From: Acidobacteriota bacterium
GTDB taxonomy: Bacteria; Acidobacteriota; Vicinamibacteria; Vicinamibacterales; UBA8438
NCBI GenBank assembly: GCA_009861545.1
Contig: VXME01000125.1
Span: forward strand, 1 to 54,018
Direction: 5' to 3'
Length of the DNA: 54,018 bases
Numbering within the stretch: position 1 is the stretch's first letter; the number at the start of each line of letters is the position of its first letter. Made by a program: the position numbers and the translations under genes. Shown here in pieces: positions 1-54,018 of this stretch. Below the pieces are notes generated by a model. That model worked only from the letters and a program-made list of their open reading frames with translations, had not been told where the DNA came from and did no database searches.

Positions 1-20
1 CGTCCCCCCGCAGATCGCCC

Positions 21-1691
21 TCAACCCACCCATACCTGTTTCAGGAGAGCCAGATTTTCCCGCTGATTCCTGCGCACGGTCACGGAGCTGCCCGTCGTAT
101 CCAACCAGGTGTCGGGAAGCTTTGGGATGAAGTCCGCCGGTTTGTCCGGCCATGGCTCGGTTTGGCTGATGTAGAGATAACCTGCCACGCCGTCCTCGGT
201 GTCAAGGCGATCCGAAAGAGATCGGGTCATGTACACCGGGCGCCCGCCCTCGTTTTGTCCTCGCCGAACCGTGTAATACTCCTGGCCACATTCCCGGCAG
301 AACGCGAGAGCAAGCAGGATCTTGTCCCGGCCAGTCCCTGGCACGAACTGCTGTGCTCGTAGCGTAACGTGTCGGGTCTCCTCCGGCTCAAGCGAAGCGT
401 AGACCGCTTCGCCTTTCGAAACGAACTGATGCAGGCGGAACGCGAACAGCGGATGGCCGTTTGCATCCCTGCAGCCGTACGCCGACAGCAGTGTCTCACG
501 TAGCTGGGCCTCGCAAGAATCCCGATCCAGGTTCGTCAGTTTCGCAAGCGAAGCTGCGGCACCCTCGTCGCCGGATAGCGAGCGCGGCACGCACCGACCC
601 AGCCGTCCGCTTCCCGCTTCCCTTCGAACGCCAAGCGTCGTTTCAATCCAGGCAAACAACGGATCAGCCAGGATCGAGTCCGTATCCCTCTCCGGAAGTT
701 GAACCGGAGGCTGCAACCGGTTTCGGAGCCCCTCGACCACAATCGGGTCAGAGAAGTCCTGTTCCGGCGTAACGCGGCGAAGTGTCTCACCTATCACCCG
801 TTGGGGCTTGACCGTAACCCCGAACAGCCGGGATGCGAGGGCTGCCACTTCATTTCGCTGCTCGGCCCATGTGCCGCTGCCCGCGAGGGTTGCCGACGTA
901 CCGACGTGCAACAGTTGCTTCGCGACGCACGCCTCTCGCAGTCGGCGCACGAGCATCGCAACATCCGCGCCCTGACGTCCGCGGTAGGTGTGCAACTCGT
1001 CGAGTACAAGGAACCGCAGGCCCGTCGCCGCAGTGATTAGCTGGTAGTCCCAAGGCCGGGTCAGTACCAACTCCAGCATCACGTAGTTCGTAAGCAGGAT
1101 ATCGGGCGGATTGGAAATAATCTCCTTCCGCTCATCGTCGGGTTCCTGGCCGGTGTAGCGCCGGAAGGTCACCGGCGAATGACCGTCCGGGTAGCCCAAG
1201 CACAAGAACTTCTCAAGTTCGCCCATCTGGCTGTTGGCCAGCGCGTTCACGGGGTACACGATGATCGCCTGTATACCCTTACCGCTACCCCGGCGCAGAA
1301 CATGATCGACGATCGGCACGATGTACGCGAGGCTCTTGCCCGAACCCGTGCCCGTCGTCAGAACGTAGCTGTCGCCGGCGCGTGCCGCCCGGATCCCGTC
1401 GACCTGATGACGATGAAGCTGGAACGGCGCGCCGAGTCGTCCATCCTCGCGCTTCTCACGGAAGATGTTGATGCACTCTGGATGCAACTCACCCGCGTCG
1501 ATCAACTGCTGCAGTGTGTCACCAGACTCAAATGCCGGACTCAACTGGATGAGGGGATCCGGCCAGAGGAATCCGGTGTCCATCTCCTGATCCACGAGCT
1601 GGCGGATGCGTTCGTCCTTGATGGTGAGGAAGCTGCGGACGTACGCGCCGTAGTCTCGGATGACGTTGTCGCGCAAGCTGAAGACGTCCAT
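21..1691 (-). CDS. DEAD/DEAH-box SF2 helicase, N-terminal half, interrupted at the window edge
   Basis: The 556 residues begin with about 90 residues typical of DUF1998-type helicases. Walker A (TGTGSGKS) lies at about 113-120, motif II is DELH near 230 and motif III is SATL near 265. A CRECG cysteine pair lies in the second half. Relatives (DrmA, DruE, MrfA/YprA-like) usually exceed 1,000 residues and carry a second RecA lobe and DUF1998, both absent here. The reading frame ends in TGA at 21-23, right after the stretch that normally leads into the second lobe. The neighbouring frame stays open to the edge, so a frameshift, sequencing error or true truncation is likely. Proteins of this group act on DNA in phage defence (DISARM, Druantia) or repair (MrfA). 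The helicase assignment is firm; the subfamily and any defence role are inferred. Confidence 0.8.
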   Translation of the reverse strand: MDVFSLRDNVIRDYGAYVRSFLTIKDERIRQLVDQEMDTGFLWPDPLIQLSPAFESGDTLQQLIDAGELHPECINIFREKREDGRLGAPFQLHRHQVDGIRAARAGDSYVLTTGTGSGKSLAYIVPIVDHVLRRGSGKGIQAIIVYPVNALANSQMGELEKFLCLGYPDGHSPVTFRRYTGQEPDDERKEIISNPPDILLTNYVMLELVLTRPWDYQLITAATGLRFLVLDELHTYRGRQGADVAMLVRRLREACVAKQLLHVGTSATLAGSGTWAEQRNEVAALASRLFGVTVKPQRVIGETLRRVTPEQDFSDPIVVEGLRNRLQPPVQLPERDTDSILADPLFAWIETTLGVRREAGSGRLGRCVPRSLSGDEGAAASLAKLTNLDRDSCEAQLRETLLSAYGCRDANGHPLFAFRLHQFVSKGEAVYASLEPEETRHVTLRAQQFVPGTGRDKILLALAFCRECGQEYYTVRRGQNEGGRPVYMTRSLSDRLDTEDGVAGYLYISQTEPWPDKPADFIPKLPDTWLDTTGSSVTVRRNQRENLALLKQVWVG

Positions 1692-1934
1692 CTGAGGGTC
1701 TCTGATCGCTAGGGGCTAACCATCCCCCGGGGCGATCTTGTCATGCTCACCCGCCCAAATAGGTTGGACCTGCTTACCACGAGCTCCGTAACGAGAAGGT
1801 CGGTGACGTGCTCCGGTTCTGACTGGATTCCGCTCGACGCCGCCTCTCCTGTCGACCACGGCCGAGGCGACGGGCTGCGCCGCTGTCGGCGGTCGCTGTT
1901 TCCCGGGGTGACTCGTCATCCCTCTGCCTCGATA
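1692..1934. other. intergenic stretch with no recognised feature
   Basis: This 240-base stretch separates the helicase start from a small minus-strand gene. Short antisense frames are present but none has a ribosome site or a recognisable product. No strong hairpin was seen. Confidence 0.4.
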
Positions 1935-2138
1935 CTATGCGACGCGCTCGATCGTGATCCGGATCTTCGAGTTTCGGGACATCTTTCCGCTTCCGTAGAT
2001 CACGTCAAAATGTTCTCTCGGGATGTAGACAATCGGAACGGCCTTGTTGTTGCCGGGATCTTTGAACACATAGTAGTTGCCGCTGCCGCGCTCACTGATC
2101 GTGTCATAAGGCACACCGTCGTAAGTCAAATCGTCCAT
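1935..2138 (-). CDS. small hypothetical protein (67 aa)
   Basis: I do not recognise this protein. The ATG at 2138 is preferred over upstream ATGs at 2150 and 2183 because GAGGCGGGG lies just in front of it. The product is polar, with a central stretch (VPIVYIPREHF) that looks like beta strands and a basic C-terminal end. Base composition is lower in GC than most neighbours, as in the nearby 3.7-4.5 kb genes, which fits a transferred defence region. A small toxin or antitoxin is possible, but no family motif supports that. Confidence 0.45.
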   Translation of the reverse strand: MDDLTYDGVPYDTISERGSGNYYVFKDPGNNKAVPIVYIPREHFDVIYGSGKMSRNSKIRITIERVA

Positions 2139-2176
2139 ACCCCGCCTCATTTTCACCAGGATGGTAGCACTTGACC

Positions 2177-3551
2177 CTAGCACGCCGCTAGTGGGCGGTC
2201 AAGTCCCCTTTGAGAACCAAAACGGTCCTGGATGCACTGTGTTAAGGCGAGAAACGAGTGCGGTCGCGACCGCTCGCGGCGCCGCGCCCACTCGCGGTCA
2301 TGTGGTAGAACGCGGCTGCGGCGCTTACGTGCCACGCCGGCAGCAGACCAAACAGCAGGCCGGCCAGGAGCTACGCGGCCAAGTTGAACAGCAGGGTCGT
2401 GGAGCCAAATCGAGTTCTCCTCCAGCCGCGGCAACATCGGCAGACCGAAGCGGACCAGCAGCCGCACAGGCAGCGCCAGGAGCAGCGTCGCGACGGCCGC
2501 CCGCCACGCCGAACGCCCGGCGCCACGAGAAGGACCGATCCGGCCAGCCGCGCGGGTCTCGGGGAGGGGGCGCGAAATCGCCACCTCGCCGTGACGCGTT
2601 TTGGCGCGGACCAAAAACAGGTTGGAGACGTTGGCGCAGTCGGTGCGCAGCAGTAACCCGGCCGCGCTCAGCGGGATCCACAACGTCGTCTGGATGTCGC
2701 CGACCACTCGCGGCTAGAGCGGCACGATCAGCGGCTGGTACTCCCTCGCCATGACCGGGGCAGCAGACCGGTCGGGAAGGCAACTCCTTCAGATCGGTCA
2801 CACCGGGCGCTAATCGTGCGGCGCAGTTCGACAGCATGGCGCCTCGGTCTCGGCCCGGAACCTGCTCCAGCGACGCCCCGTCCGCCATGCGCACCACGCC
2901 GTTCAGCCCGAAGAAGTCCAGCCGTACGTTCTCCGGGTCGAGGCGCATCGGCCGCGACAGGGCGGTCTCCGGCCGCGGAAACGCGAAACCCGGGGGCATA
3001 GTAACCCCCACAATCGCGACGCTCTCGCGATCGGTCTTTACGACCCGCCCCACGACGCCGGGATCCGTGCCGAATCGGCTCCTCCACAACCCGTCGCCGA
3101 GCACGACCACCGGGGCGGCGCCCGGCCGGTCCTCCTCGGCTGTGAACGGGCGACCGAGGCGCGGCGGCGTCCGCAGCACGTCGAAGAGCGACGCGGTGAC
3201 GCTGGCCGCCGGCACGCGCTGCGCGTTGTCCGGATCGGTGAAGCCGACCGCCACGTCGCTGAATCCCGCCACGCCGGCGAGGGTGCGGCTGTGCTCCTGG
3301 TAGAGGAAATGGAGCACATCCGACATCGGAAGGTCGTCGAGCGGTCCGAGTTGCCGGGCCGCGTTCCAGAGCAGGACAAGCCGCTCGGATTCCGGGAACG
3401 GCAGCGGCCGCAGCAGCACCGCGTTGACGACGGTGAAGATCGCGACGGTCGCGCCGACGGCGACCGTCAGCGTCAGCAGGGAGAGGAGAGTGCGGCCCGG
3501 GTTGCCCGCGGCGCGGCGCCACAGGAGCCGGAGCTGCGAAGAGAGCGACAT
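2177..3551 (-). pseudogene. decayed ADOP/MacB-type ABC permease
   Basis: The first 240 residues are a clear MacB-family start: a cytoplasmic leader, a transmembrane helix near 20-45 ending in VNAVLLRPLPFP, then the periplasmic core with the FRVLG-type segment seen here as FDVLRTPPRLGRPF. Near 2790 the meaning moves to other frames. The expected later segment (NVSNLFLVRAKTRHGEVA) is found in the frame covering 2177-2707, and the last transmembrane part is scrambled. At least two frame changes and loss of the 3' end make a working permease unlikely. ADOP permeases are a hallmark expansion of Acidobacteriota, which supports the suggested host. Confidence 0.75.
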
Positions 3552-3702
3552 GCTCTCCTACTGTAGGGACCCCGGCGGCCCGAGCACATGCCGACCACGC
3601 GGTCAGGATTGAGACCGTGGAAGATGTCGGCGATCGACGCGCCGCGAGTCGCTGGCTGCCACCTAACAGCAGTCCGAGAATCCGCCCTGATGGCGTTGAT
3701 TA

Positions 3703-4344
3703 CTATGAGCCCGGCGCGACATCACCCGACGTCAGCGTGTACCAGATCGTCCAGATGAGCCCCATCGCGGCAAGGAGACTGCCTGCTACTCTGACCACGA
3801 ACTGAAGAAGAAACCGGCGGCTTTCGCTCTGTTCCTTCGCGCGGTCTTCATCGATCATCGCGTTGAGGTCATCGCGACTGCCGTCGAGCACGCGGACCGC
3901 ATCGCGCAACTGCCGGAACAACTCCATGTACTCCGTGGTCTGCTGTTGTACCGACGCGCGGCTGCCCCGGCCCTGAGCCAGCGTAGCCTGCGCTCCGATC
4001 GCGAGCGCACGGATGTTGGGATAGTCCCTGACGACGCGGCTGACAACGACGTCGTTGTAGTCATCCTGAAAGCGCCCAATCTCGTCGATCGCGTACAGGA
4101 TCCCCGCCTCGGCGGCGTCGTACATCGCGCGCTCACAGTGGTTCTTGGCTTTTCTGAGTTCGTCAGGCTTGGAGATCTGCTTCTGGCCGTCGAGCGCTTG
4201 GAGCAAGTGGTGCCCAGCGTATCTGAGTTCGTTGTTGGCAGGAACGGCGACCGCGGACCGAAACTGTGCGACTTCGCGCGTGAATCGATCGGCGGTCTCG
4301 TAGCTCTCGGTGAGTTCGGAGACAGACGGGAATTCGGGCGGCAT
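3703..4344 (-). CDS. helical protein with C-terminal membrane anchor (213 aa), unknown function
   Basis: I do not recognise a family. The protein is mostly charged helix, with possible coiled coil around 130-175. It ends in one hydrophobic segment at about 178-203 (LLQFVVRVAGSLLAAMGLIW) followed by a short polar tail, so it is probably tail-anchored with the helical part in the cytoplasm. The start is 3 bases after the stop of the preceding 69-residue gene, so the two are almost surely co-transcribed. Their place between two helicase loci suggests an accessory or defence role, but that is only context. Confidence 0.65.
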   Translation of the reverse strand: MPPEFPSVSELTESYETADRFTREVAQFRSAVAVPANNELRYAGHHLLQALDGQKQISKPDELRKAKNHCERAMYDAAEAGILYAIDEIGRFQDDYNDVVVSRVVRDYPNIRALAIGAQATLAQGRGSRASVQQQTTEYMELFRQLRDAVRVLDGSRDDLNAMIDEDRAKEQSESRRFLLQFVVRVAGSLLAAMGLIWTIWYTLTSGDVAPGS

Positions 4345-4347
4345 CGG

Positions 4348-4557
4348 TCAGAGCTTGCGCGCCAGCACTCGCTCACGCTCGCGATCGATGTCTTCGCGAG
4401 TTGTGAATTGACCCTGCTGCAGTCGAACGTTTCCGCTGCTCAGGTTGGACACGATCCGCCTGTCCGTCTCACGTCGCTTGGACTCGTCGGAAGCTGGCGG
4501 CGCAGGACGGGTTCGGACGCCGAACGCCGAGCGTGCTGCCTGAATCAGCTTCTTCAT
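4348..4557 (-). CDS. small basic protein (69 aa) upstream of the anchored protein
   Basis: I do not recognise this protein. The ATG at 4557 follows a strong GGGAGGGAGA ribosome site, which rules out the longer frame from 4614. It begins with a short amphipathic basic helix (MKKLIQAARSAFG) and continues as a charged helix rich in Arg and Glu. It stops 3 bases before the anchored protein, suggesting one operon and possibly one complex. Function is unknown. Confidence 0.6.
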   Translation of the reverse strand: MKKLIQAARSAFGVRTRPAPPASDESKRRETDRRIVSNLSSGNVRLQQGQFTTREDIDRERERVLARKL

Positions 4558-4887
4558 CAGGGACTCTCCCTCCCTGCCCTGCCTTCGGGCGTGTCCCGTA
4601 CGCGCAAAACCCACCGCTCAGCGAGAATCCGCTGAACTTTGGCCCAACCCATGGTGAATTCTGTGGAAAACCGGATCCCGCGTCAACGGATATGGCCGCG
4701 ACTCGCCCCGACCCGGCTGGAGCGTCCTGATCCCGTTGGGCGCGCACCGCTCGATGGGCACGCCACGAAATTGTGACTGAGATTCCGGCAACAGCATGCC
4801 CACGCACTCCACTAAACTTCCACTCTGCAATAGCTTACAGCAAAGCGAAAAGCGATCCGGCTGTGGGAAGTAACTCTTGCGCAACGC
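4558..4887. other. intergenic region, 330 bases, no gene seen
   Basis: This gap lies between the small two-gene unit and the end of the large helicase. It should hold the promoter of the 69-residue gene, but no convincing -35/-10 pair stands out. One TTTTCCACA sequence resembles a DnaA box, but it stands alone and is not taken as an origin. Confidence 0.4.
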
Positions 4888-7800
4888 TCACAATTCGCCC
4901 GGGTCTCCGGTCACCCGTGGCGACAGATCCACCGCCCAGTCTCTGAGCCTCGCGACATCGACGCCTGCGCGATCCAGCAGCGTGACCAGCTCCTCCTGCC
5001 GCGGCTGCCCGAAGACCACCCGGTAGGCGGCAAGCTGCCGCTTCAACCGGTCGAACGCCTCGACCTCCGCCGTGTACGGCAGTTGCGGCACATGGCGCTC
5101 CACCCGGTGTTCGCCCGGAGCCATCCAGTGCGGAACCAGGTCGCTCTCCTCGGCATCCCGCGCGCACTGATTCGCCAGCTCGAACATCAACTTCCAGATG
5201 TCGTCGCCCGCGCTCCACGCCGCGAAGGCATCCTCAGCGTGGGAGGCAGCGACGTTCCGGCGGACGGCATGCCCCTTGTACCGGTGAATCCGCCCTTCAC
5301 GCTGCTCCAGGTCCACCGGATTGCCCGGCAGGTTCCAGTGGACCAGGCGGTGGCACCAGGGATGGAAATCGAGCCCCTCCTGCCCTATCGACGTGCTGGT
5401 GAGCACGAAAGGCCGGAACGGGCTGTTGAACGCGGCGCGGACGGCGTCCTGGGTGATCTGCTCGCCGTCGTCCGTGCGGCCGTGGCCGAAGCGTAGTGCG
5501 AACACGGTGCGGACGCGGATCGCGTCGCGTTCGACGATGGCGCCGGATGCTCCTGGCTCGGCCCGGAAGAACTCGGCGTGGACACGGGCGCGCGCCGGGT
5601 GCACCACCGGGACGAGCTTTCGCGCGCACTTGGCGGCGGTCTCGTCCGGGCTGGCGTCCTCGGACCACGAGTCCTGCTCCCAGAGGAGATGCCACTGCTC
5701 GTCGAGCACCGCCTGCAGATTGCCCTGCCGGCAGTAGTGCAGCACGAGCCGCCAGTAGGCCGACTCGTCGCCGACGGCCGCGGTCCCGGCGGCGAGCTGT
5801 CGCAGCAGCGAGACCACGGCCGGCCGGTTGAAGAGGCGCCAGAACGCGTCGGCGATCAGCGCCGCGAGCCGGCGGCGCGTGGCGTCACGAACCTCGCTCC
5901 CGCCGCTCAGACTGCGGGCCGCGAGAATCGCCGGCGAGCCGAGGGCGAGGTCCGTGAGCAGCTCGGCGAGGTCAGGAGGCCGCCGGCCGAGCGATTGCGG
6001 GTCGACCGCGAGCAGATCGTCGACGTACGCGCCGAAGACGTCCGGATTCGGCTGCGGGAGCTGCTCGTTGTCCGACGCCCCGGAAAGCTCGCCGTCACGC
6101 CACGTCCGCAGGAAGGCCGGCAGTTCCGGATCCAGCAGGAGCGGCGCGGCCCATTCCCACCGATCGTCGACGGTCCCCGCCTGCGGGTTCGGCAGCCGCG
6201 GGTCCGAGAGCAAGTCGTCGACCTGGGCGCGCACCCACGCCCGGCGATCCTGCCCGGGCGGCGCGGCGAGCGGATGCGCCCGATCCGCCAGCGGCAGGCA
6301 CGGCAGCAGCAACAGGAGGAGTCGGTGACGGGATCGGACGCCGGCCGCTGTCTGCGTCAGCCGCAGCAGCGGCCGCTGCTGCGCGTCGGGGTTGTCGTAG
6401 GAATCGAGCCGGCCGCCCATCATCAGCCGTTCCGCTTCGTAGCTGAGGACGGCGCTGACGACGTCCGGCACCAGGTTCCAGGCCGAGAACAACAGCCGCT
6501 TCGTCGCGTGTTCCTTGCCCTCGAACGGTCCCTCCAGCGGCCAGTACGGCAGCGTGGGCGGCATCCACAGCAGGCGCCACAGTCCTTCGTCGATCAACTC
6601 CCCGACCAGCTCCCGCAACTTGGCGTTCCCCGGGTCGATGCTGCCCCACGACCGCAACGTCGCCGCCTTCAGAAAGGCCGCATCGTGGCGCTGGAGCGCA
6701 TCGACGATCTTGTCCGGGGGACGGGACGCGCCGAGCGCCTCGACGAGGAGCTCGTGGAACTTGTAGCCGTGCATGAAGTGCGCGAGATACGGCGCCGACT
6801 TCCAGAACGGCATCGGATCCTGGTTGCCGACGGCGCGGAACAGCGCGTCGGCGGCGAGGTACTGCCGCACGTCGCTCGCGGTGACGGGGGTGGTGCGCCG
6901 GTCCTCGGCCACCATCGCGTCCCGGTCCTCGCTGGCCGCGACCCGCTCGGTGCGCGCCATCACGTCCCGCAGCGAGTCTTCGACCGCGCGCTTCGCCCGC
7001 TCGACGCGTTCCACCTGGTCCGGCTCCCCGCCGGCCGCGCGTCGCAGCGCCGCCCCGAAGCGCGACAACTGCTGCTTGAGCTCCTCTACGAGGGCGTCGT
7101 CGTCGCCGAGCAGGAACCGCGTGGTGGCCAGGAAATCCTCGTAGTGATCCTCGTGCTCGATTTCCGCGTCGGCGGTGTAGAGCTTGTACGGCGTCGCGGA
7201 GAGCAGGAGCGTGCGCACTCGTTTCCTGTCATGCGCCTCGGCCTGGAACAGCTCCTGCGCCAGTTCCGCCGCGGCGTCGCGCTCGGTCCCCTGCGTACCT
7301 AACAGATTCTTGAAGCGCTGGAACTCGTCCAGGATGAGCAGATCGGGCTCGAGCGCCTTGACGCACGCGCCGGCCAGCACGCGGCGCAAGTCGGAGATGA
7401 CCCGGTCGCGCTGGTACCGGGCTTCGGCCGGCCAGCGGTGATAGCGGCGGAACGTGGTGTCGAGAAGACCTCGCAGCCTCTCGTCCAATTTCGGCTGCTC
7501 GCGGAACGCCGCCTCGAAGCGCCGGCGTATCGTGGCGTCGATGGGCCGGGGGTTGTTCTTCAGCCGCCAGCGCCACTCGTCCGTCCTGGTGATCCCTCCC
7601 TGCAGGAGATTCATCAGCGCCGTATGCTGGTCCATCAACGGCTGGAGCAGTTGAAACAGCACTTCCCGCTCCTCGCCCCGGCCGGTCGAGTGTCCCAGGT
7701 CCAACGAGGTGCCGGGGGTGAAGCTGACGAAGTTCAGCTTGCTGTCGGCGAGTCCGGACTCGCCCTCCCGACGCGCCAGCTCCGTGGCCAGCATCGTCAG

Positions 7801-8112
7801 GCGAGTCGCCAACGCGAACGACCCTTCTTCCGCCGCGCCCACCTGCAGCTTCGGGAGATTGGCGCGCGCGATGCTGCCGTTGCTGCAGATGTAGACGATG
7901 TCGATCCGGTCGACGTCGTTCCAGAGGTGATCGATGGCGCGGGCGATGATGCCGCGGGCGACCAGCGTCTTGCCGAGGCCCACCTCGTCGGCCACCAGGA
8001 AGCGCCCGGTGCCGTTCTCCGCCTGGAACAGGCGGTGGAAGGCGTGCTGCACCGTGCGGCGCTGAAACGGCTTGAGGGGCTTGAGACTCGCCTCGACGGA
8101 TGGTCGCTTCAT
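4888..8112 (-). CDS. SNF2-type SF2 helicase/translocase (1074 aa), third gene of a DUF6361-PLD-helicase operon
   Basis: Motif I is DEVGLGKT at about 42-49, the SNF2 style of Walker A. Motif II is DEFQR in a LLILDEFQRFKN context and motif III is LLLSATPYKLY. The C-terminal lobe has LTSTSIGQEGLDFHPWC (motif V) and QREGRIHRYKGH (motif VI), so both RecA lobes are intact. A long insert of roughly 450 residues separates the lobes, as in large defence helicases such as DrmD and DpdE. The ATG overlaps the stop of the PLD gene (ATGA, 8109-8112), so translation is coupled. The protein probably moves on double-stranded DNA using ATP, possibly feeding it to the PLD partner; that partnership is inferred from gene order. 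Confidence 0.88.
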   Translation of the reverse strand: MKRPSVEASLKPLKPFQRRTVQHAFHRLFQAENGTGRFLVADEVGLGKTLVARGIIARAIDHLWNDVDRIDIVYICSNGSIARANLPKLQVGAAEEGSFALATRLTMLATELARREGESGLADSKLNFVSFTPGTSLDLGHSTGRGEEREVLFQLLQPLMDQHTALMNLLQGGITRTDEWRWRLKNNPRPIDATIRRRFEAAFREQPKLDERLRGLLDTTFRRYHRWPAEARYQRDRVISDLRRVLAGACVKALEPDLLILDEFQRFKNLLGTQGTERDAAAELAQELFQAEAHDRKRVRTLLLSATPYKLYTADAEIEHEDHYEDFLATTRFLLGDDDALVEELKQQLSRFGAALRRAAGGEPDQVERVERAKRAVEDSLRDVMARTERVAASEDRDAMVAEDRRTTPVTASDVRQYLAADALFRAVGNQDPMPFWKSAPYLAHFMHGYKFHELLVEALGASRPPDKIVDALQRHDAAFLKAATLRSWGSIDPGNAKLRELVGELIDEGLWRLLWMPPTLPYWPLEGPFEGKEHATKRLLFSAWNLVPDVVSAVLSYEAERLMMGGRLDSYDNPDAQQRPLLRLTQTAAGVRSRHRLLLLLLPCLPLADRAHPLAAPPGQDRRAWVRAQVDDLLSDPRLPNPQAGTVDDRWEWAAPLLLDPELPAFLRTWRDGELSGASDNEQLPQPNPDVFGAYVDDLLAVDPQSLGRRPPDLAELLTDLALGSPAILAARSLSGGSEVRDATRRRLAALIADAFWRLFNRPAVVSLLRQLAAGTAAVGDESAYWRLVLHYCRQGNLQAVLDEQWHLLWEQDSWSEDASPDETAAKCARKLVPVVHPARARVHAEFFRAEPGASGAIVERDAIRVRTVFALRFGHGRTDDGEQITQDAVRAAFNSPFRPFVLTSTSIGQEGLDFHPWCHRLVHWNLPGNPVDLEQREGRIHRYKGHAVRRNVAASHAEDAFAAWSAGDDIWKLMFELANQCARDAEESDLVPHWMAPGEHRVERHVPQLPYTAEVEAFDRLKRQLAAYRVVFGQPRQEELVTLLDRAGVDVARLRDWAVDLSPRVTGDPGEL

Positions 8113-10028
8113 GAACGCGGCTCCCCGGCGACCGCCGCCTCGACGGCCGTCCAGACGGCGAGCAGATCGTCCGGCACGATGCGCCGCCCTTCCTCCGTCT
8201 TCCGCAGGTCGTCGATCAGCCGGCGGACCGGCTTCAGGCGATCAGGGTCTCGGGACGCGGTGCGGACGAGGTCGTCGAGCAGCGTCTCGCCGCCGAGGCC
8301 GACTCCCCAGGACGCGGCGCCGTCTCCTTGCCCTTCGTCCGTCAGCGCCGCGGGCAACTGCTCGATCCCGCCCAGCAGCGCCCGCAGGAAGCGGAGGAAC
8401 TTCTCCGGGCTGTCCAGCAGGCCCCGGAGCACGTGGCGCATCCGGTCGGCGGGCATTCCCTCGGCGGGAAGCCGCAGGGTCATGCGAATGTCGTCCACGC
8501 CCGGCATCGAGACGCGCAATCGAAAGGCGATGAACGCCGTCAGGCGTGCGACCGGCAGCCTCCAGCGCAACGGCTCGTCCAGCCGCAGGGCCTGATCCTC
8601 GGCAACGGAGACAGGCCAGGCCGCGACCTCGACATCGTCGGCGGGCGGAGCGACGCCACCGTCGATCGTCAACGTCCAGAGATCGTCCCCGGGCACGCAG
8701 ACAACGCGAAGATCGGCGTCCACGAGGGCGTCCCGGGCCGCTTCGAGGCGTTCCCGCGCAGTGGTCACGCGCTGGTCCTCCGGCTCCGGCTCCACCCTCT
8801 GATACGGCACGCACAACTTCAGGAACCCGCCGTGGAGGAAGCGATCGATGCCGCAACCGCTGGCGCCCTCCTCGCGTCCCTTCTTGCCCGTGACCGACGC
8901 CATCACCTCGACGTTGCCGCCGCCGAACGCGGCCGAGGTCAGGTTCGCGGAGCCCACGTACCAGGTCGCGTCCCAGCCGTGCTCCACCGCGATCATCTTG
9001 GCGTGCAGCCCCGAGGGGCGAGCATCCGTGCCGGCCGCTGACGTGTCGCCGTCCTGGCGAGCATCTACGCCGGTCCCCGGGTCGCCCCCGTTCGCGCCAG
9101 CCTGGTCGGCCTCACCATCCTCGTCCGCGTCGGCCGGAACATCCTCGGCTTCTCCCTGGGCGGTATCCGAGAGGACGAATATCTCCTTCCAGGCGGCGAG
9201 CGCGTGCTCGGACAGCTTGTCGAGCTCCTCTTGCCGGCTCACCAGTATCCGGTCGTTTCCGCTCAGTCCGTCGACCGCGGCGAGCCCCGTCTGGTTGACG
9301 AACGGCGCCAGGGCGAGCGTGCGATAGCCGCTCGACGGCGGGCTCCACGATCGACGGCGCCTCGACAGGCCGAGCGCATGGAACTCGATCGGCGAGTCGA
9401 AGCCTTCAGGGGCCGGGAACGCGGTGCGCGCAACCTGATCGGCAAGCTCCTCGACGCGGTCCGCGACGTCTTGTGGAACGCGGTTCGCGCTCGTGGCCAG
9501 TTGCGGCAGCTCCCGGAGGAAGTCACCCAGCGGACGGCTCGCGGACACGCGGCGCCCGCTCCCCGGCGGGGCCGCGCTCGCCAGGGCGACGTCCCAGGAG
9601 CGGTCGAAGGTCAGGTTCCGCGACAGGATCGCCACCCGCAGCACGTCCTCCGCCGTCTCGTCCTTCGCCGTGAACCGCGCCACCCACACCTTGGGATGGA
9701 AGGCGCCGCGGCCCGGTGCGCGCACGGGATGCACGCTCGACTCGAGCATGGAGTAGAGCGGTCGCGCGCTGCGCGGAATCCCGATGCCCGTTTCGTCGAC
9801 GAAGGCATGCACGCGGTCGCCGGCGTCCCGGATCGCCTGGTGCAGCCGCAGCGGATCGGCCAGCAGCTCGTCCAGGCCGCCGTCGGGATGCGCCAGCACC
9901 GACAGCGGCAGCACGAGCAGCGCTTCCAGATCGAGGGTGTAGGTGGTCAGCACGGCGAAGTCGAGCCGGTACCTGCTGGGCGGCCGGATCAACTCGAAGG
10001 CGGTGGTGCGCGAGTCCGGCAGGAGCAT
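8109..10028 (-). CDS. phospholipase-D-fold protein with two HKD-like motifs (639 aa), second gene of the operon
   Basis: The ATG at 10028 overlaps the DUF6361 stop (ATGA) and is preferred over an ATG 96 bases upstream. The first HKD half is HPKVW near residue 111, followed by SRNLTFDRSWD. The second is HAKM near 342, followed by GSANLTSAAFGGGNVE. An acidic low-complexity insert (about 295-335) separates them, and a 250-residue C-terminal part has no motif I know. PLD-fold proteins of this layout are usually nucleases in defence loci; DrmC of DISARM and the PLD part of Mokosh are examples. Substrate and activity here are inferred. The protein lacks a signal peptide and should act in the cytoplasm with the helicase. 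Confidence 0.82.
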   Translation of the reverse strand: MLLPDSRTTAFELIRPPSRYRLDFAVLTTYTLDLEALLVLPLSVLAHPDGGLDELLADPLRLHQAIRDAGDRVHAFVDETGIGIPRSARPLYSMLESSVHPVRAPGRGAFHPKVWVARFTAKDETAEDVLRVAILSRNLTFDRSWDVALASAAPPGSGRRVSASRPLGDFLRELPQLATSANRVPQDVADRVEELADQVARTAFPAPEGFDSPIEFHALGLSRRRRSWSPPSSGYRTLALAPFVNQTGLAAVDGLSGNDRILVSRQEELDKLSEHALAAWKEIFVLSDTAQGEAEDVPADADEDGEADQAGANGGDPGTGVDARQDGDTSAAGTDARPSGLHAKMIAVEHGWDATWYVGSANLTSAAFGGGNVEVMASVTGKKGREEGASGCGIDRFLHGGFLKLCVPYQRVEPEPEDQRVTTARERLEAARDALVDADLRVVCVPGDDLWTLTIDGGVAPPADDVEVAAWPVSVAEDQALRLDEPLRWRLPVARLTAFIAFRLRVSMPGVDDIRMTLRLPAEGMPADRMRHVLRGLLDSPEKFLRFLRALLGGIEQLPAALTDEGQGDGAASWGVGLGGETLLDDLVRTASRDPDRLKPVRRLIDDLRKTEEGRRIVPDDLLAVWTAVEAAVAGEPRS

Positions 10029-11245
10029 CAGGCGGCAAAACCTCCATGCAGGTCGATCAGGAATTGCCGGACCCGAACCCAGCGGAAGTCCATGCGGAAG
10101 TCCATCGGACGGATGTTGCTCCACGGACTCCAGTCGACCAGGCGATTCCGGTTGGCCAATCGCGCCCGGCCGCCCTTCAGGCGCAGCTCGCGTTCGGCAA
10201 CCAGCGCCCGCAACCGAGGGTCGTCGGCCATGCTGTCGGGATCCAGCTCGGCAATCCGCCGCGACCAGCTCTCGATGAAGACGCGCTGGTGGTGCGGCAG
10301 GCGCCCGCCGCGGCGCACGACCAGGTCCCAGAGCACGTCAGGCTCGTACGGGCTGTCGTCGGCCTCCGCCTTCGCCCAGTCGGCGAGAGCCCGGCGGAGT
10401 GCCTCGATCGCCTGGCCGTCGTCCTGGTCCAGGACCTCGCGCCGCCGTTCCGCCACGAGCAGGTTGTAGAGCAGCGGAATGCCCGCGACATGGAGCGAGA
10501 ACCGCCGCGCCAGCTCCAGCGTGTCGCCAATGCTGCCCGGCGCGCGCAGGGCGTCCGGATCGTCCCAGACGTTCTCGGCCGGCGAATCGGAGCCGTTGCG
10601 GACCAGCCACGCCAGCAACGTGCCGGCGCAGCTCTCCTCGATGCGGCCGCGCAGGAAGTCGGCCTCGTCATGGGTGAACGCGAACGACGCCTCCCCGGGA
10701 AATCCCTTCGGCGCCTCCGGCATCCGGGGGTGCCAGTGCGCGTCCCGGCTCCAGATCACGCCCGGATCGTCCGCCCGACCCACGACGCCGCGGCCATCGA
10801 CGAGCGCGTCGAAGTGCGAGTGGTACCACCCCTGACTCTGCTGGGGCCGGAAAATGCCCCACCGCGTGAGCGGGCCCCAGTAGAGGGAGCTCGGCAGCCG
10901 AACGAGCGCCGCGCGAGCGACCACGCCGATGATGCCCCTGGCGTCCTCGTTCTGCTCGAGTCGCCCGATCAGGTCCACTTCCACGGCGCGTGCGGCTCGC
11001 TCCACGTCGCCGCTCCGGACCCGCCGAGCCTCCAGCCGCTGGTAGATCCAGGGCACGAAGAGGACGTACCGCAGCCGGGTCTGGATGTAGGAGGTGCCGG
11101 GGAACAACGCGTCCGACAGCACGTCCCGCAGGCTCCCCAGCCCCATCTCGTCGAGCGTGCCCTGCTCCTTGAACAGATCCAGGACGCGCCGCATCTTGTC
11201 GCGGTCGCTCGCCGTCAGGTCGAGCCAGGTCAACGTCGCCTGCAT
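10028..11245 (-). CDS. DUF6361-like protein (405 aa), first gene of the operon
   Basis: The start at 11245 gives an N-terminus (MQATLTWLDLTASDRDKMRR) like the DUF6361 family as I remember it. Further family-like stretches are LGSLRDVLSDALFPGTSYIQ, RYVLFVPWIYQRLE and SSLYWGPLTRWGIF. An ATG further upstream would add an unlikely Arg-rich leader. No catalytic motif or membrane segment is visible, and no function is established to my knowledge. It overlaps the PLD gene by the ATGA at 10025-10028, so the three products are probably made in fixed ratio. The assignment rests on memory of the family, not on a search. Confidence 0.75.
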   Translation of the reverse strand: MQATLTWLDLTASDRDKMRRVLDLFKEQGTLDEMGLGSLRDVLSDALFPGTSYIQTRLRYVLFVPWIYQRLEARRVRSGDVERAARAVEVDLIGRLEQNEDARGIIGVVARAALVRLPSSLYWGPLTRWGIFRPQQSQGWYHSHFDALVDGRGVVGRADDPGVIWSRDAHWHPRMPEAPKGFPGEASFAFTHDEADFLRGRIEESCAGTLLAWLVRNGSDSPAENVWDDPDALRAPGSIGDTLELARRFSLHVAGIPLLYNLLVAERRREVLDQDDGQAIEALRRALADWAKAEADDSPYEPDVLWDLVVRRGGRLPHHQRVFIESWSRRIAELDPDSMADDPRLRALVAERELRLKGGRARLANRNRLVDWSPWSNIRPMDFRMDFRWVRVRQFLIDLHGGFAA

Positions 11246-11690
11246 GCCTCTTCGCAGCCCTCGGCGGCACGCTCGTAACGCAGCCGCACTTCGCCTCGGT
11301 TCTGTAACGTCCGGAAGAGGCCAGCCGTACACGCGAATCGCAAGAAGATTGCGGCGGGGAACTCATCGCCGAACCGGAATCGAGGGGCGACACGGAAGCC
11401 ACGGTCACCGTGTGCGGGAGCGGAATCAGAGACGAACCAACCACATGGTCTTGGTGGCAGAGCCACCTCGTCGATCGGAGAAAGCGTCCGCGAGCGCGGT
11501 CCTGCCCTCGAGAACATCCGGCTGTCGCCTCTCCATGGGCTTGCACACAACCAGGCGCGCGACCGGTGCGCCCCGGCGCCGTCGTTCCCTCCGTGCTCTC
11601 GTACCCTAGAATGCAGAGAAGCCAAGGCCGTCGACGCCTGACGTGCAACGTGTCGCAGGAAGCAGGCATCACGGCCCCAGGGGAGCTGAG
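11246..11690. other. 445-base gap between divergent operons, holding a phd fragment
   Basis: The gap separates the start of the helicase operon (minus) from the zeta-like toxin operon (plus). Apart from the phd-gene fragment listed separately it shows no gene. TAGAAT at 11607-11612 could be a -10 box for the plus-strand operon, but no good -35 partner was found. Confidence 0.45.
11473..11575 (-). pseudogene. fragment of a Phd/YefM antitoxin gene, near-copy of 16642-16743
   Basis: About 100 bases match the 3' part of the phd gene at 16600-16833 with only a handful of differences, including shared ACATCCGGCTGTCGCCT and GACCGGTGCGCCCC. In the phd frame it reads APVARLVVCKPMERRQPDVL, close to the intact protein, but there is no start, N-terminus or partner toxin. 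It is therefore a remnant of a former phd-vapC module, or the debris of recombination between copies. Confidence 0.75.
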
Positions 11691-12005
11691 ATGAAGACGG
11701 ATACAGGCGAAGCCGATGGGACGATGACCATGCTGGCCACCGAGGACGCACGGGAAATGTGCTTCGCCCAGGGAAAGTCGTGCGTGTACGCCAGCGACGA
11801 CGACAGGTTCATCATCTCGGAGACGCCGGCCGGCGTGATCGACCGCCACGAGCTCGCGACCGGACAGGTCACCCGCATCTGGCCGGACGGCGCCGAGGAG
11901 GTGTTCCCCGCCGACAGTCCGAAATACCGCGAGTACCCAGCATGGCCGAGACCGACAGCCGCACGAAGGGCCAAGGACCTCGACGTATCCACCGCCCGCG
12001 ACTGA
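11691..12005 (+). CDS. putative antitoxin partner of the zeta-like toxin (104 aa)
   Basis: The ATG at 11691 has GGGGAGCTG upstream; a second ATG lies at 11724. The protein is small and acidic through most of its length, with a beta-rich stretch (DRFIISETPAGVIDRHEL). Its last 21 codons overlap the start of the zeta-like kinase in another frame. This order (small acidic gene, then overlapping kinase) is typical of TA operons and is the main support. I do not recognise the family and it is not a classical epsilon antitoxin. Confidence 0.6.
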   Translation: MKTDTGEADGTMTMLATEDAREMCFAQGKSCVYASDDDRFIISETPAGVIDRHELATGQVTRIWPDGAEEVFPADSPKYREYPAWPRPTAARRAKDLDVSTARD

Positions 12006-12628
12006 CGATTGTCATCGGGACGAACGGAGCCGGAAAGTCGACTTGGTGCAGCAAGCACGAAAACGAACTCCCGACAGCCTTCTATGACGCCGACTCGATC
12101 GCCAACAGCCTGGGCGACTGGAACGATCGCCACAACCAGATCCAGGCGGCACGGCGCGTCAACCGGGCTCTCCGTGGTCACCTCGCCACGAGGGAGAGCT
12201 TTGGATTCGAAAGCACCTACTCGGGACGTTCACGACCAAGAATGGTCGAAAGCGCCGCACGGGCGGGATACGACGTGCACGCCGTGTTCATCGGAACGAG
12301 AGATGCCGAGATCAACGTCATCCGGGTACAGAAGCGGGTAGCGGAGAACACCGGCCATGCCGTCGACGGGGACGATATCCGACGACGGTGGCACAACGCC
12401 CAGGACAATCTGGCGCGAACAGCTCACGCCTTTACGCGAATCGACCTGTACGACAACAGCGGAACGACATACCGGCAGATCGCCGTCCTGAGACGGCACG
12501 GAATCGAACACGTGAGCCCGGAACCGCCCGAGTGGGCCCACTCGCTGCTCGAGCGAATCGGCAGCATGCCCCGGGCGGCCACCAGGCGTGCACGAGATGA
12601 CCACGAACAAGGCGTCGTCGAACCCTGA
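11942..12628 (+). CDS. zeta-toxin-like P-loop kinase (228 aa)
   Basis: The ATG at 11942 lies inside the upstream gene, 64 bases before its end. Walker A is GTNGAGKST at 26-34, preceded by a hydrophobic strand (LTIVI). FESTYSG and the RVAENTGHAVDGDDIRRRW segment resemble the zeta/PezT-like and related AAA_33 kinases. Zeta toxins phosphorylate UDP-N-acetylglucosamine and block wall synthesis; whether this relative does so is unknown. Length is close to that of small zeta proteins, and the partner upstream supports a TA module. Confidence 0.75.
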   Translation: MAETDSRTKGQGPRRIHRPRLTIVIGTNGAGKSTWCSKHENELPTAFYDADSIANSLGDWNDRHNQIQAARRVNRALRGHLATRESFGFESTYSGRSRPRMVESAARAGYDVHAVFIGTRDAEINVIRVQKRVAENTGHAVDGDDIRRRWHNAQDNLARTAHAFTRIDLYDNSGTTYRQIAVLRRHGIEHVSPEPPEWAHSLLERIGSMPRAATRRARDDHEQGVVEP

Positions 12629-13241
12629 CGCATCGGACGACCTTCGGGACCGGTACGGTCCGGACCATGCGCAGAGCCGGCCGAACCGTTTCGCACCCCG
12701 CACGACCGGCTCCGAGCCGGGAGCGACCGTGGCAACCGACACCGGCGAGCGGGTCCATATAGAGAGAACGGGCGTGGTAGCGATGGACCTGCCGGCCGCG
12801 GAAGCGTTCCCGCTGTTCAGTGCAGAGGGTGAACGGCGCTGGGTGGCAGGTTGGGACCCGTGCTACGTGCATCCAAACAACCCGGGCGCCGGAGAAGGCG
12901 TCATCTTCCGGACCACCAACAAGGGCGTGGGAACCGCGACGTGGATCCAGACGCGGCATGATCCCGCCGCAGGCGTCGCGTCGTTCGTATACATGGTTCC
13001 GGATCACCACGCAGCCATGGTGGAGGTACAAGTGATTCCCGAGGGCGAGGCCCGCAGCCGAGCGACCGTGAAGTACCGCATGACAGCACTGTCGTCGGCC
13101 GCGGACGACTTCGTTCGCGCGTTCGGCGAGGCCTTCGACGACTACCTGGGTGACTGGGCCGAGGCGATTCGGCGACACATCGTGGAGGGTGTCTCACTGA
13201 CTGCGACAACCCCGACCACGGCAGATGACGTGATGCCATGA
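12588..13241 (+). CDS. SRPBCC/START-fold protein (217 aa)
   Basis: The open frame begins with GTG at 12588 and an ATG at 12597, both inside the kinase gene. Similarity to SRPBCC proteins begins near residue 57, with AAEAFPLFSAEGERRWVAGW followed by DPCYVHP and VIFRTTNKGVGTATW, the usual ligand-pocket strands. The first 50 residues are polar and of uncertain reality. SRPBCC proteins bind hydrophobic ligands or act as cyclases; the ligand here cannot be predicted. The 41-base overlap places it in the same transcript as the toxin, though a functional link is not clear. Confidence 0.7.
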   Translation: MHEMTTNKASSNPDASDDLRDRYGPDHAQSRPNRFAPRTTGSEPGATVATDTGERVHIERTGVVAMDLPAAEAFPLFSAEGERRWVAGWDPCYVHPNNPGAGEGVIFRTTNKGVGTATWIQTRHDPAAGVASFVYMVPDHHAAMVEVQVIPEGEARSRATVKYRMTALSSAADDFVRAFGEAFDDYLGDWAEAIRRHIVEGVSLTATTPTTADDVMP

Positions 13242-13248
13242 TGCGGCC

Positions 13249-13518
13249 ATGCGGACCACCCTGACGATTGACGACGACCTGCTGGCCGTCGCGCGAGCGC
13301 TGGCTGGCCGGCGCGGCGTCAGCCTCGGGACCGCGGTGTCGGAGTTGGTGCGGGGTCGATTCGGCGGACTTACCGCTGATTCCACGTTAAAATCAGCGGC
13401 AGGTCCGGTGAAACGGCCGCGATGCCGACAATCCCTCGAATCCTCGACGTGCGGGCCCTGGTGGAACGGAAGTCCTGCTTCCTGTTCGGGCCTCGACAGA
13501 CCGGCAAGTCCACGCTGA
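13249..13518 (+). pseudogene. orphan VapB-like antitoxin start, C-terminus lost
   Basis: The first 40 residues (MRTTLTIDDDLLAVARALAG and onward to SELVRGRF) form a ribbon-helix-helix DNA-binding domain of the VapB type. After that the sequence turns into compositionally odd residues that overlap the regulatory repeat and start of the next gene in another frame. The toxin-binding tail and any VapC partner are missing. It may still bind DNA if expressed, but it reads like a remnant interrupted by insertion of the DUF4143 ATPase gene. Confidence 0.6.
13373..13399. promoter_or_regulatory. 9-bp inverted repeat over a candidate -10 box, before the DUF4143 ATPase
   Basis: The arms CCGCTGATT (13373-13381) and AATCAGCGG (13391-13399) are perfectly complementary around a 9-base spacer. 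TAAAAT at 13388-13393 is a plausible -10 box, and the gene starts 23 bases after the repeat. The site is AT-rich for this window. It could be an operator or a transcript hairpin. Confidence 0.5.
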
Positions 13519-14603
13519 TCGGACAGCAGTTCGCCGACTGCCGGACGTGGAACCTGCTCGATCAGGAGTTGTTCCGGCGTCTGGCGCGCAATCCCGGGCT
13601 GATCCGGGAATCGCTGGCGGAAGGGAGCGGTTCGGACATCGTCGTGATCGACGAGATTCAGCGGATGCCGGAGCTGCTGAACGAAGTGCATCTGATGATC
13701 GAGGAGCACGGCGCCCGCTTCCTGCTGACCGGATCGAGCGCCCGCGCGCTGCGGCGCAAGGGGGTCAACCTGCTGGGCGGCCGGGCCGGACGGCGGTCGC
13801 TGCACCCGCTGGTGCGGGCGGAACTGGGGAAGCGTTTCAGCCTGGACCGGGCGCTGGAGTTCGGGCTGCTGCCGTCGGTCTGGTTCTCGGACGAGCCCGG
13901 CGAGGGACTGCGCGACTACACCGGCGACTATCTGCGCGAAGAGATATCGAACGAGGCCATCGTGCGCAACCTGCCGGCGTTCAGCCGCTTTCTGGACGTG
14001 GCGGCGCTGGCCCACGGGACACAGATCAACTTCGCCAGCCTGGGGAACGACGCCCAGGTAGCGCCGTCGACCGCGCGCGACTACTACCGGATTCTGCAGG
14101 ACACGCTGTTGGCGCACGAGGTCCCCGCGTTCACCGACACGCGGCGGCGCAAGGCGGTCTCGACGTCGAAGTTCTACCTGTTCGACACCGGCGTGGCCCG
14201 CCATCTGCAGGGCCGGCGCGGGTTGGCGCCGGGGACGCCGGAATACGGCGACGCGTTCGAGAGCTACCTGTTCCAGGAGATCCGGGCGTTCTGCGACTAT
14301 CACCGATTGGAGGCGCCACGGTACTGGCGGTCGCGCTCGAAGCTGGAGGTGGACTTCGTCTTCGCGGACGTCGCCGTGGAGGTGAAGGCGGCGCGGGCCG
14401 TCGGCGGCCGCCACCTGAAAGGCCTGCGCGCCCTGGCGGAAGAGAAGCTGTTGGCGAGGCACATCCTGGTGTCGATGGATCCGTATCCGCGCGTGGTGGA
14501 CGGCATCCTGCTGCTGCCGTGGGAGCAGTTCCTGGATCGGCTGTGGGACGGGAAGCTGGCCGGCGCCGCGTCCGTGGAAGGTGTCCCACGGGCTGGGGCT
14601 TGA
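13422..14603 (+). CDS. DUF4143-type ATP-binding protein, AAA_14 plus nuclease-like domain (393 aa)
   Basis: Walker A is GPRQTGKST at 23-31, Walker B is VVIDEIQR near 75-81 and a sensor-like LLTGSSAR follows, as in AAA_14. The C-terminal DUF4143 part ends in a PD-(D/E)xK-like core: D311 in LEVDF and E320/K322 in VEVKA. Length matches the family. These proteins are common, horizontally mobile and of unknown cellular role; a nuclease or defence function is often proposed. It overlaps the VapB remnant and seems to be expressed from its own palindromic promoter region. A 46-base piece of a second copy lies at 16918-16963. Confidence 0.9.
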   Translation: MPTIPRILDVRALVERKSCFLFGPRQTGKSTLIGQQFADCRTWNLLDQELFRRLARNPGLIRESLAEGSGSDIVVIDEIQRMPELLNEVHLMIEEHGARFLLTGSSARALRRKGVNLLGGRAGRRSLHPLVRAELGKRFSLDRALEFGLLPSVWFSDEPGEGLRDYTGDYLREEISNEAIVRNLPAFSRFLDVAALAHGTQINFASLGNDAQVAPSTARDYYRILQDTLLAHEVPAFTDTRRRKAVSTSKFYLFDTGVARHLQGRRGLAPGTPEYGDAFESYLFQEIRAFCDYHRLEAPRYWRSRSKLEVDFVFADVAVEVKAARAVGGRHLKGLRALAEEKLLARHILVSMDPYPRVVDGILLLPWEQFLDRLWDGKLAGAASVEGVPRAGA

Positions 14604-14622
14604 TTCACTGTACGGTCTGCGG

Positions 14623-15843
14623 TCAACCAGCAGCCGCCTTCTTCGTCCACAAGGTCAGCCGAAGCTCGTCACCGAACAGCGCGTACGCCGGCCGCCGTCC
14701 CGCGTGCGCCTCGCCGTCCTGGAGGATCTTCCGCACGCCTTCGCCTCGTGATTCCAGGAACACCTGCCCCGTGCGCCTGCTGCGGATTCGAGACAGGAAG
14801 CTCACCAGAAGCTGGTTGCGGGTGAACGTGCGGTAGGGCATGTCGTCGAGCGTGATGGTGTTCGGCAGCTTGCCGGGGCTGTAGAGCTCGAGTCTATCGG
14901 CGAACAGGAACAGTCGGATCTTCGAGCCGGAGATGGCGTAATCGCGGTGGGCGACGGCGTTGACGATCGCCTCGTCGACGACGTCGAGGTCGTAGGGAGC
15001 GACGTTGCTCGACGGTTTGTCGGCCGGCGCCTGCATGAATCGGGCGACGAAGGCGATGCCGGCGTCGATCTGGTCGGATACCGGACCGGCGAGACGCTCG
15101 GCGTGGACGAGGTCGTCGGAGGACAGGCGGGTGTCGCGGTAGCACGCCGCTTCGATGGATCCCGAGGCGAGGAGGTCGGTCGGTTCCCTGCCGAAGACCA
15201 GAAGCCCGGCCACGGTCGGCCGATCCACGCCGTGCTCGTCGGCAACCGTGACCCGCGTGTTGCGAAGCAGGTCGAGCCAGGGAATGGTCGGCGAGCGGCC
15301 GAAGAACGCTTCCAGCCGGTTGCGGTTGAGGTCGTCGACCGTCGCGGTGAGCACCGGCTGTTCGTCGAACACGTACTCGCGGCCCCGCTGCTGGAAGAGC
15401 CGGGCGAGCTCCGGCGGCGTGAGGTCGCGTTTCGTGGAGCCGACTCGCACGTGGTACCGCCCGCCGGTGGTTCGATGCACGTAGAGCCCGCGCGATACCT
15501 CCACCAGGAGCACGTGCCGGTCCGCGCCGGCGGCGTCCGGGAGCAGATCCTTGCGCAGAATCGGTCGGATCGGCGGGTCGCAGTTGTTCGTGGCGAGGTT
15601 TACGATCCAGTTCTCGACCGTATCCAGGCGCTCGACCGGAATCCCGTGCACGGCGCCGGCGTCGTCGACGCCAAGGAACACGACGCCGCCCTCCGCGTTG
15701 GCGAACGCCACCAGCTCGCTCGCGAGTTCCTCGGTATTCGGGGCGATCACGCCTCGCTTCCCGAGGCGCACGTCCTTGAACTCGGCGCGGCCGTCCTCGC
15801 CGGCGCGCAACTGATTCAGAATCTGGTCCCTGGTGTCGAACAT
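14623..15843 (-). CDS. Schlafen/AlbA_2-type ATP-binding transcription regulator-like protein (406 aa)
   Basis: The ATG at 15843 is chosen because the family begins with MFDTRDQILNQL and then EFKDV. The N-terminal AlbA_2 (Schlafen AlbA) domain spans about 10-130, with ASELVAFANAEGGVVFLGV and later RVGSTKRDLTPPEL. The middle and C-terminal parts resemble the HATPase_c_4 fold (VDEAIVNAVAHRDYA and LYSPGKLPN). Proteins of this kind are annotated as ATP-dependent helicase-like or divergent AAA-4 regulators; their role is poorly known. It converges with the DUF4143 gene, 19 bases apart. Confidence 0.85.
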   Translation of the reverse strand: MFDTRDQILNQLRAGEDGRAEFKDVRLGKRGVIAPNTEELASELVAFANAEGGVVFLGVDDAGAVHGIPVERLDTVENWIVNLATNNCDPPIRPILRKDLLPDAAGADRHVLLVEVSRGLYVHRTTGGRYHVRVGSTKRDLTPPELARLFQQRGREYVFDEQPVLTATVDDLNRNRLEAFFGRSPTIPWLDLLRNTRVTVADEHGVDRPTVAGLLVFGREPTDLLASGSIEAACYRDTRLSSDDLVHAERLAGPVSDQIDAGIAFVARFMQAPADKPSSNVAPYDLDVVDEAIVNAVAHRDYAISGSKIRLFLFADRLELYSPGKLPNTITLDDMPYRTFTRNQLLVSFLSRIRSRRTGQVFLESRGEGVRKILQDGEAHAGRRPAYALFGDELRLTLWTKKAAAG

Positions 15844-15985
15844 CGAGTGCTTCGCTTCGCGTTCAGGCTTGCCGCGGGAGGCGACGCGGTGTGAACGAAA
15901 CACCAATACTATCGCCGAGATGCCGAAAGCGAGGGCGGTACGGTCGCGCCGGCCGTGACCGACAGCGTCGCCAGGGAGACGAACT

Positions 15986-16087
15986 CTACCCGTCGCATCC
16001 GGTGGCGATCGCCAGGGCGCGGCACAACTGGCGCATCTTGCGCGGACCAAGGGCGCCGACGTAGCCCTTGAGTTGACTCCGGGGCAC
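15986..16087 (-). pseudogene. C-terminal tail of a MazF/PemK toxin
   Basis: The last 33 residues of the frame (starting VPRSQLKGYVGALGPRKM and ending ALAIATGC plus two residues) match the C-terminal helix of MazF/PemK proteins. The whole RNase barrel is missing. The tail follows directly after an RHH antitoxin fragment, the normal gene order of a mazEF module with the toxin body deleted. Confidence 0.7.
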
Positions 16088-16091
16088 CGAT

Positions 16092-16255
16092 TCACTCGGG
16101 CGGCCATTCCTGAGCGTCCAACAGGTCGCTGACTTCCTCCAGCAGCTCGTCGGCGTGTCCGCCGTAGGCGTTCCTGAGCTGCTCATCGATCTCCCGTCGC
16201 TGTCGGGCGCGCAGGTACATCTCGATCGCCGAGCGGATGAACGCCGACCTCCCGC
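16092..16255 (-). pseudogene. C-terminal part of an RHH (MazE-like) antitoxin
   Basis: In the frame ending at the TGA 16092-16094 the sequence reads GRSAFIRSAIEMYLRARQRR followed by a Glu-rich tail ending EWPPE. This is the second helix of a ribbon-helix-helix domain plus the toxin-binding tail. The first strand and helix are absent, because the sequence switches to the VapC gene near 16251. It is a remnant. Confidence 0.65.
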
Positions 16256-16591
16256 GTTGGCCAGTTCGTGCGCCAGCGCCTGGGCGATGAGCATACGGTC
16301 GAAGGGATCGCGGTGGGGCCCGCTCAGCCGCCCGGCGCGTTCGGCGTCGCTGACGTCGATAGGCAGTTCCTCGAAGCCCTGGTCGGCAATGGCGGCGCGT
16401 ATGTCGCTCGCCAACGCATCAGCCTCCGGAAACTTGCCGCGGCGGTGCTTCGTCGCAATCTCCCACGCAGACGCCGCGCTGACGAGGATGTCGTTCCTTT
16501 CGTTCCGGATGGTCCCGCGAGCAGTTCCGGAGAGGCGGCGGCTGTCGGCAACCCACCACACGAACGCATGCGTGTCCAACAGTACCCGCAT
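16251..16591 (-). pseudogene. VapC PIN toxin, 3'-truncated and joined to TA debris
   Basis: The PIN start (MRVLLDTHAFVWW, with the first catalytic Asp) follows the Phd gene by 8 bases. The later acidic residues are present in SAASAWEIATK and HRDPFDRMLIAQ. The frame then runs out of family similarity at ANAG (about 16251) and continues to 15986 through antitoxin and MazF remnants, giving a nominal 201-residue protein. The last strand, which carries a final acidic residue (usually in a TRD motif), is missing. RNase activity is therefore doubtful although the antitoxin gene is intact. Confidence 0.75.
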
Positions 16592-16599
16592 CGCTGACG

Positions 16600-16833
16600 C
16601 TAACCGCCTTCCCAGAGCTTCAACTCGTCTTCCGGCAACGGATCGGAGAAGGCGTCCGTGAGCGCGGTCCTGCCCTTGAGAACATCCGGCTGTCGCCTCC
16701 CCATGGGCTTGCACGCAACCAGGCGCGCGACCGGTGCGCCCCGTCGGGCGATGACGACCTCCTCGCCCGCCTCCACCTGCGCCAGCAGTCGGGACAGTTG
16801 CGTCTTGGCTTCGTGGACGTTCACGACGGGCAT
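16600..16833 (-). CDS. Phd/YefM-family antitoxin (77 aa)
   Basis: The protein begins MPVVNVHEAKTQLSRLLAQV, the standard Phd DNA-binding fold, followed by GEEVVIARRGAPVARLV. The C-terminal tail (KGRTALTDAFSDPLPEDELK) should wrap around the toxin. A good AGGAGAGG ribosome site precedes it. It stops 8 bases before a VapC gene that is truncated, so the antitoxin may now be an orphan regulator. Its 3' half is repeated at 11473-11575. Confidence 0.88.
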   Translation of the reverse strand: MPVVNVHEAKTQLSRLLAQVEAGEEVVIARRGAPVARLVACKPMGRRQPDVLKGRTALTDAFSDPLPEDELKLWEGG

Positions 16834-16857
16834 CGGCGGCTTCCTCTCCTGCCGGAC

Positions 16858-16887
16858 AATTTAGCCAAGAAGCTGGTCACATCGCAA
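16858..16887 (-). promoter_or_regulatory. candidate promoter of the phd-vapC module
   Basis: On the minus strand TTGCGA (16882-16887) and TAAATT (16858-16863) are 18 bases apart, each matching the sigma-70 consensus at four of six positions. The ribosome site and the ATG at 16833 follow closely. Confidence 0.45.
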
Positions 16888-16908
16888 GGCACGGGCCGCC
16901 GCAGACGG

Positions 16909-16968
16909 ATGATCGTTCAGTTCCTGGAACGGCTGTGGGACGGGAAGCTGGCCGCCGCCGCGTGGTAG
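16909..16968 (+). pseudogene. 3' end of a second DUF4143 ATPase gene
   Basis: The 46 bases from 16918 to 16963 match 14526-14571, the end of the intact DUF4143 gene, with two differences. The frame reads QFLERLWDGKLAAAAW then TAG. Nothing of the upstream part is present, so it is a deletion remnant of another copy. Confidence 0.7.
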
Positions 16969-17003
16969 TACCGCCGGGCGCCGCCGGACTGCATGCGTCG
17001 CTG

Positions 17004-17348
17004 TCACAATCGGTGGGCGCCGTCCACGCGCGACATCTTCCTGTCGAACGTGCCTACCGGAACGTGTCCCGCCTTGCGGGCGATCTCGACGACGAGGCAA
17101 CCGGAGAATCCGACCGCTCGCTCGCGTGCGAACGTCGCGTGCGCTCGTCGGACGACGTCCTCATCCTGCAGGACGAGGCGATCGTGCTCTACGAGCATGC
17201 TCACAGCGGTCCCGATGCGCCGGCGGTTCAGCCCGTAGACGGACTTCAGCACCCATACGGTCTCGGCGAGCACCGGCAGCGAAATCCAGGCGCCGTGCTC
17301 GACGAACACCTCGGCGCGGGCAACCTGTTCCGGATCGTCGCGCACGAT
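17004..17348 (-). pseudogene. PIN-domain (VapC-like) toxin without its N-terminus
   Basis: From VRDDPEQVARAEVFVEHGAW onward the sequence is a normal PIN protein, with LAETVWVLKSVYGL and FSGCLVVEIARKAG and the terminal TFDRKM. The usual opening strand with the first catalytic Asp (MxxLDTNVLVRYL) is absent. The open frame instead starts at 17423 inside the neighbouring vapC gene with an unrelated 24 residues. The breakpoint near 17348 fits fusion by deletion. Activity is unlikely. Confidence 0.7.
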
Positions 17349-17376
17349 CCTGCATCGTTCGCCTCTTGGCACGCGT

Positions 17377-17754
17377 TCAGAACGCGATGCGTTGGACACC
17401 GTCGACTCGATCGAAGTGTGCATCGTTGCTCAACACGGGCAATCCGTGCTGACGCGCGAGGGCGGCGATCCAGGCGTCGTTGGGCGGAATGGGGTTGCCG
17501 GAGCGCTTCAGCTCCAGGCGGACGTCGGCGTAGACGCCGGCGGTCGCGTGGGTGACGATGGCGATCTCGGCCAGCGGCAGGTAGCGGCGGAGCCAGTCCT
17601 GGTAACGGTCGCGATGGCTCGACTGGCGAATGCCGAAGTAGTACTCGCCGAGGACGATGCTCGGGACGACGAGACGACGAGCGGACCGCAACGGCGCCTC
17701 GACGGCTGCCACGCCTTCCGCCCATGCGGACAGGGCGTTGGTGTCGAGAATCAT
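17377..17754 (-). CDS. vapC: VapC-type PIN ribonuclease toxin (125 aa)
   Basis: All expected PIN acidic residues are visible: D4 in MILDTNALS, Glu in VLGEYYFGI, Asp in PPNDAWIAALA and Asp in LSNDAHFDRV. Length is typical. VapC toxins cleave tRNA or rRNA when freed from the antitoxin. The ATG overlaps the VapB stop (ATGA, 17751-17754), so the pair is coupled. This is the only complete VapBC unit in a cluster of broken ones. Confidence 0.9.
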   Translation of the reverse strand: MILDTNALSAWAEGVAAVEAPLRSARRLVVPSIVLGEYYFGIRQSSHRDRYQDWLRRYLPLAEIAIVTHATAGVYADVRLELKRSGNPIPPNDAWIAALARQHGLPVLSNDAHFDRVDGVQRIAF

Positions 17755-18026
17755 GCGACGTCTTCGGGCGCCAGTGTCTCGAACTCCTCCGCTATCGCTT
17801 CGCCCACCCGACGGTGCTCATGCGACAGATCGGCCAACGCGCCGAATCCGGCCATCCACGGAGCCTCGTGTTCGCGGCCTGCGGCGTCGCCGGTGCACCG
17901 CCGGAGCTTGTCCTCGAGCGCGTCGGTGAAGAACTGCCGCAAGGTCATGCCGCGGCTGGCAGCGAGCGCCTTAGCCTGCCGGAAAGTGGTATCGGGAAGT
18001 TCGATGGTGGTCTTCACGGAAGACAT
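17751..18026 (-). CDS. vapB: VapB-type RHH antitoxin (91 aa)
   Basis: The N-terminal half (SSVKTTIELPDTTFRQAKAL and GMTLRQFFTDALEDKLR) is a ribbon-helix-helix DNA-binding domain. The C-terminal half ends in an acidic tail that should occupy the VapC active site. AGGGG lies just before the ATG, in an AT-rich patch (GTAAATAGGGGAATATG) that may also hold the promoter and operator. It is first in the operon, which fits autoregulation. Confidence 0.85.
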   Translation of the reverse strand: MSSVKTTIELPDTTFRQAKALAASRGMTLRQFFTDALEDKLRRCTGDAAGREHEAPWMAGFGALADLSHEHRRVGEAIAEEFETLAPEDVA

Positions 18027-18079
18027 ATTCCCCTATTTACGGGTCGCGGGCAACCCGCCCAACGATGCGGGTCGCCGGG

Positions 18080-18649
18080 TCACGACAACCCGCGGAAGTC
18101 GCTCCGCGTGTAGAGCGGGACGTAGTTGCCGACTTCCCTGCGGACACTGGCTGCGCCGTCCTGTTCGCCCCGGTCGACGAGGGCCATCGCGGCGATGACT
18201 TCGCAGTCGGCCGCGCGCGCTTCCTCGACCGCCTTCAGCAGGGACCCGCCGCTGGTGACGACGTCGTCGACAATCACGACCTTCGTTCCCGGTTGCGGCG
18301 GATTCTCCAGCCGGCGCTTCGTGCCGTGGCGCTTCGGCTCCTTGCGGACGTAGAAGCCGTCGATCGGGCATTCGCGGGCGTACGACAGCGCCACCATCGA
18401 GCTGACGATCGGGTCCGCGCCATGCGTCAACCCGCCGACCGCCCCGGGGCGCTCCGGTAGCTTCTCGAGCGCGTCGAGAAAGGCCATCCCGACCAGGTAG
18501 GCGCCGTCCGCGCTCAGCGTCACCGGCTTGCAGTCGAAGTAGAAGTTCGATTTCGCGCCGGTGCTGAGCGTGATCTCGCCGGTTCGAAACGCGCGGGCTT
18601 CCAGGAGATCTCGGAGTTTCTTGCGGGTGTCGGTCGGGCTGTCGCTCAT
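18080..18649 (-). CDS. pyrE: orotate phosphoribosyltransferase (189 aa)
   Basis: The enzyme joins orotate and PRPP to give orotidine 5'-phosphate in pyrimidine synthesis. The PRPP-binding motif VVIVDDVVTSGGS lies at about 124-136. The family opening (FRTGEITLSTGAKSNFYFD) and the catalytic-loop region YVRKEPKRHGT are present. Length is normal for a stand-alone OPRTase. It is the only clear housekeeping biosynthetic gene in this part, lying between TA modules, 60 bases after the TauE-like gene on the same strand. Confidence 0.93.
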   Translation of the reverse strand: MSDSPTDTRKKLRDLLEARAFRTGEITLSTGAKSNFYFDCKPVTLSADGAYLVGMAFLDALEKLPERPGAVGGLTHGADPIVSSMVALSYARECPIDGFYVRKEPKRHGTKRRLENPPQPGTKVVIVDDVVTSGGSLLKAVEEARAADCEVIAAMALVDRGEQDGAASVRREVGNYVPLYTRSDFRGLS

Positions 18650-18709
18650 TGTCGGGAATCACCTAACTCGTTCAAATTCCGTGAATTGTACCGCTCCGGT
18701 CAAATCGGC

Positions 18710-19483
18710 TCACGGTGTCGGCGCAGCGGTCGCCGCCACGTCGCCCATCCACGCCGCGCTCGACACCAGGCGCAGCGCGACCAGCACGAGGACGGTGCGG
18801 TAGAGGCGGGTGAAGAGAACGTCGTCGACGCGATCGAGCAGTCGGCTGCCGGCCGCCGCACCGGCGATCACGAGCATGGACATCGCCAGCAGCAGCCCGA
18901 CGTGCTCGCGGTACGAGAAGCCCACCCAGCCGAACGCCGCGATCTTCGCCAGGTGTCCTGCCCCCTGACAGGCCGCCGCGGTGCCCACCACGCCCCGCCG
19001 CGACAGTCCGAGATGCGGAAAGAACGGCGCGACGAGCGGCCCGACCGCCCCGACCAGGCTGCCCAGGAAACCGGCGACGCCGCCCAGCACTGCGAAACGG
19101 CGCGCCTCGCCGCCCGCGCCGGCGGGACGGATTCGCAGCCATCCGGGTCGCAACGTGGCGACCAGCACGAAGACGCCGATCAGGGTCGTGCCGAGGGCAG
19201 GCGGCATGGCGAGCGCCACGCGCGCCCCGGCCAGCGCCAGCGGCAGCAGGAACAACGCGTACCAGCCGACGACGCTCCACGCCACGTGGCGCCCCTGCAC
19301 GACGGTGCGCGCGCCGTTGGAGACCAGTTGGATCACGCCGTGCAGCGGAATGGCGGCGGCCGGCTCGAAGAACAACAGCATGACCGCCAGCAGCACGGTT
19401 CCGCCGGCCAGGCCGACCACCGCCGACAGCGCGGCCGACGCGAACGCCACGGCGCAGAGCAGAGCGACGGTCAGCGGGTCCAT
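18710..19483 (-). CDS. TauE/SafE-family membrane permease (257 aa)
   Basis: The ATG at 19483 is selected because MDPLTVALLCAVAFASAALS begins the first membrane helix; upstream residues are Arg/Pro-rich. The family signature appears twice: SAVVGLAGGTVLLAVML near the start and GFLGSLVGAVGPLVAPFF in the middle, flanking about eight hydrophobic segments. TauE/SafE proteins export sulfite, sulfoacetate or related organosulfonates, but the substrate here is unknown. It is divergent from the RES-Xre module. Confidence 0.85.
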   Translation of the reverse strand: MDPLTVALLCAVAFASAALSAVVGLAGGTVLLAVMLLFFEPAAAIPLHGVIQLVSNGARTVVQGRHVAWSVVGWYALFLLPLALAGARVALAMPPALGTTLIGVFVLVATLRPGWLRIRPAGAGGEARRFAVLGGVAGFLGSLVGAVGPLVAPFFPHLGLSRRGVVGTAAACQGAGHLAKIAAFGWVGFSYREHVGLLLAMSMLVIAGAAAGSRLLDRVDDVLFTRLYRTVLVLVALRLVSSAAWMGDVAATAAPTP

Positions 19484-19576
19484 GCGGGGGAATGATAGAG
19501 CCCCGCGGTCGAACGCTCGCGAACGCGGGGGCGACGTTCCCGCCGGCCGCGGCGGCCAGCGTCCACCCGCCACACG

Positions 19577-19610
19577 GTTGACGTACGGTTGCGGTTGACA
19601 TACGGTAGCG
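19577..19610 (+). promoter_or_regulatory. 17-bp tandem direct repeat abutting the RES-Xre operon start
   Basis: GTTGACGTACGGTTGCG (19577-19593) is followed at once by GTTGACATACGGTAGCG (19594-19610), with two differences, and the ATG begins at 19612. TTGACG in unit 1 and TACGGT at 19601-19606 in unit 2 are 17 bases apart and could be -35/-10 boxes. There is no Shine-Dalgarno sequence, so the transcript may be leaderless. It is a likely binding site for the Xre-type antitoxin. Confidence 0.6.
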
Positions 19611-19611
19611 C

Positions 19612-20076
19612 ATGGAGTTGGGAGACGGCAACACCGCCGCGCCGTCTGGCGCGCTCGATCCGGAAGAAGCGGCCGAGCGGACGTTCACGGCGCATCGACA
19701 CGACGCCGAATGGCTCGACGCCTTCATCGCCGGACTCGACCGTCGCCGCGCCGCCGACGCCTTCACGCGGACGACCGGGACGTGGGGCCTGAGCCAGGCC
19801 GAGGCGGCCCGTATGTTCGGCGTGAGCCGCCAGGCGATCGGCAAATGGCGGCGGCGCGGCGTGCCCGCGGCGCGCGCCCGTGCGGTGGCGGACCTGGCCG
19901 CCGCCACCGACCTGCTCGTCCACCATCTGAAGCGCGACCGCATCCCGGCGGTGGTGCGCCGCCCGATGCCGGCCCTCGACGGCGTGTCCCTGGTGGACCT
20001 GCTGGGGCGGGGCGACACGCGCACCGTCCTGGCCGCGTGCCGTGACATGTTCCGGTTCGATCGGGTCCATGCATGA
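19612..20076 (+). CDS. Xre/ParS-type antitoxin of a RES toxin (154 aa)
   Basis: A helix-turn-helix is visible as GLSQAEAARMFGVSRQAIGKW near 62-82, followed by a helical region and a DUF2384-like end (VSLVDLLGRGDTRTVLAACR). This is the layout of antitoxins that pair with RES toxins, which both neutralise the toxin and repress the operon. The stop overlaps the toxin ATG (ATGA, 20073-20076). The tandem repeat in front of the start is the likely operator. Confidence 0.85.
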   Translation: MELGDGNTAAPSGALDPEEAAERTFTAHRHDAEWLDAFIAGLDRRRAADAFTRTTGTWGLSQAEAARMFGVSRQAIGKWRRRGVPAARARAVADLAAATDLLVHHLKRDRIPAVVRRPMPALDGVSLVDLLGRGDTRTVLAACRDMFRFDRVHA

Positions 20077-20633
20077 CCGCGGCATTGCGACGCGAAGCGG
20101 TACCGGACGCGCACGTCTGGTGGCGTATCGCCGACCCTTCGTGGAGCGACCCCCTCGATCCGGACTACGCGCGGCGACGCGGCGGACGCTGGAATCCGCC
20201 GGGCAGCTTTCGCGTGCTCTACCTCAACGAGGACCTCCGCACGGCGCGCCAGAATCTACGCGCCTTCACCGCCCGCTGGCCGTACGAACCGGAAGACCTC
20301 CGCGACGACACGGGGCCGGTGCTGATCGGCTGCACGCTGCCGCGCCGGCAGTTCGTCTGCGACGCGCACTCGGCGGCCGGCCTGCGCGCCGCCGGTCTGC
20401 CCGCCGCGTATCCGCTCGACGAGAACGGCACGCCGGTACCGCACGCGCACTGCCAGCCGGTCGGAACCCGCGCGAAGGCCGCGCGATTGCGCGGCGTCCG
20501 CGCCCGCTCGGCGCAGTCCCGGGACGGCGCCGGCCGCGAGCTGGCGTGGTTTCCGGCCAGCGGGCGCAGCATCGCCCGGCGGGTTCGAATGCTGTCGTTC
20601 GCGGGGTGGTTCCGGGGTGACGGAATGGCCTGA
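20073..20633 (+). CDS. RES-domain toxin (186 aa)
   Basis: The RES fold is recognised by an early Arg in VWWRIADPSW, then RRRGGRWNPPGSFRVLYLN with the following EDLRTA, and a Ser in the C-terminal half. RES toxins degrade or transfer ADP-ribose from NAD+ (MbcT, ParT), and this is the expected reaction. The C-terminal part is Arg/Ala-rich and slightly longer than in some relatives. Translation is coupled to the antitoxin upstream. Confidence 0.85.
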   Translation: MTAALRREAVPDAHVWWRIADPSWSDPLDPDYARRRGGRWNPPGSFRVLYLNEDLRTARQNLRAFTARWPYEPEDLRDDTGPVLIGCTLPRRQFVCDAHSAAGLRAAGLPAAYPLDENGTPVPHAHCQPVGTRAKAARLRGVRARSAQSRDGAGRELAWFPASGRSIARRVRMLSFAGWFRGDGMA

Positions 20634-20764
20634 AGGCGCGCGCGAGGTTTCGGGGCGGCTGCGGGCATGCCCGCGAACCGCCAACCCCCGTTCCCTTGTA
20701 GTCTGCGATGGGCGCCTGGCGGTCGAGAGCTTCGGGGCGATGGACAGGTACTGACGCGATTGCG

Positions 20765-20983
20765 ATGGCGACACAACCAGCGGGTCGAAGGCGCCGGTGG
20801 CTCGAGAAGGCTTGCCTGGTTCTCGCCCACGTCGCGGCCGTGGTCATCGGGTTCGTCCTGATGGTCTTCGGCCTCGGTCTGGGAGTGACGATGGTCATGC
20901 TGCCGGTCGGCCTCGTCGTGGGCCTGTTCGGCGTCGGGGTGTTCGTGTGGGGTCTGCTGGGTCACCTGGGGGAGAACAAGTGA
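20765..20983 (+). CDS. small two-helix membrane protein (72 aa)
   Basis: I do not recognise a family. The ATG at 20765 gives a basic leader (QPAGRRRRW) followed by two hydrophobic segments separated by a short glycine-containing turn, ending HLGENK. The longer frame from 20708 lacks any ribosome site. It lies between the RES toxin and the repeat element at 20996, and no functional link is evident. Confidence 0.5.
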   Translation: MATQPAGRRRRWLEKACLVLAHVAAVVIGFVLMVFGLGLGVTMVMLPVGLVVGLFGVGVFVWGLLGHLGENK

Positions 20984-20995
20984 GACCGGGAGCCC

Positions 20996-21086
20996 GGCCC
21001 GACAGTCGTCGCCTGCCGCTCCGATCGCCGCCCGACCGTGCCTGACCAGGGAGCGCACCGCTCTACGGCGCAGACTCCCGGCCCGA
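20996..21086. repeat. 91-bp dispersed hairpin repeat, copy A
   Basis: This copy matches 51732-51823 over its full length with about 80% identity. Both ends carry GCCCGA. The half nearest the minus-strand gene can fold into an imperfect stem-loop with the same CTCTA/TTCTA-type loop as copy B. Both copies lie just 3' of a minus-strand gene. Confidence 0.75.
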
Positions 21087-21124
21087 CAGCCGGTGCTCCC
21101 GGCCCAGCTCCGCCAGGCGCTCGA

Positions 21125-21976
21125 TCAGCTCGGCGTGTCCCGTGACGCCAGCCCGATCGCCGCCAGGATCCCGAGGTCGACGAAGAGCAGCGGCGCGAAG
21201 GGCGGCGCGCCGTGCACGAAGTTCTCGAACAGGCTGGCCGACAACCCGTTGACGTCGGCCGCCACGTGGAGGTAGAAGCCGATCAACCCGACGACGGCCT
21301 GTAGCGCGAGCACGCCGAAGCAGAGCCGCCGGAAGGCGGTGCGCCGGTCCACGAGCGCGACGCAGAGGAAGCCCGCCGCCAGGGCGCTCGCGGCCACCGG
21401 CCACCATTCGGTGGCGTGGAAGAACCCGTTCTGCGCGTGGTCGCACAGCGCGAGGACGAAGACGCCGAGGAAGCCGCCCAGGGCGAAGAACACCACCCAC
21501 CCGTCCCACTCGCCGGTATCGCGCGGCACCATGCGGTTGACCAGCAGCAGGAAGCCGAGGCCGGCGTAGGCCAGCGGGGCGGCGAACGGGGCCGTGTACA
21601 CGAGGCTGCGGAGGGTCCACTGGGAGAAGAACTGGCTCTCCAGGTGGTAGACGACACCGGCGATGCCGAGCGCGATGGCGCCGTATCCGACCAAGAGTCC
21701 GACGCGGTGCGCGTAGCTCCCTCTATTCGTGCGGCCGGCCGCCGGCAGCGCCGGGGCCAGCAGCAGCGTCGCCGCGATCGAGAATACGAAGGGAATCCAC
21801 TCCGCGCGGTGACGGAAGGCGTTGACGGAGTGGGCCAGGAACACGTCCAGGACCAGGAAGGCGAAGTTCGCGAGTACGAAGGCCTCCAGCAGCAAGCTCC
21901 TGGCCCGGCTCTCCAGAAGTCGCCGCAGAGTACGTGGCCGGCGCGCACGACGCGGGCGCGGCTCAGCGATCCGCAC
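21125..21976 (-). CDS. multi-pass membrane protein linked to an octaheme cytochrome (283 aa)
   Basis: About eight hydrophobic segments follow a basic, Arg-rich start (MRIAEPRPRRARRPRTLRRL). His residues occur near membrane segments (HLESQFF, DHAQNGFFHATEWW, FYLHVAADV). These could bind heme or quinone, but no family was recognised. The start lies 14 bases inside the octaheme cytochrome gene, so the two are coupled and probably form a membrane electron-transfer unit. By analogy, haoB or a quinone-reducing partner would be the expected role. Confidence 0.75.
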   Translation of the reverse strand: MRIAEPRPRRARRPRTLRRLLESRARSLLLEAFVLANFAFLVLDVFLAHSVNAFRHRAEWIPFVFSIAATLLLAPALPAAGRTNRGSYAHRVGLLVGYGAIALGIAGVVYHLESQFFSQWTLRSLVYTAPFAAPLAYAGLGFLLLVNRMVPRDTGEWDGWVVFFALGGFLGVFVLALCDHAQNGFFHATEWWPVAASALAAGFLCVALVDRRTAFRRLCFGVLALQAVVGLIGFYLHVAADVNGLSASLFENFVHGAPPFAPLLFVDLGILAAIGLASRDTPS

Positions 21977-23198
21977 GCGCGTTCCGCAGGCCGGCGGCCA
22001 GCTCTTCGAGCTCGGTGAGCTTGAGCAGCAGCTCGTAGTTGCCGTGCCACTGCACGAAGTCGGCTCCGCCCATGAACGCGCCGTGCTTGGCGGTGCGCCC
22101 GAAGTAGTGCCAGAAGTCGAAGTACAGGAACTCGATCGGCTCGTCGAACGGCTCGTCGGTCAGCAGCCCGTCGGCGCGCAGCGCGGCCATCAGCGCCTGC
22201 CCTTCGCGGACCCGCACGTTGGTCGCGTCCAGGACCGCCTCCGCCTCCTCGTAGAAGCGCGCGACGCTCGACGAAGCGTGGCAGCGGAGGCACGTCTCCT
22301 GCATCTCCGTCTGCGCGCGGGCGTACCCCGGACGTGGCTCGGAGACCGGCGCGAACAGCCAGTAGGACAGCCGTTCCGTCGTATCGTGGGTCACCTTGAG
22401 CCCGTCCAGACCGCTCAGGTGGCAGGTCGCGCAGGTGGGTACCGACATGTCGGCCGTCGTCAGCCGCTTGGGTTCGGCGTCCAGGTTCAGCGAAGCGCGC
22501 TGCGCGGCGAAGAGCGCGCCGTGCTTCGACTCGGTGTAGATCTCCACCTGCGCGTGGTCGGGCCCCATGTGGCACTGCCCGCAAGTCTGCGGCTCGCGCG
22601 CCAGCGCGATGGACGTCGAGTGCCGCGAGTGGCATTCCGTGCAGCTTCCGATGGAGCCGTCGCGGTTGGGCTGGCCGATGCGGTGGCAGCCGAGGCAGCC
22701 GGTCCGGGTGGCCGCCACGCCCTCCAGGCTGGCCAGCGCGTTGGCGGGACGGTCCACGGCGCCGGGATGGTGGCGCTCCCCGAACGCGAGCTGCTCGGGC
22801 GATATCCCGCTCGTCCCGCTGACGGCGGCCCACGCCGGCAGGGCGTGCCGGCTGCGCGCGAACTGCTCGTACTCCGTGCGGTGGCAGCCCCGGCAGTTCA
22901 GGGAGGTGACGTCGCGGGCGAGGCGGAAGTTGTAGTGGTCGTACGTCTCCTGCCCTTCGCCCGGCTGGTGGCAGTCGTAGCAGGTGACGTTGGCGCGGCT
23001 GTGCTCGCTGCGCTCGAACTGGTGGACGACGGCCGCGGTCTCCTCCCGGTGGCACTGCGCACACCGCCCGGTCGCCCGCACCAGCTCCGGCGACGGCTGC
23101 CGGACCTCCGAATCCGGCCGGGCCTGGTTGATCAGCAACGCCGCCAGCAGCAGCGCGCCGCTGATGGTGACGGCGACGAAGACTGACCTGAAGGGCAT
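21963..23198 (-). CDS. octaheme c-type cytochrome, hydroxylamine oxidoreductase (HAO)-like family (411 aa)
   Basis: Eight CxxCH sites are present at 46, 73, 102, 168, 186, 206, 256 and 303. A single N-terminal helix (residues 7-24) acts as membrane anchor or uncleaved signal, placing the protein in the periplasm. After the last heme comes HYFGRTAKHGAFMGGADFVQW and HGNYE, a segment typical of the HAO family. Family members oxidise hydroxylamine or hydrazine, or reduce nitrite or hydroxylamine. I cannot place the HAO cross-linking Tyr without an alignment, so the direction of the reaction is open. The overlapping membrane gene is the likely electron partner. Confidence 0.85.
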   Translation of the reverse strand: MPFRSVFVAVTISGALLLAALLINQARPDSEVRQPSPELVRATGRCAQCHREETAAVVHQFERSEHSRANVTCYDCHQPGEGQETYDHYNFRLARDVTSLNCRGCHRTEYEQFARSRHALPAWAAVSGTSGISPEQLAFGERHHPGAVDRPANALASLEGVAATRTGCLGCHRIGQPNRDGSIGSCTECHSRHSTSIALAREPQTCGQCHMGPDHAQVEIYTESKHGALFAAQRASLNLDAEPKRLTTADMSVPTCATCHLSGLDGLKVTHDTTERLSYWLFAPVSEPRPGYARAQTEMQETCLRCHASSSVARFYEEAEAVLDATNVRVREGQALMAALRADGLLTDEPFDEPIEFLYFDFWHYFGRTAKHGAFMGGADFVQWHGNYELLLKLTELEELAAGLRNARADR

Positions 23199-23378
23199 CG
23201 GATCGCGGCGGACCGGTGCATCCGGCCTCCAACTCCATCATAGCCCCGCCGCTGGCGGTAAGATGAAACATCGTAGTCAGGCGGTCGAATCGGCCCTTGC
23301 CGAAAGGCTCGGCCGGCCGGCCCGCAACAAGCTGGCGACCGAGTGCGCTGGACGAACGATCATCCGGAGAGGGACATC

Positions 23379-25196
23379 ATGGAGGAGAAGCGCGACGTGA
23401 CTCCGAACAGCCGGCGATTCCCTGCGATGCTGGTCGTCGTACCGATGGCGCCCGTGTGCCTGGGCCTGTTGCTGGCCGCCGCCACGCACGACATGGCGCA
23501 ATCCGGGACGGCCGCTCCCATCGAGATTCCCCGGGCAACCTCCCGGCCGGCCGACGCCGCTCCCGATTGGGCGGTGGTGCAGGAGTACCTCGACCAGCAG
23601 AGCGCCTGGCGCGAGCGCACCAGCGGGATCGCCATGGCCGGCCTGTCCGCCGACGAGCGCGACCGCCGCTTTCAGGATGCGTTCGCCGAGCGCCCGAACA
23701 TCCGCCCCGCCATCGCGGCGGCGACCGCGATCGTCGACGCCGACGCGCACGACAGGACGAGGGAAGCCGCGGAGTTCCTCGTCCTGCAGACCATCACCGA
23801 GCCGGACGCCGACCAGCACATGTACAGGGGAGCGCAGGCGCTCGTCGCGGAGGCGCCGGACGACGAGCGCTGGCCGTCGATCCTGATGCGGATGGACGGC
23901 CGGCGATTCTACGGACCGGACGGCGAGTCGTCGACGCGGGGCATCGACCGGTTCTTCGAGGAGATGGCGTCCGGCGCCCCGCGTCCGGCGTTTCGCGCGA
24001 CGGCGCGGTACTACGTGGCGGCCGGGCTGATGCGGTCCGCCAACGGAGCGAGGGTCGGGGAGGAGGAACGCGACGGGCGGCGGCAGCGCGCCCTCGATGC
24101 GGCGACCGGCCTGAGCGCCGGCGTCGAGGACCAGCCGTTCGGCGGCGCGCGAGCCGCCGCCGCCGCCGATCCTTCCGCGGTCGCTCCGGCCGGCCCCTTC
24201 GGCAGATCGGATCCGCGCACCTTCTCGGAAGCCGAGGCGGACCTGATCCGGACCATCGAGCACGCGACCGTGGGCGGCACGGCGTTGGACATGACGGGCC
24301 GCCGGCTCGACGGCGCCGAGGACAGCCTGTCGGCCTACCGGGGCCGCGTGGTGCTGATCGACTTCTGGGCGACGTGGTGCCGCCCCTGCATCGACGTGCT
24401 GCCGGAGTTGCGCGAGCTGGTCGGCGAGCTGCCGGCGGACCGTTTCACCCTGCTGGCGATCAGCGTCGACGAGCAGCTCGAGACCGTGACGAGGCTCATC
24501 GAGCGCGAGCCGATGCCCTGGACCAACTGGCACGCCGGCATCGACAGCGACATCGAGCGGGCCTGGGCCGTACGCGGCTTCCCGACCTACGTGCTCGTCG
24601 ACGAAGAGGGACTGATTCTGGCTCGCACGAACCACTTCAGCCCTCGGTTCACCGAGATGCTCGGCGCAGCGGTGGCCGGCGAGGAACTTCCTGCCCGCGA
24701 AGCGGGCGACGCCGAGAACACGCCGAACGTCGCCGAGCTCCGGCCGGCGGCCGAGCAGGGAGACCCCGAGGCGCAGTTCCGGCTCGGTCAAGCGTACCAG
24801 CGCGGCACCGGCGTGCCGGAAGACGACGCCGAAGCCGTCGCCTGGTATCTGCGCGCGGCCGAGCAGGGCTACGCCAACGCGCAGTTCGCTCTCGGGTTCG
24901 CCTACAGCAACGGCGAGGGAGTTGCCCTGGACAATGCCGAGTCCCTCGCCTGGTATCTGCGCGCGGCCGAGCAGGGACACGACGCCGCGCAGTGGGTACT
25001 CGGCATCACCTACTCCTGGGGGCTCCAAGGCACGCCGCGGGACCACGTCGCAGCGTACATGTGGCTGCACCTGGCCGTGTCGCAGAACAACGGGCACGAT
25101 CGCAGCCCGCTCGACCAGTTGGAGGCGCGGATGAGCCCCGCGCAGATCGCGGAGGCGCAACGCCTGGCGCGCGAGTGGCGCGAGGCGCACCGGTAG
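23379..25196 (+). CDS. TlpA-like thioredoxin domain fused to Sel1 repeats (605 aa)
   Basis: The ATG at 23379 has GGAGAGGG in front and gives a hydrophobic signal or anchor at about 15-40. A poorly conserved helical region follows. The thioredoxin domain has FWATWCRPC with the active cysteines at 334 and 337. From about residue 450 three Sel1-like repeats follow (EAQFRLGQAYQRGTGVPEDD is the first). TlpA-type proteins reduce or oxidise periplasmic disulfides, for example in cytochrome c assembly; Sel1 repeats bind partner proteins. The gene diverges from the octaheme operon, so a role in cytochrome maturation is possible but inferred. Confidence 0.85.
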   Translation: MEEKRDVTPNSRRFPAMLVVVPMAPVCLGLLLAAATHDMAQSGTAAPIEIPRATSRPADAAPDWAVVQEYLDQQSAWRERTSGIAMAGLSADERDRRFQDAFAERPNIRPAIAAATAIVDADAHDRTREAAEFLVLQTITEPDADQHMYRGAQALVAEAPDDERWPSILMRMDGRRFYGPDGESSTRGIDRFFEEMASGAPRPAFRATARYYVAAGLMRSANGARVGEEERDGRRQRALDAATGLSAGVEDQPFGGARAAAAADPSAVAPAGPFGRSDPRTFSEAEADLIRTIEHATVGGTALDMTGRRLDGAEDSLSAYRGRVVLIDFWATWCRPCIDVLPELRELVGELPADRFTLLAISVDEQLETVTRLIEREPMPWTNWHAGIDSDIERAWAVRGFPTYVLVDEEGLILARTNHFSPRFTEMLGAAVAGEELPAREAGDAENTPNVAELRPAAEQGDPEAQFRLGQAYQRGTGVPEDDAEAVAWYLRAAEQGYANAQFALGFAYSNGEGVALDNAESLAWYLRAAEQGHDAAQWVLGITYSWGLQGTPRDHVAAYMWLHLAVSQNNGHDRSPLDQLEARMSPAQIAEAQRLAREWREAHR

Positions 25197-25278
25197 TTGA
25201 CTTGCCAGTCCCGAGGTCCTGTCGGCGAGCGCCGATTCTCGTCATGCCGGGGATCCGCCCCGGGTTCCCCCGGCGGGT

Positions 25279-26760
25279 TCACTGCACGGTAAACGCCCCG
25301 AACGCCGGCACCAGGATCATGCTCAGCACGATGACGACGATTGACGTCAGAACGGTGGCCACGACGCCCGCTCTGAACATGGTCCCGAGGTGGACGGCGC
25401 CCGCGGCGAACGTGGTCGCCGCCGTGGGGCTCGACCACGGCAGCGCCACGGCGTGGGCCGTGCCGGCGATGATCCGGGCCAGAATCGCCGCGTTGTACTC
25501 GAGGGCCTCGGCGATCGGAAGCAGCATCGAGGACACCATCACCGTCGAGGAGATGCCGCTGGCCACTTGCGTCAGCACGGTCGTGAGCAGACCGGCCAGC
25601 CACGGCAACGCCGTCGCCGTGACGTTCCCCGCGAACGCGGCCCCGACCCAGTCGGTCACTCCCAGTCGGGTCAGTCCGCTCACCATCGCCATGCCCCCGA
25701 CGACGAGGAACAGCACGTTCCACGACACGCCTTCCTGAAGGTCCTTGCGGTCGAGGGTCGTTTCGCCGCGCTCGCCGTCCACCGGCAGCAGGAAGAGGAG
25801 GACCATGCCCACCGGGGGCACGTACCAGATGTCGAGGAACTCCACCGTCGCGAGGGCCGGCAGCATCCACAGGGCCAGCATCACGGTCAACACGAACAGG
25901 ACGTTCTTCTCGCCGCGGCCGAGCGGGCCGAGCTGCTCGGATTGCCGGCGGATGCGCAGCCGGCTGGCGGAGAGGTTCCGCACGTCGGGCACGACCATCA
26001 GCTTCAGGATCAGGTAGTAGATGGGGACGTGGACCGCGGCGAGAACGACCCCGGTCGACGTCCACTGCGCGAAGCTGATGCTGTAGCGCGTCGTTTCTTC
26101 CAGCACGGAGAGCACCAGCGGGTTGAACGCGATGCCCATGGGGGTCGCCAGCTCGCCGGCGGCCACGCCGTACAGCACCGCGAGACTCGCCGCCTCCGCC
26201 ATGCGCGGCGCCCGGGCAGCCGCTTCGCCGGCGTCGAGCGCGGCCACCGCCGACCGGCTGACCGACAGCGCGATGGGGGTCATGATCACGATGACGACGA
26301 GGTCGCTGACCAGCGCGGACGTCACCGCGGCCGCGATCAGGAACACGAGTATCAGGCTGCCGCTCGACCGCACGGCGCCCGGCATGCGCAGCAGCGCCAG
26401 GGCGACCCGGGTCGCCAACCCGTGCTTGTGCATGGCGTGCCCGAAGAGCATCGAGCCCATCAGAAAGGGAAGGATCGGCTGGCCGTACAGGCCGGCCACC
26501 TCGGCGAAGGGCATGGCGCTGCCGACCGGCAGCAGCACGAACGGGAGAAAGCTGGCGACCGCCCACGGAACCGGCACGGTCGCCCACCAGGCGAGGATCC
26601 ACGCGTAGGCGGCAAGCGCGAAGTGCGCCTCCGGCCCGAGACCGGCCAGCGGCGCGGCGCGAACGACGGCGAACGCCGCCGGCCCGGCCAGCACCCGCAA
26701 CGCGAATGCCCGTCGGCCCGTCAGCGCTTCACTTGCCCGCACGACTCGTCTCCGGGGCAT
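25279..26760 (-). CDS. SLC13/DASS-family permease (493 aa)
   Basis: The protein has about twelve hydrophobic segments and family hallmarks such as LPFLMGSMLFGHAM, ATPMGIAFNP, SWNVLFLVVGGMAMVSGL and a late SSTVMVSSMLLPIAEAL. SLC13 transporters import di- or tricarboxylates or sulfate with sodium. The start overlaps the end of the NCS2 gene by 32 bases. A close paralogue lies at 40398-41873, similar even at DNA level. The substrate is not predictable from the sequence. Confidence 0.9.
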   Translation of the reverse strand: MPRRRVVRASEALTGRRAFALRVLAGPAAFAVVRAAPLAGLGPEAHFALAAYAWILAWWATVPVPWAVASFLPFVLLPVGSAMPFAEVAGLYGQPILPFLMGSMLFGHAMHKHGLATRVALALLRMPGAVRSSGSLILVFLIAAAVTSALVSDLVVIVIMTPIALSVSRSAVAALDAGEAAARAPRMAEAASLAVLYGVAAGELATPMGIAFNPLVLSVLEETTRYSISFAQWTSTGVVLAAVHVPIYYLILKLMVVPDVRNLSASRLRIRRQSEQLGPLGRGEKNVLFVLTVMLALWMLPALATVEFLDIWYVPPVGMVLLFLLPVDGERGETTLDRKDLQEGVSWNVLFLVVGGMAMVSGLTRLGVTDWVGAAFAGNVTATALPWLAGLLTTVLTQVASGISSTVMVSSMLLPIAEALEYNAAILARIIAGTAHAVALPWSSPTAATTFAAGAVHLGTMFRAGVVATVLTSIVVIVLSMILVPAFGAFTVQ

Positions 26761-28492
26761 CCACGCGGACCGTGACGATGTCCGTCTCGTGGAACTGCTG
26801 GTGCCGGACCGAGGTCGCTATATGGCGGAGCAATCGAAGCGAGACTTCCCTTTCCATCAGCACACCGTCGGGCCGCTCCCCGAGAATCGCGATCCGGTCC
26901 TGCACGTTCTCTTCGCCGACCGCGGCCACGAACTCCAGGACCGCGCCGTCGGCTTCCTTGTGCGCCGACAGGAACAGGCGGCGCCGCTGCCGCTTCGCAT
27001 CCCGCTCGTCCGGGCCGGTCAGCGTCAGCAGCGTCTCCTCGCCGGCCGCTTCGAGGCGGTGCACCATCTTCGCGTCCCAGCCGCTGCGTTGCGCGAACGC
27101 GCCGAGGAACTCCCTGATCTTCGGGAGCACCGCCAGATCGAAGTCGACTTCGATTCGGGAGCGGCGGGGCGCCGTCATGTCCAGGAACAGCGTCATGAGG
27201 ATGGCCACCAGGCCGCCGGTGGTGATGCCGTTCTGCAGCAGGCCGCCTGCGACGTCCGAAAGAAGCCCGGGGAATATCATGCCGTTCTGGCATCCCGTGC
27301 CGACCCAGAACGCCACGCCCGTCACCAGCCCCTTGCGATAGTCGATGCCGCCCTGCACGATCTCGGTCATGCCGCGCACGAAGATCAATGCCATCAGTAC
27401 GGTCACATAGGCGCCGGCGACCGCGCCCGGGATCGCCAGAACCAGGGCCAGCGCCTTGGGCAGGAACGCGAGAGCGAGCAGGATTCCACCTGCGGCGATT
27501 CCGACCCTGCGGGCCCCGACACCCGTAATCTCGATGGCCGGCGCGCTGATGCCGGCGACGGTCTGGGTCGGCATTATCCCGGCGAGGCCGGAGAGCAGCT
27601 TGCAGATGCCGTCCGCCGCCACGCCGCCCTCCACCGCCCGGTAGTCCACGGCCCGCGGCTCGCGCCACGAGACGCGCTGAATGGCGACGGTACCGACGAT
27701 CGTGTGAATGGTGCCGATAAACGCCACGAACACGAAGCCGGGCAGAAGCCCGACGAATGCCGGGCCCATGTCGAGCTCGATGCCCGGCCACCCGCCCCGC
27801 GGCACGCCGACCCACGGCGCCTCGATCACCCGGGCCAGGTCGTAGAGACCGAACGCACCGGCGATCAGCGAGCCGGTCGCAATCCCGATGACCGGCGCCC
27901 AGAGACGGAGGGTCGCCGTCCCCTTCAGCGAGATACCGAGGATGACCAGGATCGTCGCCAGCGCGGTCAACGGCGCGCCCAGCGCCGGTACCTGGTCCGG
28001 CGTCTGGTGCATGCGGCCGAAGACGACCGGCAGCACGGTGACCGGTATCAGCATGTTCACCGTGCCGACGATGGTCGGCGTCAGGAGCCGCCGGAACAGG
28101 GAGAGCCGCGCGGAGAGCACGATCGGCAGCAACGACGACGCAACGACCAGGGTGCCGAGCAGTGCCGGCCCGCCCTGGACCAGCGCCGTGGCGCTGAGGC
28201 CGATGAAGGCTCCCGGCGGGCCCATCGCGAGGACGTACCCGGCCCCGATGCGGCCGGCGCGAACCGCCTGCAGCGCGGTGCAGACGCCGCTGATGGCGAC
28301 TGCACAGAACACCGCCCAGGACAGGTACGCTTCGCTGCCGCCGGCGGCCCGAATCACGATCGTCGGGATCAGTACGATGCTGGCGCCGCCCAGCACCACG
28401 AGCTGCAGGCCGCAGCCGAAGGCAAGCGCAGCCGGAGGACTCTCGTCAGGCTGATAGCGAACGCTGGCAGTCCGGCTCGAGCCGCTGCTCAT
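26729..28492 (-). CDS. NCS2-family purine/uracil-type permease with C-terminal kinase-like domain (587 aa)
   Basis: Residues 20-440 form about fourteen hydrophobic segments with the NCS2 features GPPGAFIGLS, IMPTQTVAGISAPAI and GCQNGMIFPGL. From about 443 a soluble domain begins (RIEVDFDLAVLPKIREFLG then RLEAAGEETLLTL), which resembles the HATPase_c_2 fold of RsbW-like anti-sigma kinases. Such a tail is unusual for permeases and may regulate transport. It lies 9 bases after the DUF1330 gene and overlaps the SLC13 gene, so the three form one operon. Confidence 0.85.
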   Translation of the reverse strand: MSSGSSRTASVRYQPDESPPAALAFGCGLQLVVLGGASIVLIPTIVIRAAGGSEAYLSWAVFCAVAISGVCTALQAVRAGRIGAGYVLAMGPPGAFIGLSATALVQGGPALLGTLVVASSLLPIVLSARLSLFRRLLTPTIVGTVNMLIPVTVLPVVFGRMHQTPDQVPALGAPLTALATILVILGISLKGTATLRLWAPVIGIATGSLIAGAFGLYDLARVIEAPWVGVPRGGWPGIELDMGPAFVGLLPGFVFVAFIGTIHTIVGTVAIQRVSWREPRAVDYRAVEGGVAADGICKLLSGLAGIMPTQTVAGISAPAIEITGVGARRVGIAAGGILLALAFLPKALALVLAIPGAVAGAYVTVLMALIFVRGMTEIVQGGIDYRKGLVTGVAFWVGTGCQNGMIFPGLLSDVAGGLLQNGITTGGLVAILMTLFLDMTAPRRSRIEVDFDLAVLPKIREFLGAFAQRSGWDAKMVHRLEAAGEETLLTLTGPDERDAKRQRRRLFLSAHKEADGAVLEFVAAVGEENVQDRIAILGERPDGVLMEREVSLRLLRHIATSVRHQQFHETDIVTVRVDAPETSRAGK

Positions 28493-28501
28493 CCTGTCGC
28501 G

Positions 28502-28789
28502 TCAGACGCCCTCGACTATCGTCGTGGTCGTATTCGAGCACTTGTCGGCCATCGCTCTGAGCTCGGCGTGGGCCGCGGAGTTCCACCACGATTTCGCCCG
28601 TTCGACGCTCTCGAACTCGATGATGATGACACGATGCGGCGTCCAGTCGCCCTGTACGACCTCCGTCGCGCCGCCGCGCACCAGGAACCTGCCGCCGTGA
28701 GCCTCCACGACCGCCGGCGCTCGCTCGCGCAACTCGGCGAAGGCCGCCTGATCGTTTATCTCCACGTCTATCAGCGCGTATCCAGCCAC
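28502..28789 (-). CDS. DUF1330-family protein (95 aa)
   Basis: A GTG start at 28789 is preferred because GGAGGA stands 6 bases before it; the ATG at 28804 lies within or before that ribosome site. The family pattern is clear: AGYALIDVEINDQAAFAELR, then GGRFLVRGG and the strand VIIIEFESVERAKSWWNS. DUF1330 proteins are small dimeric alpha/beta barrels with no agreed function. It is the first gene of the transport operon. TAGAAT at 28825-28830 (minus strand) is a possible -10 box. Confidence 0.85.
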   Translation of the reverse strand: MAGYALIDVEINDQAAFAELRERAPAVVEAHGGRFLVRGGATEVVQGDWTPHRVIIIEFESVERAKSWWNSAAHAELRAMADKCSNTTTTIVEGV

Positions 28790-29074
28790 TACTCTTCCTC
28801 CCATCGGGTCTCGTCGTGTGACGGATTCTACCCGACCGGCGGATTTCGAGACGGCCGGCCTGACGCTCGCGGTGCGCGAGGCCGGCGTCCACGGCTTTCC
28901 GGCCGATCGTGCTGACGTCGCTCACCACCTCTATCGGCCTTGCGCCGCTGATGCGGAACAGGAGCCCCGACGCCTCCTTGATGCGCCGATGGCGGTCGTT
29001 TCGGTTTCGGGGTACTGTTTGTGATCGCCCCCGCTGGTGCTGATCCCCAACGCCGTACATGACCCTCGACGACA

Positions 29075-30594
29075 ATGGTTCGCGTCGCCGGTGACAACGG
29101 TCTCCGGATTGCCTGCGTGGGTGTGCTGTGCCTCCTTGCCGGTATCGGGCCGGCGGCCGCGCAGGACGACGCCGGGTCGATCTGGGGAGTCGTCAGCGAC
29201 CAGTTGGGCGGCCTGCTGCCCGGCGTGACCGTCACCGCGCGGCATGCCGCAACCGGCCTGGCGCGCAGCGCGGTGACCAGCGAGGACGGCGACTACGAGA
29301 TCGCGCGGCTGCCCGCGGGAGACTACGAGGTATCCGTCTTCCTGCCCGGGTTCCGCGCCGATCCCACGGCAGCGCGGGTCGCCGAAGCGGAGACGATTGT
29401 CGACTTCACCCTGGCCATCGCGCCGCTGGCCGAGACCGTCACCGTGACGCGGTCGGAGCAGGGCCTGGGCGACGTGGCCAACGCGGTGGCGGTGCTGGGG
29501 TCCGAGGCGCTCGGCTTCACCGAGCGGAAGGCGTCGCTCGACGAGGCGCTGTGCGGCGTGCCGGGCCTGACCGTCCAGAATCGGCGCGACTACGGGCTGA
29601 CGGGCGGCATCGCGCTGAGCGTCCGCGCCCCGCCCTCCGAGCCCATGCTCGGCATCCGCGGATTGGCCGTCGTCCAGGACGGGATTCCGCTGACCACCAC
29701 CGACGGGACCACCGAGCCGGGCAGCGTCGACCTCGGGTCGGTGCGGCGCATCGAGGTCATCCGCGGCCCGAGCTCGGTCCTGTACGGGAACGCCGCCGGC
29801 GGCGTGATCAACCTGGTCACCGAGATCGATCCGACGCGGCGGCTGACACTCCGCCCCGACCTGCAGTGGGGCAGCTACGGCTACCAGCGACAGAGACGCC
29901 CATCACCGCCGAGCTCGCGCGGTCGCCGGACGAGCGGGGCGGGTTCAACCACGAGCTGGACCCGGCGCGGCTCCGCAGCCGCGAGTTCGGCGTGCGCGGG
30001 CTGATCGAGCCGGCCCGGCTGCAATACGAGGTCGCCGCCTACCGCTCGCGCCTGCTGAGTCAGATAGTGGCGATCCGTCCCAGCGCCGTTGCGCTCTACT
30101 ACGTCAATGCCGGCGAGACCGCGCGCAACGGCGTCGAGTTGTCGCTGGGCTGGCGGCCGGCGGCCCGGTTCGAGGCCCAGCTCGCCTACACCCACCAGGA
30201 CTTCGTCTTCCGCCGATACGTGCTCGGGGACGTCGACTACTCGAGGAAGCGCGAGCCCGGTGCGCCGCCGGGGCGCCTGTTCGCGGGGGTCGACTACGCG
30301 GCGCCGTTCCACTTGCAGGCGAGCGCGTCGGTGCGCTGGGTCGACGAGTACTTCGTCTCCAACGCCAACGAGGCGGCGGCAACCAATTGGGCCTACACGG
30401 TGGTCGACCTGCGCTTCGGATGGGTCGGACAGGTGGGCGGCGTCGATGTGCAGCCCTTCGCGGGCATCGACAACCTGTTCAATGAGCGCTACAACGCATC
30501 AGGCCTGATCAACCACTTCAGCCGCCGGTACTACCGGCCCTCGCCCGGCCGCGAGATCTACGTCGGGTTCACCCTCGGTGGCGGCCTGCGTTGA
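29075..30594 (+). pseudogene. TonB-dependent receptor with internal deletion and frame change
   Basis: The first part (29075 to about 29888) encodes a signal peptide ending PAAAQ, a carboxypeptidase-regulatory-like domain (GVVSDQLGGLLPGVTVTARH) and a TonB plug with IRGPSSVLYGNAAGGVINLV. The second part, from about 29889 in the next frame but one, encodes the C-terminal strands, from TETPITAELA to YRPSPGREIYVGFTL. Between them at least 200 residues of the beta-barrel are missing. A deletion that also shifts the frame explains both facts. The product cannot form a full barrel. Confidence 0.8.
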
Positions 30595-30615
30595 CCGGGA
30601 ACGCGTCGCCGGGCG

Positions 30616-32523
30616 TCAGTCGAGGCCGGGCACGCCGCTGACCCAGGCCGTCGGGCCGTCCTCCCACTTGTTGTGAGTCAACCGGACCACGGTCCGGTCC
30701 GACGGGCGGATGGCGTGCAGCTCGCCGTACGGCTGCGGCTGGAAGACGACCCGCAACAGCGGCAGCTCGTCGCTGAACTCGCCGCGCTGGGACGTGAAGA
30801 GCACCCATTCGTCGTCCGGCGAGAACCGGGGGTGCATGTCGTGGCCGGGGCTCCGGGTGAGGCGCTCCGGCGCACCCGGCCGGCCGGCCGCGTCGAACGC
30901 GATGGTGTAGAGCTCGAAGTTCCCGTCCCGCAGCGACGTGAACGCGATGCGGTCGCCCCCGGACGAGAACGCGGGCATCGTGTCGGTCGCCTCGTGGTGC
31001 GTCAGTCGTTGCACGCCGGTGCCGTCCGCGTTCATCACGTAGATCTCGGCGTTGCCGTCGCGCATGCTGCGAAAGACGAGGCGCCGGCCGTCGGGCGAGA
31101 AGTCGGGGAACGCGTCGTTGGACCCCGAGTCCAGCGTCACGTTCACGGCCTCGCCGCCCCGGGCGCCGATCTTCCAGATGTCCACATCCACGTTGCCGGA
31201 AGCGAACGGCGGCCCGACGGCGAACGCCAGCCAGCGGCCGTCCTTCGACCAGGAAGGCCCCCAGACGGAGTCGGGGCCCCGGTACCGATCCGCCCCGGCC
31301 AGGTCGAAGACGACCCGCTTGCCGGTACCGTCGGCCCTCGACGCCACGAGGCGCGCGAATGCCTCGCTGGTGGCGACCTCTCCGGAGGTCGGATCGACAG
31401 CCGGCAGATAGCCGCGGATGCCGACGAGCGACACGCGGCGGCCCGGCATGGCGACCTCGAGCGGCCGGTGGATCAGGAAGTCCCCGGGCGCGTCGCTCTC
31501 GAACCGCGACGCCGGATCGGTCGGTCCCGGTCCGTGCGCCAGCAGGCGGCCCGAGTCGGGGTCGTAGGCCGGCGCCCAGTAGTCGCGGGCGGTGTCGCTT
31601 TCGATTCGCGGATCGGAACCGTCGGGCAGGGTGGAGACGATGGTCCAGCGGTCGTCCCGGCGCGCCGTGAAGGCGAGCCGGCCTTCGGGCGCGGAGACCG
31701 GCGATAGCGCGGCCTCGCCGGGCGCGGAGATCGGGTCGGGCGCTGAGCCGTCGATTCCATCGACGCGGGTGCGGTAGATGCGCGGGTCGCCGTCCCGTTG
31801 CGAGTAGAAGACGACCTCCCGCCCGTCCGGCGTCCAGGCCGGCGCGCCGTCCCAGCTCTCGTGGTGGGTGAGCCTCCGCACGTCGCTCCCGTCCGCCTGC
31901 ATCACGTACAGCTCGCTGGCCAGGTAGGCCGCCGGGGGACCGGCCCCGGTGCTCGTAGCCACCGTCGTGTCGCGGCTGCTGGAGAAGAGAATCCGCGTGC
32001 CGTCCGGCGAGAACGCCGGGTTGTAGTCGCCCGCGGGGTGCCGCGTCAGGTTGGTCGCGGCACCGGCCGCGGACGGGTTCCAGGGTCGAAACGCGGTCGC
32101 GAAGATGTCGGCGTTGCCGTCCCGGGTGCTGACGAAGAGCAGGCGCCGGCCGTCGGGCGAGATGGCCGCCGCGTCCTCCAGCGCGGGACTCTCGACCAGC
32201 GGCCGCGGCCTGGAGTCACCCTCCAGGTCGAGCACGTACAGGTCCGGGTTGCCGCTCCGCTCGGAGGTGAACACCACCCAGCGCCCGTCCGGCGAGATGA
32301 CGCCGTTGTAGTCGAGCCCCGGATCCGTCGTCAGCCGCCGGGGCTCCGAGCCGCGGCTCTCGAAGAGGTACAGATCCCAGTTGGACGGCTGGATGCTGCT
32401 GTAGACGATCGTCTCCCGGGCGGGCCCGGGCTCCTGCGTGCCGTGCACGCGGCCTGTCCCGACGACAACGACGAGGAGTCCCAGCAGACCGGCAAGCGCC
32501 AGGATCCGATTGAAGACCTGCAT
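30616..32523 (-). CDS. TolB-like PD40 beta-propeller protein, secreted (635 aa)
   Basis: The ATG at 32523 gives a signal peptide (MQVFNRILALAGLLGLLVVV). The rest is built of repeats such as ISPDGRWVVFTSERSGNPDL and FSPDGRRLVFRSMRDGNAEI, about a dozen, suggesting one or two propellers. TolB-like propellers bind proteins or ligands in the periplasm; no catalytic domain is attached. It is divergent from the PQQ-HMA dehydrogenase gene with a 155-base shared upstream region. Confidence 0.88.
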   Translation of the reverse strand: MQVFNRILALAGLLGLLVVVVGTGRVHGTQEPGPARETIVYSSIQPSNWDLYLFESRGSEPRRLTTDPGLDYNGVISPDGRWVVFTSERSGNPDLYVLDLEGDSRPRPLVESPALEDAAAISPDGRRLLFVSTRDGNADIFATAFRPWNPSAAGAATNLTRHPAGDYNPAFSPDGTRILFSSSRDTTVATSTGAGPPAAYLASELYVMQADGSDVRRLTHHESWDGAPAWTPDGREVVFYSQRDGDPRIYRTRVDGIDGSAPDPISAPGEAALSPVSAPEGRLAFTARRDDRWTIVSTLPDGSDPRIESDTARDYWAPAYDPDSGRLLAHGPGPTDPASRFESDAPGDFLIHRPLEVAMPGRRVSLVGIRGYLPAVDPTSGEVATSEAFARLVASRADGTGKRVVFDLAGADRYRGPDSVWGPSWSKDGRWLAFAVGPPFASGNVDVDIWKIGARGGEAVNVTLDSGSNDAFPDFSPDGRRLVFRSMRDGNAEIYVMNADGTGVQRLTHHEATDTMPAFSSGGDRIAFTSLRDGNFELYTIAFDAAGRPGAPERLTRSPGHDMHPRFSPDDEWVLFTSQRGEFSDELPLLRVVFQPQPYGELHAIRPSDRTVVRLTHNKWEDGPTAWVSGVPGLD

Positions 32524-32619
32524 TGCACCAGTCCTCCATGCTTCGGCCGGACGGCACGGACGCCCCGGGCGGCACTCCAACAGACAAGGGCCGTGGCCCC
32601 GGACGTCGCGACGACCGGG

Positions 32620-32647
32620 TTGTCAAACAGACCCGTTCCTGCATAAT
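32620..32647 (+). promoter_or_regulatory. sigma-70-like promoter of the PQQ-HMA dehydrogenase gene
   Basis: TTGTCA (32620-32625) and CATAAT (32642-32647) are 16 bases apart and each differs from consensus at one position. AGGAGA (32668-32673) and the ATG (32679) follow. It is among the clearest promoters in the window. Confidence 0.6.
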
Positions 32648-32678
32648 CCCATAACCTCACGTTCCGCAGGAGATTGAC

Positions 32679-34838
32679 ATGAGCCGTCGCGCTTTGCTTG
32701 CAGTGTGCGTATACGCCGGCATCACGCTGGCGACGGGATATCCCGGCCAGGCGCAGGTCCGGGACCCTGCCCCGGTCACCGATGCGATGCTGCAGGATCC
32801 CGACCCCGCCGACTGGCTGAGCTGGCGGCGCACCCTCGACGGATGGGGGTACAGCCCGCTCGACGAGATCGACCGCGGCAACGTGGACGAGCTGCGTCTC
32901 GCCTGGTCCTGGGGCCTCGAACCCGGGGTCTCGCAGACGACGCCGCTCGTGCACGACGGCTTCCTGTACGTCGCCAACCCGGGCAATGTGGTCCAGGCGC
33001 TCGACGCGCGCACCGGCGACTTCGTTTGGGAGTATCGCCGCGAGATGGACGAGCGGCTCCGCAGCTCGGCGCAGATGCGGAGCCTGGCCGTCTACCAGGA
33101 CCTGGTCATCCTGAACACCTACGACGCCCACATCGTCGGGCTGGATGTCCGGACGGGCGCGGTGCGCTGGGAGACCCCGGTCGGGGCCGACCAGGAGGGG
33201 TACACGTTCTCGAGCGGACCGATCGTCGTCGACGGAACGATCGTCGCCGGGATGACGGGCTGCGGGCGCTACCGCGACGACACCTGCTACATCGTCGGCG
33301 TCGACGGCCGCACCGGTCGGTTGTTGTGGCGAACCTCGACCATCGCTCGTCCCGGCGAGGCCGGCGGCGACACCTGGGGCGACCTGCCCCTCATGTTCCG
33401 CGCCGGAAGCGACGCCTGGATGACGGGGAGCTACGACCCGGTCACCCGGCTCGTCTACTGGGGCACGTCGCAGCCCAAGCCGCACAACCGCGACGCGCGC
33501 GGCACGGACGGTGACGCGCTCTACAGCAACTCCACGCTGGCGCTCGACCCCGCCACCGGCGAGATGAGGTGGTACTACCAACACATCCCCGGCGATTCGC
33601 ACGACATGGACGAGTCGTTCGAGCGCATCCTGATCGACTACGACGGCAAGCGCTCGCTGTTCTCGATGGGCAAGCTCGGGATTCTCTGGGAGCTGGACAG
33701 CGTCACGGGAGCGTTCCGGCGCGCGATAGACCTCGGCTATCAGAACATCCTGGATGTCGACCCGCGGACCGGCGAGGTGACGCATCGCGACGGGATGCTG
33801 TCCGAGGTCGGCGAGGAGCTCTTCTTCTGCCCCAGCACCGGCGGCTTCAAGAGCCTGCGGGCGATGGCGTATCACCCCGGGACCGGCGCGCTGTACGTGC
33901 CGCTGAATCTGAACTGCGAGACCGCCGCCTTCGCTCCCGTCGAGCGACGCGCCGGGGGCGGCGGGGGTGGCGCCGTGCGCGGCCGGCTGAACCACTTTCA
34001 TCCACAGGCGCCAGGTCAACTGGGCGAGTTTCAAGCGCTGGACGTGCGGACCGGCGAGACTCTCTGGCGCCACCGTCTCCGCGTGCCCTACAACACGTCG
34101 GCGTTGACCACCGGCGGCGGCCTGGTGTTCATCGGCGACTGGGGGCGGCACGTCTACGCCTACGACGCGCTGAGCGGCGAGCAGCTCTGGCGCAGCCGGC
34201 TCTCGACGATGGCGAACGGGTACCCGATCACCTATGCCGTCGACGGCAGGCAGTTCGTCGCGTTCGTGGCCGGCCCGTCGATCGGCGGCTCGAGCTGGGC
34301 GACGATTCTCCCCGGCGACCTCCTTCGCGAGGAACGCAACCCGCGGGGCGGCAGCGGCGTCTTCGTGTTCGCGCTGCCCGCGGGCGCGGCGGCCGCGCGG
34401 TCACCTGACCTGCCGGGGGTGGCGCGGGTGACCATCGAGGTGGAGCTGTCGTGTCCCTCTTGCGCCGCTGGACTCGAACGGCGGCTCCGCCGCGTGGACT
34501 ACGTCTCCGGTGTGGAGGTCAGCCCCGCCGACGGGCGGATCGTCCTCGCCGTCGAGCCCGGTCGCCATCTGGACCCGGCGGCGGTGTGGGACACGGTGCG
34601 CAACGCGGGCTTCATTCCCGACCGCATGGCGGTCACCGCCATCGGACACGTCATCGACAGGAACGGCGCGCCGGCCCTCGCTCTGTCGCCCAACTTCGCC
34701 CTCCCGCTCGTCGAGACGGACGGCCTCACGGCCACGGCGGCCGAGGCCGGCGACCAACTGGTTGAGGTGACCGGACACTGGAACGCGGCGCCGGACGGCG
34801 CCGGACGGCTGCAGGTCGAGTCACTCGACGTCCGTTAG
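32679..34838 (+). CDS. PQQ-dependent dehydrogenase fused to an HMA metal-binding domain (719 aa)
   Basis: A signal peptide is followed by a quinoprotein propeller of about 560 residues with repeats such as VVQALDARTGDFVWEYRRE and PLVHDGFLYVANPGN. D309 and D311 (HDMDESFERIL) stand at the place of the catalytic Asp and the lanthanide-binding Asp of XoxF. At about 581-650 a heavy-metal-associated domain follows, with a CPSC motif (592-595) in VTIEVELSCPSCAAGLERRL, then a tail of 70 residues of unknown type. PQQ dehydrogenases oxidise alcohols or aldehydes in the periplasm. The HMA part could deliver or sense a metal; this is inference. The fusion is unusual. Confidence 0.88.
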   Translation: MSRRALLAVCVYAGITLATGYPGQAQVRDPAPVTDAMLQDPDPADWLSWRRTLDGWGYSPLDEIDRGNVDELRLAWSWGLEPGVSQTTPLVHDGFLYVANPGNVVQALDARTGDFVWEYRREMDERLRSSAQMRSLAVYQDLVILNTYDAHIVGLDVRTGAVRWETPVGADQEGYTFSSGPIVVDGTIVAGMTGCGRYRDDTCYIVGVDGRTGRLLWRTSTIARPGEAGGDTWGDLPLMFRAGSDAWMTGSYDPVTRLVYWGTSQPKPHNRDARGTDGDALYSNSTLALDPATGEMRWYYQHIPGDSHDMDESFERILIDYDGKRSLFSMGKLGILWELDSVTGAFRRAIDLGYQNILDVDPRTGEVTHRDGMLSEVGEELFFCPSTGGFKSLRAMAYHPGTGALYVPLNLNCETAAFAPVERRAGGGGGGAVRGRLNHFHPQAPGQLGEFQALDVRTGETLWRHRLRVPYNTSALTTGGGLVFIGDWGRHVYAYDALSGEQLWRSRLSTMANGYPITYAVDGRQFVAFVAGPSIGGSSWATILPGDLLREERNPRGGSGVFVFALPAGAAAARSPDLPGVARVTIEVELSCPSCAAGLERRLRRVDYVSGVEVSPADGRIVLAVEPGRHLDPAAVWDTVRNAGFIPDRMAVTAIGHVIDRNGAPALALSPNFALPLVETDGLTATAAEAGDQLVEVTGHWNAAPDGAGRLQVESLDVR

Positions 34839-34902
34839 CTGACGTCCGGGCGTTCCTGCACACGTGCTCACGCAGGCATGACACGCCCAGGCCATGGCGC
34901 CG

Positions 34903-35832
34903 TCACCGGCCGAGCTGCCGATGCCAGGCGCCGAATGCGACCTCGAAGGCGCGCGGCAGGGTTCCGAACGCGCCCCACGTTTCGAGGCCGGCCGGCGGCC
35001 GGAAGCTCGCCGCCGCTTCCGCGGGCGACTGCCCCGCGGCGAACGACCGTCGGCTCTCGGCCTCGATGGAGTCGAGCAGCGTCGTGTACTCGTCCAGGGC
35101 GTCGGCGTCGAGGAGCGGCCCGTGCCCGGGCACCATCGTCGCGGTGCGGCCGGCCAGCAGCGCGCCGACGTTCCGGTCGAGGTCGATCGGCGTCGCGTGG
35201 ACGTAGTTGGGCACCACGCGGTTCCATATCAGGTCGCCACAGAACGTGATGTCGTCGACGACGGCGATGATGTCGCTGACGGTGTGGCCGGCGTAGGGCG
35301 TGATCGCCACCTGCCGGCCGCCGAGATCGATGGTGGTCGGGCCGTCGGCGGCGACGAGCGTGGCGGCCTCGAGCATGTCGCGCGCCTCGTGCACGTCCGC
35401 GGACAGGACGGTGTCGCGCGTCGACGCGGTCGCCCACAACGTGGGGCGTGCCCCGGGCGCGCCGAAGCCGCTCAGCCCGCCCTGATGGTCGCCGTGGTGG
35501 TGGCTGACGACGACGTCCGTTGCCGGCCGTCCCGCCAGGATTCGCGCCTGCTCGGCCACCCACGCGCCGCCGTCGGCCGAGCCGAACCCCTCGAACACGA
35601 GCACCCGCTCCCGGCCCGCGATGATGCCGCCGTTGCAGAAGGTGGCGTACGTGGTACGGTCGTCGGGACTCGGGGTGGAGACCACGGCCCAGACGCCGTC
35701 GCCGACCGCCTCGATTCTCGCCCACACCTCGCGGGCGGCAAGGGCGGTCTGCGCCCGCGACGTCCGGCGCCGGCCGGCCGCGAGCCAAGCCGCGGCGCCG
35801 AGAAAGCACCGAATGACATTGCGTCGTGTCAT
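34903..35832 (-). CDS. secreted MBL-fold metallo-hydrolase (309 aa)
   Basis: The ATG at 35832 gives a Tat-like or Sec signal (MTRRNVIRCFLGAAAWLAAG). The zinc motif HHHGDH lies at 111-116, followed by GHTVSD and VPGHGPLLDADAL with the later metal-ligand His residues. The fold hydrolyses esters, thioesters or lactams; relatives beside PQQ dehydrogenases are often quinoprotein-relay MBL hydrolases. The substrate is unknown. It is convergent with the PQQ-HMA gene. Confidence 0.88.
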   Translation of the reverse strand: MTRRNVIRCFLGAAAWLAAGRRRTSRAQTALAAREVWARIEAVGDGVWAVVSTPSPDDRTTYATFCNGGIIAGRERVLVFEGFGSADGGAWVAEQARILAGRPATDVVVSHHHGDHQGGLSGFGAPGARPTLWATASTRDTVLSADVHEARDMLEAATLVAADGPTTIDLGGRQVAITPYAGHTVSDIIAVVDDITFCGDLIWNRVVPNYVHATPIDLDRNVGALLAGRTATMVPGHGPLLDADALDEYTTLLDSIEAESRRSFAAGQSPAEAAASFRPPAGLETWGAFGTLPRAFEVAFGAWHRQLGR

Positions 35833-36072
35833 CTGTCCGTTCCTCCGGGAGACATCAGGCGACCTGCGAGACACGCGACCGGTGCGAGCCATCGGGAACA
35901 TGCCCTGGAGCGACTCGTCGGTTTCGGCGAAACCGCCCTCATCTTACAGGAGTCATCAAGTCGCCGGCCCGGCGGGCCGCTCGGCGCGCGCCCGTGCGAT
36001 TTCCTTGACCGGAAGGTACGGAGACGACTGACCGTCACCCTTGTCCCGGCTGCCTGCGGACTGCTACGGAAC

Positions 36073-38250
36073 CTAATCACCCTCCGGCAGTGCAAAGACG
36101 TACAGCGCGTTGCCTCCCTCCGGCTGGAAGACCTCCGGGACGAGTTGGGCGGTCAGGCCCCGGAAGGCGCCCCCCAGCGAGGCCGGCACGGCGAGGAACT
36201 GCCGCCCACCCACCGCGTAGGTCATCGGGTACCCGTGCGCCGCGGCGCCGAGACGCGTCTCCCAGAGCACGTCCCCGGTCCGGATGTCGAACGCCCGGTA
36301 GTAGCGGTCGGCGTCGCCAGCGAAGACCAGGCCGCCGGCCGTCGTCAGCGTCGACGTCAGGAAGGGGGCGGGCTGCTCGCGGCTCCACAGCTCCTCCATG
36401 GTCCGCACGTCGTAGGCGGCCAGCTTGCCCACGTTGCCGTCGCTGCCCGGCATCTCGCGGAACTCGGAGCGGCCCGCCGCGCCGCCGCCGCCCTCGACGA
36501 ACTCCACCTCGCGCCCGGTCAGGTACATGCACGCCTGGTGGAGGGGAATCACCAGCGCGTGGGCGCCGGGGTGGTACGCCGACGCCTGCCAGTTGTGGCC
36601 GCCGAGCAGACTGGGGCAGGCCGGCACGCGATCGCCGATGCGGGCGTCGATGATGTCCTGCCGGTAGGTCAGCTCGCCGGTCGTCCGGTCGATCGCGGCG
36701 AAGACGTCCTGGTAGACCGTCTCGCGCAGGTCGACGAAGGCCCCGGTCCGCCGGTCGAGCTTCCAGAGAATGCCGTCCTTGCCGATGGTGAACAGCCACC
36801 TCTCGTCGCCGGAATCGACCAGGACGCGCTCGTAGACGATGTCGAGGTCGAGCGTCTCGCCCGGCGCGTGCTGGAAGTACCACTGGACCTGTCCGGTCCG
36901 CGGGTGAAACGCGAGCGTCGAGTTGGTGTAGAGCGCGTCCTGCCGCGTCGTCATGCCGCGGCTGGCCGCCACCCACGGCTTGGCCTGCGCCGTGCCTATG
37001 TAGAAGAGGCCGAGGTCCGGGTCGTAGCTGCCCGGGATCCACGAGTCGCCGCCCGCACGCAGATACGGCGGCGTGTCGCCCCACGAGGCGTCGTTCGGAT
37101 CGCCCGGCAGGGCGATCGTCGACGTGCGCCAGAGCTCCTCGCCGGTGTCCGGGTCGTGGCCGGTGATGAAGCAGGTCTGCTCCTTGTAGCGGTTGCAGCC
37201 GTTCATGCCGCTGACGACGACACCCTCGGCGACCACCGGACCGGAGTTCTGGCGGAAACCCTGCGTGTAGTCCGCCTTCACGGCGCGCCACGCCTCGGCG
37301 CCGGTTCGCGCCTCGAGCGCGACGAGCGCCGCGTCGTGGGTGGCCAGGTAGACCTTGTCGCCGTAGAGCGCCAGGGTGCGGGTCGCCGCCCGCTGCGGCG
37401 CATCCTCCGGCAGCGGCCACCGATACTGCCAGATGACGTCGCCGGTGAGCGCGTCTATCGCCTGCACGACGTTGCCGGGGCTGGCCAGGAACATCACGCC
37501 GTCGTGCACCAGCGGCGTGGTCTGGTTGTTCCCTTCCCGGATCGCCAGGGTCCAGGCAAGCTGCAGTTGGCCGACGTTGTCGCGCGTGATCCGATCGAGC
37601 GAGCTGTAGCCGTGACTGTCGCGCGTCCGCCGCCAGCTCAGCCAGTCGCCCGGGGGCGGGTCCGCGAGCATCTCGTCGGTCACCGGACTCAGCTCGTGCG
37701 GCACCTCCCGGTTGACGAACCGCGCCGGCCGCCGCCGGGGCACCTCGCCCGCCTCGGCCGCACGCCGCGCCTCGGCGATGTCCGCCGCGTCGCCGATGGT
37801 GACCGCCGCGTCGGCCGTCAAGGGCGCGTCTCCCGGCCGGCCGCCGTTCGCGTCCAGGAGGTAGGCGACCAGGTTCAGATAGACCTGATCGCCGAGCGAT
37901 CCGCCGCCGCCGGGCGGCATCGTATCCCGCAGGTAGGTAAACAGCTCGTCGGTGGTCTGCCCCGCCCAGCCGTTCAGGAAGTCGACCCCGCGCAGGGCCG
38001 GCGCCTCCGCGCCGTCCAGCGTCTCCCCATGGCACTCCCCGCACTGCCGGGCATACACGGTCCACCCGGCCGCGGCCTGCTCGGCCGTGAAGCCCCCGTC
38101 CGCTCCCGGGGCCTGCGCCGCCGCCGCGACACTCGCCGGCGGGACACGCGGTTCGCCGAGGGAGCCGACCACCGCGACCAGTGCGGCGACCGCCACCCGA
38201 ACCACCGCCGCAGCGACGCCGACGCGAGTTCCCTTCGACATGATCGCCAC
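36073..38250 (-). CDS. PQQ-dependent dehydrogenase with N-terminal cytochrome c domain (725 aa)
   Basis: After a signal sequence (about 1-45) a small cytochrome c domain carries CGECH at 70-74 and a MPPGGG methionine region. A quinoprotein propeller of about 530 residues follows from [19 protein letters not shown]468 and D470 ([11 protein letters not shown]) align with the catalytic and lanthanide-site Asp of XoxF. Most quinohemoproteins carry the cytochrome at the C-terminus, so this order is a variant. It should oxidise an alcohol or related compound in the periplasm. The second ATG at 38241 is an alternative start. It shares family features with the PQQ-HMA protein. Confidence 0.9.
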
Positions 38251-38307
38251 TCCTCCGGCGCCGTCGGAAGGCGCCTGCAGACCGCGTGGCCGTCCGTTCC
38301 GCCCTTA

Positions 38308-38326
38308 TACCACCAACAGGGTGGTA
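38308..38326. promoter_or_regulatory. inverted repeat overlapping a candidate -10 box of the quinoprotein gene
   Basis: TACCACC (38308-38314) and GGTGGTA (38320-38326) are perfect 7-base arms around 5 bases. On the minus strand TATAAG at one edge could be the -10 box, with the gene starting about 60 bases downstream. A dimeric regulator is likely. Confidence 0.5.
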
Positions 38327-38476
38327 AAGACGCGGCAAGTCGTTAGAGGATGGGGCGACAACTGCGAGCGAGAGCTCGACTCGATCGGAGGCTTTCCATG
38401 ATCGCAACCCGGTTCGCCACCCCGCTCGCCGCCTCCGCGCTGACCCGCCGGGCGCAGAACCGGAGGGCCGGTCGCG

Positions 38477-39373
38477 ATGCCTGAATCGTCGGCACGAGCA
38501 ATCGTCACCTCCGACGGCGTGGAGCTGCACACGGAATCGGTGGGCAGCGGCGACGCCATCCTCTTCGTGCACGAGTACGCCGGCGATCATCGAAGCTGGG
38601 AGCCGCAGATCCGGTGGTTCTCTCGCAGCCATCGCTGCATCACCTACGCCGCCCGGGGCTACCCGCCGTCGCAGGTGCCGGCCGCTGCCGGCGCGTACTC
38701 GCAACAGCACGCCGTCGATGACGCCGTCGCCGTTCTGGATCGGCTCGGCGTCGAGGCGGCGGACGTGGTCGGCATCTCCATGGGCGGCTTCGCGGGACTG
38801 CATCTGGCCATGCAGCACCCGGCGCGGGTCCGGTCGCTGGTGATCGCGGGAACGGGCTACGGGGCGCATCCCGCGGAGGCGGGGCGCTTCCGCCAGGAAA
38901 GCGAGGCCATCGCCCGGCTGATTGAAGAGTCGGGGATCGAGGCGTTCGCCCGCCGGTACCTGTCCGGGCCGGCGCGCGTGCAGTTCCGGAACAAGGACCC
39001 TCGCGGGTGGGAGCAGCTCGTGCGCGAGTTGGGGGAGCACGCCGCGGACGGCGCGGTGCGCACGATGCGCGGCGTGCAGCGGGAGCGTCCGTCGTTGTAC
39101 GCGCTGGAAGCGGAGCTGTCCGCGATCGAAGCGCCGGTGCTGATCCTCGCGGGCGACGAGGACGACGGCTGTCTGGAGACCAGCCTGTGGCTGAAGCGCG
39201 TCATTCCCCGCAGCGGTCTGGCCGTCCTGCCGAAGTCCGGCCACACCCTGAACCTGGAGGAGCCCGACCGCGTGAACACGTTCATCGCGGACTTCCTGAG
39301 CCGGGTTGCGGCCGGCGCGTGGGGGCCGCGCGACCCGCGCGCCACGCCGGGGGCCATCACCGGCATCTCCTGA
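38477..39373 (+). CDS. alpha/beta hydrolase (298 aa)
   Basis: The nucleophile elbow GISMGG has Ser at 101. The oxyanion region is LFVHEYAGDHRSW; the acid is probably the Asp in LAGDEDDG and the His is in KSGHTLNLEEP. No signal peptide is seen, so the enzyme is cytoplasmic. The family includes esterases, lactonases and haloperoxidase-like enzymes; the substrate is unknown. It is divergent from the quinoprotein gene and ends close to the convergent secreted-protein gene. Confidence 0.88.
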   Translation: MPESSARAIVTSDGVELHTESVGSGDAILFVHEYAGDHRSWEPQIRWFSRSHRCITYAARGYPPSQVPAAAGAYSQQHAVDDAVAVLDRLGVEAADVVGISMGGFAGLHLAMQHPARVRSLVIAGTGYGAHPAEAGRFRQESEAIARLIEESGIEAFARRYLSGPARVQFRNKDPRGWEQLVRELGEHAADGAVRTMRGVQRERPSLYALEAELSAIEAPVLILAGDEDDGCLETSLWLKRVIPRSGLAVLPKSGHTLNLEEPDRVNTFIADFLSRVAAGAWGPRDPRATPGAITGIS

Positions 39374-39450
39374 CCCGCGTCGCCCGCGGCGGGGCCGTGG
39401 AGTCCGCGCCTTGCCCACTGGACGCGGCTATCCACGGTCCCTCCCCGAAC

Positions 39451-40236
39451 CTACCGGAATCGGCCGCCCTCGGGCGCCGCTCCCGCTCCCGAGAAGCTCA
39501 GCTCGGGGTCGTACCGCAGGACGGTCCGCTCGACCGACAGGACGACGCCGGCCAGTCCGGCCGCCGTGTCGCTGGTCCGTGCGCCCAGGGCGCGTTGCAT
39601 GATGGTCGGGCTGTTCAGCTCGGTGAAGCTCGAGTGGTTCTCGACGAGCTGCCACACCGCCGCGCCGGATCCCAGGTAGCGCTCGTACATGCCGAACACC
39701 ACGTTGTCCCCGCGGAACAGCGGCAGCCGCTCGCGCATGAACGCCTGCCAGTCGGCGAGGCGTCCCGGAGCCACTTCGAGCGTCGTGATCCAGGCCAGCG
39801 CCAGGCCGCCGGCGTTCGGCGACTCGACGCTCAGCTCGGGGCGGTAACGCAACGCGTAGGTCCGGTGGCCGGAAATGGTGCGCCGTACGCGATCCTCCAT
39901 GCGCTCCCTGTCCCGCCGATCGAGAGCGAACGCCAGCGGACCACCGCGATCGAGCTCGGCCAGATCGTCCATCGGCGTCACGAACATCCGCTCGTACTGG
40001 TTCCCGAACTCGGCCGTGCGCCAAGCCGAGCGCCACTGCACCCCCGCCCGCCGGAGGGCCGGATTGACCTGCTCGAGCTGCACCTCGATGAACTCGTCCA
40101 GCTCCTGGGGGATGACCTCCAGAATGTCGACGCGCATCCAGGGCATCGCCTCCTGCGCGCGAGTCACCGGCGTGGCGCCAGCGACGAGAAGCACGGCGAC
40201 GACTGCGACGACGAAACCGACGACATGGCGCTGCAT
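39451..40236 (-). CDS. secreted protein with NIPSNAP/EthD-like dimeric barrels (261 aa)
   Basis: A signal peptide (cleavage probably after VTRAQ) precedes two alpha/beta-barrel-like halves. The first contains VDILEVIPQELDEFIEVQLE and the second ITTLEVAPGRLADWQAFMRE, the helix-strand pattern of NIPSNAP or antibiotic-monooxygenase folds. No catalytic residue is evident. Its role is unknown; the secreted location suggests a binding or stress protein. Confidence 0.7.
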   Translation of the reverse strand: MQRHVVGFVVAVVAVLLVAGATPVTRAQEAMPWMRVDILEVIPQELDEFIEVQLEQVNPALRRAGVQWRSAWRTAEFGNQYERMFVTPMDDLAELDRGGPLAFALDRRDRERMEDRVRRTISGHRTYALRYRPELSVESPNAGGLALAWITTLEVAPGRLADWQAFMRERLPLFRGDNVVFGMYERYLGSGAAVWQLVENHSSFTELNSPTIMQRALGARTSDTAAGLAGVVLSVERTVLRYDPELSFSGAGAAPEGGRFR

Positions 40237-40397
40237 ATGACTCCTCCTCGGTTGCCGGCCGACTCGGCGCCCCGCGGTTGCCGAGCCTACCCCCTGTCCT
40301 GTCGTTCACGACCGCGCCGCCCACGTCCGATCGGAGCGGGGGCGGTTATCCGTGTACTCTAACTTCATGCGGGGCTTCGCGCACGCAAGTAGGCGTC

Positions 40398-41873
40398 ATG
40401 AGCGCCGCTGACGGGCTGACGACCGGCCGGCGGGCATTCGTGTTGCGGGTGATCGCCGGGCCGGCCGCTTTCGCCGCCGTCCGCGCCGTGCCGCTGGCCG
40501 GCCTCGGGCCCGAGGCGCACTTCACGCTCGCCGTTTACGGCTGGACCCTGGCGTGGTGGGCGACCGTCCCGGTGCCGTGGGCGGTCACCGCCTTTCTGCC
40601 GTTCGTGCTCCTGCCCGCCGGCGGCGCGATGCCTTTCGCCGACGTGGCCGGCCTGTACGGGCAGACGATCCTGCCCTTCCTGGTGGGCGTCATGCTCGTC
40701 GGGCACGCGCTGCGGAAGCACGGCCTGGCCGTCAGGATCTCGCTGGCGATTCTGAGCATCCCCGGCGTGGGACGGTCCAGCGGCAGCCTGCTGTTCGTGC
40801 TGCTGATCGCGTCCACGGTCATATCCGCGCTGGTCAACGACCTGGCCGTCATCGTGACGATGACGCCGATTGCGCTGTCGCTGACGCGGTCCGCGGTCGC
40901 CGCGCTCGACGCCGGCGAGTCGCGGCCGCCCGCCACCGGGGCGCCGCGCATGGACGCGGCGGCGAGTCTGGCGGTTCTGTACGGCGCGTCCGCCGGCGGG
41001 CTGGCAACCCCCGGGGGCAGTGTGTTCAACCCGCTGACCCTCGCGGTGCTGGAGCGGACGACCAGCTACAGCGTCAGCTTCGCGCAGTGGACATCGACCG
41101 GTGTCTTTCTGGCCGCGGCCCACGTTCCCATCTGCTACCTGGCCCTGAAGTGGATGGTGCCGCCCGAAGTGCAGGCCCTTCCCGATCGACGTTCCCACAT
41201 TCGCCGGCAACGCGAGCAATTGGGTCCGCTGAGCCGCGGAGAGAAGAACGTCCTGTCGGCATTGACCGTGATGCTGGTCCTGTGGATGCTGCCAACCTTC
41301 GTCACCACGGAGTTCCTCGGCATCTGGTACGCGCCTCCCACAGCGATGGTGTTTCTCTACCTGCTCCCGGTGGACGCGAAGCGCGGCGAGATGACCCTCG
41401 ACCGCAAGGACTTTCAGGAAGGCGTCCCCTGGAACGTGCTGTTTCTGGTAGTCGGCGGCATGGCGCTGGTCAGCGGATTGACCCGACTGGGGGTGACCGA
41501 CTGGATTGGGACCGCGTTCACGGCGAGCGTCGCGGGGACGGCGTTGCCGTGGCTGGCCGGTCTGGTCTCGACGGTGGTGACGCAACTGGCCAGCGGCACG
41601 GCGACGACGCTGATGGTCTCCTCGACGCTGTTTCCGATTGCGGAGGCGCTCGAATACAACGCCGCGGTTCTAGCCCGGATCATCGCCGGCACGGCCCATT
41701 CCCTGGTGCTGCCCTGGTCCGCCCCGACGGCGGCGGCGACGTTCGCCGCAGGCGCCGTCGGATTCGGAACGATGTTCCGGACGGGCATGGTGGCGACCGT
41801 CCTGACGTCGATCGCCATAGTCGTGCTGAGCACGATCCTGGTGCCGGCGTTCGGGGCGTTTACCTTACGGTGA
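40398..41873 (+). CDS. SLC13/DASS-family permease, paralogue of the 25.3 kb gene (491 aa)
   Basis: The ATG at 40398 gives MSAADGLTTGRRAFVLRVIA, which aligns with the other copy. The same hallmarks are present (LPFLVGVMLVGHAL, PWNVLFLVVGGMALVSGL, TTLMVSSTLFPIAEAL). The DNA of the two genes is alike along most of the length, so this is a fairly recent duplication or a transfer between relatives. One difference is ATPGGSVFNP here against ATPMGIAFNP there, close to the substrate site, which may change specificity. Confidence 0.9.
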   Translation: MSAADGLTTGRRAFVLRVIAGPAAFAAVRAVPLAGLGPEAHFTLAVYGWTLAWWATVPVPWAVTAFLPFVLLPAGGAMPFADVAGLYGQTILPFLVGVMLVGHALRKHGLAVRISLAILSIPGVGRSSGSLLFVLLIASTVISALVNDLAVIVTMTPIALSLTRSAVAALDAGESRPPATGAPRMDAAASLAVLYGASAGGLATPGGSVFNPLTLAVLERTTSYSVSFAQWTSTGVFLAAAHVPICYLALKWMVPPEVQALPDRRSHIRRQREQLGPLSRGEKNVLSALTVMLVLWMLPTFVTTEFLGIWYAPPTAMVFLYLLPVDAKRGEMTLDRKDFQEGVPWNVLFLVVGGMALVSGLTRLGVTDWIGTAFTASVAGTALPWLAGLVSTVVTQLASGTATTLMVSSTLFPIAEALEYNAAVLARIIAGTAHSLVLPWSAPTAAATFAAGAVGFGTMFRTGMVATVLTSIAIVVLSTILVPAFGAFTLR

Positions 41874-41970
41874 ACGCGGGTCCAACATCACCGGTTCGCG
41901 GATCACCGCCTGATTCGAGCGCTGCGCCTGATTGGAACGCCTCACCAGGACCCACGCGCCGGGGCGTGCG

Positions 41971-44199
41971 TCAGTTCGCCAGCGGGTGCGGCCGGAACTG
42001 GAACTTCACGAGAATCGGCTTCGAGATCGACCGGTACTCGCCGTTCTCGACGGCGAATCCGTCCTCGGCGTGCCAGACGGTGTCGGACCCGGTCGACGAA
42101 TAGACGCCGCGTCCCTTCCAGCCGGCGTCCGGATCGTCGATGCGGCCGTCGAGGCCCCGCGGGTGGAAGCCGGCCAGCGGATAGGGCACGCGCATGACCA
42201 CCGTCTCGCCGGTCTCCGGCAGCAGCGCCACCAGCGAGTCCGAGCCCGTGCCGGTGGCGATCGGCACGTTTTCGCCGAGTCCCAGCGTGTCGAACTGGTC
42301 GACCCAGTTGTAGTAGTTGTAGTCGGCGCGGACGTCGGTTCCCTTGAAGACGGGGCCCGGCAGCGGATGCAGCGTCCACCCTTCCGCGCAGTGCCGGCCG
42401 GTGTGCGCCGCCGGCCCGGTCAGCGGCCCGCACTTGCTGTGGTCGAAGCTCGCGAGATGGTTCGTCCCCGACAGCGCCGTCCAGAGGACGCCGTTGCGGT
42501 CCACGTCGAGGCCGCGCGGCATGAAGCCGCGCTCGCCGCCCGCCTCCACGTCCCAGCGCTCGGAGGGAACCTCGAACACCTCGGCGATGCAGCTCTCCGG
42601 CGGATCGTCGCCGACCACCAGCCGCACGATCCGGCCGGGATAGGAATCCTGCGCGCCCCAGACCGACCCGTCGACCGGGTTGACGATGATTCCATACGCA
42701 CCGACCGCGACGCGCGTATCCAGCGTCGGATCGAAGTCGTAGGTGCTACGGGTGGCATCCTCCTCGAAGCGGGCGCCGCCGATGACGGACGGCTCGTTCC
42801 ACGGCTTCGTGATGCGGCCGTCGCCGTTGGTGTCCACCACGGTCGGGCACCAGCCCTGCGCCAGCCTCGCGTCGCCGGTCTCGTGGAAGAGCTTCGTGTC
42901 GACCCAGCCGAACACGTCGCTGTTGGGCCGGCTGAGGAACAGGGTCTCGTTCTCGTCGAACCCGAACTGCAGGTGGTGGCTGCCGAAGCAGGTGTCCACC
43001 ATCGTGAATTCCTCGGTCTCGGGGTCGTAGTAGCTGACGTTGCGGCCCGACCGCGTCACCGGGAAGTACCGCGCGTACGGGTTGTCGGAGCCCTCCAGGC
43101 ACCAGTCCGGCTGGTTCTCCGGGGGACGCAGCGTCGCCGTGTACCAGACCCGGCCCCGGCTGTCGAGCATCGGGTTGTGGATGCTGGCCGGGTTGAAGCG
43201 GGCCAGATCCGCCAGCCGTGACGCGGGGTAGCCCGACTGGGCGTACGACGCCCGCATCGTCGAGCGGTCCGCCAGGGTCGGGATGCGCACCATCGTCGCC
43301 GTGTGGGTGTTCGGATCGAGGATGGCGAGGTTGTCGTTGGCGATGTCCACGCCGTAGATCGGGCCGTTGGCGTTCACGGTGGGGTTGCGCTTGTCGGTGG
43401 ACGCCTCGTCGTGAATCTTGCCCATCTCGTCGGTCCACTCCCACTGGGTGAGGACCAAGTTGCGCTCGACCCCCTCCGGGCGCGGCGGCGCAGGCGGCGC
43501 CTCGCCGGTCGCGATGCGGTCGCTCCAGTCGGCGAACATCGCCAGCCCGCGCTCGCGCCCGAAGCGCGACATCCACATGCTCATCTCGGCCCCGCGCTGG
43601 CCCATCCGCACCCGTTCGTCCCAGGCGTCGACGGCCGAGTCGTACTCCTCGGCATTCGGGTGCCCGCGCGTGAACTCGCCGCCGACCTGGTGGCAGCGCA
43701 GGCAGGCCTTCACGTTGTAGAGGTACTCGTCGCGCGTCCGGAGCTGCTCGCTGATGCCGTTGCCGTCGGGGCCGGTGCCCGGGAACTCGTCCGCCTCGGG
43801 CGGCTCGATCAGCGACAGCCAGTGGGCGGCCGGATAGATCGCCGCGGCTTCCTGCGGGGTCTGCGCGGCGGTGGCGGTCAAGCGCACGTCCTCACCGGGC
43901 GCCGCCGTCACGGGCGTCGAGTCGACCAGCCCATAGCCGCGGACCCAGACCGAGTAGGTCGCTTCCGGGAGCTCCGGGACCAGGAACCGCCCTTCGTCGT
44001 CGGTGACCACGATCTTGCGGAACTTCGTCGGCAGGTCACCGGTCTCGGCGATGACCCAGACGCCGGCTTCCGGACCCGCGCTGCTGGAGACGACGCCGGC
44101 GATGGTCGAGCGAGCGCCTTCCTGTGCGCCCACCACGAGCCCCGCGGTCCCCAACGCCAGGAGCATCGCAACCGTCAGCCGTTCGAGTCTTCGTCGCAT
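41971..44199 (-). CDS. secreted carboxypeptidase-regulatory-like/Vgb-like propeller protein with one heme c site (742 aa)
   Basis: The ATG at 44199 gives a signal peptide ending in VVGAQ; the longer frame from 44400 has no signal. Residues 30-110 form a Greek-key regulatory domain (TIAGVVSSSAGPEAGVWVIA). One heme-binding site, CLRCH, lies at 166-170. A large propeller follows (from about 270), with YGVDIANDNLAILDPNTHT and later FMPRGLDVDRNGVLWTALSG, like virginiamycin B lyase-type propellers. The protein may transfer electrons or bind a substrate in the periplasm; an enzyme activity is not established. Confidence 0.85.
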   Translation of the reverse strand: MRRRLERLTVAMLLALGTAGLVVGAQEGARSTIAGVVSSSAGPEAGVWVIAETGDLPTKFRKIVVTDDEGRFLVPELPEATYSVWVRGYGLVDSTPVTAAPGEDVRLTATAAQTPQEAAAIYPAAHWLSLIEPPEADEFPGTGPDGNGISEQLRTRDEYLYNVKACLRCHQVGGEFTRGHPNAEEYDSAVDAWDERVRMGQRGAEMSMWMSRFGRERGLAMFADWSDRIATGEAPPAPPRPEGVERNLVLTQWEWTDEMGKIHDEASTDKRNPTVNANGPIYGVDIANDNLAILDPNTHTATMVRIPTLADRSTMRASYAQSGYPASRLADLARFNPASIHNPMLDSRGRVWYTATLRPPENQPDWCLEGSDNPYARYFPVTRSGRNVSYYDPETEEFTMVDTCFGSHHLQFGFDENETLFLSRPNSDVFGWVDTKLFHETGDARLAQGWCPTVVDTNGDGRITKPWNEPSVIGGARFEEDATRSTYDFDPTLDTRVAVGAYGIIVNPVDGSVWGAQDSYPGRIVRLVVGDDPPESCIAEVFEVPSERWDVEAGGERGFMPRGLDVDRNGVLWTALSGTNHLASFDHSKCGPLTGPAAHTGRHCAEGWTLHPLPGPVFKGTDVRADYNYYNWVDQFDTLGLGENVPIATGTGSDSLVALLPETGETVVMRVPYPLAGFHPRGLDGRIDDPDAGWKGRGVYSSTGSDTVWHAEDGFAVENGEYRSISKPILVKFQFRPHPLAN

Positions 44200-44241
44200 C
44201 GTGATCTCCCGCGGTCCCTTCCGGCCTGCCTGACCGAACCG

Positions 44242-44281
44242 CTCGTGCCGACGATGACCGTTCGGGGGGTTGGCGTCAAGG
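44242..44281 (-). promoter_or_regulatory. 40-bp conserved upstream element, copy 1 (possible promoter)
   Basis: 34 of 40 bases match 49121-49160. On the minus strand it contains TTGACG and, 17 bases on, CATCGT, a weak -35/-10 pair, pointing toward the Vgb-like gene about 45 bases away. It also overlaps the leader of the plus-strand PIN module. Confidence 0.55.
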
Positions 44282-44314
44282 GGTCGGTGCAGCAAGCGTT
44301 CTCTGGCGGAGACC

Positions 44315-44518
44315 ATGCGGCGCGCCGCCGAACAGTTCCTGGCCCGGCATCCCGTCGTCACGCCATCGTCGACGCCGTGGCGGCCACCGGTATCGGACAC
44401 GGTCGGCTGGCGCGGACTGAGTCACGAAGCGCTCCGGGAGGCTGCACTCGACGACCTCGAGGCGCGGACGGTCGAGGCGCTTCGAGAGACCACACACCCG
44501 GCGAGGCGTCGGCGGTGA
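44315..44518 (+). CDS. putative antitoxin upstream of a PIN toxin (67 aa)
   Basis: The ATG at 44315 has GGCGGAG upstream. The protein has a short N-terminal helix, a Pro-rich middle and a charged C-terminal helix (HEALREAALDDLEARTVEAL). Its TGA overlaps the GTG start of the toxin (GTGA). I do not recognise the family, so the antitoxin role rests on coupling with the PIN gene. Confidence 0.55.
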   Translation: MRRAAEQFLARHPVVTPSSTPWRPPVSDTVGWRGLSHEALREAALDDLEARTVEALRETTHPARRRR

Positions 44519-44955
44519 CGTCGTTCGACACCAACGTCCTGCTCTTCGCCTTCAGCCGGGCCAGTCCCTGCCACGACCGGGCCCGCGTCTTTCTGGAAGA
44601 CCTGACCCGCCGCGACGATGTCGCCGTCTCGGAGCTGGTGCTGGTGGAGTTCTATGCGCTGCTGAGGAATCCCGCAGTGCTCCTCCGCCCGCTGCAGGCC
44701 GCCGCGGCGGTCGAGGTCGTGCAGAGGTACCGCCGCCATCCGCGGTGGATGCTGGTCGGGTTCGACCCCGAGAGCACGGCGCTGCACGACGAGCTCTGGC
44801 GGCTGGCCGCCACGGCGCGCTTCGCCCGGCGCAGGATCCACGATGCACGCTTGGCCCTGTCGTTACGGCGACAGGGCGTCACGGAATTCGCCACGGCCAA
44901 CGTGAAGGACTTCGGCGGCTTCGGCTTCGATCGGGTCTGGAGCCCGGTGGAATGA
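44515..44955 (+). CDS. VapC-like PIN toxin (146 aa), GTG start
   Basis: D5 in TSFDTNVLLF, Glu in VLVEFYALLRN and Asp in RRIHDARLAL are PIN active-site residues; the last acidic residue is probably the Asp in NVKDFGGFGFDR. Length is normal. The GTG at 44515 overlaps the stop of the preceding gene. The protein should be an RNase held inactive by the upstream partner. Confidence 0.82.
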   Translation: MTSFDTNVLLFAFSRASPCHDRARVFLEDLTRRDDVAVSELVLVEFYALLRNPAVLLRPLQAAAAVEVVQRYRRHPRWMLVGFDPESTALHDELWRLAATARFARRRIHDARLALSLRRQGVTEFATANVKDFGGFGFDRVWSPVE

Positions 44956-45008
44956 CATTCGGCCGGAGCCGGCCTGCGGCGCCAGGCCGCTACCACGCGC
45001 GCGAATGA

Positions 45009-45030
45009 TTTACATTTGATAAATTTAATC
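45009..45030. promoter_or_regulatory. AT-rich palindromic patch upstream of hicBA
   Basis: This is among the most AT-rich spots of the window. ATTTA and TAAAT form a short inverted repeat around 7 bases, followed by TTTAAT. It lies about 45 bases before the hicB GTG and is the likely promoter/operator for a HicB-type repressor. Confidence 0.45.
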
Positions 45031-45071
45031 GACCACGTGCAAATCGATCATCGGCGAGTGAAGGAGAGTCG

Positions 45072-45647
45072 GTGACACGCAAGGAGTCGGTGCAGAAGCA
45101 GGTGCTCGCCGCGGCGCTGCGCCTCTGCGAAACCAGGGACGACTGGACGTTCACCCCCGCGGAGATCGTGCGTTCGTTGCCGGGCGTGAACGAGGCCACC
45201 GTGCGCACGGAGGTCACCGGACGGTGCTGCGTGAACGCGCCCGACCATCACGCACGGCGCTGGCCGTACTTCCGCCGCGTCGACCGTGGCCGCTACCGGA
45301 TCGAACCCGCGTTCCGCGAGCGCCCGCCGGCATCCGACGGCTCGCGATACGCCGGCGTACGACGTGCCGCGGTACCGCGGGCCGCCGAATCCGCGCCGGC
45401 GTACGGCGAAGAGACCGTCGAGACTCGCAACACGATTCACGCGGTGGTGACAGAGAGCCAGGGATGGTACGTCGCCGAGTGCCTGGAGCTCGCGGTTGTC
45501 ACCCAGGCGCGGTCGTTCGACGATCTGCTCGTGAACCTTCGCGACGCGCTGGCGTTGCACATGGAAGGCGAGGACCCCGCCCGGCTCGGCGTGTCGTCCG
45601 CACCGCGCCTGTCGGTGAGCTACGAAACGGCGCCCCTCGGGGTCTGA
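45072..45647 (+). CDS. HicB-type antitoxin with extra N-terminal winged-helix-like domain (191 aa)
   Basis: The GTG at 45072 follows AAGGAGAG. Residues 1-75 (MTRKESVQKQVLAAALRLCE then EIVRSLPG and RRVDRGRYRIEPAF) resemble a DUF7669-type winged helix. A linker follows, then the HicB fold from about 115 (IHAVVTESQGWYVAECLEL and FDDLLVNLRDALALHM). Common HicB proteins are much shorter or have an RHH/HTH at the C-terminus, so DNA binding seems to be supplied by the N-terminal domain here. It should neutralise HicA and repress the operon. Confidence 0.82.
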   Translation: MTRKESVQKQVLAAALRLCETRDDWTFTPAEIVRSLPGVNEATVRTEVTGRCCVNAPDHHARRWPYFRRVDRGRYRIEPAFRERPPASDGSRYAGVRRAAVPRAAESAPAYGEETVETRNTIHAVVTESQGWYVAECLELAVVTQARSFDDLLVNLRDALALHMEGEDPARLGVSSAPRLSVSYETAPLGV

Positions 45648-45672
45648 CGCCGGGTTGCTCAACTGGCCGCCC

Positions 45673-45915
45673 ATGCCGCGCCTGCGACGGCTCTCGTCCC
45701 GCGACGTGCTGCGCATCCTCCACCGGTTCGGTTTCGAGGTCTTTACGCAACGGGGCAGCCACGCCAAGCTGGTGCGAGTCTCGGCGGGCGAGCGCCAGAT
45801 CCTGATCGTTCCCCTGCACCGGAATTTGGCGACGGGCACCTTGCAGGCCATCTACCGGCAGGCGGCGCGCCTTGTGCCCTCGGTCGATCTGCGGCGTGCG
45901 TTCTTCCTCGATTGA
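45673..45915 (+). CDS. hicA: HicA-type mRNA interferase toxin (80 aa)
   Basis: The ATG at 45673 gives MPRLRRLSSRDVLRILHRFG then RGSHAKLVR with the catalytic His at 30, and VPLHRNLATGTLQAIYRQA, the classic HicA pattern. HicA binds and cleaves mRNA. It follows hicB by 25 bases, the reversed order (hicB first) that is common. Confidence 0.88.
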   Translation: MPRLRRLSSRDVLRILHRFGFEVFTQRGSHAKLVRVSAGERQILIVPLHRNLATGTLQAIYRQAARLVPSVDLRRAFFLD

Positions 45916-45923
45916 GGGAATGG

Positions 45924-47204
45924 CTACCAGTCGATCCGGCCGGGGTCGCCGGCGTAGACCGAGCGGATGAACGCCAGGATCTGCCAGACTTCCTCGTCCT
46001 CGAGCACGCTGTAGACGGTCGGCATCGTCTGCTCGGGGATCTCGCCCTTGATGAGCCGGAACAGCACGTCGTCGTCGCTGCCGAACGTCCAGGCGTCGTC
46101 GATGACGGAGGTGGCCATCCCGCCGCCGCCCCCGCCGCCGTGGCAGCCCTGACAGCCGACCTGGAAGTACAGCGTCCTGCCCTCCGCGGCCATGTCCGCG
46201 TTGCCGGTGAACGGGTTCAGCTTCCGCGGCCCGGGGGTCGGCGGCGGATCCGCGGCCGCCGCCGCAGATGGCGGCTCAAGCTGCGCCGCCTCCTCCGGTG
46301 CGGCCTCGGCGTTCGGGTCCGCGGCGCCGGAAGCGCCGGCAGCGGGGGAGGCGGCGGCGCCCCCGCCGGCAGGAACGAGCGGCACGCCGTACTCCTCCAG
46401 AATCGCCAGAATCTCCGTCCGCCGCCGGTCGATCGCCGTCTCCAGCCGGTCCTTCAACGCCTCGTTGCCCTTCGCGACGCCCATCGAAATGTCGAAGGAC
46501 AAGGGCACCCCCGGCTCGTCCTCCAGCGGGACCAGCTCGAGCGGCGCGCCCGACGTCGCGGCGGCGTAGCCGGCCAGGGGACCCCACGCGACGGCGACGT
46601 CCACCGTTCCCGCCGCCAGGTCGTCGAGCAGCTTCCGGGGACGGTCCCGATCGCCCCGCGGGTCGAAGAACAGCGAGTAGGTCGAGACGTTGTCGAGCAG
46701 GCCGCGCCGCGCGAGGCTCTCCTCGGGCGGCGTGTTCACGTGGACGCCGATGCGAAGCTCTTGCAGTCCCGGCGCGTCCAGCGACGGGAGGTCGTAACCC
46801 CGGTCGCCGCGGTAGGCCATGACGTAGGCCGAGCGGTAGTACGGCCTCGTCCACAGGACGAAGTCGAGACCTTCGGGAACCCCGAAGATGACGTCGCAGG
46901 TCCCCGCGTCGATGGTGTTCCGGACGAGCCCCCGCTGGTGGGGCCACCAGGCGTAGACGGGCGTGGCGCCGAGCTCGGCGGCGACCACGGCGGCGATTCT
47001 GTTCTCGAACCCCTCGAGCCGTTCGTTCGAGTACGGCAGGTTGTCGGGGTCGCCGCAGACGCGCAGCTCCGGCGACTGCGCGAACACGGCGCTGGTCGAC
47101 GGCGCCAGCGCCACCGACAGCGCAAGCGCCGCCGGCAGCGCACAGGCTCCGACCGCGGCGACAACCCTCCCGGCGGCGATGACGCTCCTGAAGGAACGGG
47201 TCAC
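45924..47204 (-). CDS. fused XoxJ-like periplasmic binding protein and XoxG-like cytochrome c (426 aa)
   Basis: After a long signal region (about 1-43) the XoxJ/MoxJ-type part spans 45-275: LRVCGDPDNLPYSNERLEGF, YAWWPHQRGLVRNTIDAGTC and VAWGPLAGYAA are family markers. An Ala/Pro/Glu-rich linker runs from 280 to 330. A small cytochrome c domain follows, with CQGCH at 351-355 and an EQTMP methionine as possible axial ligand. It starts 16 bases after the xoxF-like gene. In methylotrophs XoxG takes electrons from XoxF, and XoxJ is thought to activate it. Here both are joined in one chain. Confidence 0.85.
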   Translation of the reverse strand: MTRSFRSVIAAGRVVAAVGACALPAALALSVALAPSTSAVFAQSPELRVCGDPDNLPYSNERLEGFENRIAAVVAAELGATPVYAWWPHQRGLVRNTIDAGTCDVIFGVPEGLDFVLWTRPYYRSAYVMAYRGDRGYDLPSLDAPGLQELRIGVHVNTPPEESLARRGLLDNVSTYSLFFDPRGDRDRPRKLLDDLAAGTVDVAVAWGPLAGYAAATSGAPLELVPLEDEPGVPLSFDISMGVAKGNEALKDRLETAIDRRRTEILAILEEYGVPLVPAGGGAAASPAAGASGAADPNAEAAPEEAAQLEPPSAAAAADPPPTPGPRKLNPFTGNADMAAEGRTLYFQVGCQGCHGGGGGGGMATSVIDDAWTFGSDDDVLFRLIKGEIPEQTMPTVYSVLEDEEVWQILAFIRSVYAGDPGRIDW

Positions 47205-47220
47205 GGCAATCTCCGTGCGC

Positions 47221-49008
47221 CTACTCGAGCGCGAAGACGTGCAACGTGCCGCCCACGGAGGTCACCCTGTCGAGCCCCGAGTCGTAGGCGGCGCCGACCG
47301 CACCGAGCGCCCCGAGCGGATCCTCGCGCGAGAGGTCCGCCGCGACCGGGAGGCCGAACCACCCGCCGATTCCGGAATAGATCGCGACGTACTGCTTCCC
47401 GTCCGGCGCCCGGAACGTCATGGGGTTGCCGATCGAGCCCGACGGCAGCCGCGAGCTCCACAGGATCTCTCCGCTCCTCGCGTCGACGGCCTTGAACCAG
47501 CGGTCCATGGTCCCGTAGAAGACCACGTCGCCGGCCGTGACCAGCGTGCCGGTCCATACCGGAAACGGCTCGGTGATCCCCCAGACCTTCTCGGCGGCGG
47601 CCGGATCCCAGGCCATGAACTCGCCCTGGTAGCCGCCCGGACCGGCGAAGATCCGCACGTTCGCGCCGACGTACGGGGCGCCGGCGATGTAGCGCACCTC
47701 GAAGCCCTCGTAGTTCATGCACAGGTTGTTCGTGCCGGCGTAGATCAGGCTGGTGCGGGGCGAGAACGACACGGGCTGCTGGTTCTTGGCGCCCATCGCG
47801 GAGGGGCAGATGTCCAGGGTGTTCACGCCCTGCCGGGTGCGCTTCTCGGGAACCTCCACGGGGCGGCCGGTCTCCAGATCGATGCGTTCGGCCCAGTTCG
47901 TGTGCTCCACGAACTTCTCTGCCGACAGCAGCGTGCCGTCCGCGCGGTCGAGCACGTAGGCGAAGCCGTTGCGGTCGAAGTGCACGAGCGCCTTCACGTC
48001 CCGCCCGCCGATGTTCAGATCGAGCAGCACGTGCTCGTTGATGCCGTCGTAGTCCCAGGCGTCCCACGGCGTCATCTGGTAGGCCCACTTCGCCAGGCCG
48101 GTATCGGGATCGCGGGCGAAGATGGTCATCGACCACTTGTTGTCGCCCTCGCGCGGGGTCGGATTCCACGTCCCGGGGTTGCCCGTGGAGTAATAGATCA
48201 GGTCGAGCTCGGGGTCGTAGGCATACCAGCCCCACGTGGCGCCGCCGCCGTTCCGCCAGCGGTCTCCGGGCCACGTCTCGGTGCCGTCGCCGGGCCCGCC
48301 ATGGTGGGGATTGGCCTCGTTGAAGTCGGGGGCCAGCATGACGTCCTCGTCCGGACCCATGCTGTAGGCCTTCCAGAGCTGCTCGCCCGACTCGACGGCA
48401 TAGGCGGCCACCCAGCCACGGATGCCGAACTCGCCGCCGGAGACGCCCACGATGTACTTGTCCTTGACCACGAGGCCGGCCATCGTCATCGTCTCACCCC
48501 GCAGCGGGTCGGCGTTCCTGACGTTCCACAGCTCCTCGCCGCTCTCGGCGTCGAGCGCGATGACGTGTCCGTCGAGCGTCGTCATCAGGATCCGGCCCTC
48601 GACGTAGTTCACGCCGCGATGGACCAGGTCGCAGCAGGCGACCGGCACGGCGCGGTCGTCCTGCACGGGCGTGTACCGCCACTTGATGGGCCAGTCCTCC
48701 TCGGTGAGGTCGATGGCGTACACGTGGTTGGGGTACGCGCTGTGCACGTACATCGTCGAGTCCACGACCAGGGGCTGCCCCTCGTGGCCGCGCAGCGCAC
48801 CCGTCGAGAACGACCACACCTGGGTGAGATTCGCGACGTTGTCCGCGGTTATGTCATCGAGCGAGCTGTAGCGCGTGGCCGAGTAGTTCTTCCCCGGCAA
48901 CACCCACTGGTCGTCGTCGCTCTGCCGCGAGACCAGATCGTCGTTGGCGGCGAGCGCCAGCGGCAACCCCAGCGCCAGAACCGCGATGGCACAGATGCTT
49001 CGCTTCAT
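47221..49008 (-). CDS. xoxF: XoxF-type lanthanide-dependent alcohol/methanol dehydrogenase (595 aa)
   Basis: The ATG at 49008 follows AAGGGGAA and opens a signal peptide (MKRSICAIAVLALGLPLALA). Landmarks are the adjacent cysteines VACCDLVHRG (125-126), metal-ligand Glu in GGEFGIRGW, Asn in STGNPGTWNP and the catalytic pair D319/D321 in WDYDG. The Asp two residues after the catalytic Asp marks lanthanide enzymes; calcium-type MxaF has Ala there. The enzyme oxidises methanol or other short alcohols in the periplasm with PQQ. A fused XoxJ-XoxG gene follows, so the locus is a compact xox operon. Exact substrate is not known. Confidence 0.88.
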   Translation of the reverse strand: MKRSICAIAVLALGLPLALAANDDLVSRQSDDDQWVLPGKNYSATRYSSLDDITADNVANLTQVWSFSTGALRGHEGQPLVVDSTMYVHSAYPNHVYAIDLTEEDWPIKWRYTPVQDDRAVPVACCDLVHRGVNYVEGRILMTTLDGHVIALDAESGEELWNVRNADPLRGETMTMAGLVVKDKYIVGVSGGEFGIRGWVAAYAVESGEQLWKAYSMGPDEDVMLAPDFNEANPHHGGPGDGTETWPGDRWRNGGGATWGWYAYDPELDLIYYSTGNPGTWNPTPREGDNKWSMTIFARDPDTGLAKWAYQMTPWDAWDYDGINEHVLLDLNIGGRDVKALVHFDRNGFAYVLDRADGTLLSAEKFVEHTNWAERIDLETGRPVEVPEKRTRQGVNTLDICPSAMGAKNQQPVSFSPRTSLIYAGTNNLCMNYEGFEVRYIAGAPYVGANVRIFAGPGGYQGEFMAWDPAAAEKVWGITEPFPVWTGTLVTAGDVVFYGTMDRWFKAVDARSGEILWSSRLPSGSIGNPMTFRAPDGKQYVAIYSGIGGWFGLPVAADLSREDPLGALGAVGAAYDSGLDRVTSVGGTLHVFALE

Positions 49009-49120
49009 GGCCGTTTCCCCTTCCCTGGGAGCCCGTGGCGCAAGCCCCGCTGCATTCGAGCGGCGATGCGTCCCGCCTGGGCTGCATTGCTCCTCTGTCG
49101 AGTACGCCCCTGCCGGACGA

Positions 49121-49160
49121 TTCGTGCCGAGAATGGCCGTTCGGGGGACTGGCGTCAAGG
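49121..49160 (-). promoter_or_regulatory. 40-bp conserved upstream element, copy 2 (possible xoxF promoter)
   Basis: The partner of 44242-44281. On the minus strand TTGACG and CATTCT are 17 bases apart, with the dehydrogenase gene about 115 bases downstream. The match between the two copies ends sharply on both sides. Confidence 0.55.
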
Positions 49161-49171
49161 ACTATTCGAAA

Positions 49172-49966
49172 TCACCGGGCCGCACGCGCCGGCCTCCACT
49201 CCCGTGCGCGGCGCCGGGCTTCGGCGAGCTCGGCCGGGGTCATCTTCCGCTCGGCCCGGACCCGCCCCTGCATCGCGCCGTCGCGCACGGCGCCGGTACC
49301 GTGACGCGACGCCAGGATCAGCCACATGTAGGCGCGCACGTAATCCTGCGGAACGGTCCGACCCTCGGCGTCCGCGGGGCCGGAACCGTTCCCCGGCGTC
49401 CCCGGTTCGCTCGCCGCCAGTCCATCCGCGGGCACGGCCTCGGCGTGGCTCCCGGGAAGGTCGAGGCCGTCGCCGTACATGAAGCCCAGGTTGTATTGCG
49501 CCAGCGCATGTCTCTGCTCGGCCGCGAGCGTCCACCACCGCACCGCCTCGGGGCCGTTGGGTGCGACGCCATCGCCGCGGGCGTACATGCCCGCCAGGTT
49601 GTTCTGGGCGTCGGCGTCGCCCTGCTCCGCCGCGCGTCGATACCAGCGGATGGCGCGCCCATCGTCCTGCGGCACGCCGCGCCCTTCGCGGTAGTGGAAG
49701 CCCAGGTTGAACTGCGCCGCCGCGTGACCCTGCTCGGCCGCCGCCCGGAACCAGCCGGCGGCCGCCGCGTCGTCCTGCAGCACGCCCTCGCCGCGCCGGT
49801 ACGTGAATCCGAGCGAGGCCTGCGCTTCCGCCTCGCCCCGCCGGGCCTGCGCGTGCAGGTCGACCAGCTCGGCCGAAAGCACCGGGGCCGGGGCCTCACC
49901 GACACTCGTGCTCGCAGCGACAACGATGGCCGCAAGAACGATGACACGCATCCGGAGCTCGGGCAT
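49172..49966 (-). CDS. secreted Sel1-repeat protein (264 aa)
   Basis: The ATG at 49966 is preceded by GAGGACGAGG; an internal ATG at 49951 also gives a signal peptide (MRVIVLAAIVVAAS). About four Sel1 repeats follow, such as EAQASLGFTYRRGEGVLQDD and AAQFNLGFHYREGRGVPQDD, then a region with VRAYMWLILASRHG and the KMTPAELAEARRRAREW end. The end closely resembles the C-terminus of the thioredoxin-Sel1 fusion at 23.4 kb. Sel1 repeats bind proteins. The gene lies upstream of the xox operon on the same strand. Confidence 0.85.
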   Translation of the reverse strand: MPELRMRVIVLAAIVVAASTSVGEAPAPVLSAELVDLHAQARRGEAEAQASLGFTYRRGEGVLQDDAAAAGWFRAAAEQGHAAAQFNLGFHYREGRGVPQDDGRAIRWYRRAAEQGDADAQNNLAGMYARGDGVAPNGPEAVRWWTLAAEQRHALAQYNLGFMYGDGLDLPGSHAEAVPADGLAASEPGTPGNGSGPADAEGRTVPQDYVRAYMWLILASRHGTGAVRDGAMQGRVRAERKMTPAELAEARRRAREWRPARAAR

Positions 49967-50085
49967 CCTCGTCCTCAGAGAACCACGCCCACACCCAACA
50001 CGAATCCGCATCCTACCGCGATCTGCGTTCGGCCGCGACTTCGCAGCCTTCCCTCAACGACCCGGATGCAGCCGCTTTCCCCGGG

Positions 50086-50277
50086 ATGCACGCCGCCGTG
50101 CGCCTGACGTCAAAGCGTGGCTGTATCAATGGCCGGCGGCACCCGGACGGGGCGTGGGTGCTCTTCGCGTCGGACCGCGACGGCGCGGAGACGCTGTGGC
50201 TGATGGACGTCGAGTCGCAGGTGACCCGGCAACGGCGCCTGTTCGACGCCGACACGTGGCAGCGCGAGGCCTGCTAG
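50086..50277 (+). pseudogene. fragment of a TolB/PD40 propeller gene
   Basis: One PD40 repeat is clear (HPDGAWVLFASDRDGAETLW), with LMDVES after it, but the frame is only 63 residues and lacks a signal peptide or further repeats. It probably represents the 3' end of a lost propeller gene. Its last bases overlap the end of the convergent PCYCGC gene. Confidence 0.5.
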
Positions 50278-50918
50278 TTGGCCGGGGCAGGCGGCAGCGG
50301 GGTCGGGGTCTGCCGCTCGTAGGCGGCGTACGTGGACTCGACGGCGGTCCGGACATCCTCTACCCGAGCGCCGGACGCCCGCAGCCGCATCGCGTGACGC
50401 GCGACGTCGATGCACACGATGCAGGCCATTCCGTGGGTGTCCCACTCGCGCACGCTGCCGTCCGGATTGCGCGACTGCACGAAACAGTCCGAGTTGCGCT
50501 TGTGGCCGCGAGTCTCGCACCCGCAGTAGCACGGCACGTAGTCGAGCACGTCGGGATTCTGCGCGGCGAAGATGTACGCGTCCCGGATGTCCTGCGGCGA
50601 ACGGGGCACGAGATTCGACACCAGGGGCAGCGGCGGCAACGGCGCGTCGGCCGCCGGGATCGGCGTCGGCTCGCCCGCCGGCGGGGGAGCTGGACGCTCC
50701 GAGTTCGCGACGCTCTCGTCGCCGGTCTCGGACGCGGCGGAGGCCAGCTCGCCGTCCGGGGAGCCCGGGGTGTCGCTGCTCGACGGAAGCAGCACCAGCG
50801 CGGCCGCTACGGCCACTATCAGCAGACCGCCGATCAGGATCCAGGGAGGTCCGCCGCTTGCCGGCTCCGACTGCGGAACCGGCGCCTTCGACACACGTGA
50901 TCTCTTGCGCCCACCCAT
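50274..50918 (-). CDS. PCYCGC-motif membrane-anchored protein (214 aa)
   Basis: A basic start and one hydrophobic segment (about 25-45, ILIGGLLIVAVAAALVLL) anchor the protein. A Pro/Ala/Glu-rich linker follows. The conserved part begins at VPCYCGCETRGHKRNSDCF and continues to HGMACIVCIDVARHAM, with seven Cys in total. The PCYCGC family is found in Firmicutes and other bacteria; it may bind metal or heme, but its role is unknown. Three Cys-containing clusters suggest metal binding outside the cytoplasm. Confidence 0.8.
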   Translation of the reverse strand: MGGRKRSRVSKAPVPQSEPASGGPPWILIGGLLIVAVAAALVLLPSSSDTPGSPDGELASAASETGDESVANSERPAPPPAGEPTPIPAADAPLPPLPLVSNLVPRSPQDIRDAYIFAAQNPDVLDYVPCYCGCETRGHKRNSDCFVQSRNPDGSVREWDTHGMACIVCIDVARHAMRLRASGARVEDVRTAVESTYAAYERQTPTPLPPAPAN

Positions 50919-51005
50919 GCCTGATTCTAGGAGATTCGCGCCGCAGAACGCAACGCGGTTGCGTGCCGAGGTCGCGCGGGCACGCGGTGCGGCGGCCCGG
51001 GTCGA

Positions 51006-51455
51006 TCAGCGCGCGCCCAGCGCGAAGGTCATCGTCCCGTCGATGACGACGTCGTCGCCGACCCGCGCGAAGCCCTTCAAGCGACCCATCCGGCTCCGCA
51101 GCCGGACCACCTCGGCCTCGATCACGACCACGTCGCCCGGATGCACGGGCCGCAGGTAGCGGACGCGCTCGATGCCGGTGAAGAACGGCAGCTTCTGGCG
51201 GTTCTCGGACTTGGCGAGTATCAGTATGGCGCCGACCTGCGCTACCGCTTCGGTGAGAATCGTCGGCGGCAGGACCGGGGATCTACCGCGCCGGTCGGAG
51301 AGGTAGCGTTCGTTCAGGGATACGTTCTTGATGCCGACGATGCGCTTGTCGAGCTCGAACTCGGTGATGCGGTCGACCAGCAGAAAGGGATAGCGGTGCG
51401 GAAGGATGCGTTCAATCGCCGCGTTGTCGAGAGGAAGCGTCAGGCCCGTCGTCAC
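51006..51455 (-). CDS. FabZ-like hotdog protein lacking the catalytic His (149 aa)
   Basis: A GTG at 51455 is the likely start; no good ribosome site is seen. ILPHRYPFLLVDRITEFEL, GIKNVSLNERYLSD and VHPGDVVVIEAEVVRL are FabZ landmarks. In FabZ the loop NGHFPxxPxMPG carries the catalytic His, but here the loop reads SDRRGRSPVLPP, with Arg in its place; the catalytic Glu is kept (ILTEAVAQVGAI). It may be a non-dehydratase paralogue, for example in acyl-ACP binding or thioester handling, rather than the FabZ of fatty acid synthesis. Confidence 0.8.
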   Translation of the reverse strand: MTTGLTLPLDNAAIERILPHRYPFLLVDRITEFELDKRIVGIKNVSLNERYLSDRRGRSPVLPPTILTEAVAQVGAILILAKSENRQKLPFFTGIERVRYLRPVHPGDVVVIEAEVVRLRSRMGRLKGFARVGDDVVIDGTMTFALGAR

Positions 51456-51731
51456 GGGGGGAGTATATCGCCCGCCGCCCGTCCGCGGGAGGCACAGGCA
51501 GCGAAGAGGCCGCAACGGAGCGTCAGTGCCCAACGATACGGGATGCGGCGATGCCAGCGCCTGCCTGTGATGGTGCATCCCGCACGCTCCGTGCGGCCAC
51601 CCTCCACTCAATCAAGACCCGTGCCGGTTTCGCGATTCGGGGGAAACCCCGAGAATCCGGCCGTGCCCGTGCGGGGTGCATCGTTCGAGCGTCCTGTTTA
51701 GCGACCGGGGGTGACCTCTCGAAGGGTCGCT

Positions 51732-51823
51732 GGCCCGACAATCGTCGCCTGCGGCTCCGATTGCCGCCCAACCGGGCCTGACTAGAAGTCTACGCCGTTC
51801 TACGGCGCAGACTCCTAGCCCGA
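51732..51823. repeat. 92-bp dispersed hairpin repeat, copy B
   Basis: Matches 20996-21086. The last part forms a strong stem: CTAGAAGTCTACGCCG and CGGCGCAGACTCCTAG pair over 14 of 16 positions around TTCTA. It includes the stop codon of the GAF-protein gene, so the hairpin stands at the 3' end of that minus-strand transcript, where it could act as a terminator or RNA stabiliser. There is no T-run. Confidence 0.75.
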
Positions 51824-53008
51824 GGGGTCGGCGGCAACGAGGGTGGCCAGTTGCGCGGCGATGATGGTCGCCGTCGACTGCACGGCGTCGCTGGTCTCCC
51901 ACCCGTCGTTCACTTCCAGCGTCATGACCCCGGCGCGGTCCTCGGCAGAGGCGAGCGGGGCCACGAGCGCGCCGGGGGTGTCCGCGCCGCCCGAAACGAC
52001 CTGCAGGCGTTCGTCGCGGTAGGCGGCCGCCGCCGCGTTGTCGCTGTCGCAGGGTATCGTGCCCAGCCGCGCCAGCGCCGCCGCCGGATAGCCGTGGGCG
52101 ATGGCCGGCCGGAGCGCGTTGCCGGTCCCGTCGCGTACCCACACGATGACGCAGCTCGCGTTCAGCAGTTGCGCCGCCCGGGCGAGCAGGGGGGGCAATT
52201 CGGCCGCGTTCGCGGAGCGACCCAGATCCGTGCAGAGAGCCGCGGCAAGCCGCAGGTCCGGCGCGACGGAGGGGGACCGCGAAACGGATTCGGCCGCGGC
52301 TGGAGGTTCGCCTTGCCCGGGATCGAGGTCGAGGAACAGCCGTCCTTCCGGGGACGCCGGCTCCTGCACGCCCTCGGTTGCAGCATCCTTCGGCGCGTCG
52401 GGCGTCGCGGTCGGCCGCCCGGCCGGAAACGGGGAAACCAGGAGCGCGAACAGCACGCCGGCCCCCGCGGCCCCGCCGACCGCGACGAGTTGCAGTTGCC
52501 GCCGGCCGCTTGCCGCGGCGTCGACCGCCTCGCGCTCGATGCGTCGCGCGCGCTCGATCTCATCGGCGGCCGAGCGGCCCAGATCGGACCCGTCGGCAAA
52601 GATGAGATCCGACGCCATCAACTCCTGGCCCGCCGCCGCGTGGTCGCGAGCCCGCTCGTCCATGCGCAGCAGCGCTTCGATCAGGGAGGCCGCCTCGTCG
52701 AGGGCGGCGGCCGTGGCGGGCCGGGTGGACATCGAGGACAGGGTCGCCAGCTCGACCGCCAACTCCTCTATCCGCGCCGCGACGTCCGCGACCCAGTAGT
52801 CGCGGTCCTGGCCTGCGGCGACGTATGCCTGCTGGGCGGCGCGCAACTCGGCGAGCGACAGCCGGAGTCCCCACGCGCCGGCGTCGAAGGCGCGCCCCGC
52901 CTGCTGCGCCTCCGCGATCCGCTGGCCTGTGACAAAAGCGTAATAGCCTGCCGTGACGCTGACGCCGAGCACGGCGACGAGCGCCGCTCTGAGCCACATC
53001 CGGCGCAT
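51815..53008 (-). CDS. membrane GAF-domain protein (397 aa)
   Basis: The ATG at 53008 opens a hydrophobic anchor (MWLRAALVAVLGVSVTAGYY). A helical sensor-like region follows to about 175, then a second membrane helix (LVAVGGAAGAGVLFALLV). A variable linker leads to a GAF-like domain at about 270-395 (LARAAQLLNASCVIVWVRDG and GVMTLEVNDGW). There is no kinase, cyclase or HTH output domain, so it is an incomplete sensor or works with a partner. The longer upstream frame is antisense to the lipid kinase gene and rejected. Confidence 0.78.
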   Translation of the reverse strand: MRRMWLRAALVAVLGVSVTAGYYAFVTGQRIAEAQQAGRAFDAGAWGLRLSLAELRAAQQAYVAAGQDRDYWVADVAARIEELAVELATLSSMSTRPATAAALDEAASLIEALLRMDERARDHAAAGQELMASDLIFADGSDLGRSAADEIERARRIEREAVDAAASGRRQLQLVAVGGAAGAGVLFALLVSPFPAGRPTATPDAPKDAATEGVQEPASPEGRLFLDLDPGQGEPPAAAESVSRSPSVAPDLRLAAALCTDLGRSANAAELPPLLARAAQLLNASCVIVWVRDGTGNALRPAIAHGYPAAALARLGTIPCDSDNAAAAAYRDERLQVVSGGADTPGALVAPLASAEDRAGVMTLEVNDGWETSDAVQSTATIIAAQLATLVAADPSG

Positions 53009-53101
53009 CGGTGGACCTACTATAGCACCGGCCCCGGGCAAGCAGTCCGGGTTGCGCCCGGCGGCCAGGCGCCGCGATCGACCGATACAGTAACCGTCAC
53101 G

Positions 53102-54018
53102 ATGACCGCAGGCATCATCATCAACCCGGCGGCGGGACCGCGGCGCCGGCCGCCGGCCGACGTGGCGGTCCGCCGCGCGCAGGCGGCGCTGCGGACGTGC
53201 TCGGTGGATGGCGAGGTGCGCGTCACGGAGCAGCGCGGGAACGCGACGGCGCTGGCCCGTTCGATGATCGCCGGCGGCGCGCGGACGATCGTGGCCTGGG
53301 GAGGCGACGGCACCATCAACGAGGTGGCGGCCGAGGTGGCCGCGGCGGGGGCGACGCTGGGTGTGGTGCCCGGCGGGTCCGGCAACGGGTTCGCGCGCGG
53401 GCTGGGCCTCGAGGGCCGCGCCGAGGCCGCCCTCCGCACGGCGATCTCGGGTTCGGTACGCGTAATCGACACGGGGAGCATCGACGGGCGGTTGTTCGTC
53501 AACGTCGCCGGCATCGGCTTCGATGCGCACATGGCGGCCGTGTTCAACCGGCTGTCGACGCGGGGTGCGCCGGCGTACTTCCGGGCGGGTGTCCGCGAGT
53601 TGCGCTCCTACCGGGCGGCCACCTACACCGTCCGCACCCCGGACGAGACCTTCACCATGCCCGCTTTCCTGGTGGCGGTCGCGAATTGCCGCGAGTACGG
53701 CAACGGCGCGCTGATCGCGCCCCGCGCGCGTCCCGACGACGGCGTGCTGGAGCTGGTCTGCATCCCGGCCCGGCGGTTGCCCTGGCTGTTGTGCCAGTCG
53801 TTCCGGCTCTTCACGGGCACTATCGACCGGCTGCCGGGGATTCGCCGCGTCTCCGCGACGGCCATCGAGCTGGCTGCCGACCGACCGCTCGCGTTTCACG
53901 TGGACGGCGAGGTGCACGCCGGGGGACGCTGCCTGCACGTCCGCGTCGACCGGGGCTCGCTTCGCGTGCGCGTGCCGCGGGCTCCCGAGGCTGGGAGCCT
54001 AGGCCGCAGGAGTTTCGC
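53102..54018 (+). CDS. diacylglycerol/lipid kinase family protein, 3' end outside the window
   Basis: The ATG at 53102 gives GIIINPAAG, then the DAGK motif WGGDGTINEVA near 66-76 and GGSGNGFARGLGL near 97-109. FHVDGEVH near the end is the family signature. YegS/DgkB-type kinases phosphorylate diacylglycerol or related lipids at the membrane. The frame is open to the last base, so a few C-terminal residues may be missing; length already matches the family (about 300). It is divergent from the GAF-protein gene, 93 bases apart. Confidence 0.88.
   Translation, partial: MTAGIIINPAAGPRRRPPADVAVRRAQAALRTCSVDGEVRVTEQRGNATALARSMIAGGARTIVAWGGDGTINEVAAEVAAAGATLGVVPGGSGNGFARGLGLEGRAEAALRTAISGSVRVIDTGSIDGRLFVNVAGIGFDAHMAAVFNRLSTRGAPAYFRAGVRELRSYRAATYTVRTPDETFTMPAFLVAVANCREYGNGALIAPRARPDDGVLELVCIPARRLPWLLCQSFRLFTGTIDRLPGIRRVSATAIELAADRPLAFHVDGEVHAGGRCLHVRVDRGSLRVRVPRAPEAGSLGRRSF

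Follow-up and report, generated by a model that had tools for sequence, protein, structure and literature searches.

A two-gene xox operon

The window analysed here, a stretch of 54,018 nucleotides from an Acidobacteriota genome of the order Vicinamibacterales (contig VXME01000125.1), carries xoxF (47221–49008 (−), 595 amino acids, ATG at 49008 and TAG at 47223–47221) directly upstream of xoxJG (45924–47204 (−)), a single open reading frame that starts with GTG at 47204. Exactly 16 bases (47205–47220) separate the two genes, and a GGAG within this gap (47211–47214 (−)), read from the sequence 6 nt before the GTG, is the likely ribosome-binding site of xoxJG. The open reading frames and domain matches confirm what had been proposed from the sequence at first reading: a compact operon in which XoxJ and XoxG form one chain of 426 residues, 16 bases after xoxF.

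The XoxF protein scores 677.1 bits against TIGR03075 (cut-off 480.05) and so has the PQQ methanol/ethanol dehydrogenase fold; its best match among solved structures is 4MAE (857 bits, runner-up 656), XoxF of Methylacidiphilum fumariolicum SolV. Residues E193, N277, D319 and D321 align with E172, N256, D299 and D301 of the SolV chain. The extra lanthanide aspartate, D321, is thereby kept two residues past the catalytic D319, and the adjacent cysteines 125–126 are present. In a tree of 87 XoxF proteins, the window sequence falls in an 18-row XoxF2 clade (support 100) together with Methylacidiphilum, Methylomirabilota and a Rokubacteriota metagenome-assembled genome (MAG). We classify the enzyme by its sequence as a lanthanide-type PQQ methanol dehydrogenase of the XoxF2 clade. 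Our tree places enzymes of this clade in Acidobacteriota, Methylomirabilota and the Rokubacteriota MAG, whereas Verrucomicrobiota were the sole group with XoxF2 in a survey of aerobic methane oxidisers (PMC12482762).

The XoxJG chain begins with a predicted signal peptide (47076–47204 (−), residues 1–43) of low pLDDT, in which arginines are followed by a long Ala/Leu/Val stretch up to AVFAQ, and which would export the entire chain. The XoxJ domain (46374–47069 (−), residues 46–277) has a full-length periplasmic-binding-protein fold, covering positions 1–232 of the 232 of TIGR03871 (287.6 bits, cut-off 212) and matching the XoxJ structure 6onp with E=1.8e-51. In an AlphaFold2 model of the chain, built on a 44-row alignment, pLDDT is mostly above 90 in J, below 50 at residues 283–320 and 71–91 in the cytochrome. 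Fold comparison (VIA) gave Z scores of 28.2 to MxaJ (5sv6), 27.1 to XoxJ (6onp) and 24.4 to the MxaJ chain in the complex with MxaF (9ism); unrelated binding proteins reached about 20, with 5sv6 and 6onp 6–8 above them. The Foldseek and VIA lists for the model were taken up by J-domain matches.

Between the two domains lies a linker of about 50 residues (46224–46373 (−), residues 278–327), 88% of which are P, A, G, S, T or E. It is predicted to be disordered, and the low pLDDT bears out the flexibility that had been claimed for it. The XoxG-type cytochrome c domain (45927–46223 (−), residues 328–426) has no signal peptide of its own. It exceeds the cut-offs of PF13442 (38.6 bits) and PF00034 and has one CxxCH motif, as in a mono-heme class I cytochrome; further matches are 7c90 and cytochrome c-L. 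The heme-binding motif CQGCH (46140–46154 (−), residues 351–355) and Met394 in QTMPTVY (46023–46025 (−)) are invariant in the window's family and, by analogy with class I cytochromes c, Met394 is the likely distal heme ligand. The domain scores 48.4 bits against TIGR03872, an equivalog model of the MxaG/MoxG type rather than of XoxG as such, versus a cut-off of 147.8. The name XoxG instead reflects its place in the operon and its 43–48% identity to cytochromes encoded next to xoxF2 genes elsewhere.

Conservation in the family

A complete fusion in one frame without an internal stop is found in the window genome (G000) and in G027, G010, G025, G008 and G006; in G002 and G007 the fusion reaches contig ends and is incomplete. 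J is thus fused in all eight family genomes in which it was found, with four genera represented. An uninterrupted frame across the family is explained neither by chance nor by read error, and conservation in eight genomes rules out an assembly error, including the read errors joining two genes that the original prediction had named as a way in which it could fail. Pairwise dN/dS is 0.09–0.20 for J, 0.09–0.23 for the cytochrome and 0.36–0.70 for the linker, the length and sequence of which differ between species. By these ratios, both J and the cytochrome are under purifying selection and the linker alone drifts.

About 20 of the 28 family genomes lack xoxJG and any other J, and two hold decayed copies, so that the system is dispensable in the family. 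G025 carries, besides its intact gene, a second, frame-shifted xoxJG without an xoxF of its own (L055 4331-5355(-)), and G011 retains a relic of only the last 25 or so codons (L056 7490-7717(-)). No larger conserved operon was found: the neighbours of xoxF–xoxJG vary among the family members examined, with a Sel1 protein as the only partial recurrence. Record names suggest that the family, which consists of uncultured bacteria, comes from marine-sponge metagenomes.

A proposed origin from a tandem gene pair

The sister to the family's system, and the closest XoxF outside the family (72% identity), is that of a Rokubacteriota genome (L067). There, J and G are separate genes, with the ATG of xoxG five bases ahead of the TAG of xoxJ (an 8-base overlap), and, by our reading of the sequence, G has its own hydrophobic leader before a KLNPFTG motif. 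In the window chain, KLNPFTG comes straight after the linker, which implies that J lost its stop and G its leader, and that the chain would consequently be exported by the J leader. We propose that a tandem xoxJ–xoxG pair gave rise to the fusion within this Acidobacteriota family by these two losses.

In other Vicinamibacterales families, whose xox systems do not belong to the XoxF2 clade, J and G are separate genes, in several cases with a 4-base overlap. Their systems were rejected as a source of the fusion, despite the shared order, because their XoxF lies outside that clade (L058, L059, L061) and because their J has an insertion, GDD..N, that is missing from the window J. The window J is also nearer to the J of f28 (54%) than to that of the sister families, a further reason for the rejection. 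A search of plasmids returned only separate J, in proteobacteria.

Recurrence across phyla

A XoxF2 profile scan of 84,980 named genomes yielded 80 loci, and 87 loci, picked by XoxF2 similarity, were surveyed. A J:G fusion stands beside xoxF in 19 of the 87, the window included. These are found in Vicinamibacterales (L062-L065), Binatota (L078, L080-L084, L086), a Myxococcota MAG (L074), two ‘Deltaproteobacteria’ MAGs (L098, L101) and four Gemmatimonadota MAGs (L104, L107, L126, L135). The search for such fusions in other Acidobacteriota that had been suggested at the outset has therefore an answer in two parts: among the Acidobacteriota sampled, the fusion with a complete J is confined to the window's family, the other J of the same order being separate from G, and it recurs in other phyla.

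The fusions of Gemmatimonadota and ‘Deltaproteobacteria’ carry a different cytochrome type (GWKWFHVYCFRCHG). A single origin of all J:G fusions was rejected in the XoxF tree (one clade of fused rows, p=5e-10), in agreement with the two cytochrome types, and a clade uniting the fused Vicinamibacterales and Binatota was rejected in the XoxF tree (p=7e-47) and weakly in the J tree (p 0.01). On well-supported branches, the minimum number of state changes, which may include losses, is at least 5 in the XoxF tree, at least 4 in the J tree and at least 3 in the G tree; the trees were quick ones, and the fusion groups were named after the tree had been viewed. Because losses may be among these changes, we do not count events and put the number of J:G fusion groups, which together make up no single clade, at three or more.

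The reverse order also occurs. Methylacidiphilum (L071) and a lineage of Acidobacteriota with small genomes (L047) both have a cytochrome followed by a truncated J (G:J′), with a separate full J besides. One genome of small-genome Acidobacteriota (G172) has both orders with truncated J (L047 7466-8428, L049 1844-2914): its G:J′ adjoins a XoxF2-type xoxF and its J′:G another PQQ dehydrogenase that is only distantly related, and a full J is encoded separately in both cases. In Entotheonella, which also has separate xoxJ and xoxG, a G:J fusion lies about 3 kb away from xoxF (L088 1542-2759(-), L091 1564-2721(-)); its J is near-complete and joins the cytochrome without a linker.

Separate fusion events strengthen a functional reading more than a single case would, as comparative evidence for a common site of action, and their repetition hints that J and G are both active on the enzyme, next to each other. 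The fusion had been put forward as direct evidence that XoxJ and XoxG act together on XoxF. That wording was too strong, but the idea itself stands in a weaker form: as a ‘Rosetta Stone’ case, the fused sequence indirectly supports joint action at XoxF.

Genome context

The window genome, which is 99% complete, encodes only one TIGR03871 protein, which leaves every task of XoxJ to the tethered J. The genes pqqC and pqqE lie side by side elsewhere in the genome, and PQQ can therefore probably be made. Searches of the genome gave no match to Fae or formate-THF ligase and matched FDH-alpha only below the cut-off. Use of methanol as a carbon source is accordingly not supported, nor does this gene content, with Fae and formate-THF ligase not found, favour regarding the host as a methylotroph; an alcohol as energy source is the safer reading. 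The genome has 41 PQQ-propeller matches, one of which is XoxF-like, and two more PQQ dehydrogenases lie in the window (32679–34838 (+) and 36077–38250 (−)), one with an N-terminal cytochrome c.

Several other genes flank the operon. Convergent to xoxJG is a HicA toxin gene (PF07927, 51.7 bits) with a HicB-like open reading frame bearing DUF7669 ahead of it (45072–45914 (+)), and beyond these lies a PIN-domain-like open reading frame (44506–44955 (+)). In an exported protein of 742 amino acids (41971–44199 (−)), a CLRCH heme motif accompanies a carboxypeptidase-regulatory-like domain; the remainder of the protein had no family match. Two genes upstream of xoxF is a gene for a PCYCGC-motif protein (50277–50918 (−)), which was not seen beside xoxF in the family members fetched.

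A proposed role for the tethered cytochrome

For XoxJ, loading of cofactors into the apo-enzyme, an adapter function for the cytochrome, or both are under discussion. On methanol with La, M. extorquens without xoxJ or without xoxG behaves like the strain that lacks xoxF1 xoxF2 (PMC7391723). MxaJ has been proposed as an adapter between methanol dehydrogenase (MDH) and its cytochrome, a contact that salt weakens in marine settings (PMC9728263).

We propose that XoxF oxidises methanol or another small alcohol (the substrate is presumed) in the periplasm and that its partner would be one exported chain. The complete XoxJ would dock on XoxF in the way that MxaJ binds MxaF, and the disordered tether of about 50 residues would keep the cytochrome near the PQQ site, where it could collect electrons at a high effective concentration. 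Mergers of this kind would have taken place separately in other lineages, J and G having one place of work on XoxF. This arrangement is the reading we favour, with a probability of roughly 0.57: J would remain docked during turnover, the cytochrome would be mobile on its tether, and the tether would speed up electron transfer. The failure of the cytochrome domain to reach the curated MoxG cut-off counts against it, as does the dispensability of the system in the family, and a helper in maturation could be absent while electrons are transferred. We hold more tentatively, at somewhat less than even odds, that XoxJ, besides being an assembly helper, stays in place as a docking subunit and presents the cytochrome to XoxF.

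Among the alternatives, the one that survives best is that the fusion concerns only maturation and stoichiometry. J would open apo-XoxF for PQQ and the lanthanide, the fusion would secure equal amounts and shared export, and the cytochrome would dock by itself, with the tether playing no part in electron transfer. XoxJ and MxaJ may indeed bind partly folded apo-MDH and aid insertion of PQQ and metal (PMC12997753), and a long, variable linker imposes no fixed geometry. The occurrence of both orders and of different cytochrome types points, however, to a shared site of action, and stoichiometry alone fails to explain the truncated J′ on the Methylacidiphilum cytochrome beside a separate full J (PMC6688271). 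We regard this explanation as unlikely, if well short of negligible.

A neutral merger would need no functional meaning at all: a small deletion or indel would join tandem, overlapping J and G genes, and the resulting protein would simply be tolerated. The nearest possible G start is 10 bases or fewer from the J stop in 16 of the 41 separate loci with J–G order, −4 overlaps included, and fused and separate forms intermingle in Gemmatimonadota. As the two genes are often only a few bases apart, fusions may form easily without benefit, and the J:G order on its own is weak evidence. Against this stand the fusion of every J found in the family, across four genera with both domains under purifying selection; the reverse order in Methylacidiphilum, f28 and Entotheonella, which read-through of a J–G pair cannot give; and the removal of the G leader, which was not kept as an internal hydrophobic segment. 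A neutral merger therefore seems distinctly improbable. Cleavage in the periplasm after export, yielding mature separate J and G as usual, would be helped by a linker that is long, predicted to be disordered and so likely accessible to proteases, yet no conserved cleavage motif is present in the linker across six species, and we consider cleavage very improbable.

If XoxJ is such a lasting docking subunit, the repeated fusions across several phyla, irrespective of order, mark a ternary XoxF–J–G electron-transfer unit, of which the Vicinamibacterales form would be a minimal two-gene version. With one J per genome, always tethered, the maturation and bridging roles must both suit a 1:1 chain. 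A natural, single-copy, full-length J:G chain also offers a clean test, because an uncut chain obliges J to take the cytochrome along whenever it departs.

Comparison with known systems

In Methylacidiphilum, a XoxG:J fusion is encoded in an operon of the form xoxF-J-G:J, in which the J part is truncated and a full J is separate (PMC6688271); the XoxG–XoxJ fusion is also described in PMC8498564 and PMC8170126. The fused product, cytochrome cGJ, was purified from strain SolV (PMC8779874, which cites Versantvoort 2019). With this fusion in print, fusion as such is not new. For the J:G order, we found no report in the open-access literature, and a Binatota paper that reports XoxG and XoxJ does not contain the words ‘fused’ or ‘fusion’ (PMC8262859).

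Cytochrome cGJ of Methylacidiphilum (SolV, Kam1, V4) resembles the window chain in joining G-type and J-type domains beside a xoxF of the XoxF2 clade, and the G domain of Methylacidiphilum sp. Yel (L071) is 43% identical to that of the window. In cytochrome cGJ, however, the cytochrome comes first, J′ is truncated and a separate full xoxJ precedes it, whereas the window chain has a full J at its N terminus, the cytochrome at its C terminus and no second J. The separate xoxF-xoxJ-xoxG operons of Rokubacteriota (L067), Methylomirabilota (L072/L099) and other Vicinamibacterales families have the same three functions and gene order as the window, but with J and G as two genes instead of one chain. 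XoxF1–XoxG–XoxJ of M. extorquens shares these functions, and its XoxJ (6onp) the same fold (Z 27, 44% identity); unlike the window, it has a XoxF5-type enzyme and unfused genes in the order xoxF-xoxG-xoxJ (PMC7391723). The MxaF/MxaJ complex (9ism) likewise has a J homologue bound to a methanol dehydrogenase, although there the enzyme is of the MxaF (Ca) type and J is not fused to a cytochrome. The novelty first attached to the fusion is thus reduced in part: a G:J fusion had been published for Methylacidiphilum and the idea of fusion was already known, but the J:G order carrying the genome's only, full-length XoxJ is new, as is the survey across phyla.
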